NCBI GenBank assembly: GCA_030065235.1
Contig: JASJDC010000002.1
Span: 520,001-584,000 of the forward strand
Origin: Alphaproteobacteria bacterium
Lineage (GTDB): Bacteria; Pseudomonadota; Alphaproteobacteria; UBA8366; Aestuariispiraceae
DNA: 64,000 nt
Direction of reading: 5' to 3'
Notes under the pieces: generated by a model
Told to the model about the DNA's origin: nothing
Databases searched by the model: none
What the model saw: the letters and a program-made list of their open reading frames with translations, nothing else
Made by a program: the position numbers and the translations under genes
Shown: in pieces, positions 1 to 64,000 of the stretch
Numbering within the stretch: position 1 is the stretch's first letter
How the letters are laid out: each line of letters starts with the position of its first letter

Positions 1-2
1 AC

Positions 3-287
3 AGCGCCTTGGCTCTGGCGCGGCTCGAGGCGCATTATTTCGTCAACGATTTGTTCCTGGCCCCGGATCAGTTGCTGCGCGACGCCGACCGGCTGGCGCG
101 CACGCCCGGGCGCATCGTCCAGGGCCGGTATGATTCGGTCTGCCCGCCTGTTTCCGCTTTCGACCTGGCGCAAGCCTGGCCGGCAGCCGATCTGGACATG
201 GTCGACGACGCCGGCCACTCGGCCAATGAACCGACGATCACCGCGGCCCTGGTGCGGGCGGCCAACGATTTCCGCGAGCTTGGCTGA
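3..287 (+). CDS. pip: Proline iminopeptidase, C-terminal fragment (5' end outside window)
   Basis: This is the last 94 codons of an alpha/beta-hydrolase that enters from the left edge and ends at TGA 285-287. The family removes N-terminal proline from peptides in the cytoplasm. Visible family marks are the segment around LEAHYFVND, the strand carrying the catalytic Asp (IVQGRYDSVCPP) and the catalytic His context (DDAGHSANEP), which are characteristic of the S33 proline iminopeptidases. The nucleophile Ser lies outside the window, so activity cannot be judged. It converges on the meaB operon, with 24 bases between the stops. Confidence 0.85.
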   Translation, partial: SALALARLEAHYFVNDLFLAPDQLLRDADRLARTPGRIVQGRYDSVCPPVSAFDLAQAWPAADLDMVDDAGHSANEPTITAALVRAANDFRELG

Positions 288-311
288 TCGCGGCGGACGC
301 AGGTTCGCCAC

Positions 312-1334
312 TCAATCCTCGGTCTGAAATACGGCTTGAACGATGCGCCGCGCCGCGACGGCCGGCGGCAGGACGCCGTCGCGCACCTCCGCCTGGGCCG
401 CTTCGAGCAGCGGCCGGGCGCGCGGCGCCGAGCGGACGGCCTCGATCAGCCCTTCGCCGAGTTCGGACCAGAGCCAGTCGAGCGCTTGAGCACGGCGCCG
501 TGCGGCCCAATCGCCGCTTTCTCTCAAGGCCGCGCGATAGGCCTCGATCCGATCCCAGATCGCCGCCATCCCGTCGCCCGCGAGGGCCGAGCAGGTCAGC
601 ACTTGCGGCGTCCAGGCGGCGACCGACGGACGCAGCAGGGCCAGGGCGTTTCGGTAGTCGCCGGCGGTGCGATCGGCCTGCTCCCGCAAGGCGCCGTCCG
701 CTTTGTTGACCAGCAGCAGGTCGGCTAGTTCGACGATGCCGCGCTTCACGCCCTGCAATTCATCGCCGCCGCCGGGCGCCAGCAGCAACAGGAACATATC
801 GGTCATTTCCGCGACGGCGGTTTCCGATTGGCCGACGCCGACCGTCTCGACCAGGATCACGTCGAAACCCGCCGCCTCGCATAGCAGCCCCGCCTCCCGC
901 GTCCGGCGCGCGACCCCGCCCAATGTGGCGCCGGCGGGCGAGGGGCGGATGAAGGCGTTAGGGTTTCGGGCCAAGGTCTCCATCCGCGTCTTATCGCCGA
1001 GAATAGAGCCGCCGCTGCGCCGCGAGGACGGGTCGACCGCCAAAACGGCGAGCCGGCGGCCGCGCGTAACGATGCTGTTCCCGAAACACTCGATGAAGGT
1101 CGACTTCCCGACGCCGGGCGCGCCGCTGACGCCCAGCCGGATGGCGGCGCCCGTATGCGGCATCACCGCTTCCAGCAGCGCGTCCGCCGCGCGCCGGTGA
1201 TCGGGCCGTGTGGATTCGACGAGCGTGATCGCCTGCGCTAGCGCCCGTCGGTCCCCGCCAAGCACTCGGTCGGCCAGCGCCGGCGCGCGGTCCGCACTCT
1301 TGGAAACAGCAGGGCGCCGCACGGATGCTGTCAT
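312..1334 (-). CDS. meaB: MeaB/ArgK-family GTPase, methylmalonyl-CoA mutase chaperone
   Basis: This 340-residue P-loop GTPase is of the MeaB type, which loads and protects the adenosylcobalamin cofactor of methylmalonyl-CoA mutase. The P-loop GAPGVGKST is at residues 71-79, followed by DPSSRRSGG, the switch-like VETVGVGQSE and the base-recognition NKAD. Length and motif order match the family. Its ATG overlaps the stop of the preceding unknown gene, so it is the third gene of a GNAT-unknown-meaB transcript. The mutase itself is not in the window. Confidence 0.93.
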   Translation of the reverse strand: MTASVRRPAVSKSADRAPALADRVLGGDRRALAQAITLVESTRPDHRRAADALLEAVMPHTGAAIRLGVSGAPGVGKSTFIECFGNSIVTRGRRLAVLAVDPSSRRSGGSILGDKTRMETLARNPNAFIRPSPAGATLGGVARRTREAGLLCEAAGFDVILVETVGVGQSETAVAEMTDMFLLLLAPGGGDELQGVKRGIVELADLLLVNKADGALREQADRTAGDYRNALALLRPSVAAWTPQVLTCSALAGDGMAAIWDRIEAYRAALRESGDWAARRRAQALDWLWSELGEGLIEAVRSAPRARPLLEAAQAEVRDGVLPPAVAARRIVQAVFQTED

Positions 1335-1828
1335 GGTCCGTCTTTGACGCCGAACACGGCCTTCGCCATCAAGCGCAGCTTCTTCCGCGCGTCGGGATCG
1401 AGCTCGTTCAGCACTTTTTGTTTATTGCGATAGATCGTCATCGCCGTCTGCACCAACGACTCACGGTCCGCCCGCGCGCCCGCCGCCGCCATCGCCGGCG
1501 CGGTGAGACCCGCGGGCCTGCTCTGCGTCTGGGTGAGCGTTTCGGCTTGCGTCCCGGCAGGATGGCTCGCCATGATTTCCCGATGCGCCGCCGCCAGCGC
1601 CTCGCGGATTGTCTCCCGATCCAGATCGGTGGCGTTCGCCTTGTGGCGCAGGTCCGAGTCCGACCCCGCCGCATCAGCCGTCGCGTGCGCGGCCTCCCGC
1701 GCCAGATCCTCGGCTGCGCCCGACGGCGTCGTTTCACCGGCGATCCGCGCCTCGGCGCGGCGCGTCTTTTCAAGAGCGGCGCGGCCCTCCCTAGTGAGGA
1801 ATACGGACTGCATCAGACGCTGAAACAT
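1331..1828 (-). CDS. Conserved hypothetical protein upstream of meaB
   Basis: This 165-residue, soluble, Ala- and Arg-rich protein has no signal peptide, membrane segment or domain that I recognise. The first 40 and last 50 residues look helical and better ordered. The middle (about 45-110) is low-complexity and probably flexible. The C-terminus has a basic helix containing DPDARKKLRLMAKAVFG. It sits 9 bases after the GNAT gene and overlaps the meaB start by four bases, so translation is probably coupled. A role linked to the mutase chaperone is possible only by association. Confidence 0.7.
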   Translation of the reverse strand: MFQRLMQSVFLTREGRAALEKTRRAEARIAGETTPSGAAEDLAREAAHATADAAGSDSDLRHKANATDLDRETIREALAAAHREIMASHPAGTQAETLTQTQSRPAGLTAPAMAAAGARADRESLVQTAMTIYRNKQKVLNELDPDARKKLRLMAKAVFGVKDGP

Positions 1829-1837
1829 CGGATCAAC

Positions 1838-2383
1838 CTAGCCCGACTCGCCATTCTGCGCCAATTCCGAAAGCGCGAGACACTTGGCCATGACAAACTC
1901 GTCCTTAAGCGCGCCGTCAATCAGCACCGAGCCTGATTTGCGCCCCTCGACCGCATATCCGAGCGATTTGTACAGGCCAAGCGCCGGTGCGTTATCGACC
2001 AACACCGTCAGTTCGAGGCGGTCGATTCCAGCATCGCGCGCCCGCGCCTCGATCGCCCGCATCAGCCGGCGGCCGACCCCCTGGCGCGCGCAACGGGCCA
2101 GAACGCCGACGCCGACGGTCCCTGAATGGCGCAAACGCTGGAGTTGACCCGCCAGCAACACCGCCTCGCCGATCGCCGCGCCGTCGCGCCAGGCCGTGAG
2201 ATAGGCCGACCGCGGCGCAGCGGCCATCGCCTCGATCACCGCCGCCATATCCGCCGCCGTGGCGGCCCGTTCCTGGGGCAGCCGATGGAAATACGCGGTT
2301 TCGGTCAGCAGGGCGTCGCCAAGCCGTTTCAAGTCCGGCGCGTCGGCTTTGACCGCCTCTCTGATCACCAGCGCATCCGTCAT
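1838..2383 (-). CDS. GNAT-family N-acetyltransferase
   Basis: This 181-residue protein has the GNAT fold, which transfers an acetyl group from acetyl-CoA to an amine. The acetyl-CoA loop RQGVGRRLM is in the centre, and the usual C-terminal motif (NAPALGLYKSLGY) follows. I chose ATG at 2383 because AGGAG lies about 10 bases upstream on the minus strand and the acetyltransferase fold begins immediately. A longer in-frame extension exists but reads as non-coding. It is first in the operon with the unknown gene and meaB. The substrate is unknown. Confidence 0.85.
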   Translation of the reverse strand: MTDALVIREAVKADAPDLKRLGDALLTETAYFHRLPQERAATAADMAAVIEAMAAAPRSAYLTAWRDGAAIGEAVLLAGQLQRLRHSGTVGVGVLARCARQGVGRRLMRAIEARARDAGIDRLELTVLVDNAPALGLYKSLGYAVEGRKSGSVLIDGALKDEFVMAKCLALSELAQNGESG

Positions 2384-2583
2384 CCGGGCGCTCTCCTGTA
2401 GAACCGCCGCTGCACAGTGGAGCGAACCGGCCGTCCTGTCACGCGCACGGCTCGAAAGGCGATGCGATGCTTTTCGGTTGAAAACGCGCGAATGAGTCAG
2501 CATGACTACGGCTGAGGCGTTTCCGGGGTGGGAGCATGAAGGGCGAACGCCGCTCGTTTGGTTAGGTCGTGGGGACCGACGAC

Positions 2584-3696
2584 ATGCCCGATCGCGATCC
2601 GGATTGCATAGCGAGGCTGCCCAGGGATTTTGAGTCGCGCGGCTGGGCCGTTCCATTCACCACAGAGTTTCTGAGTTACGCGCGCCTCCGGCGTGGGGCG
2701 GACGAGACGTTGGAGTATCTGGTTCCGGGATTGGCAGGCGGCGGGGAAACCTATGTGATCCCAGCCGGATTACTGAACGATATCGGGTCGCTGAGCGTCT
2801 ATGACCGCAGCCTTCTCGAAGCGCTCGGCGAAACCGACGCGCTGAACCCCGCGACGATTCGAGCCCTGGCGACCAAGATCGCCGCCAGCGGTTTGGCCGG
2901 CGCCGGCCCGGCCCGCACGGCGCGAACGGCCTTGTCGAAAGCATCGTCTGATTCACTGCTTATACATATCGCCCTTATTCAGATGGCGGTCGCGCAGTTG
3001 GGCCAGGGCGACTCCGCGATCGGCCTGGCCGAATTGGCGAGCCCGGCGGGCCAAGACCGCGCCAAGGCGGCGATTCAGTCTTACGCGGATGAAAAGGGCG
3101 CCACGCCGAATGAGATATTCTCCGTTCTCGAAGTCTGGGCGCGGTCAATCGCCGCCATCGGGTCGCCGGATCGACAGGTCGAGGGCGAGATCCTGGTCCT
3201 GACCGGCGAAATACGCGCGTTCAGAGCGGCCCTTCTGGCCTGGCTCGGACCCGAACCCAAAATGCATGCACAGATGGCGCAACGCATCGCCGCAGCCGCA
3301 AAAGAGACCCTGGCCGAGGCGCTGCCGCAGATTGCCGCGTTGGACCAGATGGCGCTCGATATGCGGACCACCCTGTCGGATTGGCGGCGGTCGCGGGCGC
3401 GCTTGACCCGGACCGTCGCCCGGATCGAGGCCATCCTGGACGGCTGGTCGCGCATGGTGACGCGTTGGCGCGACGTCGCCGAGTCGGATCGGACCGACCA
3501 GCGGGAAATGGTGGTGAAATGCGCCTTAAGCCTCCCTGTATTGCCGACAGCCTTGGTGCGCGGGCGATCGGAATTCTGGTTGAGCATACGGCGGAACCAG
3601 ATTGATTGGCGGAATGAGACCGCGGAGTTGGCGACCGGCGGCGTCTCCGAAAAATTACGCGAGAAGTTCGCCGGCGCCGCGCTGGAATTCTCATGA
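2584..3696 (+). CDS. Unknown protein, first gene of a two-gene operon
   Basis: I do not recognise this roughly 370-residue protein. It has no signal peptide or clear membrane span. The N-terminal third contains a beta-rich stretch (ETLEYLVPGL, GETYVIPAGLL). The rest is predominantly helical with many Ala, Arg and Trp residues, including repeated DWRRSRARL and DGWSRMVTRWRD segments. The start could be ATG 2584 or GTG 2569 in the same frame. The former has GGGG about nine bases upstream. Its TGA overlaps the ATG of the next gene, so the two are translationally coupled. They face the giant coiled-coil gene. Confidence 0.75.
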   Translation: MPDRDPDCIARLPRDFESRGWAVPFTTEFLSYARLRRGADETLEYLVPGLAGGGETYVIPAGLLNDIGSLSVYDRSLLEALGETDALNPATIRALATKIAASGLAGAGPARTARTALSKASSDSLLIHIALIQMAVAQLGQGDSAIGLAELASPAGQDRAKAAIQSYADEKGATPNEIFSVLEVWARSIAAIGSPDRQVEGEILVLTGEIRAFRAALLAWLGPEPKMHAQMAQRIAAAAKETLAEALPQIAALDQMALDMRTTLSDWRRSRARLTRTVARIEAILDGWSRMVTRWRDVAESDRTDQREMVVKCALSLPVLPTALVRGRSEFWLSIRRNQIDWRNETAELATGGVSEKLREKFAGAALEFS

Positions 3697-5135
3697 GCGC
3701 TGACGCGATGCAGAAGAGCGGGTCAGACGCGCATCAGGCGATCCTTGAGCTTTTCGAATCCTTGCCGGATCGCGACTTGATACGGCTTGGGGCGCGGATC
3801 GAATTGGATCGCGTGGAAAACCGGTTCGGCCTGCCGCATGAAGCGGTCATGGCCTTATTGCGCCCTTTCCTGGCCGCGGTTCGGGCGCCGCGCGTCTTCA
3901 CACCGGAACGCATCGTCTGCGTGCCGTTCGAAGATTTGCTGACGATCCCCGATCCGGAATGCGCGAAACCCGGCGAAATCGGCCGGCCCTCCATTTCCGT
4001 TTTTCTGGAATGGCTGGCCAAGGAGTTGCTCGCCGACTCGTTTCCTTCGCTGGCGGACCGGTTCGTCCAAGCCCAACGCGCTGGCGATCTGGCCGCAACA
4101 CGGCGCGCGGCGCGCGAAATATGGTCAATCTGCGCCGAAAGCATGCAGGCCGCCTTCGACGACGCGGAACAAGATGCGCGCCGGCGCGCGGCGCTTTGCA
4201 GCAGGCTGGGCGGCGAGGCGCAATTCACCCAAGCCGCCAACATGATGAAGGTGCTGCGCATCGCCCGCTATATCGAGACGATCAAGGAAATTCTGCCGCC
4301 AAAGCCGATCGTCGCGCTCAGTTCGGAACATGTCTCGGCCATCACGGATACCTATGTCCATGTCGCCGATGAAGAGCCGGGCTGCGAGTTGCTGTTCCTC
4401 CTGGTCGTCATGGCGCGCCTCCTGCAGCCGTTTCCGATCCTCAAAGTCTTCCGCACCCTGTCGAGCAACAAGGACGATTCCTTTGTCCGCCGGACCGATT
4501 TGAGCATCGCCGGCGACATGGTCATCGACGCGCTGGAACAGGACGCCAATCGAGTCGCCGAGGCCATCAAGCGCGCCGATGTGTCGGAACAGGAAGTCGT
4601 GCGCCAAGCCGCCCGTTTCGCAGCGGCGTTCAAAGGGATTTCCACCGATATCGGCATACGGCGCGACGGCGCGTGGGGCCGACGCATGGTGAATAGCCGC
4701 GCCATGGTCAGCGATGCGGTTGGAAAAATTGTGCTCGACTGTGCGGAAGAGACAGTGAAAACGGCGCTGCCGGTGAAGGACGGACGACTCGACGCCTTGT
4801 CCCAGTATCCTGATGACAGTGCGTTCGAAGCGGCGGAGAACAGAGCCATCGCCTTGGCTCAGACATTGCGCATATCCGAGCAATTAGGATTGAAGACGGC
4901 GTGCGGTTCCGCGGTGTCGGGCCTGCGTCGCGACTTCGACGATCTAGGCGTTCAAATGATCAAGAAACTCGCCGCGGTTGACCCTGAGAGCGAGGCGCCG
5001 GCGCATGCGAATCTGTGCATGGTCGTCCGGCTGACCGAATTGATCGCCAATTCCGAACAGGCGGATCTGCTTCGCCGGCGCGGGACCGCCGCGCTGAAAG
5101 AGGCGGTTGGCAAGGCCGATCGCGCGGAAACCTGA
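3693..5135 (+). CDS. Unknown all-helical protein, second gene of the operon
   Basis: This 480-residue protein overlaps the previous gene by ATGA. It appears entirely helical and cytoplasmic, with no signal peptide, membrane span, nucleotide-binding loop or metal motif that I can see. Several Cys residues are scattered without a CxxC pattern. Coupled translation suggests a complex with the upstream product. The stop lies 100 bases from the convergent end of the TipN/GPR-like gene. That intergenic stretch contains a GGCCC/GGGCC inverted repeat near 5218-5234. I cannot assign a function. Confidence 0.75.
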   Translation: MSADAMQKSGSDAHQAILELFESLPDRDLIRLGARIELDRVENRFGLPHEAVMALLRPFLAAVRAPRVFTPERIVCVPFEDLLTIPDPECAKPGEIGRPSISVFLEWLAKELLADSFPSLADRFVQAQRAGDLAATRRAAREIWSICAESMQAAFDDAEQDARRRAALCSRLGGEAQFTQAANMMKVLRIARYIETIKEILPPKPIVALSSEHVSAITDTYVHVADEEPGCELLFLLVVMARLLQPFPILKVFRTLSSNKDDSFVRRTDLSIAGDMVIDALEQDANRVAEAIKRADVSEQEVVRQAARFAAAFKGISTDIGIRRDGAWGRRMVNSRAMVSDAVGKIVLDCAEETVKTALPVKDGRLDALSQYPDDSAFEAAENRAIALAQTLRISEQLGLKTACGSAVSGLRRDFDDLGVQMIKKLAAVDPESEAPAHANLCMVVRLTELIANSEQADLLRRRGTAALKEAVGKADRAET

Positions 5136-5235
5136 CCCGGCGACGCAATCCCCAACGGCCCGATTGGCGAAGAGTCATGTCTCCGCCCGCCGCCGCCGCT
5201 CTATGGCCCGCCCTCTGGCCCGGCCTCTGGGCCGA

Positions 5236-8200
5236 CTAACCGTCCCGTCCGATTGCGTGGCTGAGCAAGATGTAGAGTTTGCCGACATCCGCCGTCATGA
5301 AGGTGGATTGCAGCACATGCTCAGGATCGGCCGCCTGCGCCTCATCCAAGAGACGGTCGAACTGATCGAGATACCGGGCGACATAGTCGCGCGTATCCTT
5401 ATCGCGCTGAACCCGTTCGGCGATTTTCCGCATCACGGCGGCCTGTTTGCCGCGCAGAAGCGCGCGGGTGAAGACCGCGCGATCACCCTTCACATATCGT
5501 TTCCAGTCCGCTTCGGGGACGTCGCCTTCCAGCACGCGCGTCAGATCGATCGCGGTCGAATTCAGGTCTTCAATGATGAAGCGCGCCGATTTCAGGAACG
5601 CCTCGCGGCGTTGTGCTTCGTCCTTGTCGCGCAGCCCTTCAGCCTGGCGCGCCACCTTTTCAGACGCATCGACCAAGCGCTGCGTTTGGCGTTTCAGCGT
5701 GTCCCCGATTCCCGCGACATCGCCCTGCGCCGCTTTCACCGCCTGGCTCAACAGCGCGCCGCCCTCTGACAGTTCGCGCCCCAACCCGCCGACCGTCTCG
5801 CGCGTTTCCGACGCCGCCTTGCGCAGGCCGCGGCGCTGCGCCGACAACAGGTCGGCTGCGCTGGAGACCTGCTGATTGGCGAGATCGCCGGCCGCGGCCA
5901 AATCCCCTGTCTGCGTGCGCAGCAAGGCGACCAAGGATTCGACCCGTTCGGCGACCCGGTCCGCCGCGCCGACGACGCCGTCCTGCTGCTGGGCGAAAGC
6001 GTCGCCCAGCAGCGCCGTCGCCGATGCGGCAGTCGCGGCCGCTTCGGCCAGATCGGACGCCTGCGTTTTCAGGGCGGCGCGGTGATCGTCGATCTGCATG
6101 CCCGCTTGAACCGAGACGCTGGTCAATTTCTCCGAGCCGGACTCCAATTTCGCCGTGACCGAATCAAAGAGTTTCGCCGCGTCTTCGACCGCCTTGCCGA
6201 AACCGGCGGACTTGTCGCGGAACGCGTCCCCCGCCGTCGCGATCCGGTCCTTCACCGCGTCGGCCGCCGCGGCCAGTTCCTTGGTTTGCGCCTCCAAGGC
6301 GTCTCCGATCGCCGCGACGCGGGCCTGCGCCGCGTCCGACGCCCCCGACAGGCTGTCTGTTTGCGCCGAGATTGTCCCGTCGATCTTGGCGACATTCTCG
6401 GCCAGCGCCGCCGACAGGTCGTTCAGGGCCGAGGCGTCGGCGCGCAGGCCTTCGCGAATACGCATGATGCCGCCAGCCGCCTTATCCGACGCTTCGGTCA
6501 GATCGGCCGTGTGGTGACGGATCGCATCCCGGATATCGCGCACCTGGGTCGAGGCGTGATCCGACGCCGATTTCAGCTCCTGACTTTGCAGCTGCAGCGT
6601 CTCCCCGATCATACGGGCTTGACCCTGGACCCAATCGGCGGAATCGCGCAGCTCGCGGCTCTGCTGGCGCAGCAGGTCGGCCATGCCGCGGGCTTGAGCG
6701 ATCGCCGGATCGAAAGTGTCGTTCAAATTCTCGACGCCGCTCTGCAGCGCGTCACGTATCTCCTGGCTGCGTTCTCGCAGCAATGTGTCGATCGCTTGCG
6801 CCTGCGTCGAGGATTTCGCCGACGCGTCCTGGAGCTCGACGACCTGGGCGTTCAGCGCCGTCCGGATCGCTTCGGCGCGAGACGCCGCCAGATCTGTAGC
6901 GCGGCCGATGCCGTCCGCTTGCGCCAAAAGCGTCTCGCCCAGCGCGGTGACTTTTGCAGCCGCCTCGTCCGACAGTTTGGTCAAGCGCCGGCCTTGAGAC
7001 TCGCTGGCGCTGCGCACCAAACCCGATTGCGTCGCCACCTCGGCCGCCATCGACGCCAGTTGCGCGGATTGCCGCTCGACCGCCTGTTGGATCGCGCTGG
7101 TTTGCACGCCGGTCTGGTCTGCGGCATGGACCATATCCTTCGCCTGCTGCTTCAAGGCGAGACTGATCTCGCGGACATTCTCGGCGCTGCGCGCGACCGA
7201 GGCCGCGACGCTCTCCGCCGATTCGGTGACGCCTTGCTGCAGCGCGCGGGCGAACCCGGCCGCCTGCGTATCGAGCGCCTCGCCGAGCCCCTCCAAGCGC
7301 GCCTCGGTGCGATCCAATAGGGCCTCATTGCCGCTCTCCAGGCGGGTCAGTGCGGATTTGACGGCGTCGGTCAACACGCCCGCCTGCCGGTCGAGAAGGG
7401 CCGTGATCTGGGCGACGCGGTCGCCGGTCCGATCGGCGAAAGCGTCGAAGGCCTCTTTCTGCCGCGCGAATCCCGCCTCCAGCCGCTCGCTGGCGCCGAC
7501 CGATTGCGCGTCCAGATCCTGGACCATCCGCTCTACCCGGTCAGCGGATATCGAAACTGTTTGATCCAGCGCCTCGGACTGGCGGCCTACCGCCCCGGTC
7601 AACGCTTCGGCGCTGTCTTTCAGCTTCGCGTCGAAGCCGGCGCTCATCGCGTTCAGCGCAGAGTCGGCTTCCGCGCCATAAGACTCCAAAGCCTGTCTGT
7701 GCGCTTCAAGATGCGCGGCGAGGTCATCCGCGGATTTCGCGGCGCCGGTTTCGAGGCTCGTCGCCGCTGTTTCGACCTGCGCATGCGCCGCGCGCGCCGC
7801 ATCGGTCAGGGCCGCGCCCTGGGTCTCGACAGCCTCCTGAAATCGTTGCGCTGCGCCGGCGGTCTCGGCGGTCAGGCCGGTCACTAAGTCGGTCAGCTTT
7901 TTTTCCGCGGCCGCTGCGAAGGCGTTGAACGCGTCGGACTGCGCGTCCAATCCCGCGTTCAGCGCGAGTTTATTATTGTGGCTGACTTCCGCCCAGCGCT
8001 TGCTCCATTCGGCGACGCGCGCGCTGGTGTCGGTCTGCGACGCCCGCAAGGCCGTCGCATGCGCAGTGACAGCCGCGTTCATCGTCCCGGCGGCCTCGTC
8101 GACCGCTTTACTCAAAGCGTCGGCGAAACCGCGGATGCGTTCGCTGACCGCCGCCTCCGCCGCATCGAGCTCGGCGCGCCGACCTGCGACCGCGTCCTCC

Positions 8201-9513
8201 ATCTTCGCCGCCGCGCGTTCCACGCCGTCTTCCAACTTATCGACCAATTGATCGACGCGCTCATCAGTCTGCAAAGTGAAAGCGCTTAACGCATCCGCCT
8301 GATCCTTGAAGCTGGCCGCCATATGGCCGGAAAGCCGTTCAGACTGCGCCGTCAGGCGGGCGTCGAAATCGGCGGTCCAGGCCTCGGCCTGTTCGCCGGC
8401 CGCATCAAGCGCCGATTTCTGAGCGGCCACCGCCGCGTCCAGCCCCTTCGCCGTCGCGTCGGTCCGCGCCTGCAGCGTTGCCGCCAGCGCATCCATATCC
8501 GCCCCGGCGTCGCGCGCGATCTCGCCCAGCCGGGCCGCCTGTTCCCGCGCCAAATCCTCCAGCCGTCGCACCGCGTCCTGGGCGGCCTCGCGCATGCGCG
8601 CACCGATCTGATCGGCGGCGTTCGAGGTCGCTTCGCCGGCGCCGCGCATGGCGGCGCCGCCGCTCTCCAGGATCGCGGCGATCGATTCGGCCTGCCGCGA
8701 CGCCAGATCGGCACTGTGTTCGAGGTCGGCGCGGAATTGGTCGAAGGCCGCCGCCAGCGCTTGCGCCGTTTCCGTCGCGCCGGTGGAAGCGTCGGCGAGT
8801 TCGCCGCTTTGTCGGTGCAGCGCAGCCCGGATCGCGTCGCCCTGCTCGGACGCTCTGAGCGTTGCGTCATCCAATTCCCGCGTTTGCCGCACCACGGCCG
8901 AATCGATCGCCTGACGTTGCGATTCGAGCCTGTCGATCAGGGTGGCGAGCGCCTCGGTCTGATTCTGCAGCACGCCTTTCAACGCGCCGCCTTGCCGCCC
9001 CGCTTCGGCTGTGCGGTTCTCCAGCGCCTCGAGCTGGGCGCGCAGCGCGTCCGTGATCTCCGAGACCCCCTGGATCGCAGCCTCGCCCGAGTCGCTGAGG
9101 TCTTGCGTCTGGCGGCGCAGGGAGTCGGCGACGATAGCCAGCCGCGCTTCGGATTCCTCGGCTGGATAGGCGAGCAGCGCGAGCTGACCGCGCAGCACAT
9201 TGGTATGATGGCGCACATCATGACCGCGCCGCAGATGGATCGCCATCAGCCAGAGGAAGGCGAGAGGCGCGAAAACGCCAGCGACCATCGCTGCGATCTC
9301 GTGCGGGAGAAGCTCGGCCAGCAAGCCCCAGCCGACGATCGCATCGAGATACCAAGTACAAAGGCCGAGCCAAAGCAGGCTGGCCGCGCCAGCGACGCCA
9401 GTGATCCATAGACCCAGACGGCGGGCGCGCTGCGCCTCCTTGCGGACCTGTTCGGCGGTCGGCGCGATCGGGCGCGGCTCCGGTTGCGGGAAATGAGTGA
9501 TTTGCGCGGTCAT
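5236..9513 (-). CDS. Giant membrane-anchored coiled-coil protein, TipN/GPR-like polarity factor candidate
   Basis: The gene encodes 1425 residues. A short cytoplasmic N-terminus is followed by two membrane helices (about 33-55 and 72-94), then over 1100 residues of degenerate helical repeats rich in Ala, Gln and Asp with the recurrent pattern A-x2-Q-x3-I/L-x3-L. The last 120 residues form a distinct C-terminal domain (ARFIIEDLNSTAIDLTRVL, then KGDRAVFTRALL and ADVGKLYILL). This architecture matches Caulobacter TipN and the rhizobial growth-pole-ring proteins, which mark cell poles and guide growth. The assignment rests on architecture, not on a search. An apolipoprotein-like or chemoreceptor-like annotation would reflect only the coiled coil. 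Confidence 0.8.
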   Translation of the reverse strand: MTAQITHFPQPEPRPIAPTAEQVRKEAQRARRLGLWITGVAGAASLLWLGLCTWYLDAIVGWGLLAELLPHEIAAMVAGVFAPLAFLWLMAIHLRRGHDVRHHTNVLRGQLALLAYPAEESEARLAIVADSLRRQTQDLSDSGEAAIQGVSEITDALRAQLEALENRTAEAGRQGGALKGVLQNQTEALATLIDRLESQRQAIDSAVVRQTRELDDATLRASEQGDAIRAALHRQSGELADASTGATETAQALAAAFDQFRADLEHSADLASRQAESIAAILESGGAAMRGAGEATSNAADQIGARMREAAQDAVRRLEDLAREQAARLGEIARDAGADMDALAATLQARTDATAKGLDAAVAAQKSALDAAGEQAEAWTADFDARLTAQSERLSGHMAASFKDQADALSAFTLQTDERVDQLVDKLEDGVERAAAKMEDAVAGRRAELDAAEAAVSERIRGFADALSKAVDEAAGTMNAAVTAHATALRASQTDTSARVAEWSKRWAEVSHNNKLALNAGLDAQSDAFNAFAAAAEKKLTDLVTGLTAETAGAAQRFQEAVETQGAALTDAARAAHAQVETAATSLETGAAKSADDLAAHLEAHRQALESYGAEADSALNAMSAGFDAKLKDSAEALTGAVGRQSEALDQTVSISADRVERMVQDLDAQSVGASERLEAGFARQKEAFDAFADRTGDRVAQITALLDRQAGVLTDAVKSALTRLESGNEALLDRTEARLEGLGEALDTQAAGFARALQQGVTESAESVAASVARSAENVREISLALKQQAKDMVHAADQTGVQTSAIQQAVERQSAQLASMAAEVATQSGLVRSASESQGRRLTKLSDEAAAKVTALGETLLAQADGIGRATDLAASRAEAIRTALNAQVVELQDASAKSSTQAQAIDTLLRERSQEIRDALQSGVENLNDTFDPAIAQARGMADLLRQQSRELRDSADWVQGQARMIGETLQLQSQELKSASDHASTQVRDIRDAIRHHTADLTEASDKAAGGIMRIREGLRADASALNDLSAALAENVAKIDGTISAQTDSLSGASDAAQARVAAIGDALEAQTKELAAAADAVKDRIATAGDAFRDKSAGFGKAVEDAAKLFDSVTAKLESGSEKLTSVSVQAGMQIDDHRAALKTQASDLAEAAATAASATALLGDAFAQQQDGVVGAADRVAERVESLVALLRTQTGDLAAAGDLANQQVSSAADLLSAQRRGLRKAASETRETVGGLGRELSEGGALLSQAVKAAQGDVAGIGDTLKRQTQRLVDASEKVARQAEGLRDKDEAQRREAFLKSARFIIEDLNSTAIDLTRVLEGDVPEADWKRYVKGDRAVFTRALLRGKQAAVMRKIAERVQRDKDTRDYVARYLDQFDRLLDEAQAADPEHVLQSTFMTADVGKLYILLSHAIGRDG

Positions 9514-9761
9514 GACGCCACGCTACGCGTTTACGCTTTAGAATGGAACGCCGGGCTTGAGGGCGGGCGCAAAGCCAAGCTGGCCGGGGCGCTTGGCCTC
9601 GCCGGCGCCATTGCCTAGACTGCGCGCTCGGCGCCCGAGCCCGCCACTCGATTCGCGAAAGCCGCCTCGGTCGGGAGGTTTTGGCCCGTTGAGGGCGTGG
9701 GCGCGCGGGCGGTCCGCCTGGTCCGAAGGGCCTGATCGCCCCGTCATTCTTGGAGCCTTGC

Positions 9762-10412
9762 ATGAGCACTCACCCGGATTTCCCGAACCTGCATGTGGTC
9801 GATCATCCGCTGATCCAGCATAAGCTGACCTGGATGCGTCGCAGCGATACGCCGACCTCCATGTTCCGCGGCCTGCTGAAAGAGATCTCGCTCCTAATGG
9901 GCTATGAAATCACCCGGGAAATTCCGCTAAACAGCACCCGGATCGAGACGCCGGTCGCCCCGATGACAGCGCCGGTCCTGGCAGGACGCAAGCCGGCGAT
10001 CGTCTCGGTGTTGCGCGCCGGGCTCGGCATGATAGACGGCATGCGCGAATTGATGCCAGGCGCCCGAGAGGGCCATATCGGGCTGTTCCGCGATCCGGAA
10101 ACCAAACGCCCCGTCGAGTATTATGTGAAACTGCCGGAGCCCGGCGGGCGCCTTTTTATCCTCTGCGATCCGATGCTGGCGACCGGGCATTCGGCCGCCT
10201 ATGCGGTCGAGGTGCTGAAGAAGCACGGGATCGAGGATCAGAATATCCGGTTCATGGCGCTGGTCTCCGCGCCCGAAGGCGTCCAGGTCATGCGCGACGC
10301 GCATCCGGAAGTGAAGATCTACACCGCCGCGCTGGACGAGAAGCTGAACGAGAAGGCCTACATTGTGCCGGGTCTCGGCGACGCCGGGGACCGTCTGTTC
10401 GGCACGAAGTAG
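9762..10412 (+). CDS. upp: Uracil phosphoribosyltransferase
   Basis: This 216-residue enzyme converts uracil and PRPP to UMP in pyrimidine salvage. The PRPP-binding loop ([10 protein letters not shown]) is intact. The substrate-site segment [16 protein letters not shown] and the C-terminal [14 protein letters not shown] are typical of Upp. ATG 9762 is preceded by GGAG at 9752-9755 and gives the normal family length. It stands alone between the divergent giant coiled-coil gene and the DUF2937 gene, with about 250 bases upstream that should hold its promoter. Confidence 0.96.
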
Positions 10413-10545
10413 CGTGGGGCCACTCCCGACACGGCCTCTTGGCGGCGCCGGTTGATCGGATGCGGGAAGCATGAAACGCTGAGATCAATGGTCCCCGGAA
10501 GACGGAACCGGGGCGCGCCACTCGGCTCACAGCGGGTTTGATTGC

Positions 10546-11064
10546 ATGCGTCGCTATCTCGAATTGGCGGTCGGCGCGCTTTGCGCCATCGCGCTCTCGC
10601 AATTTCCGGCCTTTCACCAGCAATATCTGCAGCGCCTGGGCGGGCATGTGGATGAATTGACGATCCAGGTCGAGGCGATTGACGGTCGCGCGGCCGCGCT
10701 GGGCATGAGCCGGTATGACTATATCCGCGCCCTGCTGGACAATCCTGAGGCCCCGGCGCGGTCCGAAGGCGAGAATTTGGCCGACCTGGTCGGGCGCCAG
10801 GTCTCGCTCAGCCAATCGCTCAAGCGGCTCTCGACCATGTCGATGCTTTATGTCGGGCCCGCCCTGGTGTTCGAGGTTGAACCGCAGGTGGCGGCGGCGG
10901 CCTTCCGCGATTTCCGACCTTCCGTGCCGCTTACGCCCGTCGGCGCCGGCTACACCCTGTTCGGCTTCTTCCTGGGTTATCTCGGCCTGAAGGTTCTGTT
11001 CGCCTTGGTGCTGTTCCCAAAACGCCCGGTCTCGCCCCGTGAAGCGCGGCCTCGAGCCGAATGA
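10546..11064 (+). CDS. DUF2937-family small membrane protein
   Basis: This 172-residue protein has one N-terminal hydrophobic segment (about 5-20) and a second near the C-terminus (about 134-158). A soluble, probably periplasmic helical domain lies between them, with the family-like SQFPAFHQQYLQRLGGHVDE at its start. This layout fits DUF2937, whose function is unknown. The stop codon overlaps the start of the following oxidoreductase gene by four bases, so they are co-translated. The pair may be functionally unrelated. Confidence 0.8.
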   Translation: MRRYLELAVGALCAIALSQFPAFHQQYLQRLGGHVDELTIQVEAIDGRAAALGMSRYDYIRALLDNPEAPARSEGENLADLVGRQVSLSQSLKRLSTMSMLYVGPALVFEVEPQVAAAAFRDFRPSVPLTPVGAGYTLFGFFLGYLGLKVLFALVLFPKRPVSPREARPRAE

Positions 11065-12107
11065 GCGCCGAGCCGCGCCGCCTGGCGGTGATCGGTTGCG
11101 GCCAGATCGGTCGAAGCCATATCGCGCGCATGCGCCGGACGTCAGGCGCCGTCTTGGCCGCGATCTCCGACCCGGACCCGTCGGCGCGCGGCTTGGCTGA
11201 CGAGGTTGGCGTTCCGTATTTCGCGGAGGCCAAGGCGGTGCTTGCCGAGGTCCCGCTCGACGGCGCCGTCATCGCGACGCCGAACGCGACCCACGCCGAA
11301 CTCGGCCTCGCCTGCATCGAGGCGCGGGTTCCGGCCTTGATCGAGAAGCCAATCTCGGACCGGGTCGAGGATGCGATTGTTCTCGCCGACCGGTCGGAGG
11401 CGACGGGCGTGCCGATCCTGGTCGGCCATCACCGCCGCCATTCCCCCTTCATCCGCAAGGCGCGCGAGATGGTGCGATCCGGCGCGCTGGGCTCTCTGGT
11501 CGCGATCTCGGCGGTTTGGCTGGTCAAGAAACCGGATGCGTATTTCGAGGCGGCTTGGCGACGCGGCGCCGGCGGCGGCCCAATCCTGATCAACCTGATC
11601 CACGATATCGACTGCCTGCGCGCCATCGCCGGCGACATCGCATCTGTCCAGGCCGAGATCTCGCGCGCGCGACGTGGGTTTGAGGTTGAGGATAGCGCGG
11701 CGGTGATCCTGCGCATGGCGTCCGGCGCGCTCACGACGGCCCTACTGTCGGACGCGGCGCCATCGCCCTGGAGCTGGGAGCTGACGGCGGGGGAGCAGAC
11801 CTCCTACCCCTTCCCAATGACCGGTCAGGACGCCTACCGGTTCGTCGGGACCGACGGGGCGCTTGAGGTTCCGACGATGCGGCTCTGGCGGCATGGCGGG
11901 GCCGGGGATTGGCTGTCTCCGATGGCGTCAGACAGCGTTCCGGTCGAGCGGGTCGATCCGCTTGAGGCGCAACTGGCGCATTTCATCGACGTGATCGCCG
12001 GACGCGCCAAGCCTCTGATCGACGCCCGCGATGCGGCCGAGACCTTACGCGCGACCCTTGCGGTGAAGCAGGCCGCCCTGACCGGCCAGCGGGTCGACCT
12101 GCTGTAG
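11061..12107 (+). CDS. Gfo/Idh/MocA-family NAD(P)-dependent oxidoreductase
   Basis: This 348-residue dehydrogenase has an N-terminal Rossmann fold (AVIGCGQIGRSHIARM, residues 9-24), the conserved EKP motif near residue 95, and a C-terminal alpha/beta substrate domain that includes GGPILINLIHDIDCLR, which carries the typical catalytic Asp/His region. The family oxidises or reduces sugars, inositols and related polyols. No sugar operon surrounds it, so the substrate is not inferable. It overlaps the DUF2937 gene by ATGA. Confidence 0.88.
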   Translation: MSAEPRRLAVIGCGQIGRSHIARMRRTSGAVLAAISDPDPSARGLADEVGVPYFAEAKAVLAEVPLDGAVIATPNATHAELGLACIEARVPALIEKPISDRVEDAIVLADRSEATGVPILVGHHRRHSPFIRKAREMVRSGALGSLVAISAVWLVKKPDAYFEAAWRRGAGGGPILINLIHDIDCLRAIAGDIASVQAEISRARRGFEVEDSAAVILRMASGALTTALLSDAAPSPWSWELTAGEQTSYPFPMTGQDAYRFVGTDGALEVPTMRLWRHGGAGDWLSPMASDSVPVERVDPLEAQLAHFIDVIAGRAKPLIDARDAAETLRATLAVKQAALTGQRVDLL

Positions 12108-12132
12108 CTCGGGGGCCTATACGGGGATCCGA

Positions 12133-12723
12133 CTACGGCGTCAGGAACAGCGACATATGCTGTTCGATCGCCGCTTCCAATTCGGTGTTGAGATCGGCCA
12201 TCAGCTTTTCGGTCATCTCGTACCAGAGAGTCTCCCGCTCATTAATGGTCGCATCCTCATCGACGCTGCCGCTGCGGGTCACCGTCACCGTCGTCTCCGC
12301 CGTCGACAGCGTGTTGGGGTCCTCGGCCTCGAGCCGGACGACGAGCGTCATCTCATAGAGCTGCGCCTGATCGACGGTGACGATACCTTTCAATCCCTCG
12401 GTTTCCGGCAATTGCGTTTCGATGGCGCTGGCTTCGAGCACCGTCAGGACCACCGAGCCGTTGGCGCCGACCGGATCGATGCGGTCGTTGGCCCAGCGGG
12501 CGGCGGTCTGCGCCGGATCGACCGGAAATTCATGTCCGACATGCGGCGCGGTCAACGGCGCCGTATAGCTGATCTTGGAGGAGACATCGGCGACCAGCAT
12601 CGGTATCTTAGGAGAGGAGGCGAAGGTGATGTCGGCGTAGGTCGGCACCTCCACCTCGGTCGCGCAGCCGGCGACGACAACGCCTACAAGAGCCAGCGCC
12701 AGCGCTTTCAAACGCATCCTCAT
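12133..12723 (-). CDS. Putative lipoprotein, last gene of the argD-argF-hslO unit
   Basis: This 196-residue protein has a lipoprotein signal peptide with the lipobox VAGC (Cys20), which predicts anchoring in the outer or inner membrane on the periplasmic side. The mature part is a mixed alpha/beta domain with no motif that I recognise. Its ATG overlaps the hslO stop by four bases, so it is expressed together with Hsp33. No functional link to arginine synthesis is evident. Confidence 0.85.
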   Translation of the reverse strand: MRMRLKALALALVGVVVAGCATEVEVPTYADITFASSPKIPMLVADVSSKISYTAPLTAPHVGHEFPVDPAQTAARWANDRIDPVGANGSVVLTVLEASAIETQLPETEGLKGIVTVDQAQLYEMTLVVRLEAEDPNTLSTAETTVTVTRSGSVDEDATINERETLWYEMTEKLMADLNTELEAAIEQHMSLFLTP

Positions 12724-13727
12724 TCCTCCGCCATCCCATCGCCGACCGCTCGGCCGAAAATCTGTTCGAAAGAGAAGGACCGGTGCGTGTTGCAGAACTC
12801 GCAGGTCATCTCGACCTTGCCGTCATTCAGGATCGAACGCACTTCGTCCTCCGAAATCGCCGCAAGCGCGCCGAGCATCCGCTCGTCCGAACAGCGACAG
12901 CGGTCGCGCACCGGTTTGGGCTGAAAGACTCGGACCCCGTCCTCATTGTAGAGGCGATAGAGCAGCGCGCCCGGATCGAGCGCCGGGTCGAGCATTTCAG
13001 CCTCGGTCGCCGATTTCATGAGCGTGACCGCGCGGTTCCAATCGTCCGCGCCCAAAGCGACGCCGCCCCCGCCGCCTTCCGGCGGCAGATGCTGGACAAT
13101 CAGCGCCCCGGCGCGCCAATGGCCTTCCGCGTCGCGGTTGCAGGCCAGATGTGCGCTGGCGGCGAATTGCGCGGACTGTTCGAAATAGTGGTCGATCACG
13201 TCGGACAAGGTGGCGCCGTCCAACGAGACGATGCCCTGATAGCGCTCGCTGGAGGTGCTGAAATCGACGGTGAAAGCGAGATAACCGGCGCCCAACAGCT
13301 TCGGCACGGGCGCACCAGCCGCCGCCGCGGCGCTCGGAACCGCGCCCTTGATCTGAGCGTAGCCGCGCATGTCGCCGTCATTGCTGACATCGGCGACCAT
13401 GATCGGGACCGGCCCGTCGCCTTTCACTTGCAGGGTGAAGATTCCGTCATATTTCAGCGCACTGGCCAGCCCCACCGCGAGGGCCAGAAATTCGCCGAGC
13501 AGTCGCGCCGAGGCGTCGTCCATCGCATGCCGCGATAGGATCGCATCGAGCTGCGGTCCCAAGCGCACATAGCGGCCATGCAGACCGGTGGCGTCGATCA
13601 TGAAGGGCTGAATCACATCGTCGGTCGCCCAGCCGGTCATATCGATCGACCGGCCTTCCGCGTCGCCCGCGCCGTCGGCGGCCGTCTTGCGGAAATCGAC
13701 CGCAATCTCACTCTTCAAAAAATCCAC
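12720..13727 (-). CDS. hslO: Hsp33 redox-regulated molecular chaperone
   Basis: Hsp33 is a cytosolic holdase activated by oxidation. The C-terminal zinc motif is complete: CRCS near residue 265 and CEFC about 33 residues later, giving the four zinc-binding cysteines. I chose GTG 13727 because AAGGA lies eight bases upstream and the protein then begins with the Hsp33-like VDFLKSEIAVDF. The longer in-frame upstream extension lacks a ribosome binding site. The gene follows argF after 99 bases, the order seen in many alphaproteobacteria. Confidence 0.93.
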   Translation of the reverse strand: MDFLKSEIAVDFRKTAADGAGDAEGRSIDMTGWATDDVIQPFMIDATGLHGRYVRLGPQLDAILSRHAMDDASARLLGEFLALAVGLASALKYDGIFTLQVKGDGPVPIMVADVSNDGDMRGYAQIKGAVPSAAAAAGAPVPKLLGAGYLAFTVDFSTSSERYQGIVSLDGATLSDVIDHYFEQSAQFAASAHLACNRDAEGHWRAGALIVQHLPPEGGGGGVALGADDWNRAVTLMKSATEAEMLDPALDPGALLYRLYNEDGVRVFQPKPVRDRCRCSDERMLGALAAISEDEVRSILNDGKVEMTCEFCNTHRSFSFEQIFGRAVGDGMAEE

Positions 13728-13826
13728 GCGGATTGTCCTTACGAGGTTCTCGCTCAACCACGCCGGGCCAAGCGTCACTCTGTGGCGCTTTATAGGCGGT
13801 CCGAATCGACCGTCCAAGGCGCCATC

Positions 13827-14741
13827 TCAGCCCATGCAATAGGCCAGAACGCCTTTCTGGGCGTGGAGGCGGTTCTCGGCCTCATCCCAGACCACCGATT
13901 GCGGACCGTCGATGACCTCGGCGGTCACTTCCTCGCCGCGATGGGCCGGCAGGCAATGCATGAAGACCGCGTCCGGCGCCGCCCGCGCCATCAGCGCCGC
14001 ATCGACCTGAAACGGCTTGAGCATGTTGTGGCGATTGGCCGCCGTCGCATCATCTTCATCGCCCATCGAGACCCAGACATCGGTCACCACGCAATCGGCG
14101 CCCGTCACCGCAGCAGCGGCGTCATGGCTGATCGCCAGGTCGCAGCCCTCGGCCTCGGCCCAAGCGACGACATCGGCCGGCGGCGGCAGGGTCTCGGGAC
14201 AGGCGATGTTCAGCGTGAAGCCGAAACGCGCGGCGGCGTGAATCCAACTGGTCGCCATATTGTTGCCGTCGCCGGACCAGGCCACCGTCTTGCCGGCGAT
14301 CGACCCGCGATGCTGTTCATAGGTCATAACATCGGCCATCAACTGGCAGGGATGGGTGCGGTCGGTCAGGCCGTTGATCACCGGCACCGTCGCATTCTCC
14401 GCAAGCTCCAGCAGTTTCGTCTCTTCGGTCGTGCGGATGACGATGGCGTCGACATAGCGCGACAGAACCCGCGCGGTGTCGGCGATCGTCTCGCCCCGGC
14501 CCAATTGCGATTCGGCGGGCGTAATGACCACCACCTCGCCGCCCAGCTGTTTCATCCCGACATCGAAGCTGATCCGAGTGCGGGTCGAGGGTTTCTCAAA
14601 GATCAGCGCCAACGCCTTGCCCGCCAGCGGCTTTTCCTCGGCGCGCGGCCCGCCCTGTCGAAAGGCGTTGCCTTCCGACAGCATCGACCGCAGCGCGTCG
14701 CCGCTGAAATGATCGAGATCGAGAAAATGCTTCACGCTCAT
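13827..14741 (-). CDS. argF: Ornithine carbamoyltransferase
   Basis: This 304-residue enzyme forms citrulline from ornithine and carbamoyl phosphate in arginine synthesis. The carbamoyl-phosphate motif STRTR is at residues 52-56, HPCQ at 130-133, and the ornithine-loop HCLP motif is near 260. I chose ATG 14741, preceded by AAGG nine bases upstream. A start eight codons further up would overlap argD. Only four bases separate it from the argD stop. It should share the attenuator-controlled transcript that starts upstream of argD. Confidence 0.95.
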
Positions 14742-14745
14742 GGCT

Positions 14746-15987
14746 TTAGGCCTTGGCTTTCGCACTGAGAGAGACCGCCGTCTCTGTCAGAATACGGATC
14801 GCCTCGTCGCAATCGGCGTCGGTGACGATCAGCGGCGGCAACAGCCGGACGACATTGTCGGCGGCGCCGACCGTCAGCAGCCCGCCCGCCATCAGCGCCT
14901 TGATGACATCAAGATTGACGTGTTCCGGCGCGCATTTCAGGCCCAGCATCAGCCCGGCCCCGCGCGCCTCGACAAAGACGTCGCCATGGGCGGCGACCAG
15001 GTCTTGCAGCTTGAACCAAAGCCGCCGTGCAACCGCATCGACGCCGTCGAGGAAGCCGTCCGCCAACAGGACATCGAGGACCGCGTTCCCCACGGCCATC
15101 GCCAATGGGTTGCCGCCATAGGTCGTGCCATGCACGCCGGGCTCCATGCCGCTGGCGCCTTTATGGGTCGCGAGCACGGCGCCAAGCGGGAAGCCGCCGC
15201 CGATCCCTTTGGCCGAGGCGAGAATGTCCGGCGCGACGCCGGCCCATTCATGCGCCCACATCTTCCCCGTCCGGCCCATGCCGCATTGGATCTCGTCGAA
15301 GATCAGCATCAGGCCGAACTCGTCCGCGGCGGCGCGCAAGTCGCGCAGATAGTCCAGCCGCGCCGCGTTGATCCCGCCCTCGCCCTGCACCGGCTCGACA
15401 GCGATCGCCGCCGTCTCCGGCCCGATCGCGTCGCGCAAGGCGTTCATATTGCCGAACGGCACGGAATCGAACCCGTCGGCCGGCTTGCCGAAGCCTTCGA
15501 GATATTTCGCGTTGCCGGCCGCCGCGATGGTCCCCAACGAGCGACCGTGAAAAGCGCCGGCGACCGTGATCGTCCGCCAGCGTTCCGGCGCGCCGTTCTT
15601 ATAATGATAGCGCCGACCGGCCTTGATCGCCGCCTCCATCGCTTCGACGCCGGAATTGCAGAAGAAGGCGACATCGGCGAAGGAGTCTTCGGTTAGCCGC
15701 CGGGCGAAACGCTCCTGCTCCGGGATCACAAACAGGTTCGAGGCGTGCCACAGTTTCTCCGCCTGATCCTTCAGCGCCTGCACGACATGCGGGTGCGCGT
15801 GGCCGACAGAATTCACGGCGATGCCGCCATAGAAATCGAGATATTTCTTGCCGTCCGTATCCCAGAGATGGGCGCCCGCGCCGCGCTCCAACGCAATCGG
15901 GAAACGGCCATAGGTGTTCATGACGGCGGAAGGCGCGGGTTCCGTCTTGCCGGGTTCGGTTGCTTTTGCTTGAGATGCGGTCGACAT
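14746..15987 (-). CDS. argD: Acetylornithine aminotransferase
   Basis: This class III PLP aminotransferase of 413 residues converts N-acetylglutamate semialdehyde to N-acetylornithine. FDEIQCG (PLP-contacting Asp231) and [13 protein letters not shown] with Schiff-base Lys260 are present. The N-terminus is about 20 residues longer than usual before [17 protein letters not shown] 15987 has GGAG seven bases upstream, while the internal Met23 is an alternative start. It is first in argD-argF-hslO. About 60 bases upstream lies a rho-independent terminator preceded by an Arg-rich leader peptide, so its expression is probably attenuated by arginine supply. Confidence 0.95.
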
Positions 15988-16044
15988 GGTCTGCTCCGTG
16001 CGTTTGGGTGGCGTCCCGACCTTCGGACCCCAATCCCGCGCCCT

Positions 16045-16077
16045 GAAACAAGAAACCGCCGGACAGGAGTCCAGCGG
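16045..16077 (-). terminator. Attenuator terminator upstream of argD
   Basis: On the minus strand, CCGCTGGAC (16077-16069) and GTCCGGCGG (16064-16056) form a nine-pair stem closed by a four-base loop. A T-rich run, TTTCTTGTTTC, follows at 16055-16045. It lies between the leader peptide and the argD start, so its likely job is conditional termination. It could also serve as the ordinary terminator of the upstream permease operon. Confidence 0.75.
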
Positions 16078-16105
16078 CGATCGGGCTCATTTCAGATCGG
16101 TTGCC

Positions 16106-16207
16106 TCAACCGATATGACAACGCTTCCCGCGCGCCGCTTTTGAGGAGCGGCGTCGACGCGACAGGCCGCTCAGAATCGGCGCGGCGATGTAGGCGACAG
16201 TTGTCAT
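16106..16207 (-). CDS. Putative arginine leader peptide (attenuation) upstream of argD
   Basis: A 33-codon reading frame runs from ATG 16207 to TGA 16106. Codons 17-20 are four consecutive Arg codons (CGT CGA CGC CGC), and two more Arg codons are at 26 and 29. It is followed by a stem-loop spanning the stop codon (ATCGGTT 16096-16102 with AACCGAT 16108-16114) and the terminator at 16045-16077. Segments near the Arg codons can pair in mutually exclusive ways: GAGCGGC 16172-16166, GCCGCTC 16152-16146, AGCGGCG 16139-16133 and CGCCGCT 16079-16073. Ribosome stalling at Arg codons would mask the second segment and free the third to disrupt the terminator. No Shine-Dalgarno is visible, which fits a leaderless start. 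Confidence 0.7.
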   Translation of the reverse strand: MTTVAYIAAPILSGLSRRRRSSKAARGKRCHIG

Positions 16208-16213
16208 GCAGGC

Positions 16214-16242
16214 GGTGTAGCGCAGGGACGCTCGCGCCGCAA
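16214..16242 (-). promoter_or_regulatory. Candidate promoter for the arg leader transcript
   Basis: On the minus strand, TTGCGG (16242-16237) and TACACC (16219-16214) are separated by 17 bases. The predicted start site falls on or next to the A of the leader peptide ATG, giving a leaderless message. The hexamers are poor matches to consensus, so this is tentative. Confidence 0.3.
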
Positions 16243-16261
16243 GCGTTCAAACCCATACGCC

Positions 16262-17095
16262 TCAGGCCTTGATCTTATAACCGATGCCGACGAGGTAGCG
16301 CCCGAAAGCCAGCGCCAAGACCGCGGCGACGCCGATCACCAATGCGCTGAGCCCGATCGGCGCGTCCGCCACGCCGGTCATGCCGAAGCGAAATCCATTG
16401 ACCAGATGGAAGATCGGGTTGAACAGCATCAGGCTGCGAAACGGCTCGGCCAACGCGGCAAGCGAGAAAAAACTGCCGCTCAGGAACAGCAGCGGTGCGA
16501 TAGCGAAGGTCTCGATGGCCGACAGCGAGTCCCATTTCGGCGAATGCATGCCGGTGGCGAGCCCGACGACCGACAGGATCAGCGCGCCAAACGTCATGAA
16601 AAAGAGCAGCGCCAGCGGCCTGTCCGGCAGACCGGCCCCGAAGGGCGCCAACACCGCCCAGGTCGGGGCCGCGATCATCACCGACACGATCATCGCCGAA
16701 ATCAGATAGCCCGCCAGAATCTCGCCGGGCGACAGCGGCGCGCCCCAAAGATCGCCGATCGTCCCTTCCAGCTTCTCATGCAGCACCGAGAAGGCGGTGC
16801 TTTCGAAAGCACGTTGGGCCCCGGCGGCGATGATCAGGCCAGGCGCCAAGAAGGTCAGGAACGGCAGGCCGGCGACCGTCGTCACCGCCTCGCCAAGCGC
16901 GATCCAGATCACCGAGGCGAACAGCAACGCCTGCAACGCGGGGCCGAAGATCGCCAGCCGGAAGAACATGATTTCGCCCACCACCTGCCGCCGGATGATC
17001 GCCGCCAGCCCACGCCAATTGACGCCACGATAGCGCCGCGGCGGCGCCAGCCCAAGCGATGCGCCCTGCGGGACCGGATGCTCGGTCCGCGCCAT
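16262..17095 (-). CDS. ABC-2 type transporter permease (second of tandem pair)
   Basis: This 277-residue inner-membrane protein has about six hydrophobic helices and the ABC-2 permease pattern: a cytoplasmic N-terminus, then AIFGPALQALLFASVIW, the central conserved loop (GTIGDLWGAPLSPGEI) and a C-terminal helix. It is clearly paralogous to the preceding gene, sharing RRYRGVNWRGL versus RRYGAVNWVGV near the N-terminus, matching mid-loop sequences and a shared Lys-Ala C-terminus. The stop of the first gene and this start are three bases apart. No ATP-binding subunit is adjacent. The substrate is unknown; polysaccharides, lipids or drugs are typical of the family. Confidence 0.88.
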   Translation of the reverse strand: MARTEHPVPQGASLGLAPPRRYRGVNWRGLAAIIRRQVVGEIMFFRLAIFGPALQALLFASVIWIALGEAVTTVAGLPFLTFLAPGLIIAAGAQRAFESTAFSVLHEKLEGTIGDLWGAPLSPGEILAGYLISAMIVSVMIAAPTWAVLAPFGAGLPDRPLALLFFMTFGALILSVVGLATGMHSPKWDSLSAIETFAIAPLLFLSGSFFSLAALAEPFRSLMLFNPIFHLVNGFRFGMTGVADAPIGLSALVIGVAAVLALAFGRYLVGIGYKIKA

Positions 17096-17098
17096 CGC

Positions 17099-17914
17099 TT
17101 AAGCCTTCATCTTGTAGCCGCTGGCGACCATCCGATAGGCGGCGATCCAGAGCGCCAGGTTGACCCCGATCATCACCGCCAAACCCAGCAGCGGCGAAGC
17201 GTCGGACTGGCCGATCGCGCCGTAGCGGAAGCCGTCGATCATGTAGAAAAACGGATTGTAGTAGGCGATCGTATAAAACGGCTCCGGCAGGCGCGAAATC
17301 GAATAGAAGGTGCCGCTGAGAAAGGCGAAGGGCGTGATCACGAAATTGGTGATCGCTGCGATATGGTCGAACTTGTCGGCCCAGATCGCCGCCATGATCC
17401 CCAACAATCCCATCATCATCGAGGCCCCGACGGCGTGAAATACCAGGAAGGCGGGCGCGGCGGCAGGCAGATCGACAAAGGCCATCATCGCCAGCCAGGT
17501 CACAGCGCCGACCAGAACGCCGCGCGTGATCGCCGCCAGCACGTAAGCGGCAACGAACTCGCCAGGGCTGATCGGCGGCATCAAGACATCGATGATGTTG
17601 CCCTGGATTTTGCCGACGACAATGGAAGAGGAGGTGTTTGCGAAGGCGTTCTGCGCCATCGCCATAGTGATCAAACCCGGCGCCAGAAACTCGGTGAACG
17701 GAACGCCAGCGACGAACTCGACGGCCCTGCCCAGAGCCAGCGTGAAGATCGCCAGGAACAAGAGGGTGGTGACGACCGGCGCGGCGACGGTCTGGGTGAT
17801 CACTTTCAGGAAGCGCTTCACTTCCTTAACGTAGAGATTCCAGACACCGACCCAATTGACCGCGCCATAGCGCCGCGGCCGCAGCCCCGCGCCAATATCC
17901 GAGGATACCGCCAT
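17099..17914 (-). CDS. ABC-2 type transporter permease (first of tandem pair)
   Basis: This integral membrane protein of about 271 residues has the ABC-2 permease fold. Recognisable parts are the N-terminal NLYVKEVKRFLKV, the GKIQGNIIDVLMPPISPGEF loop and the late ALSGTFYS-like segment (FAFLSGTFYSISRLPEPF). I chose ATG 17914, with GGAAG just upstream. The frame stays open a further 18 codons. It probably forms a heterodimer with its paralogue downstream. The required ATPase is not encoded nearby, so it must be supplied from elsewhere. Confidence 0.88.
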   Translation of the reverse strand: MAVSSDIGAGLRPRRYGAVNWVGVWNLYVKEVKRFLKVITQTVAAPVVTTLLFLAIFTLALGRAVEFVAGVPFTEFLAPGLITMAMAQNAFANTSSSIVVGKIQGNIIDVLMPPISPGEFVAAYVLAAITRGVLVGAVTWLAMMAFVDLPAAAPAFLVFHAVGASMMMGLLGIMAAIWADKFDHIAAITNFVITPFAFLSGTFYSISRLPEPFYTIAYYNPFFYMIDGFRYGAIGQSDASPLLGLAVMIGVNLALWIAAYRMVASGYKMKA

Positions 17915-18017
17915 TTTCACTTCCGCAGACCGTTTTTCCGTGAGCGACGACCGGTATAGGCGGCGCAAAGGCTCGGCTCAAGGGCCGGCCCGAGACCGCG
18001 CGCGATGTGATCATACT

Positions 18018-18137
18018 GGAGAGGGGAGGTAGAACCGGCCCGAAGGGTGCAGGTGGGAGGGGTCCCAAATCCGAGAGGGGCTGGACGCTCCCTTCGGGCG
18101 CCGGTTCATGGGAAGAAACTAGGGCGTATCCAGACTG
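18018..18137. ncRNA. Candidate structured RNA or leader in the permease/recX intergenic region
   Basis: An inverted repeat pairs AACCGGCCCGAAGGG (18033-18047) with the segment 18090-18106, giving 15 base pairs interrupted by one two-base bulge. Inside it a second hairpin (TGGGA 18054-18058, TCCCA 18063-18067) closes a GGGG loop. Short complementary segments CTGGA (18016-18020) and TCCAG (18129-18133) could close the whole unit. The stem is equally possible on both strands, so it may be an sRNA or the 5' leader of the permease operon. It does not show the conserved cores of SRP RNA, tRNA-Sec, tmRNA or common riboswitches. Confidence 0.35.
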
Positions 18138-18142
18138 CCTGC

Positions 18143-18158
18143 TGTGACGGCCGTCACT
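18143..18158. promoter_or_regulatory. CRP-like palindrome upstream of recX
   Basis: TGTGACGGCCGTCACT contains a 14-base perfect palindrome and matches the CRP/FNR-superfamily pattern TGTGA-N6-TCACA at all but the final base. It is centred about 42 bases before the recX start and lies in a divergent intergenic region, a plausible regulator position. The matching protein is not in the window. Confidence 0.4.
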
Positions 18159-18192
18159 CTCGTCGGGTTTTTCAAAAATTTATGGGGCATTT

Positions 18193-18807
18193 GTGGTAAA
18201 TTCTGAGAATCCGGACGGCAAAGTCGGCCAAAACCGTCGTCGGACGCCGAAAAAGGCGACGCCGGAGCGCCTGGAACGCGCCGCTTTGCACTATTTGGAG
18301 CGGTTCGCCAGTTCTTCGGAAAATCTGCGCCGCGTCCTGATGCGTCGGGTCGCCCGCAGCGCTCAGTTTCATGCCGCGGAAGCGGGGCCGGACGAAGACC
18401 GGGCTGGCGCCGCTTCTGTCGACGAGATTATTCAGCGCTTCCTGCGCGCCGGTCTGCTGGATGACCGCGCCTATGCCGAGGCGCGCGCCGCCAGCCTGCA
18501 CCGGCGTGGCGCCTCGCTGCGGGCGATCCGAATGAAACTGGCGCAAAAAGGGGTCGATGCGGAAACGGCGGAGGCGGCGCTGGAAACACTGCGCCGGACC
18601 CTCGCCGAAGACGCAGACCCAGGCGCCGATCCCGACTTTCAGGCGGCGCTGAATTACGCCCGCCGACGCCGGTTGGGCCCGTTCCGCTCGAAAGACCGCG
18701 CCGACCATCGCGACCGCGACCTCGCCGCCCTCGGCCGGCAAGGCTTCTCCTACGACATCGCCCGCCAAATCATCGAAGCCGAGAATGCTACCTCTCTTCT
18801 TGAGTGA
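18193..18807 (+). CDS. recX: Regulatory protein RecX
   Basis: This 204-residue protein has the three-helix tandem repeats of RecX, which modulates RecA filaments. Typical segments are ALHYLERFASSSENLRRVLMRRV, the second repeat FLRAGLLDDRAYAEA-RAASLHRRGASLRAIRMKL (helices with conserved L/DxxYA), and the C-terminal LGRQGFSYDIARQII. The start is GTG 18193; nearby ATG and TTG triplets are out of frame. The N-terminal 25 residues are a basic extension. recA is not in the window, and I saw no alphaproteobacterial LexA box (GTTC-N7-GTTC) in front. Confidence 0.9.
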   Translation: MVNSENPDGKVGQNRRRTPKKATPERLERAALHYLERFASSSENLRRVLMRRVARSAQFHAAEAGPDEDRAGAASVDEIIQRFLRAGLLDDRAYAEARAASLHRRGASLRAIRMKLAQKGVDAETAEAALETLRRTLAEDADPGADPDFQAALNYARRRRLGPFRSKDRADHRDRDLAALGRQGFSYDIARQIIEAENATSLLE

Positions 18808-18839
18808 GTCCGACCCCGGCTGAGACTGCGGCTAATGCT

Positions 18840-19151
18840 CTACACGCTGCCGGCGCGTTCGATGACGAGGACGCGCGCCGGGCCGACCGGGTGGGCGACA
18901 TGGGCGTCGCCTGCGCGCGCGTGGAAGATATCGCCGGGCGCGAGTCGGATCACCCGCTCAACGCCATCCTCGCGGACATGCATGTCGACCGCGCCGTCCA
19001 GGACCGCGAACACCTCCGGCCCGTCATTCACATGCCACTTGTAGGGTTGGTCGGTCCAATGCAGGCGCACCGTGGCGTCATCGATCCGTTCGATGTCCAG
19101 CGCATCCCAGGCCCGCTCGCCGGTGAAATCGGTCGCTCGAATATGCTGCAT
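18840..19151 (-). CDS. Small single-domain cupin
   Basis: This is a compact 103-residue cupin barrel. The metal-site motifs are degenerate: VNDGPEVFAVLDGAVDMHV in motif 1, with one His in KWHVNDGPE, and GDIFHARAGDAHVAHP in motif 2. The fold is clear but the ligand set is unusual, so function could be sensing or isomerisation rather than oxygenation. I chose ATG 19151, with GAGAG nine bases upstream. The open frame continues upstream but runs into the metallopeptidase gene in another frame. It follows that gene by 97 bases. Confidence 0.78.
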   Translation of the reverse strand: MQHIRATDFTGERAWDALDIERIDDATVRLHWTDQPYKWHVNDGPEVFAVLDGAVDMHVREDGVERVIRLAPGDIFHARAGDAHVAHPVGPARVLVIERAGSV

Positions 19152-19248
19152 CCGGAAGCTCTCAACTAGCTGTTCGCGCCGCTCCTGGCAGTGTGCACGA
19201 TAGGTTGGAAGGTCCGCAAGCGCGACCGCGGCGTCGACCGAGTCCAGG

Positions 19249-19692
19249 TCATAGGTCCGTCTGGTCTTCCAGCGCGTGCATATCGTCATCGCTGAGGCCG
19301 AAATGGTGGCCGATTTCATGGATCAGCACATGGCGGATGAGATGCGGCAGCGACTCGCCGGTCTCGCACCAATAATCGAGGATCGGGCGGCGATAGAGAT
19401 AGATGATGTCCGGCTCCGGCGAAGGGTCGGCGACGCTCTTCTGGGTCAGATCGACCCCCTGATACAGGCCGAGCAGGTCGAACGGGCTTTCCAGCCCCAT
19501 ATCGCGCGCCACCTCTTCATCGGGAAAATCGTCGATCCGGAACAGGATGTCGCGCGTCGGCTCGCGCAAGATGGCGGGAATCTCAGCATGGGCCGCCCGC
19601 GCCATGATCTCGAAATCATCCAGGCTGGGCGGCGCGTCGAAGCCGCTCGGCGAAACAGCGGCGGCGTCGGGCGTTGTTTGGGTTTCCCTCAT
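19249..19692 (-). CDS. Metallopeptidase family protein (zincin-like, PF06262 type)
   Basis: This protein of about 147 residues carries the zinc-binding HEIGHHFGLSDDDM motif near its C-terminus, typical of the small zincin-like family formerly called DUF1025. The preceding strand IIYLYRRPILDYW and the N-terminal segment PPSLDDFEIMARAAHAEIP also fit. I chose ATG 19692, while an upstream TTG 19713 is possible. It is divergent from the pterin dehydratase gene. Substrates of this family are unknown, and no signal peptide is present, so it is probably cytoplasmic. Confidence 0.88.
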   Translation of the reverse strand: MRETQTTPDAAAVSPSGFDAPPSLDDFEIMARAAHAEIPAILREPTRDILFRIDDFPDEEVARDMGLESPFDLLGLYQGVDLTQKSVADPSPEPDIIYLYRRPILDYWCETGESLPHLIRHVLIHEIGHHFGLSDDDMHALEDQTDL

Positions 19693-19739
19693 GACGCCGC
19701 TATACTTGGCCAAAGCCCTTTTGTGAACAGGAGTCCGCG

Positions 19740-20054
19740 ATGCCCAACGCCGTCAAGCTCGACCAGGAGGCCCGTGCCGAGGCCCTCGCCGGGCTGCCCG
19801 ACTGGACCTATGCCGACGATCCGCGCGAGACGATCGAGAAGACGTTTCACTTCAAGGATTTCTCACAAGCCTTTGGATTCATGACCCGGGCGGCGCTCAT
19901 GGCGGAGAAAATGGATCACCACCCGGAATGGTTCAATGTCTACGCCAAGGTCGCCGTCACCCTGACGACCCACGACGTCAACGGTCTCAGCACGCTGGAT
20001 ATCGAGATGGCCCGGTTCATGGACGCGGCGGCGAGCGAAATGACTGGGTCGTAA
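19740..20054 (+). CDS. phhB: Pterin-4a-carbinolamine dehydratase
   Basis: This 104-residue PCD/DCoH protein dehydrates 4a-hydroxytetrahydrobiopterin. The active-site pattern is complete: [22 protein letters not shown], with the two consecutive His residues and the later TTHD. AGGAG is eight bases upstream of ATG 19740. No phenylalanine hydroxylase is adjacent. In bacteria lacking one, the protein may instead serve molybdopterin or other pterin chemistry. Confidence 0.94.
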
Positions 20055-20135
20055 GGCCGGCGTCTATCAGAGGGGCCGACCCAGCGTTTCACACCATGAG
20101 TCCTTACCGAAGGGCGCGAGAGTGGAGCAGGCCAG

Positions 20136-20215
20136 TTAGAGCGCTAGACCCGATCCGGCTTCCTTCTCCGCCTGCACCGCCGCCATTTTCATCCGTTCGC
20201 ATTCGCCAACGACCA
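20136..20215 (-). pseudogene. Displaced duplicate of the rlmN 3' end
   Basis: On the minus strand this stretch encodes [20 protein letters not shown] followed by TAA (20138-20136). It is nearly identical to the C-terminus of the intact rlmN gene at about 21205-21270 ([20 protein letters not shown]). The DNA match covers about 60 bases with scattered, largely silent differences. There is no start or upstream coding sequence, so it is a stranded gene tail. The membrane-protein gene at 20236-21084 lies exactly between the two copies. Confidence 0.7.
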
Positions 20216-20235
20216 GCGCGCGCACCCACCAGAGG

Positions 20236-21084
20236 CTAGGCGGACGCTCCCAGATGCGTCGAACTATGCCCGCGTCCTATCGTGGAAACCGCCATCGCCG
20301 ATACGAAAAGATACAGCCAGAGCAATCTGACCGGGCCGGCAACCCAGATTTCGTTATGCATCGCGTCAGTTATCAGACGTCCTAGGTCTGCCGCCGACAT
20401 TCCGGTGAATGCCACGGCCATAACGTCCCACCACAAGAAAATGACCAGGCCAAACAGGAGCGCTGCGGTAAGCGCTGTGAACCAGACGGCCGCGCGTATG
20501 GCGGCGCGGCGCGTCGGCTGCGCCCCAGAATCAACGTGTCTATGGAGCGAACCAAAAACAAAGGGAGCGCCAGCCAGAAGGGCAGCGCTAGCGAACGACA
20601 GTCCCAAACAAGAACATACCGCCAGAATAATCAGCTTGCTGATTAATTCACCACCGAATAACGGCGCCAAAAACACTGCAAGCCCCGGGTAAGCAAACTT
20701 CTGCCAAAGGCCAAGGGTTTGCCAAAGGACAAAGACAGCCAGACCCAATAGCGCAAGCATGAACGCACGAAGCCGGAACCAACGATGGTCAATCGATGTT
20801 TTCGCCTCCACCTCTTCAGAAACCACACGTCGCGCCCAGTGGGCTACGAAGGGCGCTACTGCCACATATTTGATTTTGCCAATCGCGCTCAGGAAGATCA
20901 CTACAAGCGGAAGCTGCGAATCCTCGAAATCAAACCAGGTTTCCCCAAAAACACGCATCTGAACAAAGACGGTCAGGTAGTCGACGAAGAAGAATAACGG
21001 AGCAACGACAAGTAAGCTTCGCAACAACGCACGTGGCTTGGATGCGATCTTCAATAAAAGCAGGCGCATCGATTCGAATGCCAT
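20236..21084 (-). CDS. Unknown multi-pass membrane protein inserted at the 3' end of rlmN
   Basis: This 282-residue protein has about six hydrophobic helices, including LLVVAPLFFFVDYLTVF, FMLALLGLAVFVLWQTL and AVWFTALTAALLFGLVIFL. I recognise no family. The gene is AT-richer and its codon use is less biased than that of the neighbours. It is bracketed by rlmN and a duplicate rlmN tail, indicating acquisition as a unit. I chose ATG 21084, while Met at 21069 is also possible. No transporter signature or enzymatic motif is visible. Confidence 0.7.
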   Translation of the reverse strand: MAFESMRLLLLKIASKPRALLRSLLVVAPLFFFVDYLTVFVQMRVFGETWFDFEDSQLPLVVIFLSAIGKIKYVAVAPFVAHWARRVVSEEVEAKTSIDHRWFRLRAFMLALLGLAVFVLWQTLGLWQKFAYPGLAVFLAPLFGGELISKLIILAVCSCLGLSFASAALLAGAPFVFGSLHRHVDSGAQPTRRAAIRAAVWFTALTAALLFGLVIFLWWDVMAVAFTGMSAADLGRLITDAMHNEIWVAGPVRLLWLYLFVSAMAVSTIGRGHSSTHLGASA

Positions 21085-21187
21085 CGTTCCCAAGGCCAGC
21101 GCCTAAACTGAAAACGCCAGCTCAAGTGCCAAGACAACCCCGACGGCAATGCGCCATCTATTGACCGGCCAATCATGCGTCTCGACA

Positions 21188-22375
21188 CTATGATTCCGGC
21201 GTTCGCAATTCCGCCAGACCCGTCTCCGCTTCCTTTTCCGCCTGAACCGCCGCCATCTTCATCCGTTCGCGTTTGCCGATCCGTTGGCTGTCGGATTTGA
21301 GCTGGCCGCAGGCGGCGAGGATGTCTTGGCCGCGCGGTGTGCGGACGGGAGAGGAATAACCCGCCTTCCAGATGATGTCGGCGAACTTCTTGATCTGATC
21401 GGGATCCGAGCATTCATAGGGGCTGCCCGGCCAGCCGTTGAAGGGGATCAGGTTGACCTTGCTCGGCACGCCTTTGATCAGTTTGACCAAGGCGCGGGCG
21501 TCCGCCTCGGAATCATTCACGCCTTTCAGCATGACATATTCCCATGTCACGCGTTTGGCGTTGTTCAGACCCGGATAGGCCTTCACCGCCGCCATCAGGT
21601 CTTTGAGCGGGTATTTCCGGTTGATCGGCACTAGCTCGTTCCGCAGCGGATCGTTGGTCGCATGCAGCGAGATCGCCAGCAGGCAGCCGGTTTCCGCCCC
21701 GACCCGCGCGATCTCCGGCGCCACGCCCGAGGTCGAGAGCGTGATGCGCCGCTTTGACAGCGCAATCCCCTCGCCGTCCTGGATCAGGTTGATCGCTTTG
21801 ATCACATTGTCGGTGTTGTAGAGCGGCTCGCCCATGCCCATGAAGACGATGTTGGTCAGCCTGCGCTGATCCGACGGCGCTTCCCAATCGCCGAGCGCGT
21901 CGCGGGCGAACATGACCTGGCTGACAATGTCCGCCGGGGTCAGGTTGCGCACCATGCGCTGGGTGCCAGTATGGCAGAATTTGCAGGTCAGGGTGCAGCC
22001 GACCTGGCTCGAGACGCAGAGCGTGCCGCGCTCGCCGTCAGGGATGAAGACCGTCTCCGCCTCATTGCCGTCATCGTAGCGCAGCAGCCATTTCTGGGTG
22101 CCGTCTTCGCTGATCTGATGTTTGACGATTTCCGGCCGGTCCATGCGGAACCGCTCGGCCAACACGGCGCGCAGCGGTTTGGACATGTTCGTCATACGGT
22201 CGAAATCGACGACGCCGCGATTGTAGATCCATTGGAAAAGCTGCTTGGCGCGGAACTTGGCCTCGCCCATCGCCTCGAAGACAGCCAGCATCTCGCCGCG
22301 GTCCAACCCGATCAAGTTGGGGCGCGGATCGGCGGCGGGCGAGATAACGGCGCGATGAGCGGCGGTGGCGGTCAT
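21188..22375 (-). CDS. rlmN: 23S rRNA/tRNA adenine-C2 methyltransferase RlmN
   Basis: This radical-SAM enzyme of 395 residues methylates A2503 of 23S rRNA and A37 of some tRNAs. The cluster-binding motif CKFCHTG is present, with the downstream methylated-Cys region near the C-terminus ([11 protein letters not shown]). GGAAAG precedes ATG 22375 by about eight bases. The annotated longer frame is not needed. The final ~20 codons exist in a second copy at 20136-20215, so the present C-terminus was probably rebuilt when the downstream gene inserted. Confidence 0.95.
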
Positions 22376-22508
22376 GGCGTTTCTTTCCGTGAATGCGGCG
22401 GGCGTTATACCGCGTCGCTTCGCCCTATAAACCAGGCGTCCGATTCGTCCGGCGCGCCCATCCAGCGCGCGTCGAGCGCCGTACTCTGGTGAAAGGGATA
22501 TAGGCGGC

Positions 22509-22889
22509 ATGGACGAGAAATACGACATCACCACTTTCTATAACGGCGCTTGCCCGATCTGCGGCGCCGAAATCAACCATTATAAACGGATCTCCGACGG
22601 CCAAGGCGCGCGCCTGGGCTGGCGGGATATCAGCGCCGATCGGGCGGCTCTGGCGGCGCGCGGCGTGACCGGCGACGCCATTCTGAAACGGCTGCATGTC
22701 CTTGATGCGGAAGGCCGGCTTCTGGTCGGCGTCGACGCCTTCATCGCGCTCTGGTCGGCGATGCCGCGCTATCGCTGGCTCGGCCGCCTCGCAGCCCTGC
22801 CGGGGATCAAGCAAATCGCCGGCCTGATTTATGACGGGATCCTGGCGCCGGCGCTGTTCGCCTGGAATCGCCGCAAGGGCCGAATCTAG
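22509..22889 (+). CDS. DCC-family (DUF393) thiol-disulfide oxidoreductase-like protein
   Basis: This 126-residue protein has the family signature at the N-terminus: [20 protein letters not shown], with the CxxC pair in a thioredoxin-like position and the DxxC replaced by NGAC. The rest includes [21 protein letters not shown], typical of DUF393. It is probably cytoplasmic or membrane-associated, as no signal peptide is seen. It is divergent from rlmN and convergent with the aminopeptidase gene. The physiological role of the family is not established. Confidence 0.88.
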
Positions 22890-22904
22890 GCGACCCGCCG
22901 GAAC

Positions 22905-24344
22905 TCAGCCATAGCGTTTCCGGATCGCCGCGTAGGCGGCGCGCAAGCCCATCGCCTCGCCGCCTTCCGGCCGGCCTGGGCGCGGCCGCTGGTTCCAAGC
23001 CATGATGTCGAAATGCGCCCATTCCGGCGCGGTCGGAGCGTCGTCCCCATCATCATGATCTTTGGAGGCGGGCGTCACGAACTCTTCCAGGAATAGGGCC
23101 GCGGTGATGGCGCCTCCAAACGGCCCGTTGCTGATATTGTTCAGCGAGGCGACCTTGCTGTCCAACATCCGCCGATAGGGTTTATGCAAGGGCAGCCGCC
23201 AGACCGGGTCGGCCATCGCCTCGGCCCCGTCTTCAAGATCGGCCGCCAGCGCGTCGCTGTTGCTGAAGAAGGCGGAAATCTCGGTCCCCACCGCGACACG
23301 CGCGGCCCCGGTCAGGGTCGCGAAATCCAGCATCAGGTCCGGTTCATCCTCCAGCGCCAAGGTCAGGGCGTCGGCCAGCACCAGCCTTCCCTCGGCGTCG
23401 GTATTGCCGATCTCGACCGTCAGGCCTTTGCGCGAATCCAGAACATCCAACGGCCGGAAGGCGTCGCCCGACACGCTGTTCTCGACCGCCGGGATCAGGA
23501 CACGCAGGCGCACCTTCAGCTTCGAAGCCATGATCATCCGGGCCAGGCCCAAGACGATCGCCGCGCCGCCCATATCCTTCTTCATCATCATCATGCCGGC
23601 GGCGGGTTTCAGATCCAGCCCGCCGGAATCGAAACAGACGCCCTTGCCGATCAGGGTGACTTTCGGCGCTTTCGCATCGCCCCAGGTGAAATCGATCAGC
23701 CGCGGCGCGCGCACCGACGCCCGTCCGACCGCATGAATCATCGGAAATCCCTGTTTGAGAAGCGCCTCGCCCGTCACGCATTTGAACTTGGCCTTATGCT
23801 CGGCGGCGAGGGCCTTGGCCGTGTCGGCCAGCTCGGCCGGCCCCATATCCGACGCGGGCGTGGTGATCAGATCGCGGGCGAGCGCCATCGAGCGCGCCAG
23901 ATTCTCGACAAAGGACCGGTCGACCTCTTGGGTGAGGACCAGGATCGAGCCGTCTTTTTCCTCCGCCTTCGCCGACGGCTTGTAACGGGTGAACCGGTAG
24001 GAGGCCAACGCCCAGCCCAGCGCCGCCGCCGTGGCCTGCGGCCCGGGCGTATCGGCCGGCAGCGCATAGCGTCCCTTTGGCAGCGCTTTGTAGGCGGCGG
24101 CCAAGCTCCAATAGTCCGGGCTCTCGCCAGTCCCGTCTTCTTCCACCGCGACAACCGCATAGGCGGGCGCCCCACTGAGAGCCGGAACCAAGAGGGCCGC
24201 GCCAGGCCGGGGCTTGAAATCATTCGCATCGAGCCATGCCTGTTCCGCGCCCGGCAGTTCAGCCTTCCAATCCTCGAACCCCGTCGCGGTGACCAGGACC
24301 AACGGAACGGCGTCCTTTCCGGCTTTACGCGCGAAACACTTCAT
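22905..24344 (-). CDS. M17 leucyl aminopeptidase family protein
   Basis: This enzyme of about 479 residues has the M17 fold. The metal and catalytic signature NTDAEGRLVLADAL is intact, as is the upstream IGKGVCFDSGGLDLKP with the metal-binding Asp and catalytic Lys region (MMMMKKDMGG). It removes N-terminal residues from peptides in the cytoplasm. GGGGA lies just before ATG 24344. ATG 24356, four codons upstream, is the alternative start. The N-terminal domain is more divergent than in PepA itself, so it may be a PepB-like paralogue. Confidence 0.92.
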   Translation of the reverse strand: MKCFARKAGKDAVPLVLVTATGFEDWKAELPGAEQAWLDANDFKPRPGAALLVPALSGAPAYAVVAVEEDGTGESPDYWSLAAAYKALPKGRYALPADTPGPQATAAALGWALASYRFTRYKPSAKAEEKDGSILVLTQEVDRSFVENLARSMALARDLITTPASDMGPAELADTAKALAAEHKAKFKCVTGEALLKQGFPMIHAVGRASVRAPRLIDFTWGDAKAPKVTLIGKGVCFDSGGLDLKPAAGMMMMKKDMGGAAIVLGLARMIMASKLKVRLRVLIPAVENSVSGDAFRPLDVLDSRKGLTVEIGNTDAEGRLVLADALTLALEDEPDLMLDFATLTGAARVAVGTEISAFFSNSDALAADLEDGAEAMADPVWRLPLHKPYRRMLDSKVASLNNISNGPFGGAITAALFLEEFVTPASKDHDDGDDAPTAPEWAHFDIMAWNQRPRPGRPEGGEAMGLRAAYAAIRKRYG

Positions 24345-24404
24345 CTCTGTCCCCATATCATGTCCAACGGCCCGATTGGCCGGCGCCGCCGCGTGACGGC
24401 GGCC

Positions 24405-25253
24405 TCAGCACTCAGGCTCCGGCAGCGCCGTCACCGACATCAGCGTTCCCTGGACCGTGGCGACGCCGAGGTCGATCAACAGGCTGCTGGTGACGCCGTT
24501 GCGATACACATCGATGGTGTTGGTCGCCTGCGGCTCCGCATCGGTCGCCTTGATGTCGTAATAGCTCGACACGACGCGCCAGGCGGGGCCGGTTAGAAGC
24601 TCCGCGTCGCCTTGTGGCGTCACAGCCGGCGGATCGGCCGGGCCCGTGACGAAATCGACGCCGCGCACCGCGTCGCGCGACGAACCGTCGAACAACACGT
24701 AATTCACGACCCTCTCCCCCGCCGCAACGCCTTCCATTGTGTCCCGGAAAGCGGCGACCGGGAATTGCGCGTCTGGCGGCAAGGGCACCACAACGGGTTC
24801 GTCGCCTTCAAATACGACTTCTCCCGCGCTGCCGCCGTTCGACCCGTCGCGCAGCACCGCTTGGCCTTTGAGCGCCTCGACGACCGTGTCGTTCATCCGA
24901 AGCGTCGAGTCGAAGCGCAACCGCGACCCGTCGAGCGCTTCCTCATTGCTGCCGATCGACGAAATGGTCAGCGTCTGACCGTTCTCCATGCCCAGAGATA
25001 GGTCGAGTTGGGTCAGCAGCACCCAATCCTGACAGCGGCGCTGAACCCGAAGCGTATAGACGCCGGGCCCGACGGCCTCGGCGCCGGGTATGCCAACCTC
25101 CATCACATCCAGTCGGTACTGCGCCTGATGCGGCTGCAACGGATCCAGCGCTGACGCGCCAACCGGCGCCGCGCCCGCACAGAACAAAACCAGCGCCGTG
25201 AGCAGGGCGCCGCGCCCTCGGCCAAACCGTCGGGAAATCAAATCTTGCATCAT
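24405..25253 (-). CDS. Periplasmic EipB-like (DUF1849) cell-envelope integrity protein
   Basis: This 282-residue secreted protein has a signal peptide ending near VGASA (residue 35). The mature protein is beta-rich, as expected for the EipB spiral fold. The family's disulfide pair is present: Cys74 in RRCQDWVL and the C-terminal Cys282. In Brucella the homologue is needed for envelope stress resistance and interacts genetically with lipoprotein and Lpt-type functions. The assignment is based on the beta pattern and cysteine positions. A DM13 gene lies upstream on the same strand but is separated by a terminator. Confidence 0.8.
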   Translation of the reverse strand: MMQDLISRRFGRGRGALLTALVLFCAGAAPVGASALDPLQPHQAQYRLDVMEVGIPGAEAVGPGVYTLRVQRRCQDWVLLTQLDLSLGMENGQTLTISSIGSNEEALDGSRLRFDSTLRMNDTVVEALKGQAVLRDGSNGGSAGEVVFEGDEPVVVPLPPDAQFPVAAFRDTMEGVAAGERVVNYVLFDGSSRDAVRGVDFVTGPADPPAVTPQGDAELLTGPAWRVVSSYYDIKATDAEPQATNTIDVYRNGVTSSLLIDLGVATVQGTLMSVTALPEPEC

Positions 25254-25324
25254 GTCTATTGCGCCGCGGCGCTTGTTCCAGAGTCTCAGTTCCGGCGACT
25301 GTGCCCAGTGACGCCGCCCGACGC

Positions 25325-25355
25325 AAAGAAAAAGCCCCGCGACTAAACGCGGGGC
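25325..25355 (-). terminator. Rho-independent terminator after the DM13 gene
   Basis: On the minus strand an eight-pair stem, GCCCCGCG (25355-25348) with CGCGGGGC (25341-25334), has a six-base loop and is followed by TTTTTCTTT. It lies 28 bases past the DM13 stop, so it separates that gene from the EipB-like gene. Confidence 0.85.
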
Positions 25356-25382
25356 TGCTCTACGACCAACGCACGGCCCCGG

Positions 25383-25769
25383 TCAGCGAATCGACGCGAC
25401 GCCGAGCGGAACCGAAAACCGCACGCACCAGAGATAGAATTCGTCATACTGAGAGATATCCACGCTCGCCGGAATCTCATAGACCTGCCGCCCGGTGTTG
25501 GATTGCAATTTTGCGAAGGTCGATTGCTTGTCGTAGGAGCCGCTGTTTCCGAAGCCGAGCTGCGGATCCGGCGCGCCGTCGAACCAGAAATCTTCCTCCA
25601 GAATCGCGACCGTCTTGCCGTCCTGCTTTGTGATCGTGACCATGCCCTTGGTGATATGGCTGCTGGCGCCCGTGAATTCGCCGGACAGGTCGGCCGCCGA
25701 TACAGCCGAGGCGAGGCCGCCGGAAAGAAGAAGGCCCAAGGCCGCCAACGCGAAACTCGCCGCTTTCAT
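25383..25769 (-). CDS. Secreted DM13-domain protein
   Basis: This 128-residue exported protein has a signal peptide of about 25 residues (cut near AVSAA) followed by a single DM13 domain. The domain is recognisable by the ASSHITKGMVTI opening and the closing YDEFYLWCVRFSVPLGVA with its conserved Cys. DM13 domains are proposed to take part in periplasmic redox or electron transfer. ATG 25769 is preceded by AGGAG. It is transcribed alone, with its own terminator. Confidence 0.87.
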   Translation of the reverse strand: MKAASFALAALGLLLSGGLASAVSAADLSGEFTGASSHITKGMVTITKQDGKTVAILEEDFWFDGAPDPQLGFGNSGSYDKQSTFAKLQSNTGRQVYEIPASVDISQYDEFYLWCVRFSVPLGVASIR

Positions 25770-25990
25770 CGTAATCGTCTCCTAAATGCGCGCCGGACTT
25801 TGGCGCTCGGCGCCAACATCAAAACCAGATAGCCTTTGTGGAATCACTTCCAAGCCATCTTCACCGACCAGTGCACCTCAGTTGAAATCACATTTCAGTG
25901 TATTCCAGACCGCCCCTCGATCGGCGGTCCCGGGCCTTGCATCCCAATCGGGCCACGGGAATAGTCGGTCGCGGATACCGGGAGAGAATT

Positions 25991-27193
25991 GTGAAGCAAC
26001 CCCTGGCGGGCGTGCGGGCGCTCGATTTGACCAATGTCTTAGCAGGGCCTTTCTGCTGCCATCAGTTGGCGCATATGGGCGCCGATGTGATCAAGGTCGA
26101 AGCCCCGGGCGCCGGCGATCTGGCGCGCCAATTAGGCGCCGATCCGGCCTTGAACGAAGCCAAGATGGGCGTCTCTTTTCTCGCTCAGAACGCGGGCAAG
26201 CGCTCGATCGTGATCGATCTGAAACAGCCCCAAGGCGTGACAATTCTGAACCGGCTGGTCGAGACCGCCGATATTCTCGTCGAGAATTTCAGGCCTGGCG
26301 TAATGGACCGGCTGGGCGTCGGCTATAGCGCGCTGCAGGAGATCAATCCAAAACTGATCTATTGCGCGATCTCCGGCTTCGGCCAGGACGGACCGATGCG
26401 CGACGCCCCTGCCTATGATCAAATCATCCAGGGCATGTCCGGCGTCATGAGCGTGACCGGCGGGCCGGACACGGCGCCCTATCGCGTCGGTTTTCCGATT
26501 TGCGACACGCTGGGCGGGCTGACCGCCGCCTTCGCCATCGCCTGTGCCCTGGCGAAGGACGAAGCGGAGCGCGGCTGTTTCCTCGATGTCTCGATGCTGG
26601 AGGCGACCCTCGCCGCAATGGGTTGGGCCGTCTCCAACTATCTGAACGCCGGCGTCGAACCGGCGGCTCTGGGCAACGACAATGTGACCGCCAGCCCTTC
26701 GGGCGCCTTCAAAACCGGCGACGGGCTGATCAATATCGCGGCCAACAAGCAGGCGCAGTTCGAAACGCTCTGTGATACGGTTGGACGACCTGACCTGAAG
26801 ACCGATCCGCGTTTTCAGCGTCGTCAGAATAGACTCGAGCATCGCCGCGCCCTGTCGGACGCTTTGGAAGAAGCGCTGGCCGTCCGACCCGCCGCCGAAT
26901 GGCGCCGCTTGCTCAACGAACGGGGCGTGCCGGCCGGCCAGGTCTTGACCGTCGCGCAGGCCTTGGCGCATCCGCAGATCGCTGAGCGCGGCATGATCGG
27001 CGGGTTCGCAGCGCCGCCGGGCGTCGGACGCGACATCCGGATCGCGCGCCCCGGCGTGAAACTGAACGGCGAGACGCCGCGGGTCGAGGCGCCGCCGCCG
27101 CGCCTGGGCGAACATACCGATACGGTCCTGGCGGAGTTGGGCTATAGCGCCGCCGAGATCAATACACTTCGGCAGGAAAGGACCGTGACATGA
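25991..27193 (+). CDS. CaiB/BaiF-family (class III) CoA-transferase
   Basis: This 400-residue enzyme moves CoA between carboxylic acids. The N-terminal PLAGVRALDLTNVLAGPFC, the EAPGAGDLAR segment, the RSIVIDLKQPQG segment and SPKLIYCAISGFGQDGP-like NPKLIYCAISGFGQDG, and DVSMLEATLAAM are all family hallmarks. The catalytic Asp lies in the PAYDQIIQGMSG stretch. I chose GTG 25991, with GGGAGAG just upstream, because it yields the standard N-terminus. Eleven bases later comes the citryl-CoA lyase-like gene, and the two form an operon. The acyl substrate is unknown. Confidence 0.93.
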   Translation: MKQPLAGVRALDLTNVLAGPFCCHQLAHMGADVIKVEAPGAGDLARQLGADPALNEAKMGVSFLAQNAGKRSIVIDLKQPQGVTILNRLVETADILVENFRPGVMDRLGVGYSALQEINPKLIYCAISGFGQDGPMRDAPAYDQIIQGMSGVMSVTGGPDTAPYRVGFPICDTLGGLTAAFAIACALAKDEAERGCFLDVSMLEATLAAMGWAVSNYLNAGVEPAALGNDNVTASPSGAFKTGDGLINIAANKQAQFETLCDTVGRPDLKTDPRFQRRQNRLEHRRALSDALEEALAVRPAAEWRRLLNERGVPAGQVLTVAQALAHPQIAERGMIGGFAAPPGVGRDIRIARPGVKLNGETPRVEAPPPRLGEHTDTVLAELGYSAAEINTLRQERTVT

Positions 27194-27203
27194 GCCTCCT
27201 GAC

Positions 27204-28034
27204 ATGAGTGATGAGGACCCGACCCAGCGCCGTGTCGAAGATTGGTGGCGCACCGAGATCATCGATATGGCGCCCGGCGAAATCCGCTATCGCGGCTACC
27301 CTGTCGAGGATCTGATCGGACGCGTCAGTTTCCCGCAGATGATCTGGCTGATGCTGCGCGGCGAGTTGCCGAGCGCGATCGAGGCGTCATTGCTCGACGC
27401 CGCCTTGACCGCCGCCGTCGATCACGGCCCGCAGGCCCCCGGCGTCGCGATCGCGCGCATGGCGGCGACCTGCGGCGTCGGGTTGAACAATGCGATGGCG
27501 TCCGGTCTAAACGCGCTGGGCGATGTGCATGGGGGCGCCGGAGAACAGGCGGCGACGCTCTATTCCGCGATCGCCGCCCGCGTCGATGACAGCGCGGCGC
27601 TCGAAGAAGCGGTGTCGGCCGAGTTGGACGCGATCGCGGCCGGCGGCGGTTATGCACCGGGATTCGGGCATCGCTTTCACCCAGTGGATCCACGCGCGCC
27701 GCGCCTGCTCGCCCTGGTCGATCAGGCGGCGACGTCCGGCGCCGTCAGCGGGCGTTTCGCCGCGATCGGCCGCGCGGTCGAAGCAGCGCTGGCCGAGCGT
27801 AAGGGCAAGACCATCCCGATGAATATCGACGGCGCCACCGCGGTTATTTACACGGAGCTGGGATTTTCACCGCCATTGGCGCGCGGCCTGTTCTGCCTGT
27901 CGCGCTCGGTCGGCATTCTGGCGCATGCCTGGGAGCAGACGCAGCAGGGCGGGAGGAACAAGGGGCCGATTCCACGCGACATGATCTGGACTTATGACGG
28001 ACCCGGCGAACGGCCGGTCCCGGAGTCCGACTAG
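27204..28034 (+). CDS. Citryl-CoA lyase-like protein (citrate synthase superfamily)
   Basis: This 276-residue protein belongs to the citrate synthase superfamily but lacks the large N-terminal domain. Catalytic positions are recognisable: the GGAGEQAATL region, the second His in GFGHRFHPVDPRAPRL, and an Asp in MNIDGATAVIYTELG. Similar short proteins are annotated as citryl-CoA lyases, cleaving citryl-CoA-type thioesters to acetyl-CoA and a keto acid. It directly follows the CoA-transferase, which could supply the thioester. Its last four bases overlap the convergent ligase gene. Confidence 0.85.
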   Translation: MSDEDPTQRRVEDWWRTEIIDMAPGEIRYRGYPVEDLIGRVSFPQMIWLMLRGELPSAIEASLLDAALTAAVDHGPQAPGVAIARMAATCGVGLNNAMASGLNALGDVHGGAGEQAATLYSAIAARVDDSAALEEAVSAELDAIAAGGGYAPGFGHRFHPVDPRAPRLLALVDQAATSGAVSGRFAAIGRAVEAALAERKGKTIPMNIDGATAVIYTELGFSPPLARGLFCLSRSVGILAHAWEQTQQGGRNKGPIPRDMIWTYDGPGERPVPESD

Positions 28035-29674
28035 CCACGCTTTTTCCGATCGCGGAAATCGAACGCGTCCGGCAGCGCCGCCGGGTCGAGAACCGCGTCA
28101 GGAGCCAGATCGAACAACTTGTGTTTCAGCACTTTTTGCGTGCCCGTGACCGGCAACGACTCGCGGAAGACGATCCAGCCCGGCGCCTTGAAATAAGCGA
28201 GATCCTGAAAGCAATGCTCGAACAGGGCGTCGGCCGTCTCCGGCTTGGGCGCTTCCGGCGATTTCAGGACGATACAGGCCATCACCTCCTCCTCGCGCGC
28301 CGGATCGGGCGCCGCGATCACGGCGGCCTGGGCCACCGCGGGATGATCCGCCAGACGCGCCTCGACCTCGGCTGCAGCGATATTCTCGCCCGAGCGGCGA
28401 ATGATGTTTTTCTTGCGATCGACGAAGATGAGCATGCCATCCGCGTCCTGCCGCACCGTGTCGCCCGTATGGAACCAGCCGCCGCGCCAGGCCCGCTCCG
28501 TTTCTTCCGGCAGGTTCAAATAGCCGGAATAGGCGCCTTTTCGCGGGGTCTCAGCCGAATGGCGCAAGACCATTTCACCCGCCGCGCCCGGGGCGACCGG
28601 CCGGTCTTGCTCGTCGACGATGCGCACCTCGATCCCGGGAACGGGCCGCCCAAAGGCGCGCGTATCGATCCGGCGGGGCTTTTCGCTGGCGGCGAGCAGG
28701 CGGCACATTTCGGTCATGCCCCAGATCTCGACCAGAGGAAATCCGAATCGCGCCTCGAAGGCCGCATGTAGGGTTGGCTCGACCCCCGCGCCCATGCCAA
28801 AGCGCAGACGATGGGTTCGGTCGTCCGGCGACGGCGGCGCAGCCATCAGAGCCGGAACGATGACGCCGAGATAGTGGCAGCCCGTCGCCGCGCTCGCCCG
28901 GATGTCCGCCCACCAACGCCCGGCGCTGAACCGGTCCGGCGCGATCTGGCAATTGCCGGTCAGCATCAGCCCGAGCAAAGAGACGACGCCCGCGTTGATG
29001 TGAAACAGCGGCAGGGGGTTGTAGACCCGCTCGGCTCCCGGTTCTAAGCGCATCGCGCCGCCGATCGTCGCATAGCGGGCGCCCACCATGAGCTCATATT
29101 CATGACTGAGGATACAGCCTTTCGGCCGGCCCGTCGTGCCGGACGTGTAGAGCAGGCTGGCTTCGTCCTCTGGCGTCGGCGGCCGCGCGCGCGGCGGCGG
29201 GTGTTTCGGTCTCGGCGCCGAGGTCAGACGGTCGCTTTCCTCTGGCGTCGCCAAAACGGCGTCACCGCCCGAAAGCTCCAGCGCATCCCGCGCCAGAGCC
29301 GCATGGTCCGGCGCTGCGACCAAAAGCGCCGCGCCGCTGTCGCTGACCAAATAGGCCAATTCAGCAGGCCTGTAATCGGAGTTCGCCGGCACCCAGGAAG
29401 CGCCGATTTCAGCGCAGGCCAGTTTCAGAATCACCTGCAAAGGCCGATTGCCGAGCAAGCAGACAATGCGATGACCCGGTCCGTATCCGGCGGAGCTTAG
29501 CGCCGCAACGCATTCAGCGGCGCGCGCGGCGATATCGGCATAGGTGTAGTCCCGACCTTGCAACAGATAGGCGCGATCGGGGTTGCTTGGAACGATGATG
29601 AAAGGATGACCCGCATAGGCGCGAGCAGAGGCGGCAAAAGCCGAGGCGAGCGTATGGGCCTGAATGGGAATCAT
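28031..29674 (-). CDS. AMP-forming acyl-CoA synthetase (CaiC/long-chain ligase-like)
   Basis: This adenylate-forming ligase of 547 residues activates a carboxylic acid to its CoA thioester. The P-loop-like motif SLLYTSGTTGRPKG, the A5 region VEIWGMTEMC, the A7/A8 hinge HTGDTVRQDADGMLIFVDRKKNIIRRSGENI and the C-terminal Lys region (GTQKVLKHKL) are all complete. I chose ATG 29674; the upstream in-frame stretch looks non-coding. It converges tail-to-tail with the lyase-like gene, overlapping by four bases. It may activate a substrate for the same pathway. Confidence 0.92.
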   Translation of the reverse strand: MIPIQAHTLASAFAASARAYAGHPFIIVPSNPDRAYLLQGRDYTYADIAARAAECVAALSSAGYGPGHRIVCLLGNRPLQVILKLACAEIGASWVPANSDYRPAELAYLVSDSGAALLVAAPDHAALARDALELSGGDAVLATPEESDRLTSAPRPKHPPPRARPPTPEDEASLLYTSGTTGRPKGCILSHEYELMVGARYATIGGAMRLEPGAERVYNPLPLFHINAGVVSLLGLMLTGNCQIAPDRFSAGRWWADIRASAATGCHYLGVIVPALMAAPPSPDDRTHRLRFGMGAGVEPTLHAAFEARFGFPLVEIWGMTEMCRLLAASEKPRRIDTRAFGRPVPGIEVRIVDEQDRPVAPGAAGEMVLRHSAETPRKGAYSGYLNLPEETERAWRGGWFHTGDTVRQDADGMLIFVDRKKNIIRRSGENIAAAEVEARLADHPAVAQAAVIAAPDPAREEEVMACIVLKSPEAPKPETADALFEHCFQDLAYFKAPGWIVFRESLPVTGTQKVLKHKLFDLAPDAVLDPAALPDAFDFRDRKKRG

Positions 29675-29915
29675 ATCCGGCGGCGACAAGGATTGGCGAG
29701 ATCGCCATGAGTCTGCAGGTCTTTCATCCGGCCTCCAAGAATTCTCCCGACGAGTCGCAGGAAAATCGGAACGCCGCACCATCGATGCTTTCCGCAAATT
29801 GACGTCGGACTGTTCCTTGCGTGCGAGACGCCGTCATGGAACACTCATCTGAGCGTTTAGCACGCGCGACTATTGCAATCATAATATCATTACTCAAGGA
29901 TGGGGGGTTGAGTTG

Positions 29916-30557
29916 ATGACCATTGTTTCCGTATTAGGGCGCAGAGCGCTTCGCCTTATTCCGGTCGTCCTTCTTTTGGCTATTACGACGGCATGCCAAA
30001 CAAGCGAAACAGACCGTAGCGGCAAAGCGATAAGCCTTACCGAGCCAAAAGAAATCATGCCTTGGGAAAGCCGGTTCAACACATTCGCCCTGCTCAATCA
30101 GAACACGGTTTTTAGAGCCGACAGGATCACCCGAGACAATGGGATCGGAATCATCGAAAACGTCAACAGCGAGGATCTTAGTCTCATAGTCGAACATTTC
30201 TCCGATGCGTGGATTAGCGATCAATCCATCAGGGATCTCAAAGACTCTGAGGATTTCAATACAGCCTTCCGAAGCGTTGAACGCGGGTTCACGCCCCGGC
30301 CTCTCGGCGGCGGCGGCGCGGGGCCCGTCGGGTACTTCGCCGACAATGGGCGCTGTTCCGCGGCGCAATTTGGGAAGCGGTTGAGTGGCCCGACAACATA
30401 CCGCAACGACCGAGGCGCTCCCGACACTATTGTGCGTGTGATCAGTTGCGGAGAGGCGAAGCTCGATATGGAACGTTTTGCTAAAGACTTTGATCTGTCG
30501 GATCGCGCCACGCGTAGCGCCATTCAATCGGCTGTCGGCAGGCTGTATGGAACCTGA
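29916..30557 (+). CDS. Putative lipoprotein of unknown function
   Basis: This protein of about 213 residues begins with a signal peptide ending in the lipobox TTAC, so it is predicted to be lipid-anchored. The mature region is polar and contains a Gly-Gly-Gly-Gly turn and two Cys residues in the C-terminal half. I recognise no domain. A TTG at 29913 directly precedes ATG 29916, with a GGATGGGGGG stretch about eight bases upstream. The gene is AT-richer than its neighbours. Its end overlaps the start of the next gene. Confidence 0.72.
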   Translation: MTIVSVLGRRALRLIPVVLLLAITTACQTSETDRSGKAISLTEPKEIMPWESRFNTFALLNQNTVFRADRITRDNGIGIIENVNSEDLSLIVEHFSDAWISDQSIRDLKDSEDFNTAFRSVERGFTPRPLGGGGAGPVGYFADNGRCSAAQFGKRLSGPTTYRNDRGAPDTIVRVISCGEAKLDMERFAKDFDLSDRATRSAIQSAVGRLYGT

Positions 30558-30924
30558 TCAGGCGGCGGTCGTGAAGGCGTTCTTGGCGGCCATGGAGGCG
30601 CGCGATCTGACATCGGCGGAGGCGTTGACGGGGCCGGATTTTGAGATGGTCTTCCCCGGCGGCGCGCGGTTCACGACCCTGGCCGCGTTGGTCGAATGGG
30701 CGAAGCCGCGATACCACTGGGTGAAGAAAAGACTTGAACGATTCGACTGCGCGCCGGCCCCGGACGGAATCGCCGTCACCTGTTTCGGCACACTCTATGG
30801 GGAATGGCCCAACGGCGCCGCGTTCGAGGGCATACGGTTCGTCGACTGGTTTCTGGTCCGCGACGGCAAGCTAGTGAAGCAATATGTCTGGAACGATATG
30901 GGCGAGGCGCGCGCCGCCGGTTGA
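30547..30924 (+). CDS. NTF2/SnoaL-like protein
   Basis: This 125-residue protein has the cone-shaped alpha+beta layout of the SnoaL/NTF2-like superfamily: AFLAAMEARDLTSAEALTGPDFEMVFPGG at the start, and a C-terminal strand pair IRFVDWFLVRDGKLVKQYVWND. ATG 30547 overlaps the 3' end of the lipoprotein gene by eleven bases. It precedes the gentisate dioxygenase gene by 56 bases, suggesting a ring-hydroxylation or lactonase accessory role, but the family is too diverse to assign one. Confidence 0.82.
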   Translation: MEPDQAAVVKAFLAAMEARDLTSAEALTGPDFEMVFPGGARFTTLAALVEWAKPRYHWVKKRLERFDCAPAPDGIAVTCFGTLYGEWPNGAAFEGIRFVDWFLVRDGKLVKQYVWNDMGEARAAG

Positions 30925-30980
30925 TTTCACGCACCGCCCCGATAGGCTTGCGGTCGCCCTTACCAACCGGAGCGACATGC

Positions 30981-32027
30981 ATGAGCGGGATCGACACAGC
31001 CGACCAGGAAAAGCGCGCGGAATTCTACAACCGCCTGACGCCGCACAATCTAGCGCCGCTCTGGGAAGTCTTGAAGGACATCGTCCCGCCGGAACCAAGG
31101 TCGAAAGCGCAGACGACGCACTGGCGCTATGACGATATGCGGCCGCTCTTGCTGGAATCCGGCGCGCTGCTGACCGCGGAGGAGGCGGAGCGTCGGGTGT
31201 TGGTGCTAGAGAACCCCGCCTTTTCCGGCCAATCGCGCACCACGGCGACGCTCTATGCCGGGTTGCAGCTGATCCTGCCCGGGGAAACGGCGCCCGCCCA
31301 TCGCCACACACCGTCGGCCCTGCGGTTCGTGATCGAAGGGGAATACGGATTCACCGCGGTCGGCGGCGAGCGTACGACCATGCGCGCCGGGGACTTGGTC
31401 ATCACCCCGGCCTGGGCCTGGCACGATCATGGCAACGAAGGCGACGGGCCCGTGATCTGGCTGGACGGGTTGGACATTCCCATCCTTGGGTTTTTCGAAT
31501 CCGTCTTCATGGAACCCTATAATGACAGCCGGCACGCGACGACGCGCCCGGAAGGCGATGCGCTGGCGCGGTACGGCGCGGGTCTGGCCCCGATCGACGG
31601 GGCGTCGCCCTATGGGCTGACCTCGCCGATCTTCAACTATCCCTACCGCAGAACGCGCGATTCCCTGCTTCAGATCGCCAAGGCCGGCGACCCCGACCCG
31701 CATATGGCCTATACGCTGCGCTACACAAACCCGCTCGACGGCGGCTGGGTGACGCCGACCATGGCGACCTGGATGACCCATCTCCCGAGCGGGTTTTCGA
31801 CGACGGCCATGCGGTCGACCGACGGCATGGTGGCGCACGTAGTCGAGGGCGAGGGCTCAATCGAGATTGACGGCGCCCGGATCGATTTCGCCGCGAAAGA
31901 CACAATCGCGATTCCGGGCTGGACATGGCGCAGCCTGACCGCGTCGAGCGATGTGTTCCTGTTCTTCTTCTCCGATCGGGTGATCCACGAGAAGCTCGGC
32001 TTCCACCGGGAGGAACGGCGCGCCTGA
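30981..32027 (+). CDS. Gentisate 1,2-dioxygenase
   Basis: This 348-residue bicupin opens the ring of gentisate (2,5-dihydroxybenzoate) to maleylpyruvate using Fe(II). The N-terminal cupin carries APAHRHTPSALRFVIEGE with the metal-binding His pair and Glu position, and PAWAWHDHGNEGDGPVIWLDGLDIP follows. The second cupin is more degenerate (THLPSGFSTTAMRSTDGMVAHVVEGEGSIEI). The start is ATG 30981. The lower-pathway enzymes maleylpyruvate isomerase and fumarylpyruvate hydrolase are not adjacent. A salicylate-type substrate is possible for some family members. Confidence 0.88.
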   Translation: MSGIDTADQEKRAEFYNRLTPHNLAPLWEVLKDIVPPEPRSKAQTTHWRYDDMRPLLLESGALLTAEEAERRVLVLENPAFSGQSRTTATLYAGLQLILPGETAPAHRHTPSALRFVIEGEYGFTAVGGERTTMRAGDLVITPAWAWHDHGNEGDGPVIWLDGLDIPILGFFESVFMEPYNDSRHATTRPEGDALARYGAGLAPIDGASPYGLTSPIFNYPYRRTRDSLLQIAKAGDPDPHMAYTLRYTNPLDGGWVTPTMATWMTHLPSGFSTTAMRSTDGMVAHVVEGEGSIEIDGARIDFAAKDTIAIPGWTWRSLTASSDVFLFFFSDRVIHEKLGFHREERRA

Positions 32028-32167
32028 CCATTCCTTGTGGCGGGCCGGCGCCAGTCCGCCGTTGACAGGGCGGCGACCCTACGTCACTTGTCGCCGCGCC
32101 AACGCCGCCGCTCCATCGAATCTGCGCGCCGCGACGGCGCGCCTGTCTCCACAGCCATCGGCTCAGC

Positions 32168-32956
32168 ATGATGTTCTTGAAATCCTTCTTCGACCCGTTG
32201 CAGGGGCGCTACCAAACCACCGCTTTTTCGGAGCAGGCCGACCTGCTGCCGTCGCTTGCCTGGTTCTGGGTTCCGATCGCGCTTCTGGTCCTGACTTTCG
32301 TATTCCTGCAGATCGACCGCGATCTGTTCGTCTGGTGGGTGCGGACCGAAACCGGGCCCGGCGAGAACATCACCGCCGGCCTGTTTGTGATTTCCGGCGT
32401 CCTGGCCTTCATCATCGCCCGGCGGAAGGAAGCCATCCCGGTGCGCTGGCTGCGCGGGTCGTTCATCGCCATCGGCGTGTTGGCGTTCCTGGTCGCCGGC
32501 GAGGAATGGAGCTGGGGTCAGCATTTCTTCGGCTGGGGCACGCCGGAATGGTTGGCCTCGATCAACAGCCAACAGGAGACCAACCTGCATAATGTGGCGC
32601 ATCGCACGCTGGACCAGAAACCGCGTGCGATTTTCAGCATCGTCGTTTTGGTCGTCGCGGTCATCGTCCCCTTGCTGCGCCACCGATTGACCTGGATCGA
32701 CCGCTATCCGGTGCTGGACTGGCTCATGCCCGGCCGTTTCCTGATCCCCACCGCGCTGATCATCGTGCTGCCGCGCGTGATCGACCGGTTTCAGGTCTGG
32801 TTCGACATCCACCTGCCAGGCGCGCTGTTCATCCCGACCCGCGATTTCCAAGAAATCCAGGAGCTTTTCATCGCGATCTTCGTCTTCTTCTATCTCGTGA
32901 ACCTGCTCCTGCGCATCCGCCGGTTCGAAAGCGGAGAGAGCGCGCGGTCGAATTGA
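32168..32956 (+). CDS. Multi-pass membrane protein with GEEWSWGQ motif
   Basis: This 262-residue inner-membrane protein has about six hydrophobic segments, including PSLAWFWVPIALLVLTFVF, IVVLVVAVIVPLL and the last before LLLRIRRF. A conserved-looking region contains AGEEWSWGQHFFGWGTPEW followed by QETNLHN, a motif I have seen in uncharacterised bacterial membrane proteins with acidic and His residues near the membrane. The two Met codons at 32168 and 32171 cannot be distinguished. It lies 140 bases after the dioxygenase. Function is unknown. Confidence 0.78.
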   Translation: MMFLKSFFDPLQGRYQTTAFSEQADLLPSLAWFWVPIALLVLTFVFLQIDRDLFVWWVRTETGPGENITAGLFVISGVLAFIIARRKEAIPVRWLRGSFIAIGVLAFLVAGEEWSWGQHFFGWGTPEWLASINSQQETNLHNVAHRTLDQKPRAIFSIVVLVVAVIVPLLRHRLTWIDRYPVLDWLMPGRFLIPTALIIVLPRVIDRFQVWFDIHLPGALFIPTRDFQEIQELFIAIFVFFYLVNLLLRIRRFESGESARSN

Positions 32957-33159
32957 TCCGTTCTAGGCTGCAGGTCGTAGTCCAAGCATCTCGAAGTTAG
33001 GAGCTGCGCTGACGCGGCGCACCCCTGTCGGAACGCCCCGACTCTTCAGCACCGTGTCGTGCGACCTTGCAGGCGGCGCCACTGATCATAACAAGCCGTC
33101 GATCTAAGCCGAGAACTCGCCTCAATCGCTCGGTGAAACCCACTCATGTTGGAATCTTT

Positions 33160-33639
33160 ATGCACCGCCTTACCACGCCTATTAAGTACACTCTTTTCGC
33201 CCTCTTGATTGCGATCGGATCCAACGCCGCAATATTCGGGTTAGGTTTTGACGGGAACTTCGAGGCTCTGGCGCAGCCAGACTTCGTACCAGAAGGATGG
33301 ATAATCGGGACCGTCTGGCTCATCCTCTTCGCCATGCATGGCTATGGTTGGGGTCTGCTCAAGTCAGTGCAATCCGAATCCGCGTCTCTGGCCGCCAATA
33401 CCGTATTTGTCTTGGTCCTGGTCAACGCGTCATACGGCTTCTATGCATTGCCTCTATTGGAGATCACGCGTTTACCGGCGTTGCTTGGGAACCTCCTGTC
33501 TATGTGTATCGGGTGTTTTGCAATGGGCCTAGCCTGGCGCGTTTCACGGACGGGCGCGCTGTTGTTGTTTCCGATTGTGGTTTGGCTGGTTTTCGCCACG
33601 ATCATCGTTGGTGGTCAAATAAGCTTGAACGGCCTCTGA
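33160..33639 (+). CDS. Small membrane protein, TspO/MBR-like
   Basis: This 159-residue protein has five hydrophobic helices. The segment FVPEGWIIGTVWLILFAMHGYGW resembles the PPxWVFGPVW-type motif of TspO tryptophan-rich sensory proteins, and NASYGFYALPLLEITRLPALLGNLLSM parallels their third and fourth helices. The Trp content is lower than usual, so the match is uncertain. TspO proteins bind porphyrins and similar ligands. I chose ATG 33160, preceded by TTGGAA. The local sequence is AT-richer than the core genome. Confidence 0.6.
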   Translation: MHRLTTPIKYTLFALLIAIGSNAAIFGLGFDGNFEALAQPDFVPEGWIIGTVWLILFAMHGYGWGLLKSVQSESASLAANTVFVLVLVNASYGFYALPLLEITRLPALLGNLLSMCIGCFAMGLAWRVSRTGALLLFPIVVWLVFATIIVGGQISLNGL

Positions 33640-33720
33640 TCTCACCGGTTTGAGGCTCTTACACTGTCCCCCAGGCGTTCAGCTACGTCGGGTTCTTCAC
33701 ATTTCGAAACCGAACAAAGC

Positions 33721-34173
33721 CTATCGTCCGTAGGTTTCGATCGCTTTGGACAGCAGGCGGACGAGTTCCGCACGGTCTTCGGGCGGCAGCGACGCCAGGG
33801 CCGCCATGTTTTCATCCATCGCGGCCCGGACTGCCGGCTCGCGCAGGCCTTGTCCCCGTTCGGTCAGCCAGGTGCGCCGAAGCCGACCGTCCTCCTCATC
33901 CGACCGTCGGTCGATCAGCCCATCACGCTCCATCCGCGCTAGGGTGTTGCCCACCGTCGCCTGCTCTATGCCCAGCCGCTCAACGATCTCTCGCTGCGTC
34001 ATACCGTCACGCTCCCAGAGTTGAAGCATGATCGGGAAGGTCCCGGTCGACAGGCCCAAAGGTTTGATGCGCCGTTGCAATCCCGCGGCGAACAGACGCG
34101 CGAGATGATTGGTCAGATAGCCTGGCGAAGCACGCATGGAGAAACCCGGAGGCATGGCCGAAGAATTTTCCAT
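33721..34173 (-). CDS. MarR-family transcriptional regulator
   Basis: This 150-residue winged-helix regulator has a clear MarR core: LWERDGMTQREIVERLGIEQATVGNTLARMERDGLIDRRSDEEDGRLRRTWLT. It is divergent from a monooxygenase-fold gene, and its start overlaps a palindromic operator (34172-34183). A second copy follows 23 bases away. This is the normal MarR arrangement in which the protein represses itself and its divergent target until a phenolic or oxidative ligand binds. A shorter start at Met7 is possible. Confidence 0.92.
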   Translation of the reverse strand: MENSSAMPPGFSMRASPGYLTNHLARLFAAGLQRRIKPLGLSTGTFPIMLQLWERDGMTQREIVERLGIEQATVGNTLARMERDGLIDRRSDEEDGRLRRTWLTERGQGLREPAVRAAMDENMAALASLPPEDRAELVRLLSKAIETYGR

Positions 34174-34206
34174 AGCAGGCTATACAATATTTATATAGCG
34201 TGCTAT
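34172..34206. promoter_or_regulatory. Paired MarR operator
   Basis: ATAGCAGGCTAT (34172-34183) and ATAGCGTGCTAT (34195-34206) are both near-perfect palindromes of form ATAGC-NN-GCTAT. Their centres are 23 bases apart, about two helical turns. The first overlaps the regulator's ATG. The AT-rich spacer (ACAATATTTAT) probably holds promoter elements. Confidence 0.75.
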
Positions 34207-34279
34207 GGATCTTTTCGGGCGGACGCGGTTTTGTCCGGTCCGCCGCTCGAAACAGTGCACGCTATTGAAAGGAACGATC

Positions 34280-34630
34280 ATGCTGAAAGCATTCACGCTC
34301 GCGCTCGCTTTGTCCACCATCAGCGCCGCGGCGGCCGCCGAGGTCACGCTCATCAACGTCTTCGAGGTTCCCGGCGGTCAGCGCGACGCCGTTGTCGCGG
34401 GCTGGGAGAAGGCGCGGGATTTCTTGTCCGAACAGCCCGGCTATATCGAAACCGCGCTGCATGAGAGCATCTCGCCGGAAAGCCGGTTCCAGCTGATCAA
34501 CGTGGCGCGCTGGGCCGATCCGCAGAGCTTCCAATCCGCCGTCCAAGCCATGAACAAGGCGGGAATCTTCCCACGAATCGAAGGTCTCGGGATCAATCCC
34601 GCCCTCTACACCGTCATCCGCACGGACTGA
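34280..34630 (+). CDS. Exported antibiotic-biosynthesis-monooxygenase-fold (ABM) protein
   Basis: This 116-residue protein has a 20-residue signal peptide (ALSTISAAAAA) followed by a single ferredoxin-like ABM domain. The domain is recognisable in VTLINVFEVPGGQRDAVVAGWEKARDFLSEQPGYIETALHES and the later INVARWADPQSFQSAV. ABM domains form dimeric barrels that oxidise quinols or degrade heme, but export is unusual. AAAGGAA lies eight bases upstream of ATG 34280. It is the divergent target of the MarR regulator. Confidence 0.85.
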   Translation: MLKAFTLALALSTISAAAAAEVTLINVFEVPGGQRDAVVAGWEKARDFLSEQPGYIETALHESISPESRFQLINVARWADPQSFQSAVQAMNKAGIFPRIEGLGINPALYTVIRTD

Positions 34631-34650
34631 CCGGTCGGTCACCGCTTAAA

Positions 34651-34678
34651 TTGGACGCCCTCTTAGCGGGGCGTCCAA
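34651..34678 (+). terminator. Rho-independent terminator after the ABM gene
   Basis: TTGGACGCCC (34651-34660) pairs with GGGCGTCCAA (34669-34678), a ten-base stem with an eight-base loop. It is followed by CAATTTATTTA. It ends the ABM transcript and marks the left boundary of the AT-rich islet. Confidence 0.75.
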
Positions 34679-34759
34679 CAATTTATTTACTTACGAAATA
34701 CTACAATCCGGGCCATTAGCATCAACCGGCACACTAATTATTTCGCCTCAACTGTGTCC

Positions 34760-34990
34760 ATGTCCAGAATTGAGCGACTCTTGACAGCTACAAGGGTAGC
34801 GGCAATTTCTAGGGGTAAAAAAGCTTTTTTTCAGGCACTTGATTTTGAAGAATCGCTGCGCAGTCATCAACTGATAGGCAGAATACGCCCACAAGCGTTG
34901 TACTTTATTTGCCCGCAAAACAGTTATTTTGCCTCATCATACCTCGTAAACACGACAGTACGCACTCAATCTGTTGAGGTAACATCGTAA
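34760..34990 (+). CDS. Doubtful small ORF at the left side of the AT-rich islet
   Basis: This is a 77-codon open frame from ATG 34760 in sequence clearly AT-richer than the rest. The start of the product (MSRIERLLTATRVAAISRGKKAFFQALDFE) is plausibly helical. The rest is unremarkable, and I see no good ribosome binding site or domain. The surrounding 34679-35085 stretch otherwise shows no gene. It may be non-coding islet DNA or a remnant. Confidence 0.25.
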   Translation: MSRIERLLTATRVAAISRGKKAFFQALDFEESLRSHQLIGRIRPQALYFICPQNSYFASSYLVNTTVRTQSVEVTS

Positions 34991-35085
34991 GATTCATTGC
35001 GGGCGCGAATCGCTATATATTTTAGAGTAATGCCCATTGGTTCATTCACGATATTGCTCCAGCTAAATCCACAAGGAGACGTCTG

Positions 35086-35823
35086 TTGAGTGTCGAATTC
35101 AATCTGCCAGGATCTTCAATCGAAGAAATCAGAAAAATAATGAAGGGCTATAGCAACGCGCCTGATAATACTACGCTAGACGCCCTTTCGAAGATTACAG
35201 GCATCCATACCACCGTCATCAGCAGAAATAACAAGTTCTTAGCTGACATTGGCCTCATACAAGGTGGGCAAAAGAAGAGTTCAACCGATCTCGGAAAACG
35301 ACTCGGTCGGGCATTGGAACACAGTCAAGAACGCGATATCGAAAGCTGCTGGAAGGAAGCGGTTCAGACCAACGAAAAGGTCTCCGGTCTTGTAACCACT
35401 GTTCGCATCAAAAATGGAATGCCAGAGGCCGACTTCTCGAGCCACGTGCTTTATGTGAGCGGGCAAAAGAAGACTAGCAGCAACATGACAGGGGCACGCT
35501 GTGTTGTTGATGTCTTGATTGCAGCTGGACTACTGCACGAGGAAAACGGAACCCTTATCGTGTCCGGTCCTGAGACTAAAACGTCACTTCCCAATGTCGA
35601 TCATGATCTTGTTTCACCGGCGACCAGAGACGGCAACGTTAAACGCAACGAAATGTCAAAAAGAGCAGATTCTGCCACCGAAAGTATCGATATTGGGAAC
35701 CAAAACTCAGCCCCACAAATCGCAATCAACATACAACTACACTTGCCAGAAACGGAAAACGCCGACGTCTATGAGAAACTATTCAGGGCGCTGCGTGAGA
35801 ACCTTCTCACTCAGAAAAAGTAA
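35086..35823 (+). CDS. DUF5343-like winged-helix protein, partner of a HEPN protein
   Basis: This 245-residue protein starts at TTG 35086 with AAGGAG upstream. The N-terminal ~75 residues resemble a winged helix (NTTLDALSKITGIHTTVISRNNKFLADIGLI then GKRLGRAL). A second helical domain follows. After a polar linker, the C-terminus ends in an oligomerisation-like strand and helix (IAINIQLHLPETENADVYEKLFRALRENLL), a pattern I associate with DUF5343 proteins. Three bases separate it from the HEPN gene. A role in sensing or controlling the HEPN protein is inferred from the pairing only. Confidence 0.72.
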   Translation: MSVEFNLPGSSIEEIRKIMKGYSNAPDNTTLDALSKITGIHTTVISRNNKFLADIGLIQGGQKKSSTDLGKRLGRALEHSQERDIESCWKEAVQTNEKVSGLVTTVRIKNGMPEADFSSHVLYVSGQKKTSSNMTGARCVVDVLIAAGLLHEENGTLIVSGPETKTSLPNVDHDLVSPATRDGNVKRNEMSKRADSATESIDIGNQNSAPQIAINIQLHLPETENADVYEKLFRALRENLLTQKK

Positions 35824-35826
35824 CCG

Positions 35827-36363
35827 ATGTACGTTGAGCAATGGACCCAACGCGCCAATCGAGCGAAAAGAGCAGCGCATCAAGTATTGGCAAGCCATGG
35901 GAGTGCACCCTCCCGAATTGTTTCTCTGGAAGACCTCTCAAGTCATCTCTCTGGTTCGCCCGTGGATGTACAAGACTATTTCGGCGAAGCGATCCTGTGT
36001 TTAGAGCATGAACTCTACAGATCTGCGATAGTCTTGGCTTGGGCCGGGCATTTTCGCGTATTCGCAGAAGTCTGCTTTGAGGCCCATGGAGAAGAGATCA
36101 AGGTCGAACGACCGAAGTGGAAATTCGAGAACGTTACTGAGCTAACTGAGGCTGTCCCCGAGTCGCAGATTCTAGTTGTTGCCCGCGATGTAAAGTTCAT
36201 CTCAAAAACCAACCATCGAATTCTGGATGGGCAATTGTCTAGGCGAAACCAGTGCGCCCATCCGACAGTCTACAGGCCCAGTATGAATACCGCGCTTGGT
36301 TACGTTGATGAAATGATTAGACAAACTTTATCCTATCTGGCCAATCAACGAAACAAGACTTGA
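35827..36363 (+). CDS. HEPN-domain protein with intact R-x4-H motif
   Basis: This 178-residue, mostly helical protein has the first HEPN helix pair in YFGEAILCLEHELYRSAIVL. The catalytic-type motif RNQCAH (Arg140, Asn141, His145) is near the C-terminus, in the context SRRNQCAHPTVYRPS. HEPN proteins with R-x4-6-H are usually metal-independent RNases in toxin-antitoxin or abortive-infection systems. Codon use is AT-rich like its partner. The start ATG 35827 follows the upstream TAA after three bases. It could instead be a non-catalytic nucleic-acid-binding protein. Confidence 0.75.
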   Translation: MYVEQWTQRANRAKRAAHQVLASHGSAPSRIVSLEDLSSHLSGSPVDVQDYFGEAILCLEHELYRSAIVLAWAGHFRVFAEVCFEAHGEEIKVERPKWKFENVTELTEAVPESQILVVARDVKFISKTNHRILDGQLSRRNQCAHPTVYRPSMNTALGYVDEMIRQTLSYLANQRNKT

Positions 36364-36562
36364 ACACAGCCACAAAACGTGCCGGGATTGTTGATCACGG
36401 CAATGCCTATATAAGTAGGTCATGCCAGAATTTGCTAGGCGATTCGTCAAGGACATCTTGATAGTTCTTGACCTCTGCATTGAACGCCAAAGAGGAGACA
36501 AAGCTGACATTTCAGCGCAGGCTGTCCTTGGTCCGCTGGATGGCCTTGTGATAGAGCGGCGA

Positions 36563-36652
36563 TGGCGGAGAGAAGGGGATTCGAACCCCTGAGGGGCTTC
36601 CACCCCAACACGCTTTCCAGGCGTGCGCCTTAAACCGCTCGGCCATCTCTCC
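36563..36652 (-). tRNA. tRNA-Ser (anticodon GGA)
   Basis: The minus strand begins GGAGAGA (36652-36646) and pairs with TCTCTCC (36573-36567). The anticodon loop TGGAAAG gives anticodon GGA. A long variable arm (GGGGTGGAAGCCCC) and a perfect T-arm (GGTTCGAATCC) mark it as tRNA-Ser. CCA is encoded (36565-36563). Its 3' end faces the AT-rich islet, a classic insertion position. Confidence 0.97.
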
Positions 36653-36953
36653 ATACCGGACCGCCGCTTTTGAGACGCTTGGTTCAGACCAAGCCGCAAC
36701 CGGCGCGAATTCGCCGCAAACCCGCATCAATCAAGGACTTTCGCCTGGGCCTGCTGCAACGGCGGCGGACCCTAACCGAGCGGTCCTGGGAGATCAAGCG
36801 GCGGAGAACCGGCCGCCGCGAGAGCGGAACGCCCGCCTCCGGGCGGCAATTGACGGCGCGCTGGCGCGTGCTAGGGTTCCGGCCAATAGCGGGGCGGCGG
36901 CTTCCGGCGCCGGGTCCTGCGCCGTTCCGGTGACAAGAAAAAGTCCTGCAAGT
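36653..36953. other. Intergenic stretch between tRNA-Ser and a small membrane protein gene
   Basis: About 300 bases without a convincing gene. Two overlapping open frames here (36670-36933 plus, 36794-36994 minus) are Arg-, Pro- and Ala-rich and look like random GC-rich readthrough. The minus-strand one begins with a hydrophobic stretch but overlaps the start of the next gene. The promoter of the tRNA should lie just above 36652 on the minus strand. Confidence 0.5.
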
Positions 36954-37286
36954 ATGATAGTCGTGCGCGTGTTTGGGCGAGTCCTGATCGCCATCGCCTT
37001 GGCGCTATTGCTGCTGGGCCTGGCGCTCTGGCTGTCCGGCGCCGATATCGCGCAACCGGCAGGGCGGCTCTGGTTCGAGCTTCACTCGAACAGCCTCAAC
37101 GCCGCGCAAGTCATCATTCAGCGCCATCTGCATCTCCCCGGTTTCTGGGACGACGCCATTGTGCCGGGCCTGCTGCTGAGGCCGGCCTGGGAAAGCATCC
37201 TGTGGCTCTTTATCGGGTTTTTCGCCCTTGGCGGGATCCTGGCCTCGCTCGGCAAGGGGGAACGCAAGCGCCGGACCTTCCGGTAG
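36954..37286 (+). CDS. Small two-helix membrane protein of unknown function
   Basis: This 110-residue protein has two hydrophobic helices, about residues 5-28 (FGRVLIAIALALLLLGLALWL) and 78-97 (ILWLFIGFFALGGILASL). The polar segment between them (FELHSNSLNAAQVIIQRHLHLPGFWDDAIVPGLLLRP) is probably periplasmic, and the C-terminal tail is basic (GKGERKRRTFR). I recognise no family with certainty. Similar short proteins occur in other alphaproteobacteria. The start is ATG 36954; GTG 36930 would add eight residues. Confidence 0.68.
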   Translation: MIVVRVFGRVLIAIALALLLLGLALWLSGADIAQPAGRLWFELHSNSLNAAQVIIQRHLHLPGFWDDAIVPGLLLRPAWESILWLFIGFFALGGILASLGKGERKRRTFR

Positions 37287-37331
37287 CGTATCGACCGCAA
37301 ATCGCGCCCGCGCCACCGGCGCTGACTGATA

Positions 37332-38000
37332 TCAGAAATCCAGGTCGGCGTAGGCCTTCGGCGGCGGCGCGCCGGAGATGCGGTCCGCCAGGATCGACCG
37401 GAAACAGGGGCGCGACTTCATCCGCGCATACCAGTCCTTAGCGCCGGGATGCTCTTCCCACGGCACGTCGCCGAGATAATCGACACAGGACAGATGCGCG
37501 GCGGCGGTCAGGTCCGCCAGACTGAGATCCTCGCCGGCGAGCCAGCTGCGCCGGTCGACAAGCCATTCGATATAGCCAAGATGGGTGTGGATGTTGCGGC
37601 TGCCGGCGTGGATGGCCCGGCTGTTCGGCTCGCCCCGGCCGAGGAACCGCTTCATGATCTTCTCATCGACCAGATTGGCCGTCACTTCGTCGTTGAATTT
37701 ACGGTCGAACCAGTCGGTCAGACGGCGCACCTCGGCGCGCGCGACCGCACCCTGGCCGATCAGCGGCGTCTCGCCATACATTTCGTCGAGATATTCGCAG
37801 ATCGGCTGAGAACCGCAGATGCGCGTGCCGTCCTCATCGATCAGGACCGGCACCTCGCCGGTCGGGTTAAGCGCCAGGAATGTCTCGTCACGCTCCCAGA
37901 TCTTCTGAACCTTAAGATCGAATTCCAGCTTCTTCTCGCCGAGCACCAGGCGCACCTTGCGGCAATAGGGCGAGAGCCAGAGATGGTAGAGCAACAGCAT
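37332..38000 (-). CDS. Glutathione S-transferase family protein
   Basis: This 222-residue protein has an N-terminal thioredoxin-like domain beginning LYHLWLSPYCRKVRLVLGEK. The glutathione-binding cis-Pro region NPTGEVPVLIDEDG and SQPICEYLDE follow, then an all-helical C-terminal domain (GEDLSLADLTAAAHLSCVDYLG). These match the GST superfamily; the SPYCR motif suggests a Ser/Cys-type or beta-like enzyme. The start ATG 38000 gives normal length. It lies downstream of gltB on the same strand, 147 bases away. The substrate is unknown. Confidence 0.9.
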   Translation of the reverse strand: MLLLYHLWLSPYCRKVRLVLGEKKLEFDLKVQKIWERDETFLALNPTGEVPVLIDEDGTRICGSQPICEYLDEMYGETPLIGQGAVARAEVRRLTDWFDRKFNDEVTANLVDEKIMKRFLGRGEPNSRAIHAGSRNIHTHLGYIEWLVDRRSWLAGEDLSLADLTAAAHLSCVDYLGDVPWEEHPGAKDWYARMKSRPCFRSILADRISGAPPPKAYADLDF

Positions 38001-38147
38001 GCGACGCGCGACGGGCCTGTTGATGGGAAGCGGAGGCGTCGCGCAAAACGACGCCTCGACCCCTATAGACTCGTCCCGCCCGGACGGCAATTGCCCCAAC
38101 ACAGACCGGCGACGCCGCCCGCCGCAAAGCCCCGCAGGGCGGCGCGA

Positions 38148-41100
38148 TTACTCCGCGGGAGTCGCCGCCGCCTGCGCGCCATTCAGCGTCAGTGGATGCG
38201 CGAGTTTCGGCACGATTTCGTGCGGCACAATGTGCCAGAACCGCTCGCGCGTTCGGGACCAGTCGGACAACAGCGCGTCGGCCCAAGTCGAATGGGTCTC
38301 ACGATAATGCGCTTCAATATGCTCGCGGCAGACATCGGCCCAATGATCGGTGACCAACCGATGGACCGAAACGGCCTCCGGGTTCAGCCGGTGCATGAAG
38401 TCGTCATCCCGGTCATAGACGAAGGCCATGCCGCCGGTCATGCCGGCCGCGAAATTATCGCCGACCGAGCCGAGGATCACGGCGACGCCGCCGGTCATAT
38501 ATTCGCAGCCGTTCGAGCCGCAGCCCTCAATCACCGTCACTGCGCCGGAATTCCGCACGGCGAACCGCTCGCCCGCGCGCCCCGCCGCATAGAGCGAGCC
38601 GCCGGTCGCGCCATAGAGCACCGTGTTGCCGATAATGGTATTGTCCTGACTGGCGAGCGGGCTGACCGTGATCGGGCGCAGGACGATATCGCCGCCCGAC
38701 AGGCCCTTGCCGACATAATCGTTGGCGTCGCCGAGGACTTCGAGCTTGAGCCCCTGCACCGCGAAGGCGCCCAGCGACTGCCCGGCCGAACCGCGCATGC
38801 GGACATGGATATGGCCCGGCGCCAGACCTTTCATCCCGAACTGGCGGGTGATCTTCGAGCTGAGCTTGGTGCCGATGGCCCGGTAGGTGTTCCGCACATT
38901 GTATTGCAATTGCATCTTCTCGCCGTCGCGGAAGAGCGCCTCAGCATCGTCGATCATCTTCGCATCGAGCGTTTCCGGCACCTCGTTCCGGCCCTGAAGC
39001 GTGCAATAGGCCGGACGACCGCCGGTGTCAGCGCGGACCAGAAGCGGGTTCAGATCGAGATCGTCGAGATGCTCCGCCCCTCGGCTGACCTGGGCCAGAA
39101 GGTCGGTCCGTCCGATCACTTCCTGCAAGGTGCGCACGCCGAGCCGGGCCAGGATCTCACGGACCTCCTCGGCGACGAAGCTAAACAGGTTCACGACCTT
39201 TTCCGGCGTGCCGCTGAACCGGTCGATCAGGCTTTGATCCTGGGTGCAGACCCCGACCGGGCAGGTGTTCGAATGGCACTGCCGGACCATGATGCAGCCC
39301 ATGGCGATCAGGCTGGCGGTGCCCAGGCCGAACTCCTCGGCGCCCAACATCGCCGCCATCACCACGTCGCGTCCGGTGCGGATGCCGCCGTCGGCGCGCA
39401 GCCGAACCCGATGACGCAGACCGTTCAGCGACAGAACCTGATGCGCTTCCGACAGGCCCATTTCCCAGGGCAGGCCGGCGTATTTGATCGAGGTTTGCGG
39501 GCTGGCCCCGGTGCCGCCGGAATGGCCGCTGATCAGGATCACATCCGCATGGGCCTTGGCCACACCGGCGGCGATGGTGCCGATGCCGGCGCGCGCGACC
39601 AGCTTGACGCAGACCTTCGCCTCGGGATTGATCTGTTTCAGATCGTAGATCAGCTGCGCCAGATCCTCGATCGAATAGATATCATGATGCGGCGGCGGGC
39701 TGATCAGCGTCACGCCCTCGGTCGAGTTGCGCAGCTTGGCGATCAGTTTCGAGACCTTGAAACCGGGCAGTTGGCCGCCTTCGCCCGGCTTGGCGCCCTG
39801 CGCCATCTTGATCTCGATTTCCTTGCAATTGTTCAGATATTCCGCCGTCACGCCGAAGCGGCCGCTGGCCACCTGCTTGATCGCACTGGACGCGTTATCG
39901 CCGTTCGCGCGCGGCTTATAGCGTTCCGGATCCTCGCCGCCTTCGCCGGAATCAGAGCGCGCGCCGATCCGGTTCATGGCGATCGACAGGGTTTCGTGCG
40001 CGATCGGAGACAGCGCGCCGAGCGAGATCCCGGGCGCAACCAGACGTTTGCGAATCTCGGTGATCGATTCCACCTCGTCCACCGGGGCCGGCTCGCCGTC
40101 ATAGTGGAAATCGATGAGATCGCGCAGGGTCACCGGATGGCGCGTCCGAATGCCTTCCGCATAGCGCTTGTAGATCGAATAGCTGTCGCTGGCGACGGCG
40201 GTCTGCAGCGTATGGATCAACTCGCCTTCCCAGGCATGCGCCTCGCCCCCGCGGCGATAGCGATAGAAACCGCCGACGGGCAGGGCGACGAAATCCTCGG
40301 AATAGCCGCGCTGATGCTGCTGGAAGACCTGGCGCTGAAGACCAGTCAGTCCGATCCCGGAAATCCGCGAGGGCAGGCCTGGGAAGAACTCCGCCACAAG
40401 GCTGCGCGACAGGCCGACCGCTTCGAAATTATAACCGCCGCGATAGGAACTGATGATTGAGATGCCCATCTTGGACATGATCTTCAGCAGCCCGTCGCCC
40501 ACCGCCTTGCGGTAGCGCGCCAGCGCCGTTTCCAAATCCATCTCGCCAAACAGGCCTCGGCGATGCCGATCCGCAATGGCGTTCTCGGTCATATAAGCGT
40601 TCACGCAGGTTGCGCCGACGCCGATCAGGACGGCGTAGTAATGCACATCGAGGCATTCGCCGCTCTGCACTCCGATCGAGGCGAAGGTGCGCAACTGAGA
40701 ATTCACCAGATGCGTATGCACCGCGCCGGCGGCCAGGATCATCGGGATGGCGCTGCGGCCAGTCCCCATATTCTGGTCGCTCAGCGCAATATGCACGGCC
40801 CCGCCGCGCACCGCGTCTTCGGCCTCGCGCTGGATGCGGTGAATATTGTCGCGCAGCGCCTGGGCGTCGTCGACGGCCTCGAAGGTGCAATCGATCCGCG
40901 CCGCCTGATCGCCGAAGCACGCCAGAACCCGCGCATATTCGGCGTTGGATAGGACGGGACTGTCGAGCTCGATGATGCGCAATTGGCTGGCGTCCTGGTC
41001 GAGGATATTGCCGAGATTGCTCAGCCGCGTCTTCAGGCTCATCACCGATCGTTCGCGCAAGGAATCGATCGGCGGATTGGTGACCTGACTGAAATTCTGC

Positions 41101-42713
41101 CGGAAGAAATGGTGCAAGCCGCGATATTGGTCCGACAGCACAGCCAACGGCGTGTCGTCGCCCATCGAGCCGGTCGCTTCCTTGCCGGTCTCCGACATCG
41201 GCTGCAAGATCAGCTCCAACTCCTCCAACGACCAGCCGAAGGCGACCATGCGGCGGCGCAATTCATCCCGGTCCAGCGTGGTGCGTTCCAAATGCGCCTG
41301 TGCTTCCGGCGCGGAGGCCGGCGGCAGATGTTGGGTCGTGGTGATATTCTTGACCCAATCGCCGAAAGGCTCCTTGCCGGCGACATAGTCCTTCAGTTCT
41401 TTGTCATGGAACAGCCGGCCGTTCTTGAGATCGACGCCGATCATCTGGCCCGGTCCGATCCGGCCCTTCTCGACCACGGTCTTCTCGTCGACCTTGACCA
41501 TGCCGACTTCGGAGCCGACGACCAAGAGGCCGTCATCCGTCACCACATAGCGCATCGGACGCAAGCCGTTCCGGTCCAGCCCGGCGAGCGCCCAGCGGCC
41601 GCCATAGCCGCAGATTGCTGCGGGACCATCCCAAGGCTCCATGACGCCATTCGCGTATTTGTAAAAGTCCCGGTGGTTCTCAGGCACCGTATCGGACTGT
41701 TCCCAGGCTTCGGGAATCAACAGCGACTTCACCTCCGGTAGATCGCGCTTAGTCCGGACCATGGTCTCGAAAACCGCATCCAGCGCCGCTGAATCGGAGC
41801 TGCCAGGCTGTACGATCGGTTTGATGTCCTCGACATCGGGCCCCAGGATCGGATCGTCGAACCGTGTCTCGTGGCTGCGCATCCAATTCACATTGCCGAG
41901 CAGCGTGTTGATCTCGCCATTGTGGGCCAGCACCCGGAAAGGTTGCGCCAAGGGCCAAGCCGGGAAGGTGTTGGTCGAATAGCGCTGGTGATAGATCGCG
42001 AAATTGCTGACGAACAGCTCGTCGAGCAGGTCTGGATAGAAAGCGGTCAACTGCTCCGCCAGGAACAGGCCCTTGTAGATGATCGAGCGGCAGGACAGGG
42101 AGCAGATATAAGCGCCCTGCACGTTCTCGCGCAGGATCGCCTTTTCGATGCGGCGACGGATCACAAATAGGTCGGTCTCGAACATCGAGTCGCTGACATC
42201 GCGCGCGTTCTCGACCATGATCTGCTCGATCTCAGGCCGCGTCGCGTTGGCCTTCTCGCCGATGACGGCGACATCGACCGGCACCTGCCGCCAGCCATAG
42301 ATCCGGTGGCCCCGACGCAGAATTTCAGTTTCGACGATCTGACGCACGCGCTCCTGCGCCGCCAGATCGGTGCGCGGCAGGAAGACCATCCCGACCGCGA
42401 GCAGACCCTCGCCCGGCTCGTGACCGGTGCGCCGGACATGACGCTTGAAGAATTCTTGCGGGATCTGGACATGGATGCCGGCCCCGTCGCCGGTCTTGCC
42501 GTCCGCATCCACCGCCCCGCGGTGCCAGAGCGCTTTCAGGGCTTGGACTCCAGCCTCGACCACGTCCCGGCGCGGCGAGCCGTCGATCGAGGCGACAAGG
42601 CCGACGCCGCAGGCGCTGGTCTCTTGTTCGGGCAGATACATGCCGTCGCGCGCCAATTTCTCCGCGTTCCGGCGATAGGTCTCGGTCCAGGCGTCCATTC
42701 TGTTTTCGCTCAT
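38148..42713 (-). CDS. gltB: Glutamate synthase (NADPH) large subunit
   Basis: This enzyme of 1521 residues makes two glutamates from glutamine and 2-oxoglutarate in ammonium assimilation. A 34-residue propeptide ends before Cys35 (ETSACGVG), the N-terminal nucleophile of the glutaminase domain. The FMN-binding synthase domain contains SGHSGGTGASPQTSIKYAGLPWEMGL. The iron-sulfur cysteines are in CIMVRQCHSNTCPVGVCTQD. The C-terminal GXGXG beta-helix carries repeats around GSNGCEYMTGG. ATG 42713 lies 13 bases after the gltD stop, so the operon order is gltD-gltB. It is probably under nitrogen control, but no NtrC site was confirmed. Confidence 0.97.
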   Translation of the reverse strand: MSENRMDAWTETYRRNAEKLARDGMYLPEQETSACGVGLVASIDGSPRRDVVEAGVQALKALWHRGAVDADGKTGDGAGIHVQIPQEFFKRHVRRTGHEPGEGLLAVGMVFLPRTDLAAQERVRQIVETEILRRGHRIYGWRQVPVDVAVIGEKANATRPEIEQIMVENARDVSDSMFETDLFVIRRRIEKAILRENVQGAYICSLSCRSIIYKGLFLAEQLTAFYPDLLDELFVSNFAIYHQRYSTNTFPAWPLAQPFRVLAHNGEINTLLGNVNWMRSHETRFDDPILGPDVEDIKPIVQPGSSDSAALDAVFETMVRTKRDLPEVKSLLIPEAWEQSDTVPENHRDFYKYANGVMEPWDGPAAICGYGGRWALAGLDRNGLRPMRYVVTDDGLLVVGSEVGMVKVDEKTVVEKGRIGPGQMIGVDLKNGRLFHDKELKDYVAGKEPFGDWVKNITTTQHLPPASAPEAQAHLERTTLDRDELRRRMVAFGWSLEELELILQPMSETGKEATGSMGDDTPLAVLSDQYRGLHHFFRQNFSQVTNPPIDSLRERSVMSLKTRLSNLGNILDQDASQLRIIELDSPVLSNAEYARVLACFGDQAARIDCTFEAVDDAQALRDNIHRIQREAEDAVRGGAVHIALSDQNMGTGRSAIPMILAAGAVHTHLVNSQLRTFASIGVQSGECLDVHYYAVLIGVGATCVNAYMTENAIADRHRRGLFGEMDLETALARYRKAVGDGLLKIMSKMGISIISSYRGGYNFEAVGLSRSLVAEFFPGLPSRISGIGLTGLQRQVFQQHQRGYSEDFVALPVGGFYRYRRGGEAHAWEGELIHTLQTAVASDSYSIYKRYAEGIRTRHPVTLRDLIDFHYDGEPAPVDEVESITEIRKRLVAPGISLGALSPIAHETLSIAMNRIGARSDSGEGGEDPERYKPRANGDNASSAIKQVASGRFGVTAEYLNNCKEIEIKMAQGAKPGEGGQLPGFKVSKLIAKLRNSTEGVTLISPPPHHDIYSIEDLAQLIYDLKQINPEAKVCVKLVARAGIGTIAAGVAKAHADVILISGHSGGTGASPQTSIKYAGLPWEMGLSEAHQVLSLNGLRHRVRLRADGGIRTGRDVVMAAMLGAEEFGLGTASLIAMGCIMVRQCHSNTCPVGVCTQDQSLIDRFSGTPEKVVNLFSFVAEEVREILARLGVRTLQEVIGRTDLLAQVSRGAEHLDDLDLNPLLVRADTGGRPAYCTLQGRNEVPETLDAKMIDDAEALFRDGEKMQLQYNVRNTYRAIGTKLSSKITRQFGMKGLAPGHIHVRMRGSAGQSLGAFAVQGLKLEVLGDANDYVGKGLSGGDIVLRPITVSPLASQDNTIIGNTVLYGATGGSLYAAGRAGERFAVRNSGAVTVIEGCGSNGCEYMTGGVAVILGSVGDNFAAGMTGGMAFVYDRDDDFMHRLNPEAVSVHRLVTDHWADVCREHIEAHYRETHSTWADALLSDWSRTRERFWHIVPHEIVPKLAHPLTLNGAQAAATPAE

Positions 42714-42726
42714 GTCGATTCGCCTC

Positions 42727-44166
42727 CTATTCGGCGGCGGCCTGGACGGCCTTATCCTGGATGTAGGTGTGGATCGCGTCGGCGGCGTCGCGCCCATCGC
42801 GGATCGCCCAGACCACGAGGCTGGCGCCGCGCACGATGTCGCCGGCGGCGAAGACGCCCTCCATTTCCGTCATCTGGGTCTTGTGATCGACCCGGATCGT
42901 GCCCCAGCGTGTCACCGGCAATTGCTTCTGTCCGAACAGGGTCGGCAGGTCTTCCGGATCGAACCCGAGCGCCAGGATCGCAATGTCGCAGGCGTGATTC
43001 TCGGCGCTGCCTTCGACCGGGGTCGGGGTGCGCCGTCCGGTCGCGTCCGGCCGGCCCAGACGCATCTGATGGGCGCGCACCGCCGTCACCGCCTCGTCGC
43101 CGATGAAGGCCTCCGGCGCGGTCAGCCAGATGAACTGAACCCCTTCCTCTTCGGCGTTCTGAACCTCGCGCTGCGAGCCCGGCATGTTCACCCGGTCGCG
43201 GCGATAGAGGCATTTCACCGACTTGGCGCCCTGACGCACCGCCGTCCGCACGCAATCCATCGCCGTGTCGCCGCCGCCGATCACGACGATATCCTTGCCC
43301 TGCGCGTCCAGCGTGCCGTCATCGAACTCAGGCACATCGTCGCCCAGGCCCTTGCGGTTGCTGGCGGTGAGATAGGTCATGGCCGGGATGACGTTTCGCA
43401 GCCCGCGCCCCGGCGCCGCCAGTTCGCGCGCCTTGTAGACCCCGGTCGCGATCAGCACCGCGTCGTGCTTGGCGCGCAAATCATCGAATGTGACATCCTC
43501 GCCGATGGCGACGCCGAGATGAAACTGAACGCCGCTTTGCTCCAGCCATTCGGTTCGGCGCAGCACCACCTCTTTCTCAAGCTTGAAGTTCGGAATGCCG
43601 TAGATCATCAAACCGCCGACCCGGTCGTAGCGGTCATAGACATGCACCTGATGCCCTTTGCGGCGCAGCTTTTCCGCCGCCGCCAGGCCGCCCGGCCCGG
43701 CCCCGATCACCGCGACGGACGTGTCGCGTTCGACCGGCGGCACGATGGGTGTGATCCAGCCTTCCTCCCAAGCGGTGTCGGTGATGTATTTCTCGACCGA
43801 CCCGATGGTGACCGCGCCGTGGCCCGATTGCTCGATCACGCAATTGCCTTCGCACAGCCGGTCCTGAGGACAGATCCGGCCGCAGATTTCCGGGAAGGTG
43901 TTGGTTTCGTTCGAGACCTCATAGGCCTCTTCCAACCGTCCCTCGGCGGTCAGTAACAGCCAGTCGGGGATGTTGTTATGCAGCGGACAGTGGATCTGGC
44001 AGAAAGGCACGCCGCATTGCGAGCAGCGGCCGGCCTGATCGCCGGCCGCGTCCGGCAAATAGCGGTCGTAGATTTCCTGAAAATCCGACCGGCGCGCCTC
44101 GATATCCCGCTTCGAGGGCGTTTCCTGCTCCAAATCGACGAATTTCAGCATTGCGTCGGTCGTCAC
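42727..44166 (-). CDS. gltD: Glutamate synthase (NADPH) small subunit
   Basis: This 479-residue flavoprotein passes electrons from NADPH to the large subunit. The N-terminal domain has the cysteine sets CSQCGVPFCQIHCPLHNN and CGRICPQDRLCEGNC. Two Rossmann folds follow: GAGPGGLAAAEKLRRKGHQVHVYD for FAD and GGGDTAMDC for NADPH. The C-terminal GD motif GVFAAGDIVRGASLVVWAI is complete. It is the first gene of the gltD-gltB operon. It shares its upstream region with the divergent uppP gene, 373 bases apart. Confidence 0.97.
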   Translation of the reverse strand: MTTDAMLKFVDLEQETPSKRDIEARRSDFQEIYDRYLPDAAGDQAGRCSQCGVPFCQIHCPLHNNIPDWLLLTAEGRLEEAYEVSNETNTFPEICGRICPQDRLCEGNCVIEQSGHGAVTIGSVEKYITDTAWEEGWITPIVPPVERDTSVAVIGAGPGGLAAAEKLRRKGHQVHVYDRYDRVGGLMIYGIPNFKLEKEVVLRRTEWLEQSGVQFHLGVAIGEDVTFDDLRAKHDAVLIATGVYKARELAAPGRGLRNVIPAMTYLTASNRKGLGDDVPEFDDGTLDAQGKDIVVIGGGDTAMDCVRTAVRQGAKSVKCLYRRDRVNMPGSQREVQNAEEEGVQFIWLTAPEAFIGDEAVTAVRAHQMRLGRPDATGRRTPTPVEGSAENHACDIAILALGFDPEDLPTLFGQKQLPVTRWGTIRVDHKTQMTEMEGVFAAGDIVRGASLVVWAIRDGRDAADAIHTYIQDKAVQAAAE

Positions 44167-44321
44167 CGAACCGCCCTCCGTAGCCAGTTTTGACGAGGTC
44201 GCGCCATCGTGCGCGTTTCCACCCCCAATCCCACGTCGCCCGGGCGATTATGAGGCTCGCCGTTTCTGCGGGAGGCGTTCTATACACAGCCCAGCGCAGC
44301 CTTGCCAGTGAAAAAACCATG

Positions 44322-44347
44322 AAAGGTCAATAAGTGCGACCTTTTTT
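44322..44347. repeat. Inverted repeat with T-run in the gltD-uppP intergenic region
   Basis: AAAGGTC (44322-44328) pairs with GACCTTT (44338-44344), with a nine-base loop and further T residues to 44347. GGTC/GACC half-sites recur close by. It could be a weak terminator on the plus strand or an operator for one of the two divergent genes. The rest of 44167-44539 shows no gene. Confidence 0.4.
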
Positions 44348-44539
44348 CGACCTTCTAGCGCCGCGCTCAGCGCCGGCGAAGCCAAACCAATGCGGCGCCG
44401 CACAATTTAGTCGCATTTTCGTACTATTTGCCGTTTGCGCCAGCGACAAGGAAATTTGGCGCCAGCAGCGACTCAGGCGAGACTAAGACACTCGCATTCG
44501 ATTGCAGCGCCTCGTGCGCCGCCGCCTTCTGGATTCCGC

Positions 44540-45361
44540 ATGGTTCTGCTTCAGCTTTTTGTCTTGGCCCTGATCCAAGGCGTCACGGAATTCCTGCCGA
44601 TCAGCTCGTCCGGCCATCTGGTTCTGGTGAGCGAAATCGCCTGTTGGCCGGATCAGGGCCTGCCCTTCGACATCGCGGTGCATGTCGGGACCTTAGGCGC
44701 GGTCATGGTCTATTTCTGGCGCGATATGGGGGCGCTTCTGGTCGGGTTCGGGCGTATTCTGACCCTGCGCGGCGGTCCGCCGGCGCGGCTGCTGGGCAAT
44801 CTGGTCGTTGCGACCCTCCCCATTCTGATCGTTGGTTTTTTCTTCATCGATGAAATCGCCGTCCTCCTGCGCAGTGTCGAGGTGGTGGCCTGGACGACCA
44901 TCGGTTTCGCGATCCTGCTCTGGGCGGCGGACCGGATCGGCATGACGGTCTGGCGCATCGACCATCTGACGCCGACCGCCGCGCTGGGTCTGGGCGTCGC
45001 CCAAGTTTTCGCCCTGATCCCCGGCGTCAGCCGCTCGGGCGTGACCATGACCGCCGCGCGCGCCCTGGGCATGGAGCGCCAGGATGCGGCGCGCTTTTCG
45101 CTCCTGATGTCGATCCCGACCATCCTCGGCGCGGCCGCGCTGTCCGGCTATGGCGCCTACGCGGCGGGCGAGACGGCGGTCACGCGCGATATGCTGCTGG
45201 CCGCCGCGGTGTCTTTCGTCACCGCCCTGCTCGCCATCGCCGTGATGATGCAGTGGTTGAAGCGCGCCGGCTTCGGGCCCTTCGTGCTCTATCGCCTCAT
45301 TCTGGGGGCCGGCCTGCTCTATTGGGTTTATTTCACGCCGGGCCAGACCTTCTGCGGCTGA
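44540..45361 (+). CDS. uppP: Undecaprenyl-diphosphatase
   Basis: This inner-membrane enzyme of 273 residues recycles undecaprenyl pyrophosphate to the monophosphate carrier used for peptidoglycan and other polymers. The BacA signature EFLPISSSGHLVL is near the N-terminus, and PGVSRSGVTMTAA appears in the second half. About eight hydrophobic helices are visible. I chose ATG 44540, which gives the standard N-terminus ahead of VLALIQGVTEFLP. It converges on the NDUFA9-like gene. Confidence 0.96.
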   Translation: MVLLQLFVLALIQGVTEFLPISSSGHLVLVSEIACWPDQGLPFDIAVHVGTLGAVMVYFWRDMGALLVGFGRILTLRGGPPARLLGNLVVATLPILIVGFFFIDEIAVLLRSVEVVAWTTIGFAILLWAADRIGMTVWRIDHLTPTAALGLGVAQVFALIPGVSRSGVTMTAARALGMERQDAARFSLLMSIPTILGAAALSGYGAYAAGETAVTRDMLLAAAVSFVTALLAIAVMMQWLKRAGFGPFVLYRLILGAGLLYWVYFTPGQTFCG

Positions 45362-45377
45362 GGCCCCGTCCGCTCCC

Positions 45378-46328
45378 CTAAGACCGCACCGAGGTGAAGC
45401 GGCCGCCGGTCCGGTAGACATCCATGTAAGACGGCAGGACCGACTCGATCGGGGTTGGGGTGACGCCCAGCGCCTCGAGACCTTCCGCGCCTTCGGAGAC
45501 GATATTGTCGCGCTTCAGCATCTTCACCTGATCGCGGGTCAGAAGCGGCTTGGGCAACAGTTCGAAGACCGCGCCCTGCAGGCTGGCCAGCCAGAACGGG
45601 ATCGAGACCAGGGGCGTGTTCCGGTTCACGTAATGCAGCATGGTCTGCAGCAAGGCGCGGAAACTGCGCACGGCGGGGCCGCCCAGCTCATAGACCTTGC
45701 CTCGATGCTCCGGCTGGCTCAGCGCCGCCAGGGTCGCGCGCGCCACATCGCCGACATAGACCGGCTGGAAAAGCGTCCCGCCGCCGCCGATCAGCGGCAA
45801 GGCCGGCGCGGTCTGGGCCATCGCCGCGAACCGATTGAAGAAATCGTCGCCCGGCCCGAAGACGATGCTGGGCCGCAGGATCACCGCGTCGGGGAAGGCC
45901 GCGCGCACCGCCGCCTCGCCCTGGCCCTTGCTGCGGGCGTAATGGGCGTCGGAGTGGATATCGGCGCCGATCGCCGACATCTGCACGAAATCGCGCGCGC
46001 CGGCGGCGGCGGCCGCTTCGGCGACGCTTTTGGCCCCGGCCGCATGCACCGCGTCGAAACTCTGACCGCCGGCCTGAAACAACACGCCGACCAGATTGAC
46101 CACCGCATCCGCGCCCTCCACGGCGGCGGCGACGCTGGCGGGATTTCGGATATTCGCCTGGATCGGCGTGATCTGCCCGACCTCACCCATCGGCTTCAGG
46201 CTAAGCGCCGCCTCCGGATCGCGCACCGCGACCCGCACTTTGGCCCCGGCCTTGGCCAGTTCCTGAGTGATCGCACGACCGAGAAATCCCGAGCCGCCAA
46301 AGACAGTGACCAGATTCGGCGTCGACAT
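45378..46328 (-). CDS. Complex I NDUFA9 subunit-like NAD(P)-binding protein
   Basis: This 316-residue extended SDR-like protein has the Rossmann start VTVFGGSGFLGRAITQELAK. A YARSK-type active-site variant appears in SDAHYARSKGQGE, and the downstream RPSIVFGPGDDFFNRFAAMAQ is typical of the NDUFA9 group. In alphaproteobacteria these proteins may assist complex I or ubiquinone-linked reactions. The C-terminal region (LPKPLLTRDQVKMLKRDNIV) also fits. It is transcribed toward the convergent uppP gene, ending 16 bases from it. Confidence 0.9.
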   Translation of the reverse strand: MSTPNLVTVFGGSGFLGRAITQELAKAGAKVRVAVRDPEAALSLKPMGEVGQITPIQANIRNPASVAAAVEGADAVVNLVGVLFQAGGQSFDAVHAAGAKSVAEAAAAAGARDFVQMSAIGADIHSDAHYARSKGQGEAAVRAAFPDAVILRPSIVFGPGDDFFNRFAAMAQTAPALPLIGGGGTLFQPVYVGDVARATLAALSQPEHRGKVYELGGPAVRSFRALLQTMLHYVNRNTPLVSIPFWLASLQGAVFELLPKPLLTRDQVKMLKRDNIVSEGAEGLEALGVTPTPIESVLPSYMDVYRTGGRFTSVRS

Positions 46329-46540
46329 GCTTTCCGCGTCTCCGAGCCATGACAGATTGCGTGACCAGCCCTTCGGCGGCCTCCGCCCCGGTTATAGAAG
46401 CGCGCCCGCCCGCCGCCAACGCTCAATTCCCGGGCCAGCGTCGTTAATAGGGTTTTTCATCGGGGATTTTCATCGCGTGTTTTCGCCGATCTCCGGCTTG
46501 ACTTTGCCCGCGCCGTCTTGGATATCCAGCGCCGTGGTGC

Positions 46541-46627
<87 letters not shown>

Positions 46628-46709
46628 AACTCCCCGACATTTTGGCGGTTCTTCCAGCGGCGTGAAGGCCAGCCGCTCGGCCCTTTGGGCGCGATTTCTA
46701 TCGCAGTCG

Positions 46710-46728
46710 CCCCGGACTTGATCCGAGG
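46710..46728. repeat. REP-like palindrome
   Basis: CCCCGGACTTGATCCGAGG is an imperfect palindrome with seven-base arms and one mismatch around CTTGA. It resembles the short repeats with core CCCGGACTTGATCCGGG that are scattered between genes in many alphaproteobacteria. Only this copy was noticed in the window. Confidence 0.5.
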
Positions 46729-46883
46729 CCCATGGTCGGACGCGATCGATTCTGGCGCGATGGTCGATTTGGCGTTCGCGGCCCAGAATCGCCGAAATCT
46801 CACCGCACTTCCAACACCATCTGCTGACACTTAACCGGAGGCTGTTCCCACCAAACTGTCGTAAGCATCAAGGGAGCTTGAGC

Positions 46884-47672
46884 GTGTCCAGTTTCTGCGG
46901 CTGTCGTCGGCTGTCTAACAGGATCCAAGCGCTCGGCGCCGTGCTTTTGGCATGGGCGCTTCTTTTTGGCTTTCCCTGCACCAGTATGGCGCAGATGCCG
47001 ACGAGCGCGCGCGCCGCCATAGCGATGCAAGAGACCGAACCGAGAATGCGTCGGGAGGTCGCTGCTGCGGGCTTCGCTATCGGCGCCCCGATCCATCTTC
47101 GAATCTTTAAGGAAGAGGAAACGCTTGAAGTCTGGCTGCAAGATGGCGAGAGCTTTCGGCGCTTCAAAACCTACGAGATTTGCGCCTATTCCGGCGATCC
47201 GGGGCCGAAGCTTCAGGAGGGCGACGGTCAATCGCCCGAAGGCTTCTATTCGGTCGAGCCGGCCAGCTTTAATCCTCAAAGCGCCTACCATCTTTCCTTC
47301 AATCTCGGCTTCCCCAACGCCTATGATCGAGCGCACGGCCGCACCGGCAGTTTCCTGATGGTGCATGGCGATTGCCTTTCAGTCGGCTGTTTCGCCATGG
47401 CGAAGCGGTTCTTGCCTTTCGGTCGGGATCTAAACGATCCGATTGAGGAACTCTGGTTCTTGGCCCACGCGGCGTTCTCGGGGGGCCAGGATCGCTTCCA
47501 TGTTCATATCCTTCCCTTTCGGATGACCGATGCGGCTCTGCAGCGCTATGCGGAGTCGCCCTGGGCGGATTACTGGCGCAATTTGCGCGAGGGATACGAC
47601 ATCTTCGAACAAACGAGGCGGCCGCCGACGGTGAGCCTTCGGAACAAGCGCTACGTTTTCAACAGCGATTGA
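46884..47672 (+). CDS. L,D-transpeptidase family protein (YafK-like)
   Basis: This protein of about 262 residues has an N-terminal signal or anchor segment (LGAVLLAWALLFGFPCTSMAQ) followed by a YkuD domain. The catalytic signature HGDCLSVGCFAM contains the His-and-Cys motif of L,D-transpeptidases. It is preceded by FPNAYDRAHGRTGSFLMVHG, as in YafK/DpaA. The E. coli homologue cleaves Lpp from peptidoglycan, so a hydrolase role is possible. I chose GTG 46884, which sits well after AGGGAG. The in-frame TTG 46878 is too close to it. Confidence 0.9.
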   Translation: MSSFCGCRRLSNRIQALGAVLLAWALLFGFPCTSMAQMPTSARAAIAMQETEPRMRREVAAAGFAIGAPIHLRIFKEEETLEVWLQDGESFRRFKTYEICAYSGDPGPKLQEGDGQSPEGFYSVEPASFNPQSAYHLSFNLGFPNAYDRAHGRTGSFLMVHGDCLSVGCFAMAKRFLPFGRDLNDPIEELWFLAHAAFSGGQDRFHVHILPFRMTDAALQRYAESPWADYWRNLREGYDIFEQTRRPPTVSLRNKRYVFNSD

Positions 47673-47828
47673 TCTTTTCAATCATCCAGGTCGCCTCTCT
47701 CACCCCTCCAAACTGGCCCCACGCGCCATACATGTGTAGGGATAGCGCACAGCTAAAAGGCGGCAGAGCGGCGGCGAGGCGGGCGGCGAAACGGGCGTCT
47801 TGGGGGGCGCACGGACAGGAGTATTGGG

Positions 47829-48443
47829 TTGAGCATTCATTATTATCGCGACGATCTGCCGGATGGGCTGGAATTGGGGCCGGTGCTGGCGATCGATACA
47901 GAGACCCAGGGGCTGAATCTGCAGCGCGACCGGCTGTGCGTGATTCAATTGTCGGACGGCGACGGCATCTGCCATGTGGTGCATTTCCCGACCGCCGATT
48001 ACGCCGCGCCCAACCTGAAACGACTTCTCGCCGATCCCGAGACCCTGAAAATCCTGCAATACGCCCGCTTCGACGTGGCCGTGATAAAGCGCCATCTGGG
48101 GATCGTGTTGAGCCCGCTCTATTGCACCAAGATCGCGTCCAAGCTGGTGCGGACCTATACCGACCGGCACGGGCTGGGCGTGCTGTGCCGAGAACTGCTC
48201 GGCGTCGATCTCTCGAAACAGCAGCAATCGTCGGATTGGGCGGCGGCGGACCTGACCGAGGCGCAGCTGACCTATGCGGCGCATGACGTGCTCTATCTGC
48301 ACCGGCTGAAAGAAAAACTCGACGCGATGCTGGAGCGCGAAGGCCGGGTCGCGCTGGCGCAGGCCTGTTTCGATTTCATCCCGACCCGCGCCGAGTTGGA
48401 TCTGCACGGCTGGGGCGATGTGGATATCTTCTCCCATGCCTAA
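47829..48443 (+). CDS. rnd: Ribonuclease D (short, exonuclease domain only)
   Basis: This 204-residue 3'-5' exoribonuclease takes part in tRNA and other RNA 3' processing. The DEDD motifs are complete: LAIDTETQGLNL, LQYARFDVAVIKRH and YAAHDVLYLHRL. The C-terminal HRDC domains of E. coli RNase D are absent, which is the usual alphaproteobacterial short form. The start is TTG 47829 with GGAG nine bases upstream. It overlaps the kdsD start by eight bases and opens the envelope cluster. Confidence 0.92.
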   Translation: MSIHYYRDDLPDGLELGPVLAIDTETQGLNLQRDRLCVIQLSDGDGICHVVHFPTADYAAPNLKRLLADPETLKILQYARFDVAVIKRHLGIVLSPLYCTKIASKLVRTYTDRHGLGVLCRELLGVDLSKQQQSSDWAAADLTEAQLTYAAHDVLYLHRLKEKLDAMLEREGRVALAQACFDFIPTRAELDLHGWGDVDIFSHA

Positions 48444-49428
48444 ACCCCTCGCCCCGCCGAAAGAGTTGGCCCAACACAACGCCGATATCGAGGCCGCGCG
48501 CGCGGTCCTGACCATGGAGAGCGACGCGGTCCTGGCCTTGGCGGACAGTCTGGACGCGCGCTTTGCCGAGGCGGTCAGCCTGCTGAGCCGCGCCACGGGG
48601 CGGGTCATCGTCACCGGCATGGGCAAGAGCGGCCATGTCGCCCGCAAGATCGCCGCCACCCTGGCCTCGACTGGCGCGCCCAGCCATTACGTCCATCCGG
48701 CCGAAGCGAGCCATGGCGATCTCGGCATGATCACCGCCGCCGACGTGGTGCTGGCGCTATCGAATTCCGGCGAGACCAAGGAACTCTCGGACCTGCTGCA
48801 ACATTGCCGGCGTTTCACGATCCCGCTGCTGGCGATCACCGGGCGCGCCGACAGCACGCTGGCCCAACATGCGGATGTCGCCCTGATCACCCCGGACATG
48901 CCGGAAGCGGGGACGATGGGTCTGGCCCCGACCACTTCGACCACCGTCGCGATGGCGCTGGGCGACGCCCTGGCGGTGGCGCTGTTAGAGCGGTCGGGCT
49001 TCACCGCGTCTGATTTCGGCGTGCTGCATCCAGGCGGCAAGCTCGGCCGGCAATTGCTGCGCGTCTCCGAACTGATGCATACCGGCGCCGAAATGCCGCT
49101 GATCGAGGGCCAGGCGAAGATGAGCGACGCCTTGATCCGGCTGACCGGCAAGCGCTTCGGCTGCATCGGCGTCGTCGATCCGGCGGGCGCCTTCATCGGC
49201 ATGATCACGGACGGCGACCTGCGCCGCCATATGGGCCCCGAGATGCTCGAACAATCCGCCGCCGAGATCATGACCAAAACGCCGATGACGGTCTCGCCGG
49301 ACGATCTGGCGATGGAAGTGCTGGCGCGCATGAATGCGCGGACCATCGTCTCGGTCTTCGCCGTCGAAGACGACCGGGCGGTCGGCATTCTGCACTTGCA
49401 CGACATGATACAGGCGGGAATAACCTAG
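48436..49428 (+). CDS. kdsD: Arabinose-5-phosphate isomerase (KpsF/GutQ family)
   Basis: This 330-residue enzyme interconverts ribulose-5-phosphate and arabinose-5-phosphate, the first step of Kdo synthesis. An N-terminal SIS domain contains VIVTGMGKSGHVARKIAATLASTG, the SNSGETKEL loop and PDMPEAGTMGLAPTTSTT. Two CBS domains follow (from about residue 205). It shares a transcript with rnd and the lpt genes. kdsB, encoding the last soluble Kdo step, begins 14 kb away at the right edge. Confidence 0.95.
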   Translation: MPKPLAPPKELAQHNADIEAARAVLTMESDAVLALADSLDARFAEAVSLLSRATGRVIVTGMGKSGHVARKIAATLASTGAPSHYVHPAEASHGDLGMITAADVVLALSNSGETKELSDLLQHCRRFTIPLLAITGRADSTLAQHADVALITPDMPEAGTMGLAPTTSTTVAMALGDALAVALLERSGFTASDFGVLHPGGKLGRQLLRVSELMHTGAEMPLIEGQAKMSDALIRLTGKRFGCIGVVDPAGAFIGMITDGDLRRHMGPEMLEQSAAEIMTKTPMTVSPDDLAMEVLARMNARTIVSVFAVEDDRAVGILHLHDMIQAGIT

Positions 49429-49494
49429 CAACGCGAAGGGGCGCGTCGACGATGGCGCGGCCCGAACGGCCAACGCCTGATTGCTCGAGGTTCG

Positions 49495-50259
49495 ATGGCT
49501 TCTTTGCCGCCCATGACAGATAGCGCGCAGACTGATGCGCCGGATAATGCGCCACGTAATGCGCCGACCGGCCGCCAACCCGGCCCGCAGCCGGGGCCGC
49601 CTACGGGTTTGGCGAGCGCCGGCGTCGCTGACGCCCCGGACTCCGCCAGGGTGCAGATTCCGCTCGGCGCGCGCAGCACAAGGATCGATCCGACCTATGG
49701 CCGCATCGTCCAGTTTCTAAAGGTAGCCCTGCCGACCGTCGCCGTTCTGCTCATCGGCCTCTTGCTCGCCTGGCCGCAGATTTCCGAACACGCCTCCGAT
49801 CTGATCCCCAGCATTCTGGACACCGCTTCAATCGACTCCATGCAGGTCGCCAATGCGCGCTACCAAGGCGTCGACGATCAGAACCAGCCCTATATCGTCA
49901 CCGCCGACACCGTGCGTCAGACCAGCGTCGACTCGCCCGAATTCCTGCTCGACGGCCCGAAGGCGGACATCGCCCTGAAGGACGAAAGCTGGGCGGCTCT
50001 GACCGCACTGGAAGGGGTCTTCGACCGGGAACGCCAGATCCTCATCCTCGAAGGCGATGTCAGCCTGTTTCACGATCTCGGCTATGAATTCAAAACCGAC
50101 AATGCGATCGTCGATATCGCAGCCGGGGAGGCGAGCGGCGATTCCCCTGTCCAGGGCCAAGGCCCGTTTGGCGAGGTCGACGCGGAAGGGTTTCGAATCT
50201 TCGAGAAAGGCGCCCGGGTCGTGTTGACCGGCAAGACCAAACTGGTGATCAATCCCTAG
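49495..50259 (+). CDS. lptC: LPS export protein LptC
   Basis: This 254-residue bitopic protein links the inner-membrane LptBFG exporter to periplasmic LptA. After a ~75-residue Pro-rich cytoplasmic extension there is one membrane helix (about 77-93, VALPTVAVLLIGLLLAW). The periplasmic beta-jellyroll domain follows (DSMQVANARYQGVDDQNQPYIVTADTVRQ). The N-terminal extension is longer than in E. coli LptC. It is followed by lptA, lptB and rpoN on the same strand. Confidence 0.92.
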   Translation: MASLPPMTDSAQTDAPDNAPRNAPTGRQPGPQPGPPTGLASAGVADAPDSARVQIPLGARSTRIDPTYGRIVQFLKVALPTVAVLLIGLLLAWPQISEHASDLIPSILDTASIDSMQVANARYQGVDDQNQPYIVTADTVRQTSVDSPEFLLDGPKADIALKDESWAALTALEGVFDRERQILILEGDVSLFHDLGYEFKTDNAIVDIAAGEASGDSPVQGQGPFGEVDAEGFRIFEKGARVVLTGKTKLVINP

Positions 50260-50322
50260 GCGTATCCGGCCTTGGGTCCGGGAAAGGCAGGGCCACTTCT
50301 GGCTCGGCGCTCAGTTGCGAGA

Positions 50323-51177
50323 ATGACAGCGAAGACAATGCCAATCCTACGCCCTGTCCGACCGGCGCCGCTTGTGGCGGCCGCCGCGCTCGCGCTGCTG
50401 TTGGCGGCCGCGGCGAGCCCCGCGGCCGCCCAATCGGGACCCTTCAGCGGCGCGTCGGCGGACGGCGACGGGGACCAGGCGCCGATCGAGATCGAGGCGG
50501 AGGACGGCATTGAATGGCTGCGCGACGCCAAGCGCTATATCGCGCGCGGCGACGCCACAGCCACCCGTCAGGGCGTGACCGTCCGGGCGGATACCTTGAC
50601 CGCCTATTACCGGGGCGGCGAGGACGGCGAACGCCAGGTGATCTTCCGCATCGACGCGGACGCCAATGTCACCATCACACAAGGCGAAACCCAGGCGATC
50701 GGGGATAAGGGCGTCTACCATGTCGAAAGGAAGGTCGCGGTTCTGGTCGGCGAGGATTTGAAGCTGATCGGCGAGGAGGCGACGATCACCGCCGAAGAGT
50801 CTCTGGAATATTGGGAAGAACGGCAATTGGCCGTCGCGCGCGGCGACGCCACCATCTTCCAGGAAGGCAACCGGCTGGTCGCCGATATCCTGACCGCCTA
50901 TATCCGGCCCGGCGAAGACGGCAAGACCGAAATTACGCGCATCGACGCTTTGGGCGGCGTTCATATCTCGACCGGGCAAGAGATCGTGCGCGGGGCCGAA
51001 GGCGTCTATAACGTGCCGGAAGAAGTCGCTACGGTCTGCGGGTCGGTGAAAATCACGCGCGGCGAAAACCAGCTGAATGGCGAATGCGCCGTCGTCGATA
51101 TGAAGACCGGCCGGTCGCGCCTGTCCGGCGCTGAGGGCGGCGGTCGCGTCAAAGGCCTGATATTACCGACGGAATAG
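50323..51177 (+). CDS. lptA: LPS transport periplasmic protein LptA (OstA-like)
   Basis: This 284-residue protein begins with a signal peptide (AAALALLLAAAASPAAAQ). Two OstA-type beta-jellyroll repeats follow: RDAKRYIARGDATATRQGVTVRADTL and EERQLAVARGDATIFQEGNRLVADIL. It is about a hundred residues longer than E. coli LptA. The cysteines in ATVCGSVKI and NGECAVVD may form a disulfide. I chose ATG 50323; ATG 50338 is also possible. It bridges LptC and LptD in the periplasm. Confidence 0.9.
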   Translation: MTAKTMPILRPVRPAPLVAAAALALLLAAAASPAAAQSGPFSGASADGDGDQAPIEIEAEDGIEWLRDAKRYIARGDATATRQGVTVRADTLTAYYRGGEDGERQVIFRIDADANVTITQGETQAIGDKGVYHVERKVAVLVGEDLKLIGEEATITAEESLEYWEERQLAVARGDATIFQEGNRLVADILTAYIRPGEDGKTEITRIDALGGVHISTGQEIVRGAEGVYNVPEEVATVCGSVKITRGENQLNGECAVVDMKTGRSRLSGAEGGGRVKGLILPTE

Positions 51178-51402
51178 CCGCTGGCATGGCTTGACCGCCT
51201 CCATCCCGAGCACGACCTATATGAAGGTTACGCGGATCGGGCGACCCTGGCGTCTTGGTTTCCCGGTCGAACTGGGCTACCACTCCCAGCGTGATGCAAA
51301 ATTCATTCCTGAAGCGCCGGAGCTCTCCAGATCGGAATACCGCGCGCGTCGAAGCCTCCCTGAGCCGTCGTGCGTTTGGGCGTCAGGCAGTCTAAGGAAC
51401 GT

Positions 51403-52563
51403 ATGAGCGATAACGACACCACACCGCCGGAACAACCCGGACCCGACTCGCGCCAGGATACGGCGACAGAGGGCGGGTCGGCGGCCATGCGGCTCTATCG
51501 CCGCTCGGCGCGGCTGACTCGCCGTCGCTCTGGGGAAGAAGAGAGCGCGGAGTCAGCCTCTGACGAGGCTTGGATCGAACCGCCCCCGCCGCCAAGCGGC
51601 GCCCATGCGCATAGGCCGGCGGATCGAACGATTGAACCGGAAGAGCGCCGGACTGAGCCGAACCGAACAATCGAGGCCCCGATCCACGCCGCGCCAAATG
51701 CGGCGTCCAGCGACCCAAGGCAGGCGCGCCCATCCGAAGACCCGTCCAAAATCGCCGACCTGACCGATCACGCCGCCAGAAAGGAAGCGGCGCGGATCGA
51801 GGCGATGCAGGCCCGATCGGCCCCACGCATCGTCACGCGCAACAGCGGTTTGGAAGTCCGATCCCTCGGCAAGCAGTACAAGAAACGGCCGGTCCTGCGG
51901 GACGTGTCGCTCAGCGTTCAGCGCGGCGAGGCGGTCGGTCTGCTGGGGCCGAACGGCGCCGGCAAGACGACCTGCTTCTACGTCATCACCGGCCTGATTT
52001 CCGCCGATTACGGCGAGATTTTTTTGGACGGGCAAGACATCACCGAATTGCCGATGTATCGCCGGGCGCGTTTAGGCGTCGGTTATCTGCCGCAGGAAGC
52101 GTCGATTTTCCGCGGCCTGACGGTCGAGCAGAATATCCGCGCCGTCTTGGAACTGGTCGAGAAGAGGGCGGACCCACGGGAAGCCATCCTCGACGCCCTC
52201 TTGGCCGAGTTCTCGATCAGCCATCTTCGGCGTACGCCGGCCATCGCGCTGTCGGGCGGCGAGCGGCGGCGGCTGGAAATCGCCCGCGCCTTGGCGACCC
52301 AGCCGAATTTTATCCTGCTCGACGAGCCCTTGGCGGGGATCGACCCGATCGCCGTGCATGACATCCGCGAATTGGTGCGCCACCTGAAAGATCGCGGCAT
52401 CGGCGTCTTGATCACCGATCACAATGTCCGCGAGACCCTGGATATCGTCGACCGCGCCTACATTCTGCATGACGGCGGCGTTCTGATGGAAGGCCGGCCG
52501 GAGGATATCGTCGCCAACGAGGATGTCCGCCGGGTTTATTTGGGCGACCGGTTCACGCTTTAA
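51403..52563 (+). CDS. lptB: LPS export ATPase LptB with a long N-terminal extension
   Basis: This 386-residue protein has a standard LptB ATPase core from about residue 149. Walker A is GPNGAGKTT (182 onward), the signature motif is LSGGERRR, Walker B is [13 protein letters not shown], and the switch His is in LITDHNV. The first ~148 residues are charged, Pro-rich and apparently disordered (for example [14 protein letters not shown]), which is not typical of the ~240-residue family. AAGGAAC precedes ATG 51403. A 225-base gap separates it from lptA. rpoN follows after 24 bases. Confidence 0.93.
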
Positions 52564-52587
52564 GCGGCGCCGAGAAGTCCCGGTCCA

Positions 52588-54156
52588 ATGGCGCTCACCC
52601 CCCGTCTCGATCTTCGCCAGAGCCAGAATCTGGTGATGACGCCGCAGCTGCAGCAGGCGATCAAACTGCTGCAGTTGAGCAATATCGAGGTGACGGCCTT
52701 TGTCGAGGAAGAGCTTGAGCGCAATCCAATGCTTGAGCGCGACGAGGGGCAACAGGATCCGCAGCGCGAACAAAGCGCCGGAGATGCGGGCGGAGACCCG
52801 CCCGATCCGAACGCTGAACGCCTGGCCGAACGAATCGACACGCTGGACCGGCTGCAGCCGGATTCGATGGCGGCGGGTGACGAGGCGCCGCTCGATTCCG
52901 ACTATTCCAACGATTATGACGGGGAGATCGCCGGCCCCGGCGCCGAGGCGCCCATCGGCGCGACGCAAACCGGCGCGGCGGAGGGGCCCGGCGAGTCGCA
53001 AATGTGGAGCGGCGTGTCCGCCGGCGGCGGCTTTGACGGCGATGGCGGCGATTTTGAGAGTACGCTGTCGGGCGGGCTTTCCTTGCGCGATCATCTGCTG
53101 GAACAGCTCTCCGTCGACGTGTCCGACGTGCGAGAGCGGATCATCGGCTCGGCCCTGATCGATATGCTGGACGAATCCGGTTGGATCACCACCGAGCTGG
53201 CGCAGATCGCCGAGATGCTGGGCTGCGCGGCGGACGAGGTTGAGCAGGTCTTGCTGAAAATGCAGTTCTTCGACCCGCCCGGCCTGTTCGCGCGCGACCT
53301 CAAGGAATGTCTGGCGCTGCAATTGCGCGACAAGAACAGGCTCGATCCGGCGATGCAGAAACTGTTGGAACACCTGCATCTCTTGGCCGCGCGCGATGGC
53401 AAGGCCCTGATGCGCGTTTGTGGCGTGGACGCCGAGGATTTGGCCGAGATGGCGGCGGAGATCCGCGCTTTGAATCCGAAACCGGCGACGCTGTTCGACG
53501 ATACGCTGGCCCAGCCGGTGACGCCGGACGTCTTGATCCGCCGGGCGGAGAACGGCGAATGGCTTGTCGAGCTGAACCCGGAAACCATGCCCCGCGTGCT
53601 GGTCAATGACAGCTATTTCGCCCGCGTCAGCCGCGACGCCCTGAGCAAACCGGATACCGAATACCTGACCGAACGGTATCAGACCGCGAATTGGCTGGTG
53701 AAGTCGCTGCATCAGCGCGCGACCACGATCATCAAGGTCGCCGGCGAGATCGTCCGGCAACAGCACGCTTTCTTCGATCATGGGGTCAGCCATCTGCGGC
53801 CGCTGGTGCTGCGGGACATCGCCGAGGCGATCGAAATGCACGAAAGCACGGTCAGCCGGGTCACCAGCAACAAATTCATGGCGACGCCGCGCGGGTTGTA
53901 TGAGCTGAAATACTTTTTCACCTCGGCGATTTCGGGCGTCGCCGGTGATTCGCACTCCGCCGAATCGGTGCGGCACCGGATCAAGGCGCTGATCGACGCG
54001 GAACAGCCCAAAAAGATCCTCAGCGACGACAAGATCGTCGACATCCTGCGTGAGGACGGGATCGATATCGCGCGGCGCACGGTCGCCAAATACCGAGAAG
54101 CGATGCGGATACCCTCATCCGTGCAGCGCCGGCGGGAGAAATCCGGCGCCCTCTAG
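52588..54156 (+). CDS. rpoN: RNA polymerase sigma-54 factor
   Basis: This 522-residue sigma-54 has region I rich in Gln and Leu (RQSQNLVMTPQLQQAIKLLQLS). A long acidic region II follows (about residues 50-150, many Asp, Glu and Gly). The core-binding domain and the C-terminal RpoN box ARRTVAKYRE are intact. Sigma-54 directs transcription of nitrogen-metabolism and other genes that need activator ATPases. Its place between lptB and hpf/ptsN is the conserved order. It is relevant to gltBD elsewhere in the window. Confidence 0.96.
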   Translation: MALTPRLDLRQSQNLVMTPQLQQAIKLLQLSNIEVTAFVEEELERNPMLERDEGQQDPQREQSAGDAGGDPPDPNAERLAERIDTLDRLQPDSMAAGDEAPLDSDYSNDYDGEIAGPGAEAPIGATQTGAAEGPGESQMWSGVSAGGGFDGDGGDFESTLSGGLSLRDHLLEQLSVDVSDVRERIIGSALIDMLDESGWITTELAQIAEMLGCAADEVEQVLLKMQFFDPPGLFARDLKECLALQLRDKNRLDPAMQKLLEHLHLLAARDGKALMRVCGVDAEDLAEMAAEIRALNPKPATLFDDTLAQPVTPDVLIRRAENGEWLVELNPETMPRVLVNDSYFARVSRDALSKPDTEYLTERYQTANWLVKSLHQRATTIIKVAGEIVRQQHAFFDHGVSHLRPLVLRDIAEAIEMHESTVSRVTSNKFMATPRGLYELKYFFTSAISGVAGDSHSAESVRHRIKALIDAEQPKKILSDDKIVDILREDGIDIARRTVAKYREAMRIPSSVQRRREKSGAL

Positions 54157-54287
54157 CGGGATCGGCGCTTGTCAGGCCGGAACTAATTGGCGCACACTTA
54201 GGGTAAGGGTAGACAGCCCGTCGGGAGACGCGCACGCGACAACGGCGGGCGCTCACGGCGCGGCTGGGTGCGGCGTTTTCCGAGCCC

Positions 54288-54316
54288 TTGACGCACAGTC
54301 ACGGTCTCCGTACGTT
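54288..54316 (+). promoter_or_regulatory. Candidate sigma-70 promoter for hpf
   Basis: TTGACG (54288-54293) is followed after 17 bases by TACGTT (54311-54316). The -35 fits the alphaproteobacterial consensus well and the -10 moderately. It would give a ~200-base leader in front of hpf that contains a short ORF. The remainder of 54157-54526 holds no other gene. Confidence 0.45.
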
Positions 54317-54370
54317 CCCGCCGCCGCCGATGGTTGGGCTTGGTCGCCAATCAGCCGAGAAGGGGGCGCA

Positions 54371-54445
54371 ATGTCCGGACTTCAACAGTCAAAACCGGTT
54401 CGGACGGACCGCGCGGCGAGATTTCTGAAGACAGCGACGTCTTGA
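54371..54445 (+). CDS. Candidate small upstream ORF in the hpf leader
   Basis: This is a 24-codon frame from ATG 54371 to TGA 54443-54445, with a strong AGAAGGGGG-type ribosome binding site directly upstream. The peptide is basic and polar (SKPVRTDRAARFLK). It lies between the predicted promoter and hpf, followed by a GGCG/CGCC-type hairpin near 54447-54470. It may be a regulatory uORF or simply chance. Confidence 0.35.
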   Translation: MSGLQQSKPVRTDRAARFLKTATS

Positions 54446-54526
54446 ACGGCGGTGGGGCCTCCCAGCGCCGGTGAGGCGAGCGCGGCTATCGTGCACGCAC
54501 GAGTGACAAGAGGGTAGTGGATCGGC

Positions 54527-55108
54527 ATGCATCTTTCGATTTCCGGCAAAGGCCTTGACGTTGGCGACGCGCTCAGCGCCCATATCGAATCCGCGCTGCC
54601 TGCGGCGGTGACGAAATATTTCGACAACACCACCGACAGCAGCGTCACCATGTCCAAGCGCGGTCACGAATTCCGCGCCGACATTCAGGTCCATGTCTCG
54701 AAACGGATCATGGTCCAGGGTCTGGGACATGGCGGCGACGCCTACGCCGCCTTCGAAGAGGCGCTGGAGCATGTCGCGAAGCGGCTGCGGCGCTACAAAC
54801 GGCGCCTGAAAGATCATCATCAGGGGGCCGAGCGGGAAATCCTGCAGGCGCAGCAATATATCCTGGCCCCGGAGCCGGACGCGGAGGATGACGAGGCGGA
54901 CAGCGGCGCCGAGGCTGGGGATCAGCCGGTGATCGTCGCCGAAACCACGGCCGAAATCGAAACCCTATCGGTCAGCGACGCGGTGATGCGCATGGATCTG
55001 TCCGGCGCGCCGGCGCTGATGTTTCGAAGCGCGAATCATGGTGGGTTGAACATGGTTTATGTCCGCTCGGACGGGAATATCGGCTGGGTCGACCCGACCA
55101 ATAAATAG
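54527..55108 (+). CDS. hpf: Ribosome hibernation promoting factor, long form
   Basis: This 193-residue protein dimerises 70S ribosomes into inactive 100S particles. The N-terminal S30AE domain (about 1-100) begins with the family-like MHLSISGKGLDVGDALSAHIE. A flexible acidic linker follows. The C-terminal domain (about 140-193, SDAVMRMDLSGAPALMFRSANHGGLNMVYVRSDGNIGWVDP) marks the long type. It sits between rpoN and ptsN as in most proteobacteria. The AUG is preceded by GAGGGTAG. Confidence 0.94.
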   Translation: MHLSISGKGLDVGDALSAHIESALPAAVTKYFDNTTDSSVTMSKRGHEFRADIQVHVSKRIMVQGLGHGGDAYAAFEEALEHVAKRLRRYKRRLKDHHQGAEREILQAQQYILAPEPDAEDDEADSGAEAGDQPVIVAETTAEIETLSVSDAVMRMDLSGAPALMFRSANHGGLNMVYVRSDGNIGWVDPTNK

Positions 55109-55209
55109 AACGCTCTTCAGGCGTTCAGTATCGCTTGAACGACATCGCGTAAATTGTTCCAATTGGGCGCGCGGCGGATGGTCCGCGTACCCTGATGAGG
55201 TTGCTAGGA

Positions 55210-55677
55210 ATGGACATTTCAGACTTGTTGGCCCCGGACGCAGTGGTTCCGAAACTCTCCGCCAGCTCGAAAAAACAAGTCCTTCAGGAACTGTCTCGGC
55301 GCGCACATATCGCCTTCGGTCTGGACGAACGGAAGGTCTTCGACACGCTGCTGGAGCGCGAGCGGCTTGGCACGACCGGCGTCGGGGCCGGCATCGCCAT
55401 CCCGCACGGCAAGCTCGCCGATATCGACCGGCCCTGCGGTCTGTTCGCCAAACTGGACAAGCCCGTCGAGTTCGATGCGATCGACGACCGTCCTGTCGAT
55501 CTGGTCTTCTTGCTTCTGGCGCCGGAAGGGGCGGGGGCGGATCACCTGAAGGCCCTGGCCCGGGTCTCGCGCCTTTTGCGCGACCAGACGACCTGCCAGA
55601 AGCTGCGCGGCACCGAATCGCCCGATGCGCTCTACGCGTTGTTGACCGAACCGGCCACCACCGCCTCCGCCGCCTGA
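55210..55677 (+). CDS. ptsN: PTS IIA-like nitrogen regulatory protein PtsN
   Basis: This 155-residue EIIA-Ntr protein is phosphorylated on a His in the TTGVGAGIAIPHGKL segment (His66). It regulates potassium uptake, metabolism and sigma-54-linked functions. The N-terminal DISDLLAPDAVVPKLSASSKKQVLQELSR and the C-terminal LLRDQTTCQKLRGTESPDALYALL fit the family. I chose ATG 55210; ATG 55195 would add five residues. The other nitrogen-PTS members (PtsP, NPr) are not in the window. Confidence 0.94.
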   Translation: MDISDLLAPDAVVPKLSASSKKQVLQELSRRAHIAFGLDERKVFDTLLERERLGTTGVGAGIAIPHGKLADIDRPCGLFAKLDKPVEFDAIDDRPVDLVFLLLAPEGAGADHLKALARVSRLLRDQTTCQKLRGTESPDALYALLTEPATTASAA

Positions 55678-55830
55678 CACCTTATCATTTTGATATCGAA
55701 ATAGGCTGAGCCGGTCTAGCGACCGGTCCGGGCGCCTTGTGTCTTGCACAACGGCGCGACTCAGGCCATTTTAGACCGGTCTCGTAATGATTATGCGCGT
55801 GGCCGCGCACCCGGATAGAGACCGGAAACG

Positions 55831-56184
55831 GTGGCGAAAATGACCCTGTCCAACAGCCAGGCGCTGGCGATTTGGCGCGGCGCCATGGTGGAGAGCGTAC
55901 GCCGCGACGCGCCGGACCTATCAGCGCGGCAGATGGCGGTTCTGACCACTGTCTATATGGAGCCGCCGCCGCATACGGTGCGCGCCCTGGCCGGAGCGCT
56001 GAACGTTTCGAAACCGGCGATAACAAGGGCGCTGGACCGATTGTCGGAGTTGGGCATGGTTCGGCGCAAGACCGATGAGAACGACCGCCGCTCGGTATTG
56101 ATCCAGCGTACGGTGAAAGGCAGCGTCTATTTGACCGAATTCGCTGAACTGATTGTCGGCGCTTCCGAGAAGGCCTCCGGCTGA
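55831..56184 (+). CDS. MarR-type winged-helix regulator
   Basis: This 117-residue protein is essentially a winged-helix core: SARQMAVLTTVYMEPPPHTVRALAGALNVSKPAITRALDRLSELGMVRRKTDENDRRSVLIQRT. The N- and C-terminal dimerisation helices are shorter than in typical MarR proteins. The start is GTG 55831 with an internal ATG at 55840. It is convergent with the peptide-importer operon and 150 bases after ptsN. Its target is unknown. No palindromic operator is obvious nearby. Confidence 0.85.
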   Translation: MAKMTLSNSQALAIWRGAMVESVRRDAPDLSARQMAVLTTVYMEPPPHTVRALAGALNVSKPAITRALDRLSELGMVRRKTDENDRRSVLIQRTVKGSVYLTEFAELIVGASEKASG

Positions 56185-56206
56185 GCGATCCTGATCGCAG
56201 GCGGCG

Positions 56207-57835
56207 CTACATGCCGACCACGCCGGACTCCACCGCCTCCATGTCGAAAGCCGCGGCCATCAGCGCCTTGGTGTAGGGATCGGACGGGGCGTCGAAAATC
56301 GTCGCCGCCGGCCCATGTTCGACGACCCGGCCCTGGCGCATCACCATGACCTCGTCCGCCATCGCCCGCACCACCTTCAGATCGTGGCTGATGAACAGAT
56401 AAGCGAGTCGGTGGCGCTCCTGCAGCGCGCGCAACAGATCGACGATCTGCGCCTGCACCGACATATCCAGCGCCGATGTCGGCTCGTCCAACACGATAAA
56501 GCGCGGTTTCAGAACCAGCGCCCGCGCGATGGCGATCCGTTGCCGTTGGCCGCCGCTAAACTCATGCGGATAGCGATGTCGCGCGGCGGGATCGAGTTGG
56601 ACCTCTTCCAAGGCGTCGACGACCAGCGCGTCACGCGCCGCGGAGTCGCCGCCGAGGCCGTGCACTTTCAGACCTTCTTCGATGATTTCGCCGACCGACA
56701 TGCGCGGGCTGAGGCTGCCATAGGGGTCCTGGAAGACGACCTGGATCTCCCGCCGCAACGGCCGCAGGGCGCTGGGCGACAGGGCGCGCAGGTCCTGGCC
56801 GTCGAAACTGATCTCGCCTTCCGAAGATTGCAGCCGCAAGAGCGCCATCCCGAGCGTCGTCTTGCCGGAGCCTGATTCGCCGACGACGCCGAGGGTCTGG
56901 CCCTCGCGGATCGTCACATCAATCCCGTCGACCGCCTTGATGTGGTCGACCGTGCGCCGGAATACGCCTCGCTTGATCGGGAACCAGACTTTCACCTCCG
57001 ATGCGTCCATCACCACCGGCGCGTCCGGCGCGACCGGCGCCTTCCTTCCTTTCGGCTGCGCCGCTAGCAAGCGCTGGGTATAGGGGTCGCGCGGCGTCTC
57101 GAAGACCGCCTTCGTCGGGCCATGCTCGACGATCCGGCCCTGATTCATCACACAGACCCGGTCGGCCATGCGCCGCACGATCCCCAGATCATGGGTGATG
57201 AACAGCATCGCCATGCCGAACTTCGACTGCAGATCCTTGAGCAGTTTCAGGATTTGCGCCTGGATCGTCACATCCAGCGCCGTCGTCGGTTCGTCGGCGA
57301 TGAGGAGTTCCGGTTCGTTCGCCAACGCCATCGCGATCATCACCCGCTGCCGCTGACCGCCGGACAGCTCATGGGGGAAGGAGCCGAGGCGCTGTTCGGG
57401 ATCGCGGATGCCGACCAGATCGAGCAATTCCAACACGCGCGGCCGGGCGCTGGCGGCGTTCATGCCCTTATGGATGATCAGGCTCTCGCGGATCTGCTTC
57501 TCCACCGTGTGCAGCGGGTTGAGGCTGGTCATCGGCTCCTGGAAGATCATCGAAATCCGGTCGCCTCGAATGTCGCGCAGCACCTTCTCCGGCGCGCCGA
57601 TCACCTCTTGCCCATGGAACCGGATTGACCCTGTGGGGTGGCTCGCGGCCGGGTAGGGCAGCAGTTGGAGCACCGACAAGGCGGAGACCGACTTTCCGGA
57701 GCCCGACTCGCCGACCAGACCCAGGGTCTCGCCCTTGGCGATCGAAAAGCTGGCGCCGTCCACCGCCAGCGCGGCGTCATCGCCGGCGCGAAAGGCGACG
57801 CTTAGATCGGTCACGTCAAGCAGGGGGTCGCTCAC
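56207..57835 (-). CDS. yejF: Peptide ABC importer ATPase, fused double domain (YejF-like)
   Basis: This 542-residue protein contains two complete ABC ATPase domains. Each has a Walker A ([17 protein letters not shown]), a signature ([16 protein letters not shown]) and a Walker B ([24 protein letters not shown]). The two halves are joined by a short linker ending in the oligopeptide-type [18 protein letters not shown]. This is the YejF arrangement that powers uptake of oligopeptides, including microcin C in E. coli. It is the last gene of the yejA-yejB-yejE-yejF operon. Confidence 0.94.
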
Positions 57836-57872
57836 CGTCTGATACCCTTTTCATACTCTTGAGCCCGGCCGG

Positions 57873-58997
57873 TCAGCCGAGCGATTTACGCGGGTCGAAG
57901 GCGTCGCGCACCGCCTCGCCGATGAAGATCAGCAGGGTCATCATCACCCCAACCGTGAAGAATGCGGTCAGCCCGAGCCAGGGCGCCTGAAGGTTATTTT
58001 TACCCTGCTTGATTAGTTCGCCCAGAGACGGCGAGCCTGGCGGAAGGCCGAAGCCCAGGAAATCCAGAGAAGCCAGCGAGACGACGGCCCCGCTCAGCAC
58101 AAACGGCATGAAGGTCAGGGTGGCGACCATGGCGTTCGGCAGGATATGACGCAGCATGATCACTCCGTTTGACACGCCGAGCGCGCGCGAAGCCCGCACG
58201 AAATCGAGATTGCGCGCTCGCAACGTCTCAGCCCGCACCGGGCCGACGAACCCGGTCCAGCCGAACGCCACCATGATCCCCAAGAGCCACCAGAAATTCG
58301 GCTGCACGATGCTGGCCAGGATGATCAAGAGATAGAGCGTCGGCAGACTGACCCAGACCTCGATCACCCGCTGACCCAGCAAGTCCGTCAACCCGCCGAA
58401 GAACCCCTGCGCCAAGCCGACGGCGACTCCGATCACGCCGGTAAAGAAGACCAGCGCCAAGCCGAACAGGACGGAAATCCGGAACCCGTAAATCATGCGC
58501 GCCAAGACGTCGCGCGCCTGATCGTCGGTGCCCAGCCAATGTTTCGAATCGGGCGCCGTTGGGGCCGGACCCGGCAAGTCGAGCACTTGGTTGCGGTAGC
58601 TGTAGGGCACGAGCGGCCAGAGCATCCATCCCTTCTCCAGGATCAGCTCCTGCACCTCAGGGTCCTTATACTCCGCTTCGGTCTCGAAGAACCCGCCGAA
58701 GGCAGTCTCCGGGATGGTCTGAACAACCGGGAAATAGAAGGCGCCGTCATACTGAACCAGGATCGGCCGATCATTGGCGATAAGCTCGGCGAACAGCGAC
58801 AGAACGAACAAAGCGAGGAAAATCCAGAGCGACCAGAAACCGCGCCGATTGGCGACGAAGGCGCCGAGGCGGCGATGCGCGACCGGCGTGATCTTAAAGC
58901 CGAGGAACCGATACTGCACCCGGCCGGGAGACGGCGCCGCCTCGGCCACGCGCGGCGCGTCCTCAATCTCAGGCGGGTCCTGCAGCGCGACGCTCAT
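57873..58997 (-). CDS. yejE: Peptide ABC importer permease (YejE-like)
   Basis: This 374-residue inner-membrane protein has an N-terminal OppC-like extension and six hydrophobic helices. The EAA loop RASRALGVSNGVIMLRHILPNAM is characteristic of DppC/OppC/YejE permeases. A periplasmic insertion between helices one and two (QTIPETAFGGFFETEAEYKD) is typical of YejE. It is separated from yejB by only three bases and from yejF by 37 bases. Confidence 0.93.
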   Translation of the reverse strand: MSVALQDPPEIEDAPRVAEAAPSPGRVQYRFLGFKITPVAHRRLGAFVANRRGFWSLWIFLALFVLSLFAELIANDRPILVQYDGAFYFPVVQTIPETAFGGFFETEAEYKDPEVQELILEKGWMLWPLVPYSYRNQVLDLPGPAPTAPDSKHWLGTDDQARDVLARMIYGFRISVLFGLALVFFTGVIGVAVGLAQGFFGGLTDLLGQRVIEVWVSLPTLYLLIILASIVQPNFWWLLGIMVAFGWTGFVGPVRAETLRARNLDFVRASRALGVSNGVIMLRHILPNAMVATLTFMPFVLSGAVVSLASLDFLGFGLPPGSPSLGELIKQGKNNLQAPWLGLTAFFTVGVMMTLLIFIGEAVRDAFDPRKSLG

Positions 58998-59000
58998 GGC

Positions 59001-60101
59001 TCAGCCCCGCGCCTCGAAATCGATCCGTGGATCGACCAGCGTGTAGGTGATGTCGCTGATCAGGTTCAGCAGCAATCCGATTAGGGTGAAGAAATACAGG
59101 CTGGCGAACATCACCGGATAATCGCGATCGATTGCCGCCTGGAAGCCCAAAAGGCCCAGCCCGTCCAAGGAGAAGATCACCTCGATCAGCAGCGCGCCGG
59201 TAAACAGGATGCCGATGAAGGCGCCCGGAAAGCCGGCGATCACAATCAGCATGGCGTTGCGGAAGACGTGGCCATAGAGGACCGCTTTTTCTTCCAGGCC
59301 TTTCGCGCGGGCGGTGATCACATATTGCTTGCCGATTTCTTCCAGGAAGCTGTTCTTGGTCAGCATGGTCAACCCGGCGAACGCGCCGATCACCATGGAC
59401 AGGACCGGCAAGGCCATATGCCAGAGATAGTCCAGCACTTGTTGGATCGGCGACAGCTCGTCGAAATTCTCCGACACCAGGCCGCGCAACGGAAACAGAT
59501 CGAAATAGCGGCCGCCGGCGAACAACACGATCAGCAGCACAGCGAATAGGAAACTGGGGATCGCGTAACCGACGATGATCACGCTGCTGGTCCAAAGGTC
59601 GAAGCGCTCGCCGTCCCGCACCGCCTTGGCGATGCCCAGCGGAATCGAGACCAGATAGGTGATCAGGGTGGTCCAAAGGCCGAGCGAGATCGAGACCGGC
59701 AGCTTGTCGATCACCAGATCGACGACGCGCCGGTCCTGGAAATAGCTCTCGCCGAAATCGAACATCAGATATTGGCCCATCATCGTGATGAACCGTTCAT
59801 GCAGGGGCTTATCGAACCCGAATTGTTTCTCGAGTTGGGCGACGAAATCCGGGTCCAAGCCACGGGAGCCACGCGACTGGCCCGGTTCTTCCGTTCCGCC
59901 GGCCGAATCGCCGCCGCCGACGAAATCGCCTTCGCCGGTGGTGACCCGCGACAGCGCGCCCACGGCCGTGCCTTCGATCTCCGCCAGGATGCGGTCGATC
60001 GGCCCGCCCGGCGCCGCCTGGATGATCAAGAAGCTCAACAACATCACGCCGATCAGGGTCGGCACGATCAGCAACAGGCGGCGGATGATATAGGCGAGCA
60101 A
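59001..60101 (-). CDS. yejB: Peptide ABC importer permease (YejB-like)
   Basis: This 366-residue membrane protein begins with the DppB/OppB/YejB-type [27 protein letters not shown]. Six membrane helices are visible, with the EAA-like loop near [21 protein letters not shown] periplasmic insertion of about 70 residues after the first helix (through [17 protein letters not shown]) is typical of YejB. Its stop is 3 bases before the yejE start. It follows the solute-binding protein gene by 49 bases. Confidence 0.94.
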
Positions 60102-60150
60102 AGGCTAGGTCCGACGGTTGGACGCGGTTTCCGGCGCGATCATCGGGCCG

Positions 60151-62022
60151 CTAATTGCTGCGGCTTCCGCGCGCCAGGGCCGCGTCTTTTTCCGGATCAA
60201 TCCACCAAGCGCCTGTCACGACGCCGCTTTTGGGGATCGTCTCAGGCATGCCGAACCGGTTCCAGAAGGCCAGGCGATCCGTTTCGCCATGATACATCGG
60301 CACCAGGAAATGGTTCCACAGCAATACCCGATCCAAGGCGCGGGTGCGGGTGATCAGCGCCTCTCGGTCCGGCGCGGCGATCACATTCTCGATCAGGCTG
60401 TCGATGGCCGGATCCTTAATGCCGATCAGGTTCCGGCTGCCTTCGCGATCAGCAGCGGCGGAGCCCCAATAGTCGCGTTGCTCATTTCCGGGTGAATCGG
60501 ACTGCGCAAAACCTGCGACCGTAACGTCGAAATCAAAAGTGTCCAGCAAGCGTCGGTATTGGGCGTCATCAACCACGCGTAGGGTCGCCGCAATACCCAA
60601 ACGCTCTAAACCGCGCACCCAGGCTTGGCTGTGCGGCGCCAGGGTTTCAGAGCGAAGCAGGATTTCGAAACGCAGCGGCTCGCCAGTTTCACCATCGGTC
60701 AACGCGCCGTCCTGGATCGTCCAGCCGGCGTCTCTCAACAGCTCCGCCGCCGTGCGCAAATTGGTCCGATTGCGGCCGCTGCCGTCTGTCGAGGGCGGCT
60801 GATAGGTTTCCGTGAAGACGCGCTCTGGGATCTGGCCCCGCAAAGGCTCCAGGATTTCCAACTCCGCCTCGGACGGGAGGCCAACGGCGGACAATTCATG
60901 ATTATCGAAATAGCTGTCGGTCCGCTTATAGGCGTCATACATGATGGTCTTGTTGACCCATTCATAGTCCCAGGCGTAGGCCAAGGCCTCGCGCACGACC
61001 GGGTCTTGAAATTTCGGCTTGCGCAAGTTGAAAGCGAAACCCTGCATCGGAGCGACCCGTTCATGCGGGAATTCTGCTCGTTGCATCGCGCCGTTTGTGA
61101 CAGCGGGAATGTTGAAGGCGGTCGCCCATTCCTTCGCGCTGTTCTCGGCCCAGAGGTCTATGGCGCCCGCCTTGAACGCCTCGCGCGAAATCGTGCGGTC
61201 CCGATAGAAGTCGTAGCGCACCGTATCGAAATTATCCAAACCGACATTCACCGGCAGGTCCTGCGCCCAATAGTCTTCGACCCGCTCGTAGGTGATGGAC
61301 TTGCCTGGATTGACGGCGGAAATGCGGTAGGCGCCGCTGCCGAGCGGCGGCTCGAGGGTCGTCTTATCAAAGTCGCGCTCTTCCCAATAATGCTTGGGCA
61401 GAACCAGCACCTGCCCCAGGATCAGAGGCATTTCCTTATTCTCGCCCTCCTTCAGCACGAAGCGAACGGTGTGATCGTCCGGGGTTTCGACGCGTTCGAC
61501 CGCGGCGTAATAGAAGCGATAGAAGGGCCGCCCCTTCTCCAGCAAGGTCTGGAACGTCCAGGCCACATCCTCGGACGTAATCGGGTGGCCGTCATGGAAT
61601 CGCGCTTCGGGCCGCAATTTGAACTCGACCCAGGATTCATCGTCGGGAACTTCGATGGTCTCCGCGATCAGGCCGTACATGGCGCTGTCTTCGTCGCTGA
61701 CCTGGCTCATCAGGCTCTCATAGATCCGCCCCAGCCCGACCGCCGGATTGCCGCGGACAATGAACGGGTTCAGCGTGTCGAACGTGCCGGATCCTTCCAG
61801 CGTGATGGCGCCACCCTTCGGCGCGTTCGGATTCACATAGTCGAGATGGGTGAAGTCGGCCGGGTATTTCAGCGCATGGTTCAACGCGAACCCATGCGAC
61901 GGGCCGCCGGTCGGCGCCGCCTGGGCCGGGACGCCGATGGTGAGCGGCGCAGCGACGACAAGCGCCGCCAAGGCCGCGCGTCGGAGGGAGGAAAACGCAA
62001 TTGCTTCGGAAAACAGGGCCAT
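60151..62022 (-). CDS. yejA: Extracellular peptide-binding protein (YejA-like)
   Basis: This exported solute-binding protein of 623 residues belongs to family 5. The signal peptide (LAALVVAAPLTIGVPAQAA) is followed by the YejA-type HGFALNHALKYPADFTHLDYVNPNAPKGG. SWVEFKLRPEARFHDGHPITSEDV is the family-5 signature, and MQGFAFNLRKPKFQDPVVREALAYAWDYEW is YejA-like. I chose ATG 62022; the longer frame upstream is non-coding. It captures peptides for the downstream YejBEF complex. Confidence 0.94.
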   Translation of the reverse strand: MALFSEAIAFSSLRRAALAALVVAAPLTIGVPAQAAPTGGPSHGFALNHALKYPADFTHLDYVNPNAPKGGAITLEGSGTFDTLNPFIVRGNPAVGLGRIYESLMSQVSDEDSAMYGLIAETIEVPDDESWVEFKLRPEARFHDGHPITSEDVAWTFQTLLEKGRPFYRFYYAAVERVETPDDHTVRFVLKEGENKEMPLILGQVLVLPKHYWEERDFDKTTLEPPLGSGAYRISAVNPGKSITYERVEDYWAQDLPVNVGLDNFDTVRYDFYRDRTISREAFKAGAIDLWAENSAKEWATAFNIPAVTNGAMQRAEFPHERVAPMQGFAFNLRKPKFQDPVVREALAYAWDYEWVNKTIMYDAYKRTDSYFDNHELSAVGLPSEAELEILEPLRGQIPERVFTETYQPPSTDGSGRNRTNLRTAAELLRDAGWTIQDGALTDGETGEPLRFEILLRSETLAPHSQAWVRGLERLGIAATLRVVDDAQYRRLLDTFDFDVTVAGFAQSDSPGNEQRDYWGSAAADREGSRNLIGIKDPAIDSLIENVIAAPDREALITRTRALDRVLLWNHFLVPMYHGETDRLAFWNRFGMPETIPKSGVVTGAWWIDPEKDAALARGSRSN

Positions 62023-62185
62023 GAGACGCTCGCAGGGTCGGTTGCCGGTAGACCAAAGGACGATAAGGTTACGCCGCCCCCGGTTCGCAAGATCACAGAT
62101 GACCGGCGCGCGGCCCAACAATCAAGCCGCGCCGCAAAATCGCCTTATTCGAGCGGCGCCGCAGGGCCGTCTTTGCGCCGGCCGC

Positions 62186-62989
62186 CTAAACCGATGGGCC
62201 GAGTATGGCGACGGCGGCGTCGCGCAAGGCGGGCGTCGCGGCGCCGAGGAACGTGTCGCCGGAAGTCAAAGTCAGCGGCTTGCCGTCCCAGGTCGAGGCT
62301 GCGCCGCCCGCCGCCTCGATGATCGGGGCCAAGGCCATGTAGTCATACGGCGCCATATCGCATTCGACATGAAGCTGGACGAAGCCGCTGGCGAGCAGCC
62401 CGGTGACGTAACAATCGCCGCCGAACCGCCGGTCTCGGACCTGGCGGGTGAGGGCTTCGAACGCCGCCCGCCGCGCATCGGTGGTCAATTGATCCGGCGA
62501 GGTCAGATAAAGCGCCGCATCCGCCACTCGTTCGGATCCGGCCGTGCGGGTCGGTTGCGGCGCGCTAGGGCCCTTTTGGTAGGTCGCCGGATGGCCGACC
62601 GCCCCGGTCCAGCGCTCTTCCAGAATAGGCTGGTCCAGCACCCCCAGGACCGGCCGGCCGCGGCGGGCCAGCGCGATCAGGGTCCCGAAGACCGGCATGC
62701 CGGTGATGAAAGAGCGGGTGCCGTCGATCGGGTCGAGCACCCAGACATGCTCCGCATCGGTCCGCACGGCGCCATGCTCCTCGCCGAAAATGCCATGGTC
62801 CGGATATTCGGCCTCGATCAGCGCGCGCATCGCCGCTTCGATCTCCCGGTCGGCGATGGTGACCGGGCTGTCATCGGACTTGCTGATGATCTCGACCGGC
62901 TGTCGGAAATAGCGCCGGGCGATCGGCCGCGCCGCGTCGGCCAACCGATGCGCGAAATCCGCCAGCGCGGGGTCGACGGGGTCGGTCAT
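62186..62989 (-). CDS. hisN: Inositol-monophosphatase-family phosphatase, histidinol-phosphatase-like
   Basis: This 267-residue Mg-dependent phosphatase has the two family motifs GIFGEEHG (about 68-75) and WVLDPIDGTRSFITG. The divalent-metal carboxylates are present. MTGMPVFGTLIALA-like sequence in ITGMPVFGTLIALARRGRPVLG is typical of the histidinol-phosphatase (HisN) subgroup, so the last step before histidinol is likely. Substrates of this family overlap, so inositol phosphatase is an alternative. ATG 62989 has AGGAT about seven bases upstream. Confidence 0.87.
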   Translation of the reverse strand: MTDPVDPALADFAHRLADAARPIARRYFRQPVEIISKSDDSPVTIADREIEAAMRALIEAEYPDHGIFGEEHGAVRTDAEHVWVLDPIDGTRSFITGMPVFGTLIALARRGRPVLGVLDQPILEERWTGAVGHPATYQKGPSAPQPTRTAGSERVADAALYLTSPDQLTTDARRAAFEALTRQVRDRRFGGDCYVTGLLASGFVQLHVECDMAPYDYMALAPIIEAAGGAASTWDGKPLTLTSGDTFLGAATPALRDAAVAILGPSV

Positions 62990-63030
62990 GTTTCGATCCT
63001 TTTTTGCCTCAGCCAAGGGCCGCCAAAGGA

Positions 63031-63050
63031 AAGGGCGGCCTGCGCCGCCC
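63031..63050 (-). terminator. Terminator after the cytochrome c gene
   Basis: On the minus strand GGGCGGC (63050-63044) pairs with GCCGCCC (63039-63033) around a four-base loop and is followed by TTTCCTTT. It lies 32 bases past the cytochrome stop, ahead of the hisN-like gene. Confidence 0.7.
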
Positions 63051-63081
63051 TTCTATCCATCTATTATTCCGGAAAGCGATC

Positions 63082-63630
63082 CTAGGGCAGCGCCGCCGGC
63101 GACGCGCTGAGCGTGCGCAGATAGGCCACCATGTTGGCGCGATCCTCGACCTTCCGCAGGCCACGATAGGACATTTTGGTGCCGGGCATGTAGCCTTTCG
63201 GGTCGGCGATGAAGCCGTTCAGCTCTTCATAGCCCCAGACCCCGTCGAAACCGCCCATCGCGTCGGAATAGCGATAGCCGTCCACCGAGCCCTTCGCCCG
63301 ATTGACGACGTCCCACATGGCGGGGCCGGTCTTGTTGGCGCCGCCTTGATCGAACGAGTGGCAGGCGCCGCAGGCCCGCTGAGCCAATTTCTCACCGGCG
63401 GCGACATCGGCGGAGGCGAGCAAGGCCGTGATCGGCTCCGGTCCGGCGGGCTCTTCCGGCGCGTCCGCCACGGCTTCCTCGGACTCGGCCACCTCGATGA
63501 TATAGACGTTCTGCGACAGGTCCGTCGGGCTGTAAATCCAGCCGGTGACCAAACCGGCGGTCATCGCAATCAGGGCCGCGGTCAGGACGGCGGCGATAAC
63601 CTTATTCAGAAAAAGCGGATCGGGAATCAT
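63082..63630 (-). CDS. Membrane-anchored c-type cytochrome (CycM-like)
   Basis: This 182-residue protein has an N-terminal uncleaved anchor helix (about 9-33), an acidic linker and a single heme c domain. The heme motif is CGACH (87-91). The axial Met is in MPGTKMSYRGLRKVEDRANMVAYLRTL, the class I pattern with a C-terminal helix. This matches the CycM type that carries electrons from the bc1 complex to terminal oxidases. It is divergent from kdsB, with 229 bases between starts. Confidence 0.93.
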   Translation of the reverse strand: MIPDPLFLNKVIAAVLTAALIAMTAGLVTGWIYSPTDLSQNVYIIEVAESEEAVADAPEEPAGPEPITALLASADVAAGEKLAQRACGACHSFDQGGANKTGPAMWDVVNRAKGSVDGYRYSDAMGGFDGVWGYEELNGFIADPKGYMPGTKMSYRGLRKVEDRANMVAYLRTLSASPAALP

Positions 63631-63859
63631 CCATCGGGTCCAATCGGTGATTGCTCAAACATACGCTCTTTGGCGCGACACACGTTCATAGCGGAGGAAA
63701 GGAACGGGCTCCGAACGCCGTATCGGCGTTTCCGCGCCATTCTTGTCCCCCTTCATCTCAGGCGGTATATCCTGGCTCAAGCCCCGAATCAACCGCATCC
63801 AACCGTCCCATAAGCCACTATTTAAATTGGGATATCCCGCTTTCGGAGGGTCTTTCGCC

Positions 63860-64000
63860 GTGTCCCCGCCGCCCCGCTCGCTGATCGTCATCCCGGCGCG
63901 CCTCGCCGCGACGCGGTACCCGAACAAGCCGTTGGCCGACATTCACGGCAAACCGATGATCGTGCATTGCCTGGCGCGCGCGCTGGAGGCGGATATCGGG
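63860..64000 (+). CDS. kdsB: 3-deoxy-manno-octulosonate cytidylyltransferase, N-terminal fragment
   Basis: The window ends in the 47th codon of this gene. The visible part carries the KdsB N-terminus: [28 protein letters not shown], including the nucleotide-binding PAR[11 protein letters not shown] motif. The enzyme makes CMP-Kdo for lipopolysaccharide. The start is GTG 63860, with GGAGGG about ten bases upstream. The related early enzyme gene kdsD lies 15 kb upstream on the same strand. Confidence 0.9.

Follow-up and report, generated by a model that had tools for sequence, protein, structure and literature searches.

The window, a 64,000-nt stretch of alphaproteobacterial DNA, carries the gene cluster argD-argF-hslO on its minus strand (Table 1). 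The same gene order is found on pSymB of Sinorhizobium meliloti. Permease genes of an ABC-transporter operon lie upstream, on the same strand. The genome of the window (G000) has a second ornithine carbamoyltransferase because of an apparent arginine deiminase cluster (L150:370-4993; G000:C2 247869-252492). This cluster comprises an APC-type permease, an arcA-like gene, the second carbamoyltransferase and a carbamate kinase-like gene.

argD is preceded by a leader region, also encoded on the minus strand, for which a sequence-only reading of this DNA had named no strand. The leader open reading frame has 33 codons. Codons 17-20 all specify arginine, and two further Arg codons are found at positions 26 and 29. 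A perfect hairpin (ATCGGTT-GAG-GCAACCGAT) spans the stop codon at 16114-16096. A terminator scan places an intrinsic terminator (GCCGCTGGACTCCTGTCCGGCGGT followed by TTCTTGTTTC) downstream, at 16078-16055. The U-tract of this terminator extends to 16046, which leaves 58 nt to the argD ATG at 15987. Five segments are complementary in an overlapping chain (1:2, 2:3, 3:4 and 4:5). All these elements had been proposed in the sequence-only reading and were recovered at their positions, with the same pairings.

The 162-nt leader stretch folds with a free energy of -74.8 kcal/mol (z = -3.99), and none of 200 shuffled sequences was equally stable. In the free RNA, the partner of segment 3 is the upstream region 16186-16178 (approximate limits) and not segment 2, with the 1:2 pairing nested inside. 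The pairing that sequesters segment 3 is thus more elaborate than a simple chain. Rfam 15 covariance models, including those of the T-box and of riboswitches, gave no meaningful match at 15900-16400.

Table 1 Features of the argD-argF-hslO locus in the window. G003 is the related genome described in the following section.
Feature	Position	Strand	Basis
Putative -35 element, TTGCGG	16237-16242	-	Sequence; block partly in common with G003; weak consensus match
Putative -10 element, TACACC (17-nt spacer, 6 nt before leader ATG)	16214-16219	-	Spacing as in G003
Leader ORF, 33 codons, MTTVAYIAAPILSGLSRRRRSSKAARGKRCHIG	16106-16207 (ATG at 16207, stop ends at 16106)	-	Counterpart in G003
Arg control codons 17-20, CGT CGA CGC CGC	16148-16159	-	Sequence; antiterminator prediction
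Segment 1 (GAGCGGC), partner of segment 2	16166-16172	-	Sequence; present in MFE fold
Segment 2, overlapping the Arg codons, partner of segment 1 or 3	16146-16152	-	Sequence; fold
Segment 3 (AGCGGCG), 5' strand of antiterminator	16133-16139	-	Computed pairing with segment 4 once the ribosome covers segments 1 and 2
Hairpin across leader stop codon, ATCGGTTGAGGCAACCGAT	16096-16114	-	Fold; clear G003 counterpart absent
Segment 4 (CGCCGCT), common to antiterminator and terminator	16073-16079	-	Terminator scan; ribosome-position folding
Segment 5, 3' strand of terminator	16056-16064	-	Terminator scan
Intrinsic terminator hairpin (about -17 kcal/mol) and U-tract	16046-16078	-	Terminator scan; folding
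argD (acetylornithine aminotransferase, class III)	14746-15987	-	PF00202
argF (ornithine carbamoyltransferase)	13827-14765	-	PF00185/PF02729; TIGR00658 over cut-off
hslO (Hsp33), third gene of the cluster	12720-13817	-	PF01430

Conservation of the argD leader and its putative promoter

The DNA upstream of 122 argD genes was collected. The loci were fetched by ArgD similarity, and some genomes are represented twice, once per search. These regions were screened for frames 8-50 codons long in which a stretch of five residues contains four or more Arg, with a terminator no more than 150 nt downstream. This combination is found in three of the 122 regions, those of the window, of G003 and of L082, as compared with 4 of 2440 shuffled regions. 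The joint rate of leader and terminator in shuffles is 0.05% for the window region and 0/2000 for G003. The match in L082, an Aurantimonas record, was attributed to chance: its 48-codon frame is unmatched in the other Aurantimonas record (L077).

G003 is the closest genome holding argD. The two genomes share the family but not the genus, and their ArgD proteins are 74% identical. At the same place before argD, G003 shows the leader MIGLKTIERLARQRRRRGFIAAAHGCFMVG and a terminator having the same stem as in the window (GCCGCTGGAC...GTCCGGCGG) with a poor U-tract (TTCCGCATTTT). In this comparison of two sequences, the Arg run, the pairing segments, the terminator, its position and the promoter spacing are kept while the rest of the peptide differs. 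Thus, the Arg codons, not the peptide, are conserved. Among 12 other members of the family, 11 lack the device upstream of argD; in G008, which is the second genome from the genus of G003, the contig carrying argF ends inside argD. The conservation check suggested along with the sequence-only reading turned out positive in another genus. At argD, the device has thus been seen in two genera and not family-wide. The named members of this family (Aestuariispiraceae, Rhodospirillales) appear to be Pacificispira, Marivibrio and Aestuariispira. A search with the leader DNA among 59 relatives gave no DNA-level match outside its own genome, because the leader evolves too fast.

A different arrangement is seen at argD of S. 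meliloti pSymB (L276) and of L068, L079 and L128. There, a short GC hairpin with a T-run lies before argD, downstream of a TTGAC promoter, and an evident Arg leader ORF is absent. These hairpins could attenuate argD in another way or stabilise the 5' end.

A promoter-like block precedes the leader in both genomes. It reads TTGCGG-N17-TACACC in the window (16242-16214) and TTGCGC-N17-TAAATC-N6-ATG in G003, and ends in both cases 6 nt before the ATG. The two blocks are identical at 21 of 53 positions (permutation p 0.04) and match the consensus weakly. The argD leader transcript is probably leaderless, beginning with the A of the ATG or right beside it. In other families, five argC leaders are arranged comparably and have a perfect TTGACA. 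A leaderless trpL attenuator has been experimentally established in S. meliloti (PMC7298713, PMC10117765).

Ribosome position and antiterminator folding

The ribosome was placed codon by codon on the leader, the covered and upstream RNA was removed and the rest was folded up to the terminator. With the A site on Arg codon 17, 18 or 19 of the window leader, the antiterminator (3:4) is predicted to form with a probability of 0.37, 0.41 or 0.52, respectively. This probability drops to 0.01 at codon 20 and to 0 at all later codons. In G003, the probability is 0.82 at Arg12, 0.39-0.43 at Arg14-16 and 0.88 at Arg17, then at most 0.06 from codon 18 on. When the leader was shuffled and the terminator kept, the same pattern arose in 2/400 cases for the window and 7/400 for G003. 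Once the ribosome has reached the stop codon, the terminator has a predicted probability of 1.0; it is also present in the fold of the free RNA. The equilibrium preference for the antiterminator is about even in the window, where an additional early peak is observed at codons 5-8 (0.26-0.70). Kinetics must therefore matter. The proposal that a stalled ribosome frees segment 3 to pair with segment 4 is supported, since the folding yields the antiterminator at the Arg codons in the window and in G003 alike.

We propose, with a probability of about 0.82, that the device puts argD-argF(-hslO) under ribosome-mediated transcription attenuation, with charged Arg-tRNA as the signal. Transcription would start at or beside the leader AUG, with the ribosome trailing the polymerase. 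If Arg-tRNA is ample, the ribosome would clear codons 17-20 and halt at the UGA. Segment 3 would then be captured upstream, by segment 2 or by the segment upstream of segment 1, segment 4 would pair with segment 5, and transcription would stop 58 nt before argD. If Arg-tRNA is scarce, the ribosome would pause on the Arg run and mask segments 1 and 2. Segment 3 would pair with segment 4, no terminator would form, and argD-argF would be made. In this way, the operon is predicted to respond to arginine supply.

By chance, a short Arg-rich frame, common in GC-rich DNA, could have come to lie ahead of a terminator that marks the 3' end of the upstream ABC-transporter operon. The sequence is indeed GC-rich, with frequent Arg codons, the permease genes upstream have the same orientation, and one apparent chance match (L082) is present among the 122 regions. 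However, the low joint rates in shuffles, the conservation in another genus with a different peptide and the link of the antiterminator to the Arg codons in both the window and G003 argue against chance. Moreover, G006 and G007, which have a similar upstream permease gene, show neither leader nor terminator there. We consider this explanation improbable.

Two further explanations accept the leader as functional and assign it another mode of action. In one, the nascent peptide would itself sense free arginine or ornithine and stall the ribosome, in place of slow Arg decoding. Leader peptides related to that of speF are ornithine-sensing arrest peptides, a precedent for such a mode. In addition, the Salmonella speF leader ORF, with its consecutive Arg codons, responds to arginine (PMC6386406). 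Yet arrest peptides conserve their sensing residues, whereas the G000 and G003 peptides are alike in little beyond the Arg run. A conserved sensing peptide of the SpeFL type was thus not found in this pair, and the leader has no Pfam family match. An arrest peptide is therefore very unlikely. In the other, the terminated leader would act mainly in trans as a small RNA or small mRNA, like rnTrpL/peTrpL of S. meliloti, with cis control being secondary. The leaderless attenuator RNA of S. meliloti does act in trans (PMC7298713), but cis control accounts for the position and the pairing logic of the argD leader, and we give a mainly trans role very little credence. Attenuation in cis by charged Arg-tRNA is the reading retained below.

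Arginine-rich leaders before argC

In G000, argC is also preceded by an Arg-rich leader, MIRRANSANTTRTRRRR, and a terminator (L170:1222-1336, G000:C12). Leaders with an intrinsic terminator are likewise found before argC in G003 (MLRRGEQVSAHGTRR; L191, reverse strand) and G008 (MLRRNEQGLARGTRR; L195, reverse strand). These three leaders have in common a TTGxxx-N18-CATA promoter-like sequence and all end with CGA CGA stop. The argC leader sequences given here all run to a stop codon. In another family of the order, L174, L176 and L181 (genus g14) carry MSQMRRRMRGEK, MVELRRRSRGEM and MFELRRRFRGEM. They are 12-codon ORFs of the form M-x-x-[LM]-RRR-x-RGE-[MK] with nearly identical nucleotides (CGACGACGTnnnCGAGGTGAA). 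They also have a conserved GAGTCTCTGAAAGACGGATGCTTCGA-like element, then a terminator before argC. A class-wide sample added MTKLVAIRRPNTARPRSR, MKSGRNIIRRRRPAPTARGR, MTSRAARRRRTGTDRHARLR, MISPTLLRSRRRRSQKR and MISFAFLRSRRRRLSKRREGVRA (L239, L248, L250, L259 and L262). All five look leaderless, with a perfect TTGACA some 30 nt upstream of the ATG. The leaders of L259 and L262 both read MIS...LRSRRRR...KR, with a CGCCGCT-loop-AAGCGG layout much like that of the window argD leader.

An Arg-rich frame with TTGAC at leaderless distance occurs in 5 of 86 argC regions, where shuffles expect 0.13 and ten other residues give 0; as this promoter-linked criterion was chosen after the cases were known, the count is supportive and not a clean test. 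When the promoter is not required, the excess is modest (17 versus 9) and several of the frames are rpsI ends. Thus, only the promoter-linked cases and those conserved within a clade are counted as evidence. Arg-rich frames near argC in many relatives correspond to the end of rpsI and its terminator and were discarded.

In the classical antiterminator test, L239 and L262 behave as expected of an attenuator. The test was negative for L248, L250 and L259 as well as for the argC leaders of G000, G003, G008 and three f3 genomes. Rfam gave no relevant match at the argC leaders. Cobalamin riboswitches (RF00174) are present near two argC loci, on the minus strand (L176:2999-3175 and L181:2864-3012). 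Upstream of argG, argJ and carA in G000 and G003, no Arg leader was found.

CGA is favoured in the leaders. It represents 30 of 74 Arg codons in 13 leaders versus 5% of the Arg codons in eight window genes, a descriptive figure since the leaders come from different genomes, some of them related. The sensitivity of attenuators to amino-acid supply depends on codon choice (PMC1183508). The Arg leader peptides may form a broad undescribed alphaproteobacterial regulon replacing ArgR. Its members would often be leaderless and biased to CGA. They would precede argC in several families and argD-argF in two genera, and some of those at argC would not act through a simple antiterminator. We see the odds of this wider view as even.

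Arginine control and comparison with known systems

The sequence-only reading had referred to ArgR as the usual arginine device in enterobacteria. ArgR is absent from the genome of the window. The ArgR profile (PF01316) matched none of 59 genomes, the window's and 58 relatives, while nine control genomes were positive. It exceeded the cut-off in 5/241 members of the class. This scarcity agrees with the finding that ArgR is conserved in gammaproteobacteria and absent in other proteobacterial classes (PMC5343134).

No arginine-specific attenuator on arg biosynthesis genes was found in the open-access literature searched or among Rfam families. Vitreschak and co-workers (2004) compared attenuators across Proteobacteria, reportedly without an arginine case. 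To our knowledge, arginine has so far been missing among the amino acids whose synthesis genes are subject to classical leader-peptide attenuation. We also know of no general answer so far as to how arginine synthesis is controlled in Alphaproteobacteria, which mostly lack ArgR. The argD and argC leaders suggest an undescribed route for this control, and provide a concrete, quickly testable answer. With their rare CGA control codons, they would be natural reporters of Arg-tRNA charging. They also offer a set of likely leaderless mRNAs for the study of coupled transcription and translation.

Judged by every feature open to computation, the argD leader belongs to the leader-peptide attenuators and probably works like them. 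Its predicted arginine feedback on arg genes is shared with the ArgR regulon, where it is exerted by a DNA-binding repressor. In Pseudomonas carAB, a leader peptide and attenuation are also associated with an arginine-linked operon, but attenuation is attributed to pyrimidines and arginine acts at the transcriptional level (PMC4997734). Another alphaproteobacterial element, the odc1 motif, differs in being translational (PMC8632094). In the Salmonella speF leader (orf34), ribosome pausing at consecutive Arg codons also links expression to arginine (PMC6386406). This leader controls ornithine decarboxylase via Rho, RNase G and translation, and has two consecutive Arg codons (PMC6386406). Unlike the argD leader, it has a conserved peptide and no antiterminator directed against an intrinsic terminator.

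Other systems are alike in their architecture. Tandem control codons are likewise seen in uORFC-8-2, the cysS leader of the alphaproteobacterial order Rhodobacterales, for which ribosome-mediated attenuation has been predicted (PMC8632094). Its codons are for Cys and its gene is cysS, whereas the argD leader has Arg codons. The leaderless trpL of S. meliloti (rnTrpL/peTrpL) is an alphaproteobacterial attenuator whose RNA starts at the leader AUG (PMC7298713). It responds to Trp, whereas the argD leader has Arg codons and a predicted start. Finally, the trp, his, leu, thr, ilv and phe attenuators of Proteobacteria combine, as here, a short ORF having a run of cognate codons, alternative stems and a terminator before the first biosynthetic gene. 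They respond to charged tRNA, as we infer for the argD leader. What differs here is the amino acid, arginine, and the operon, argD-argF.
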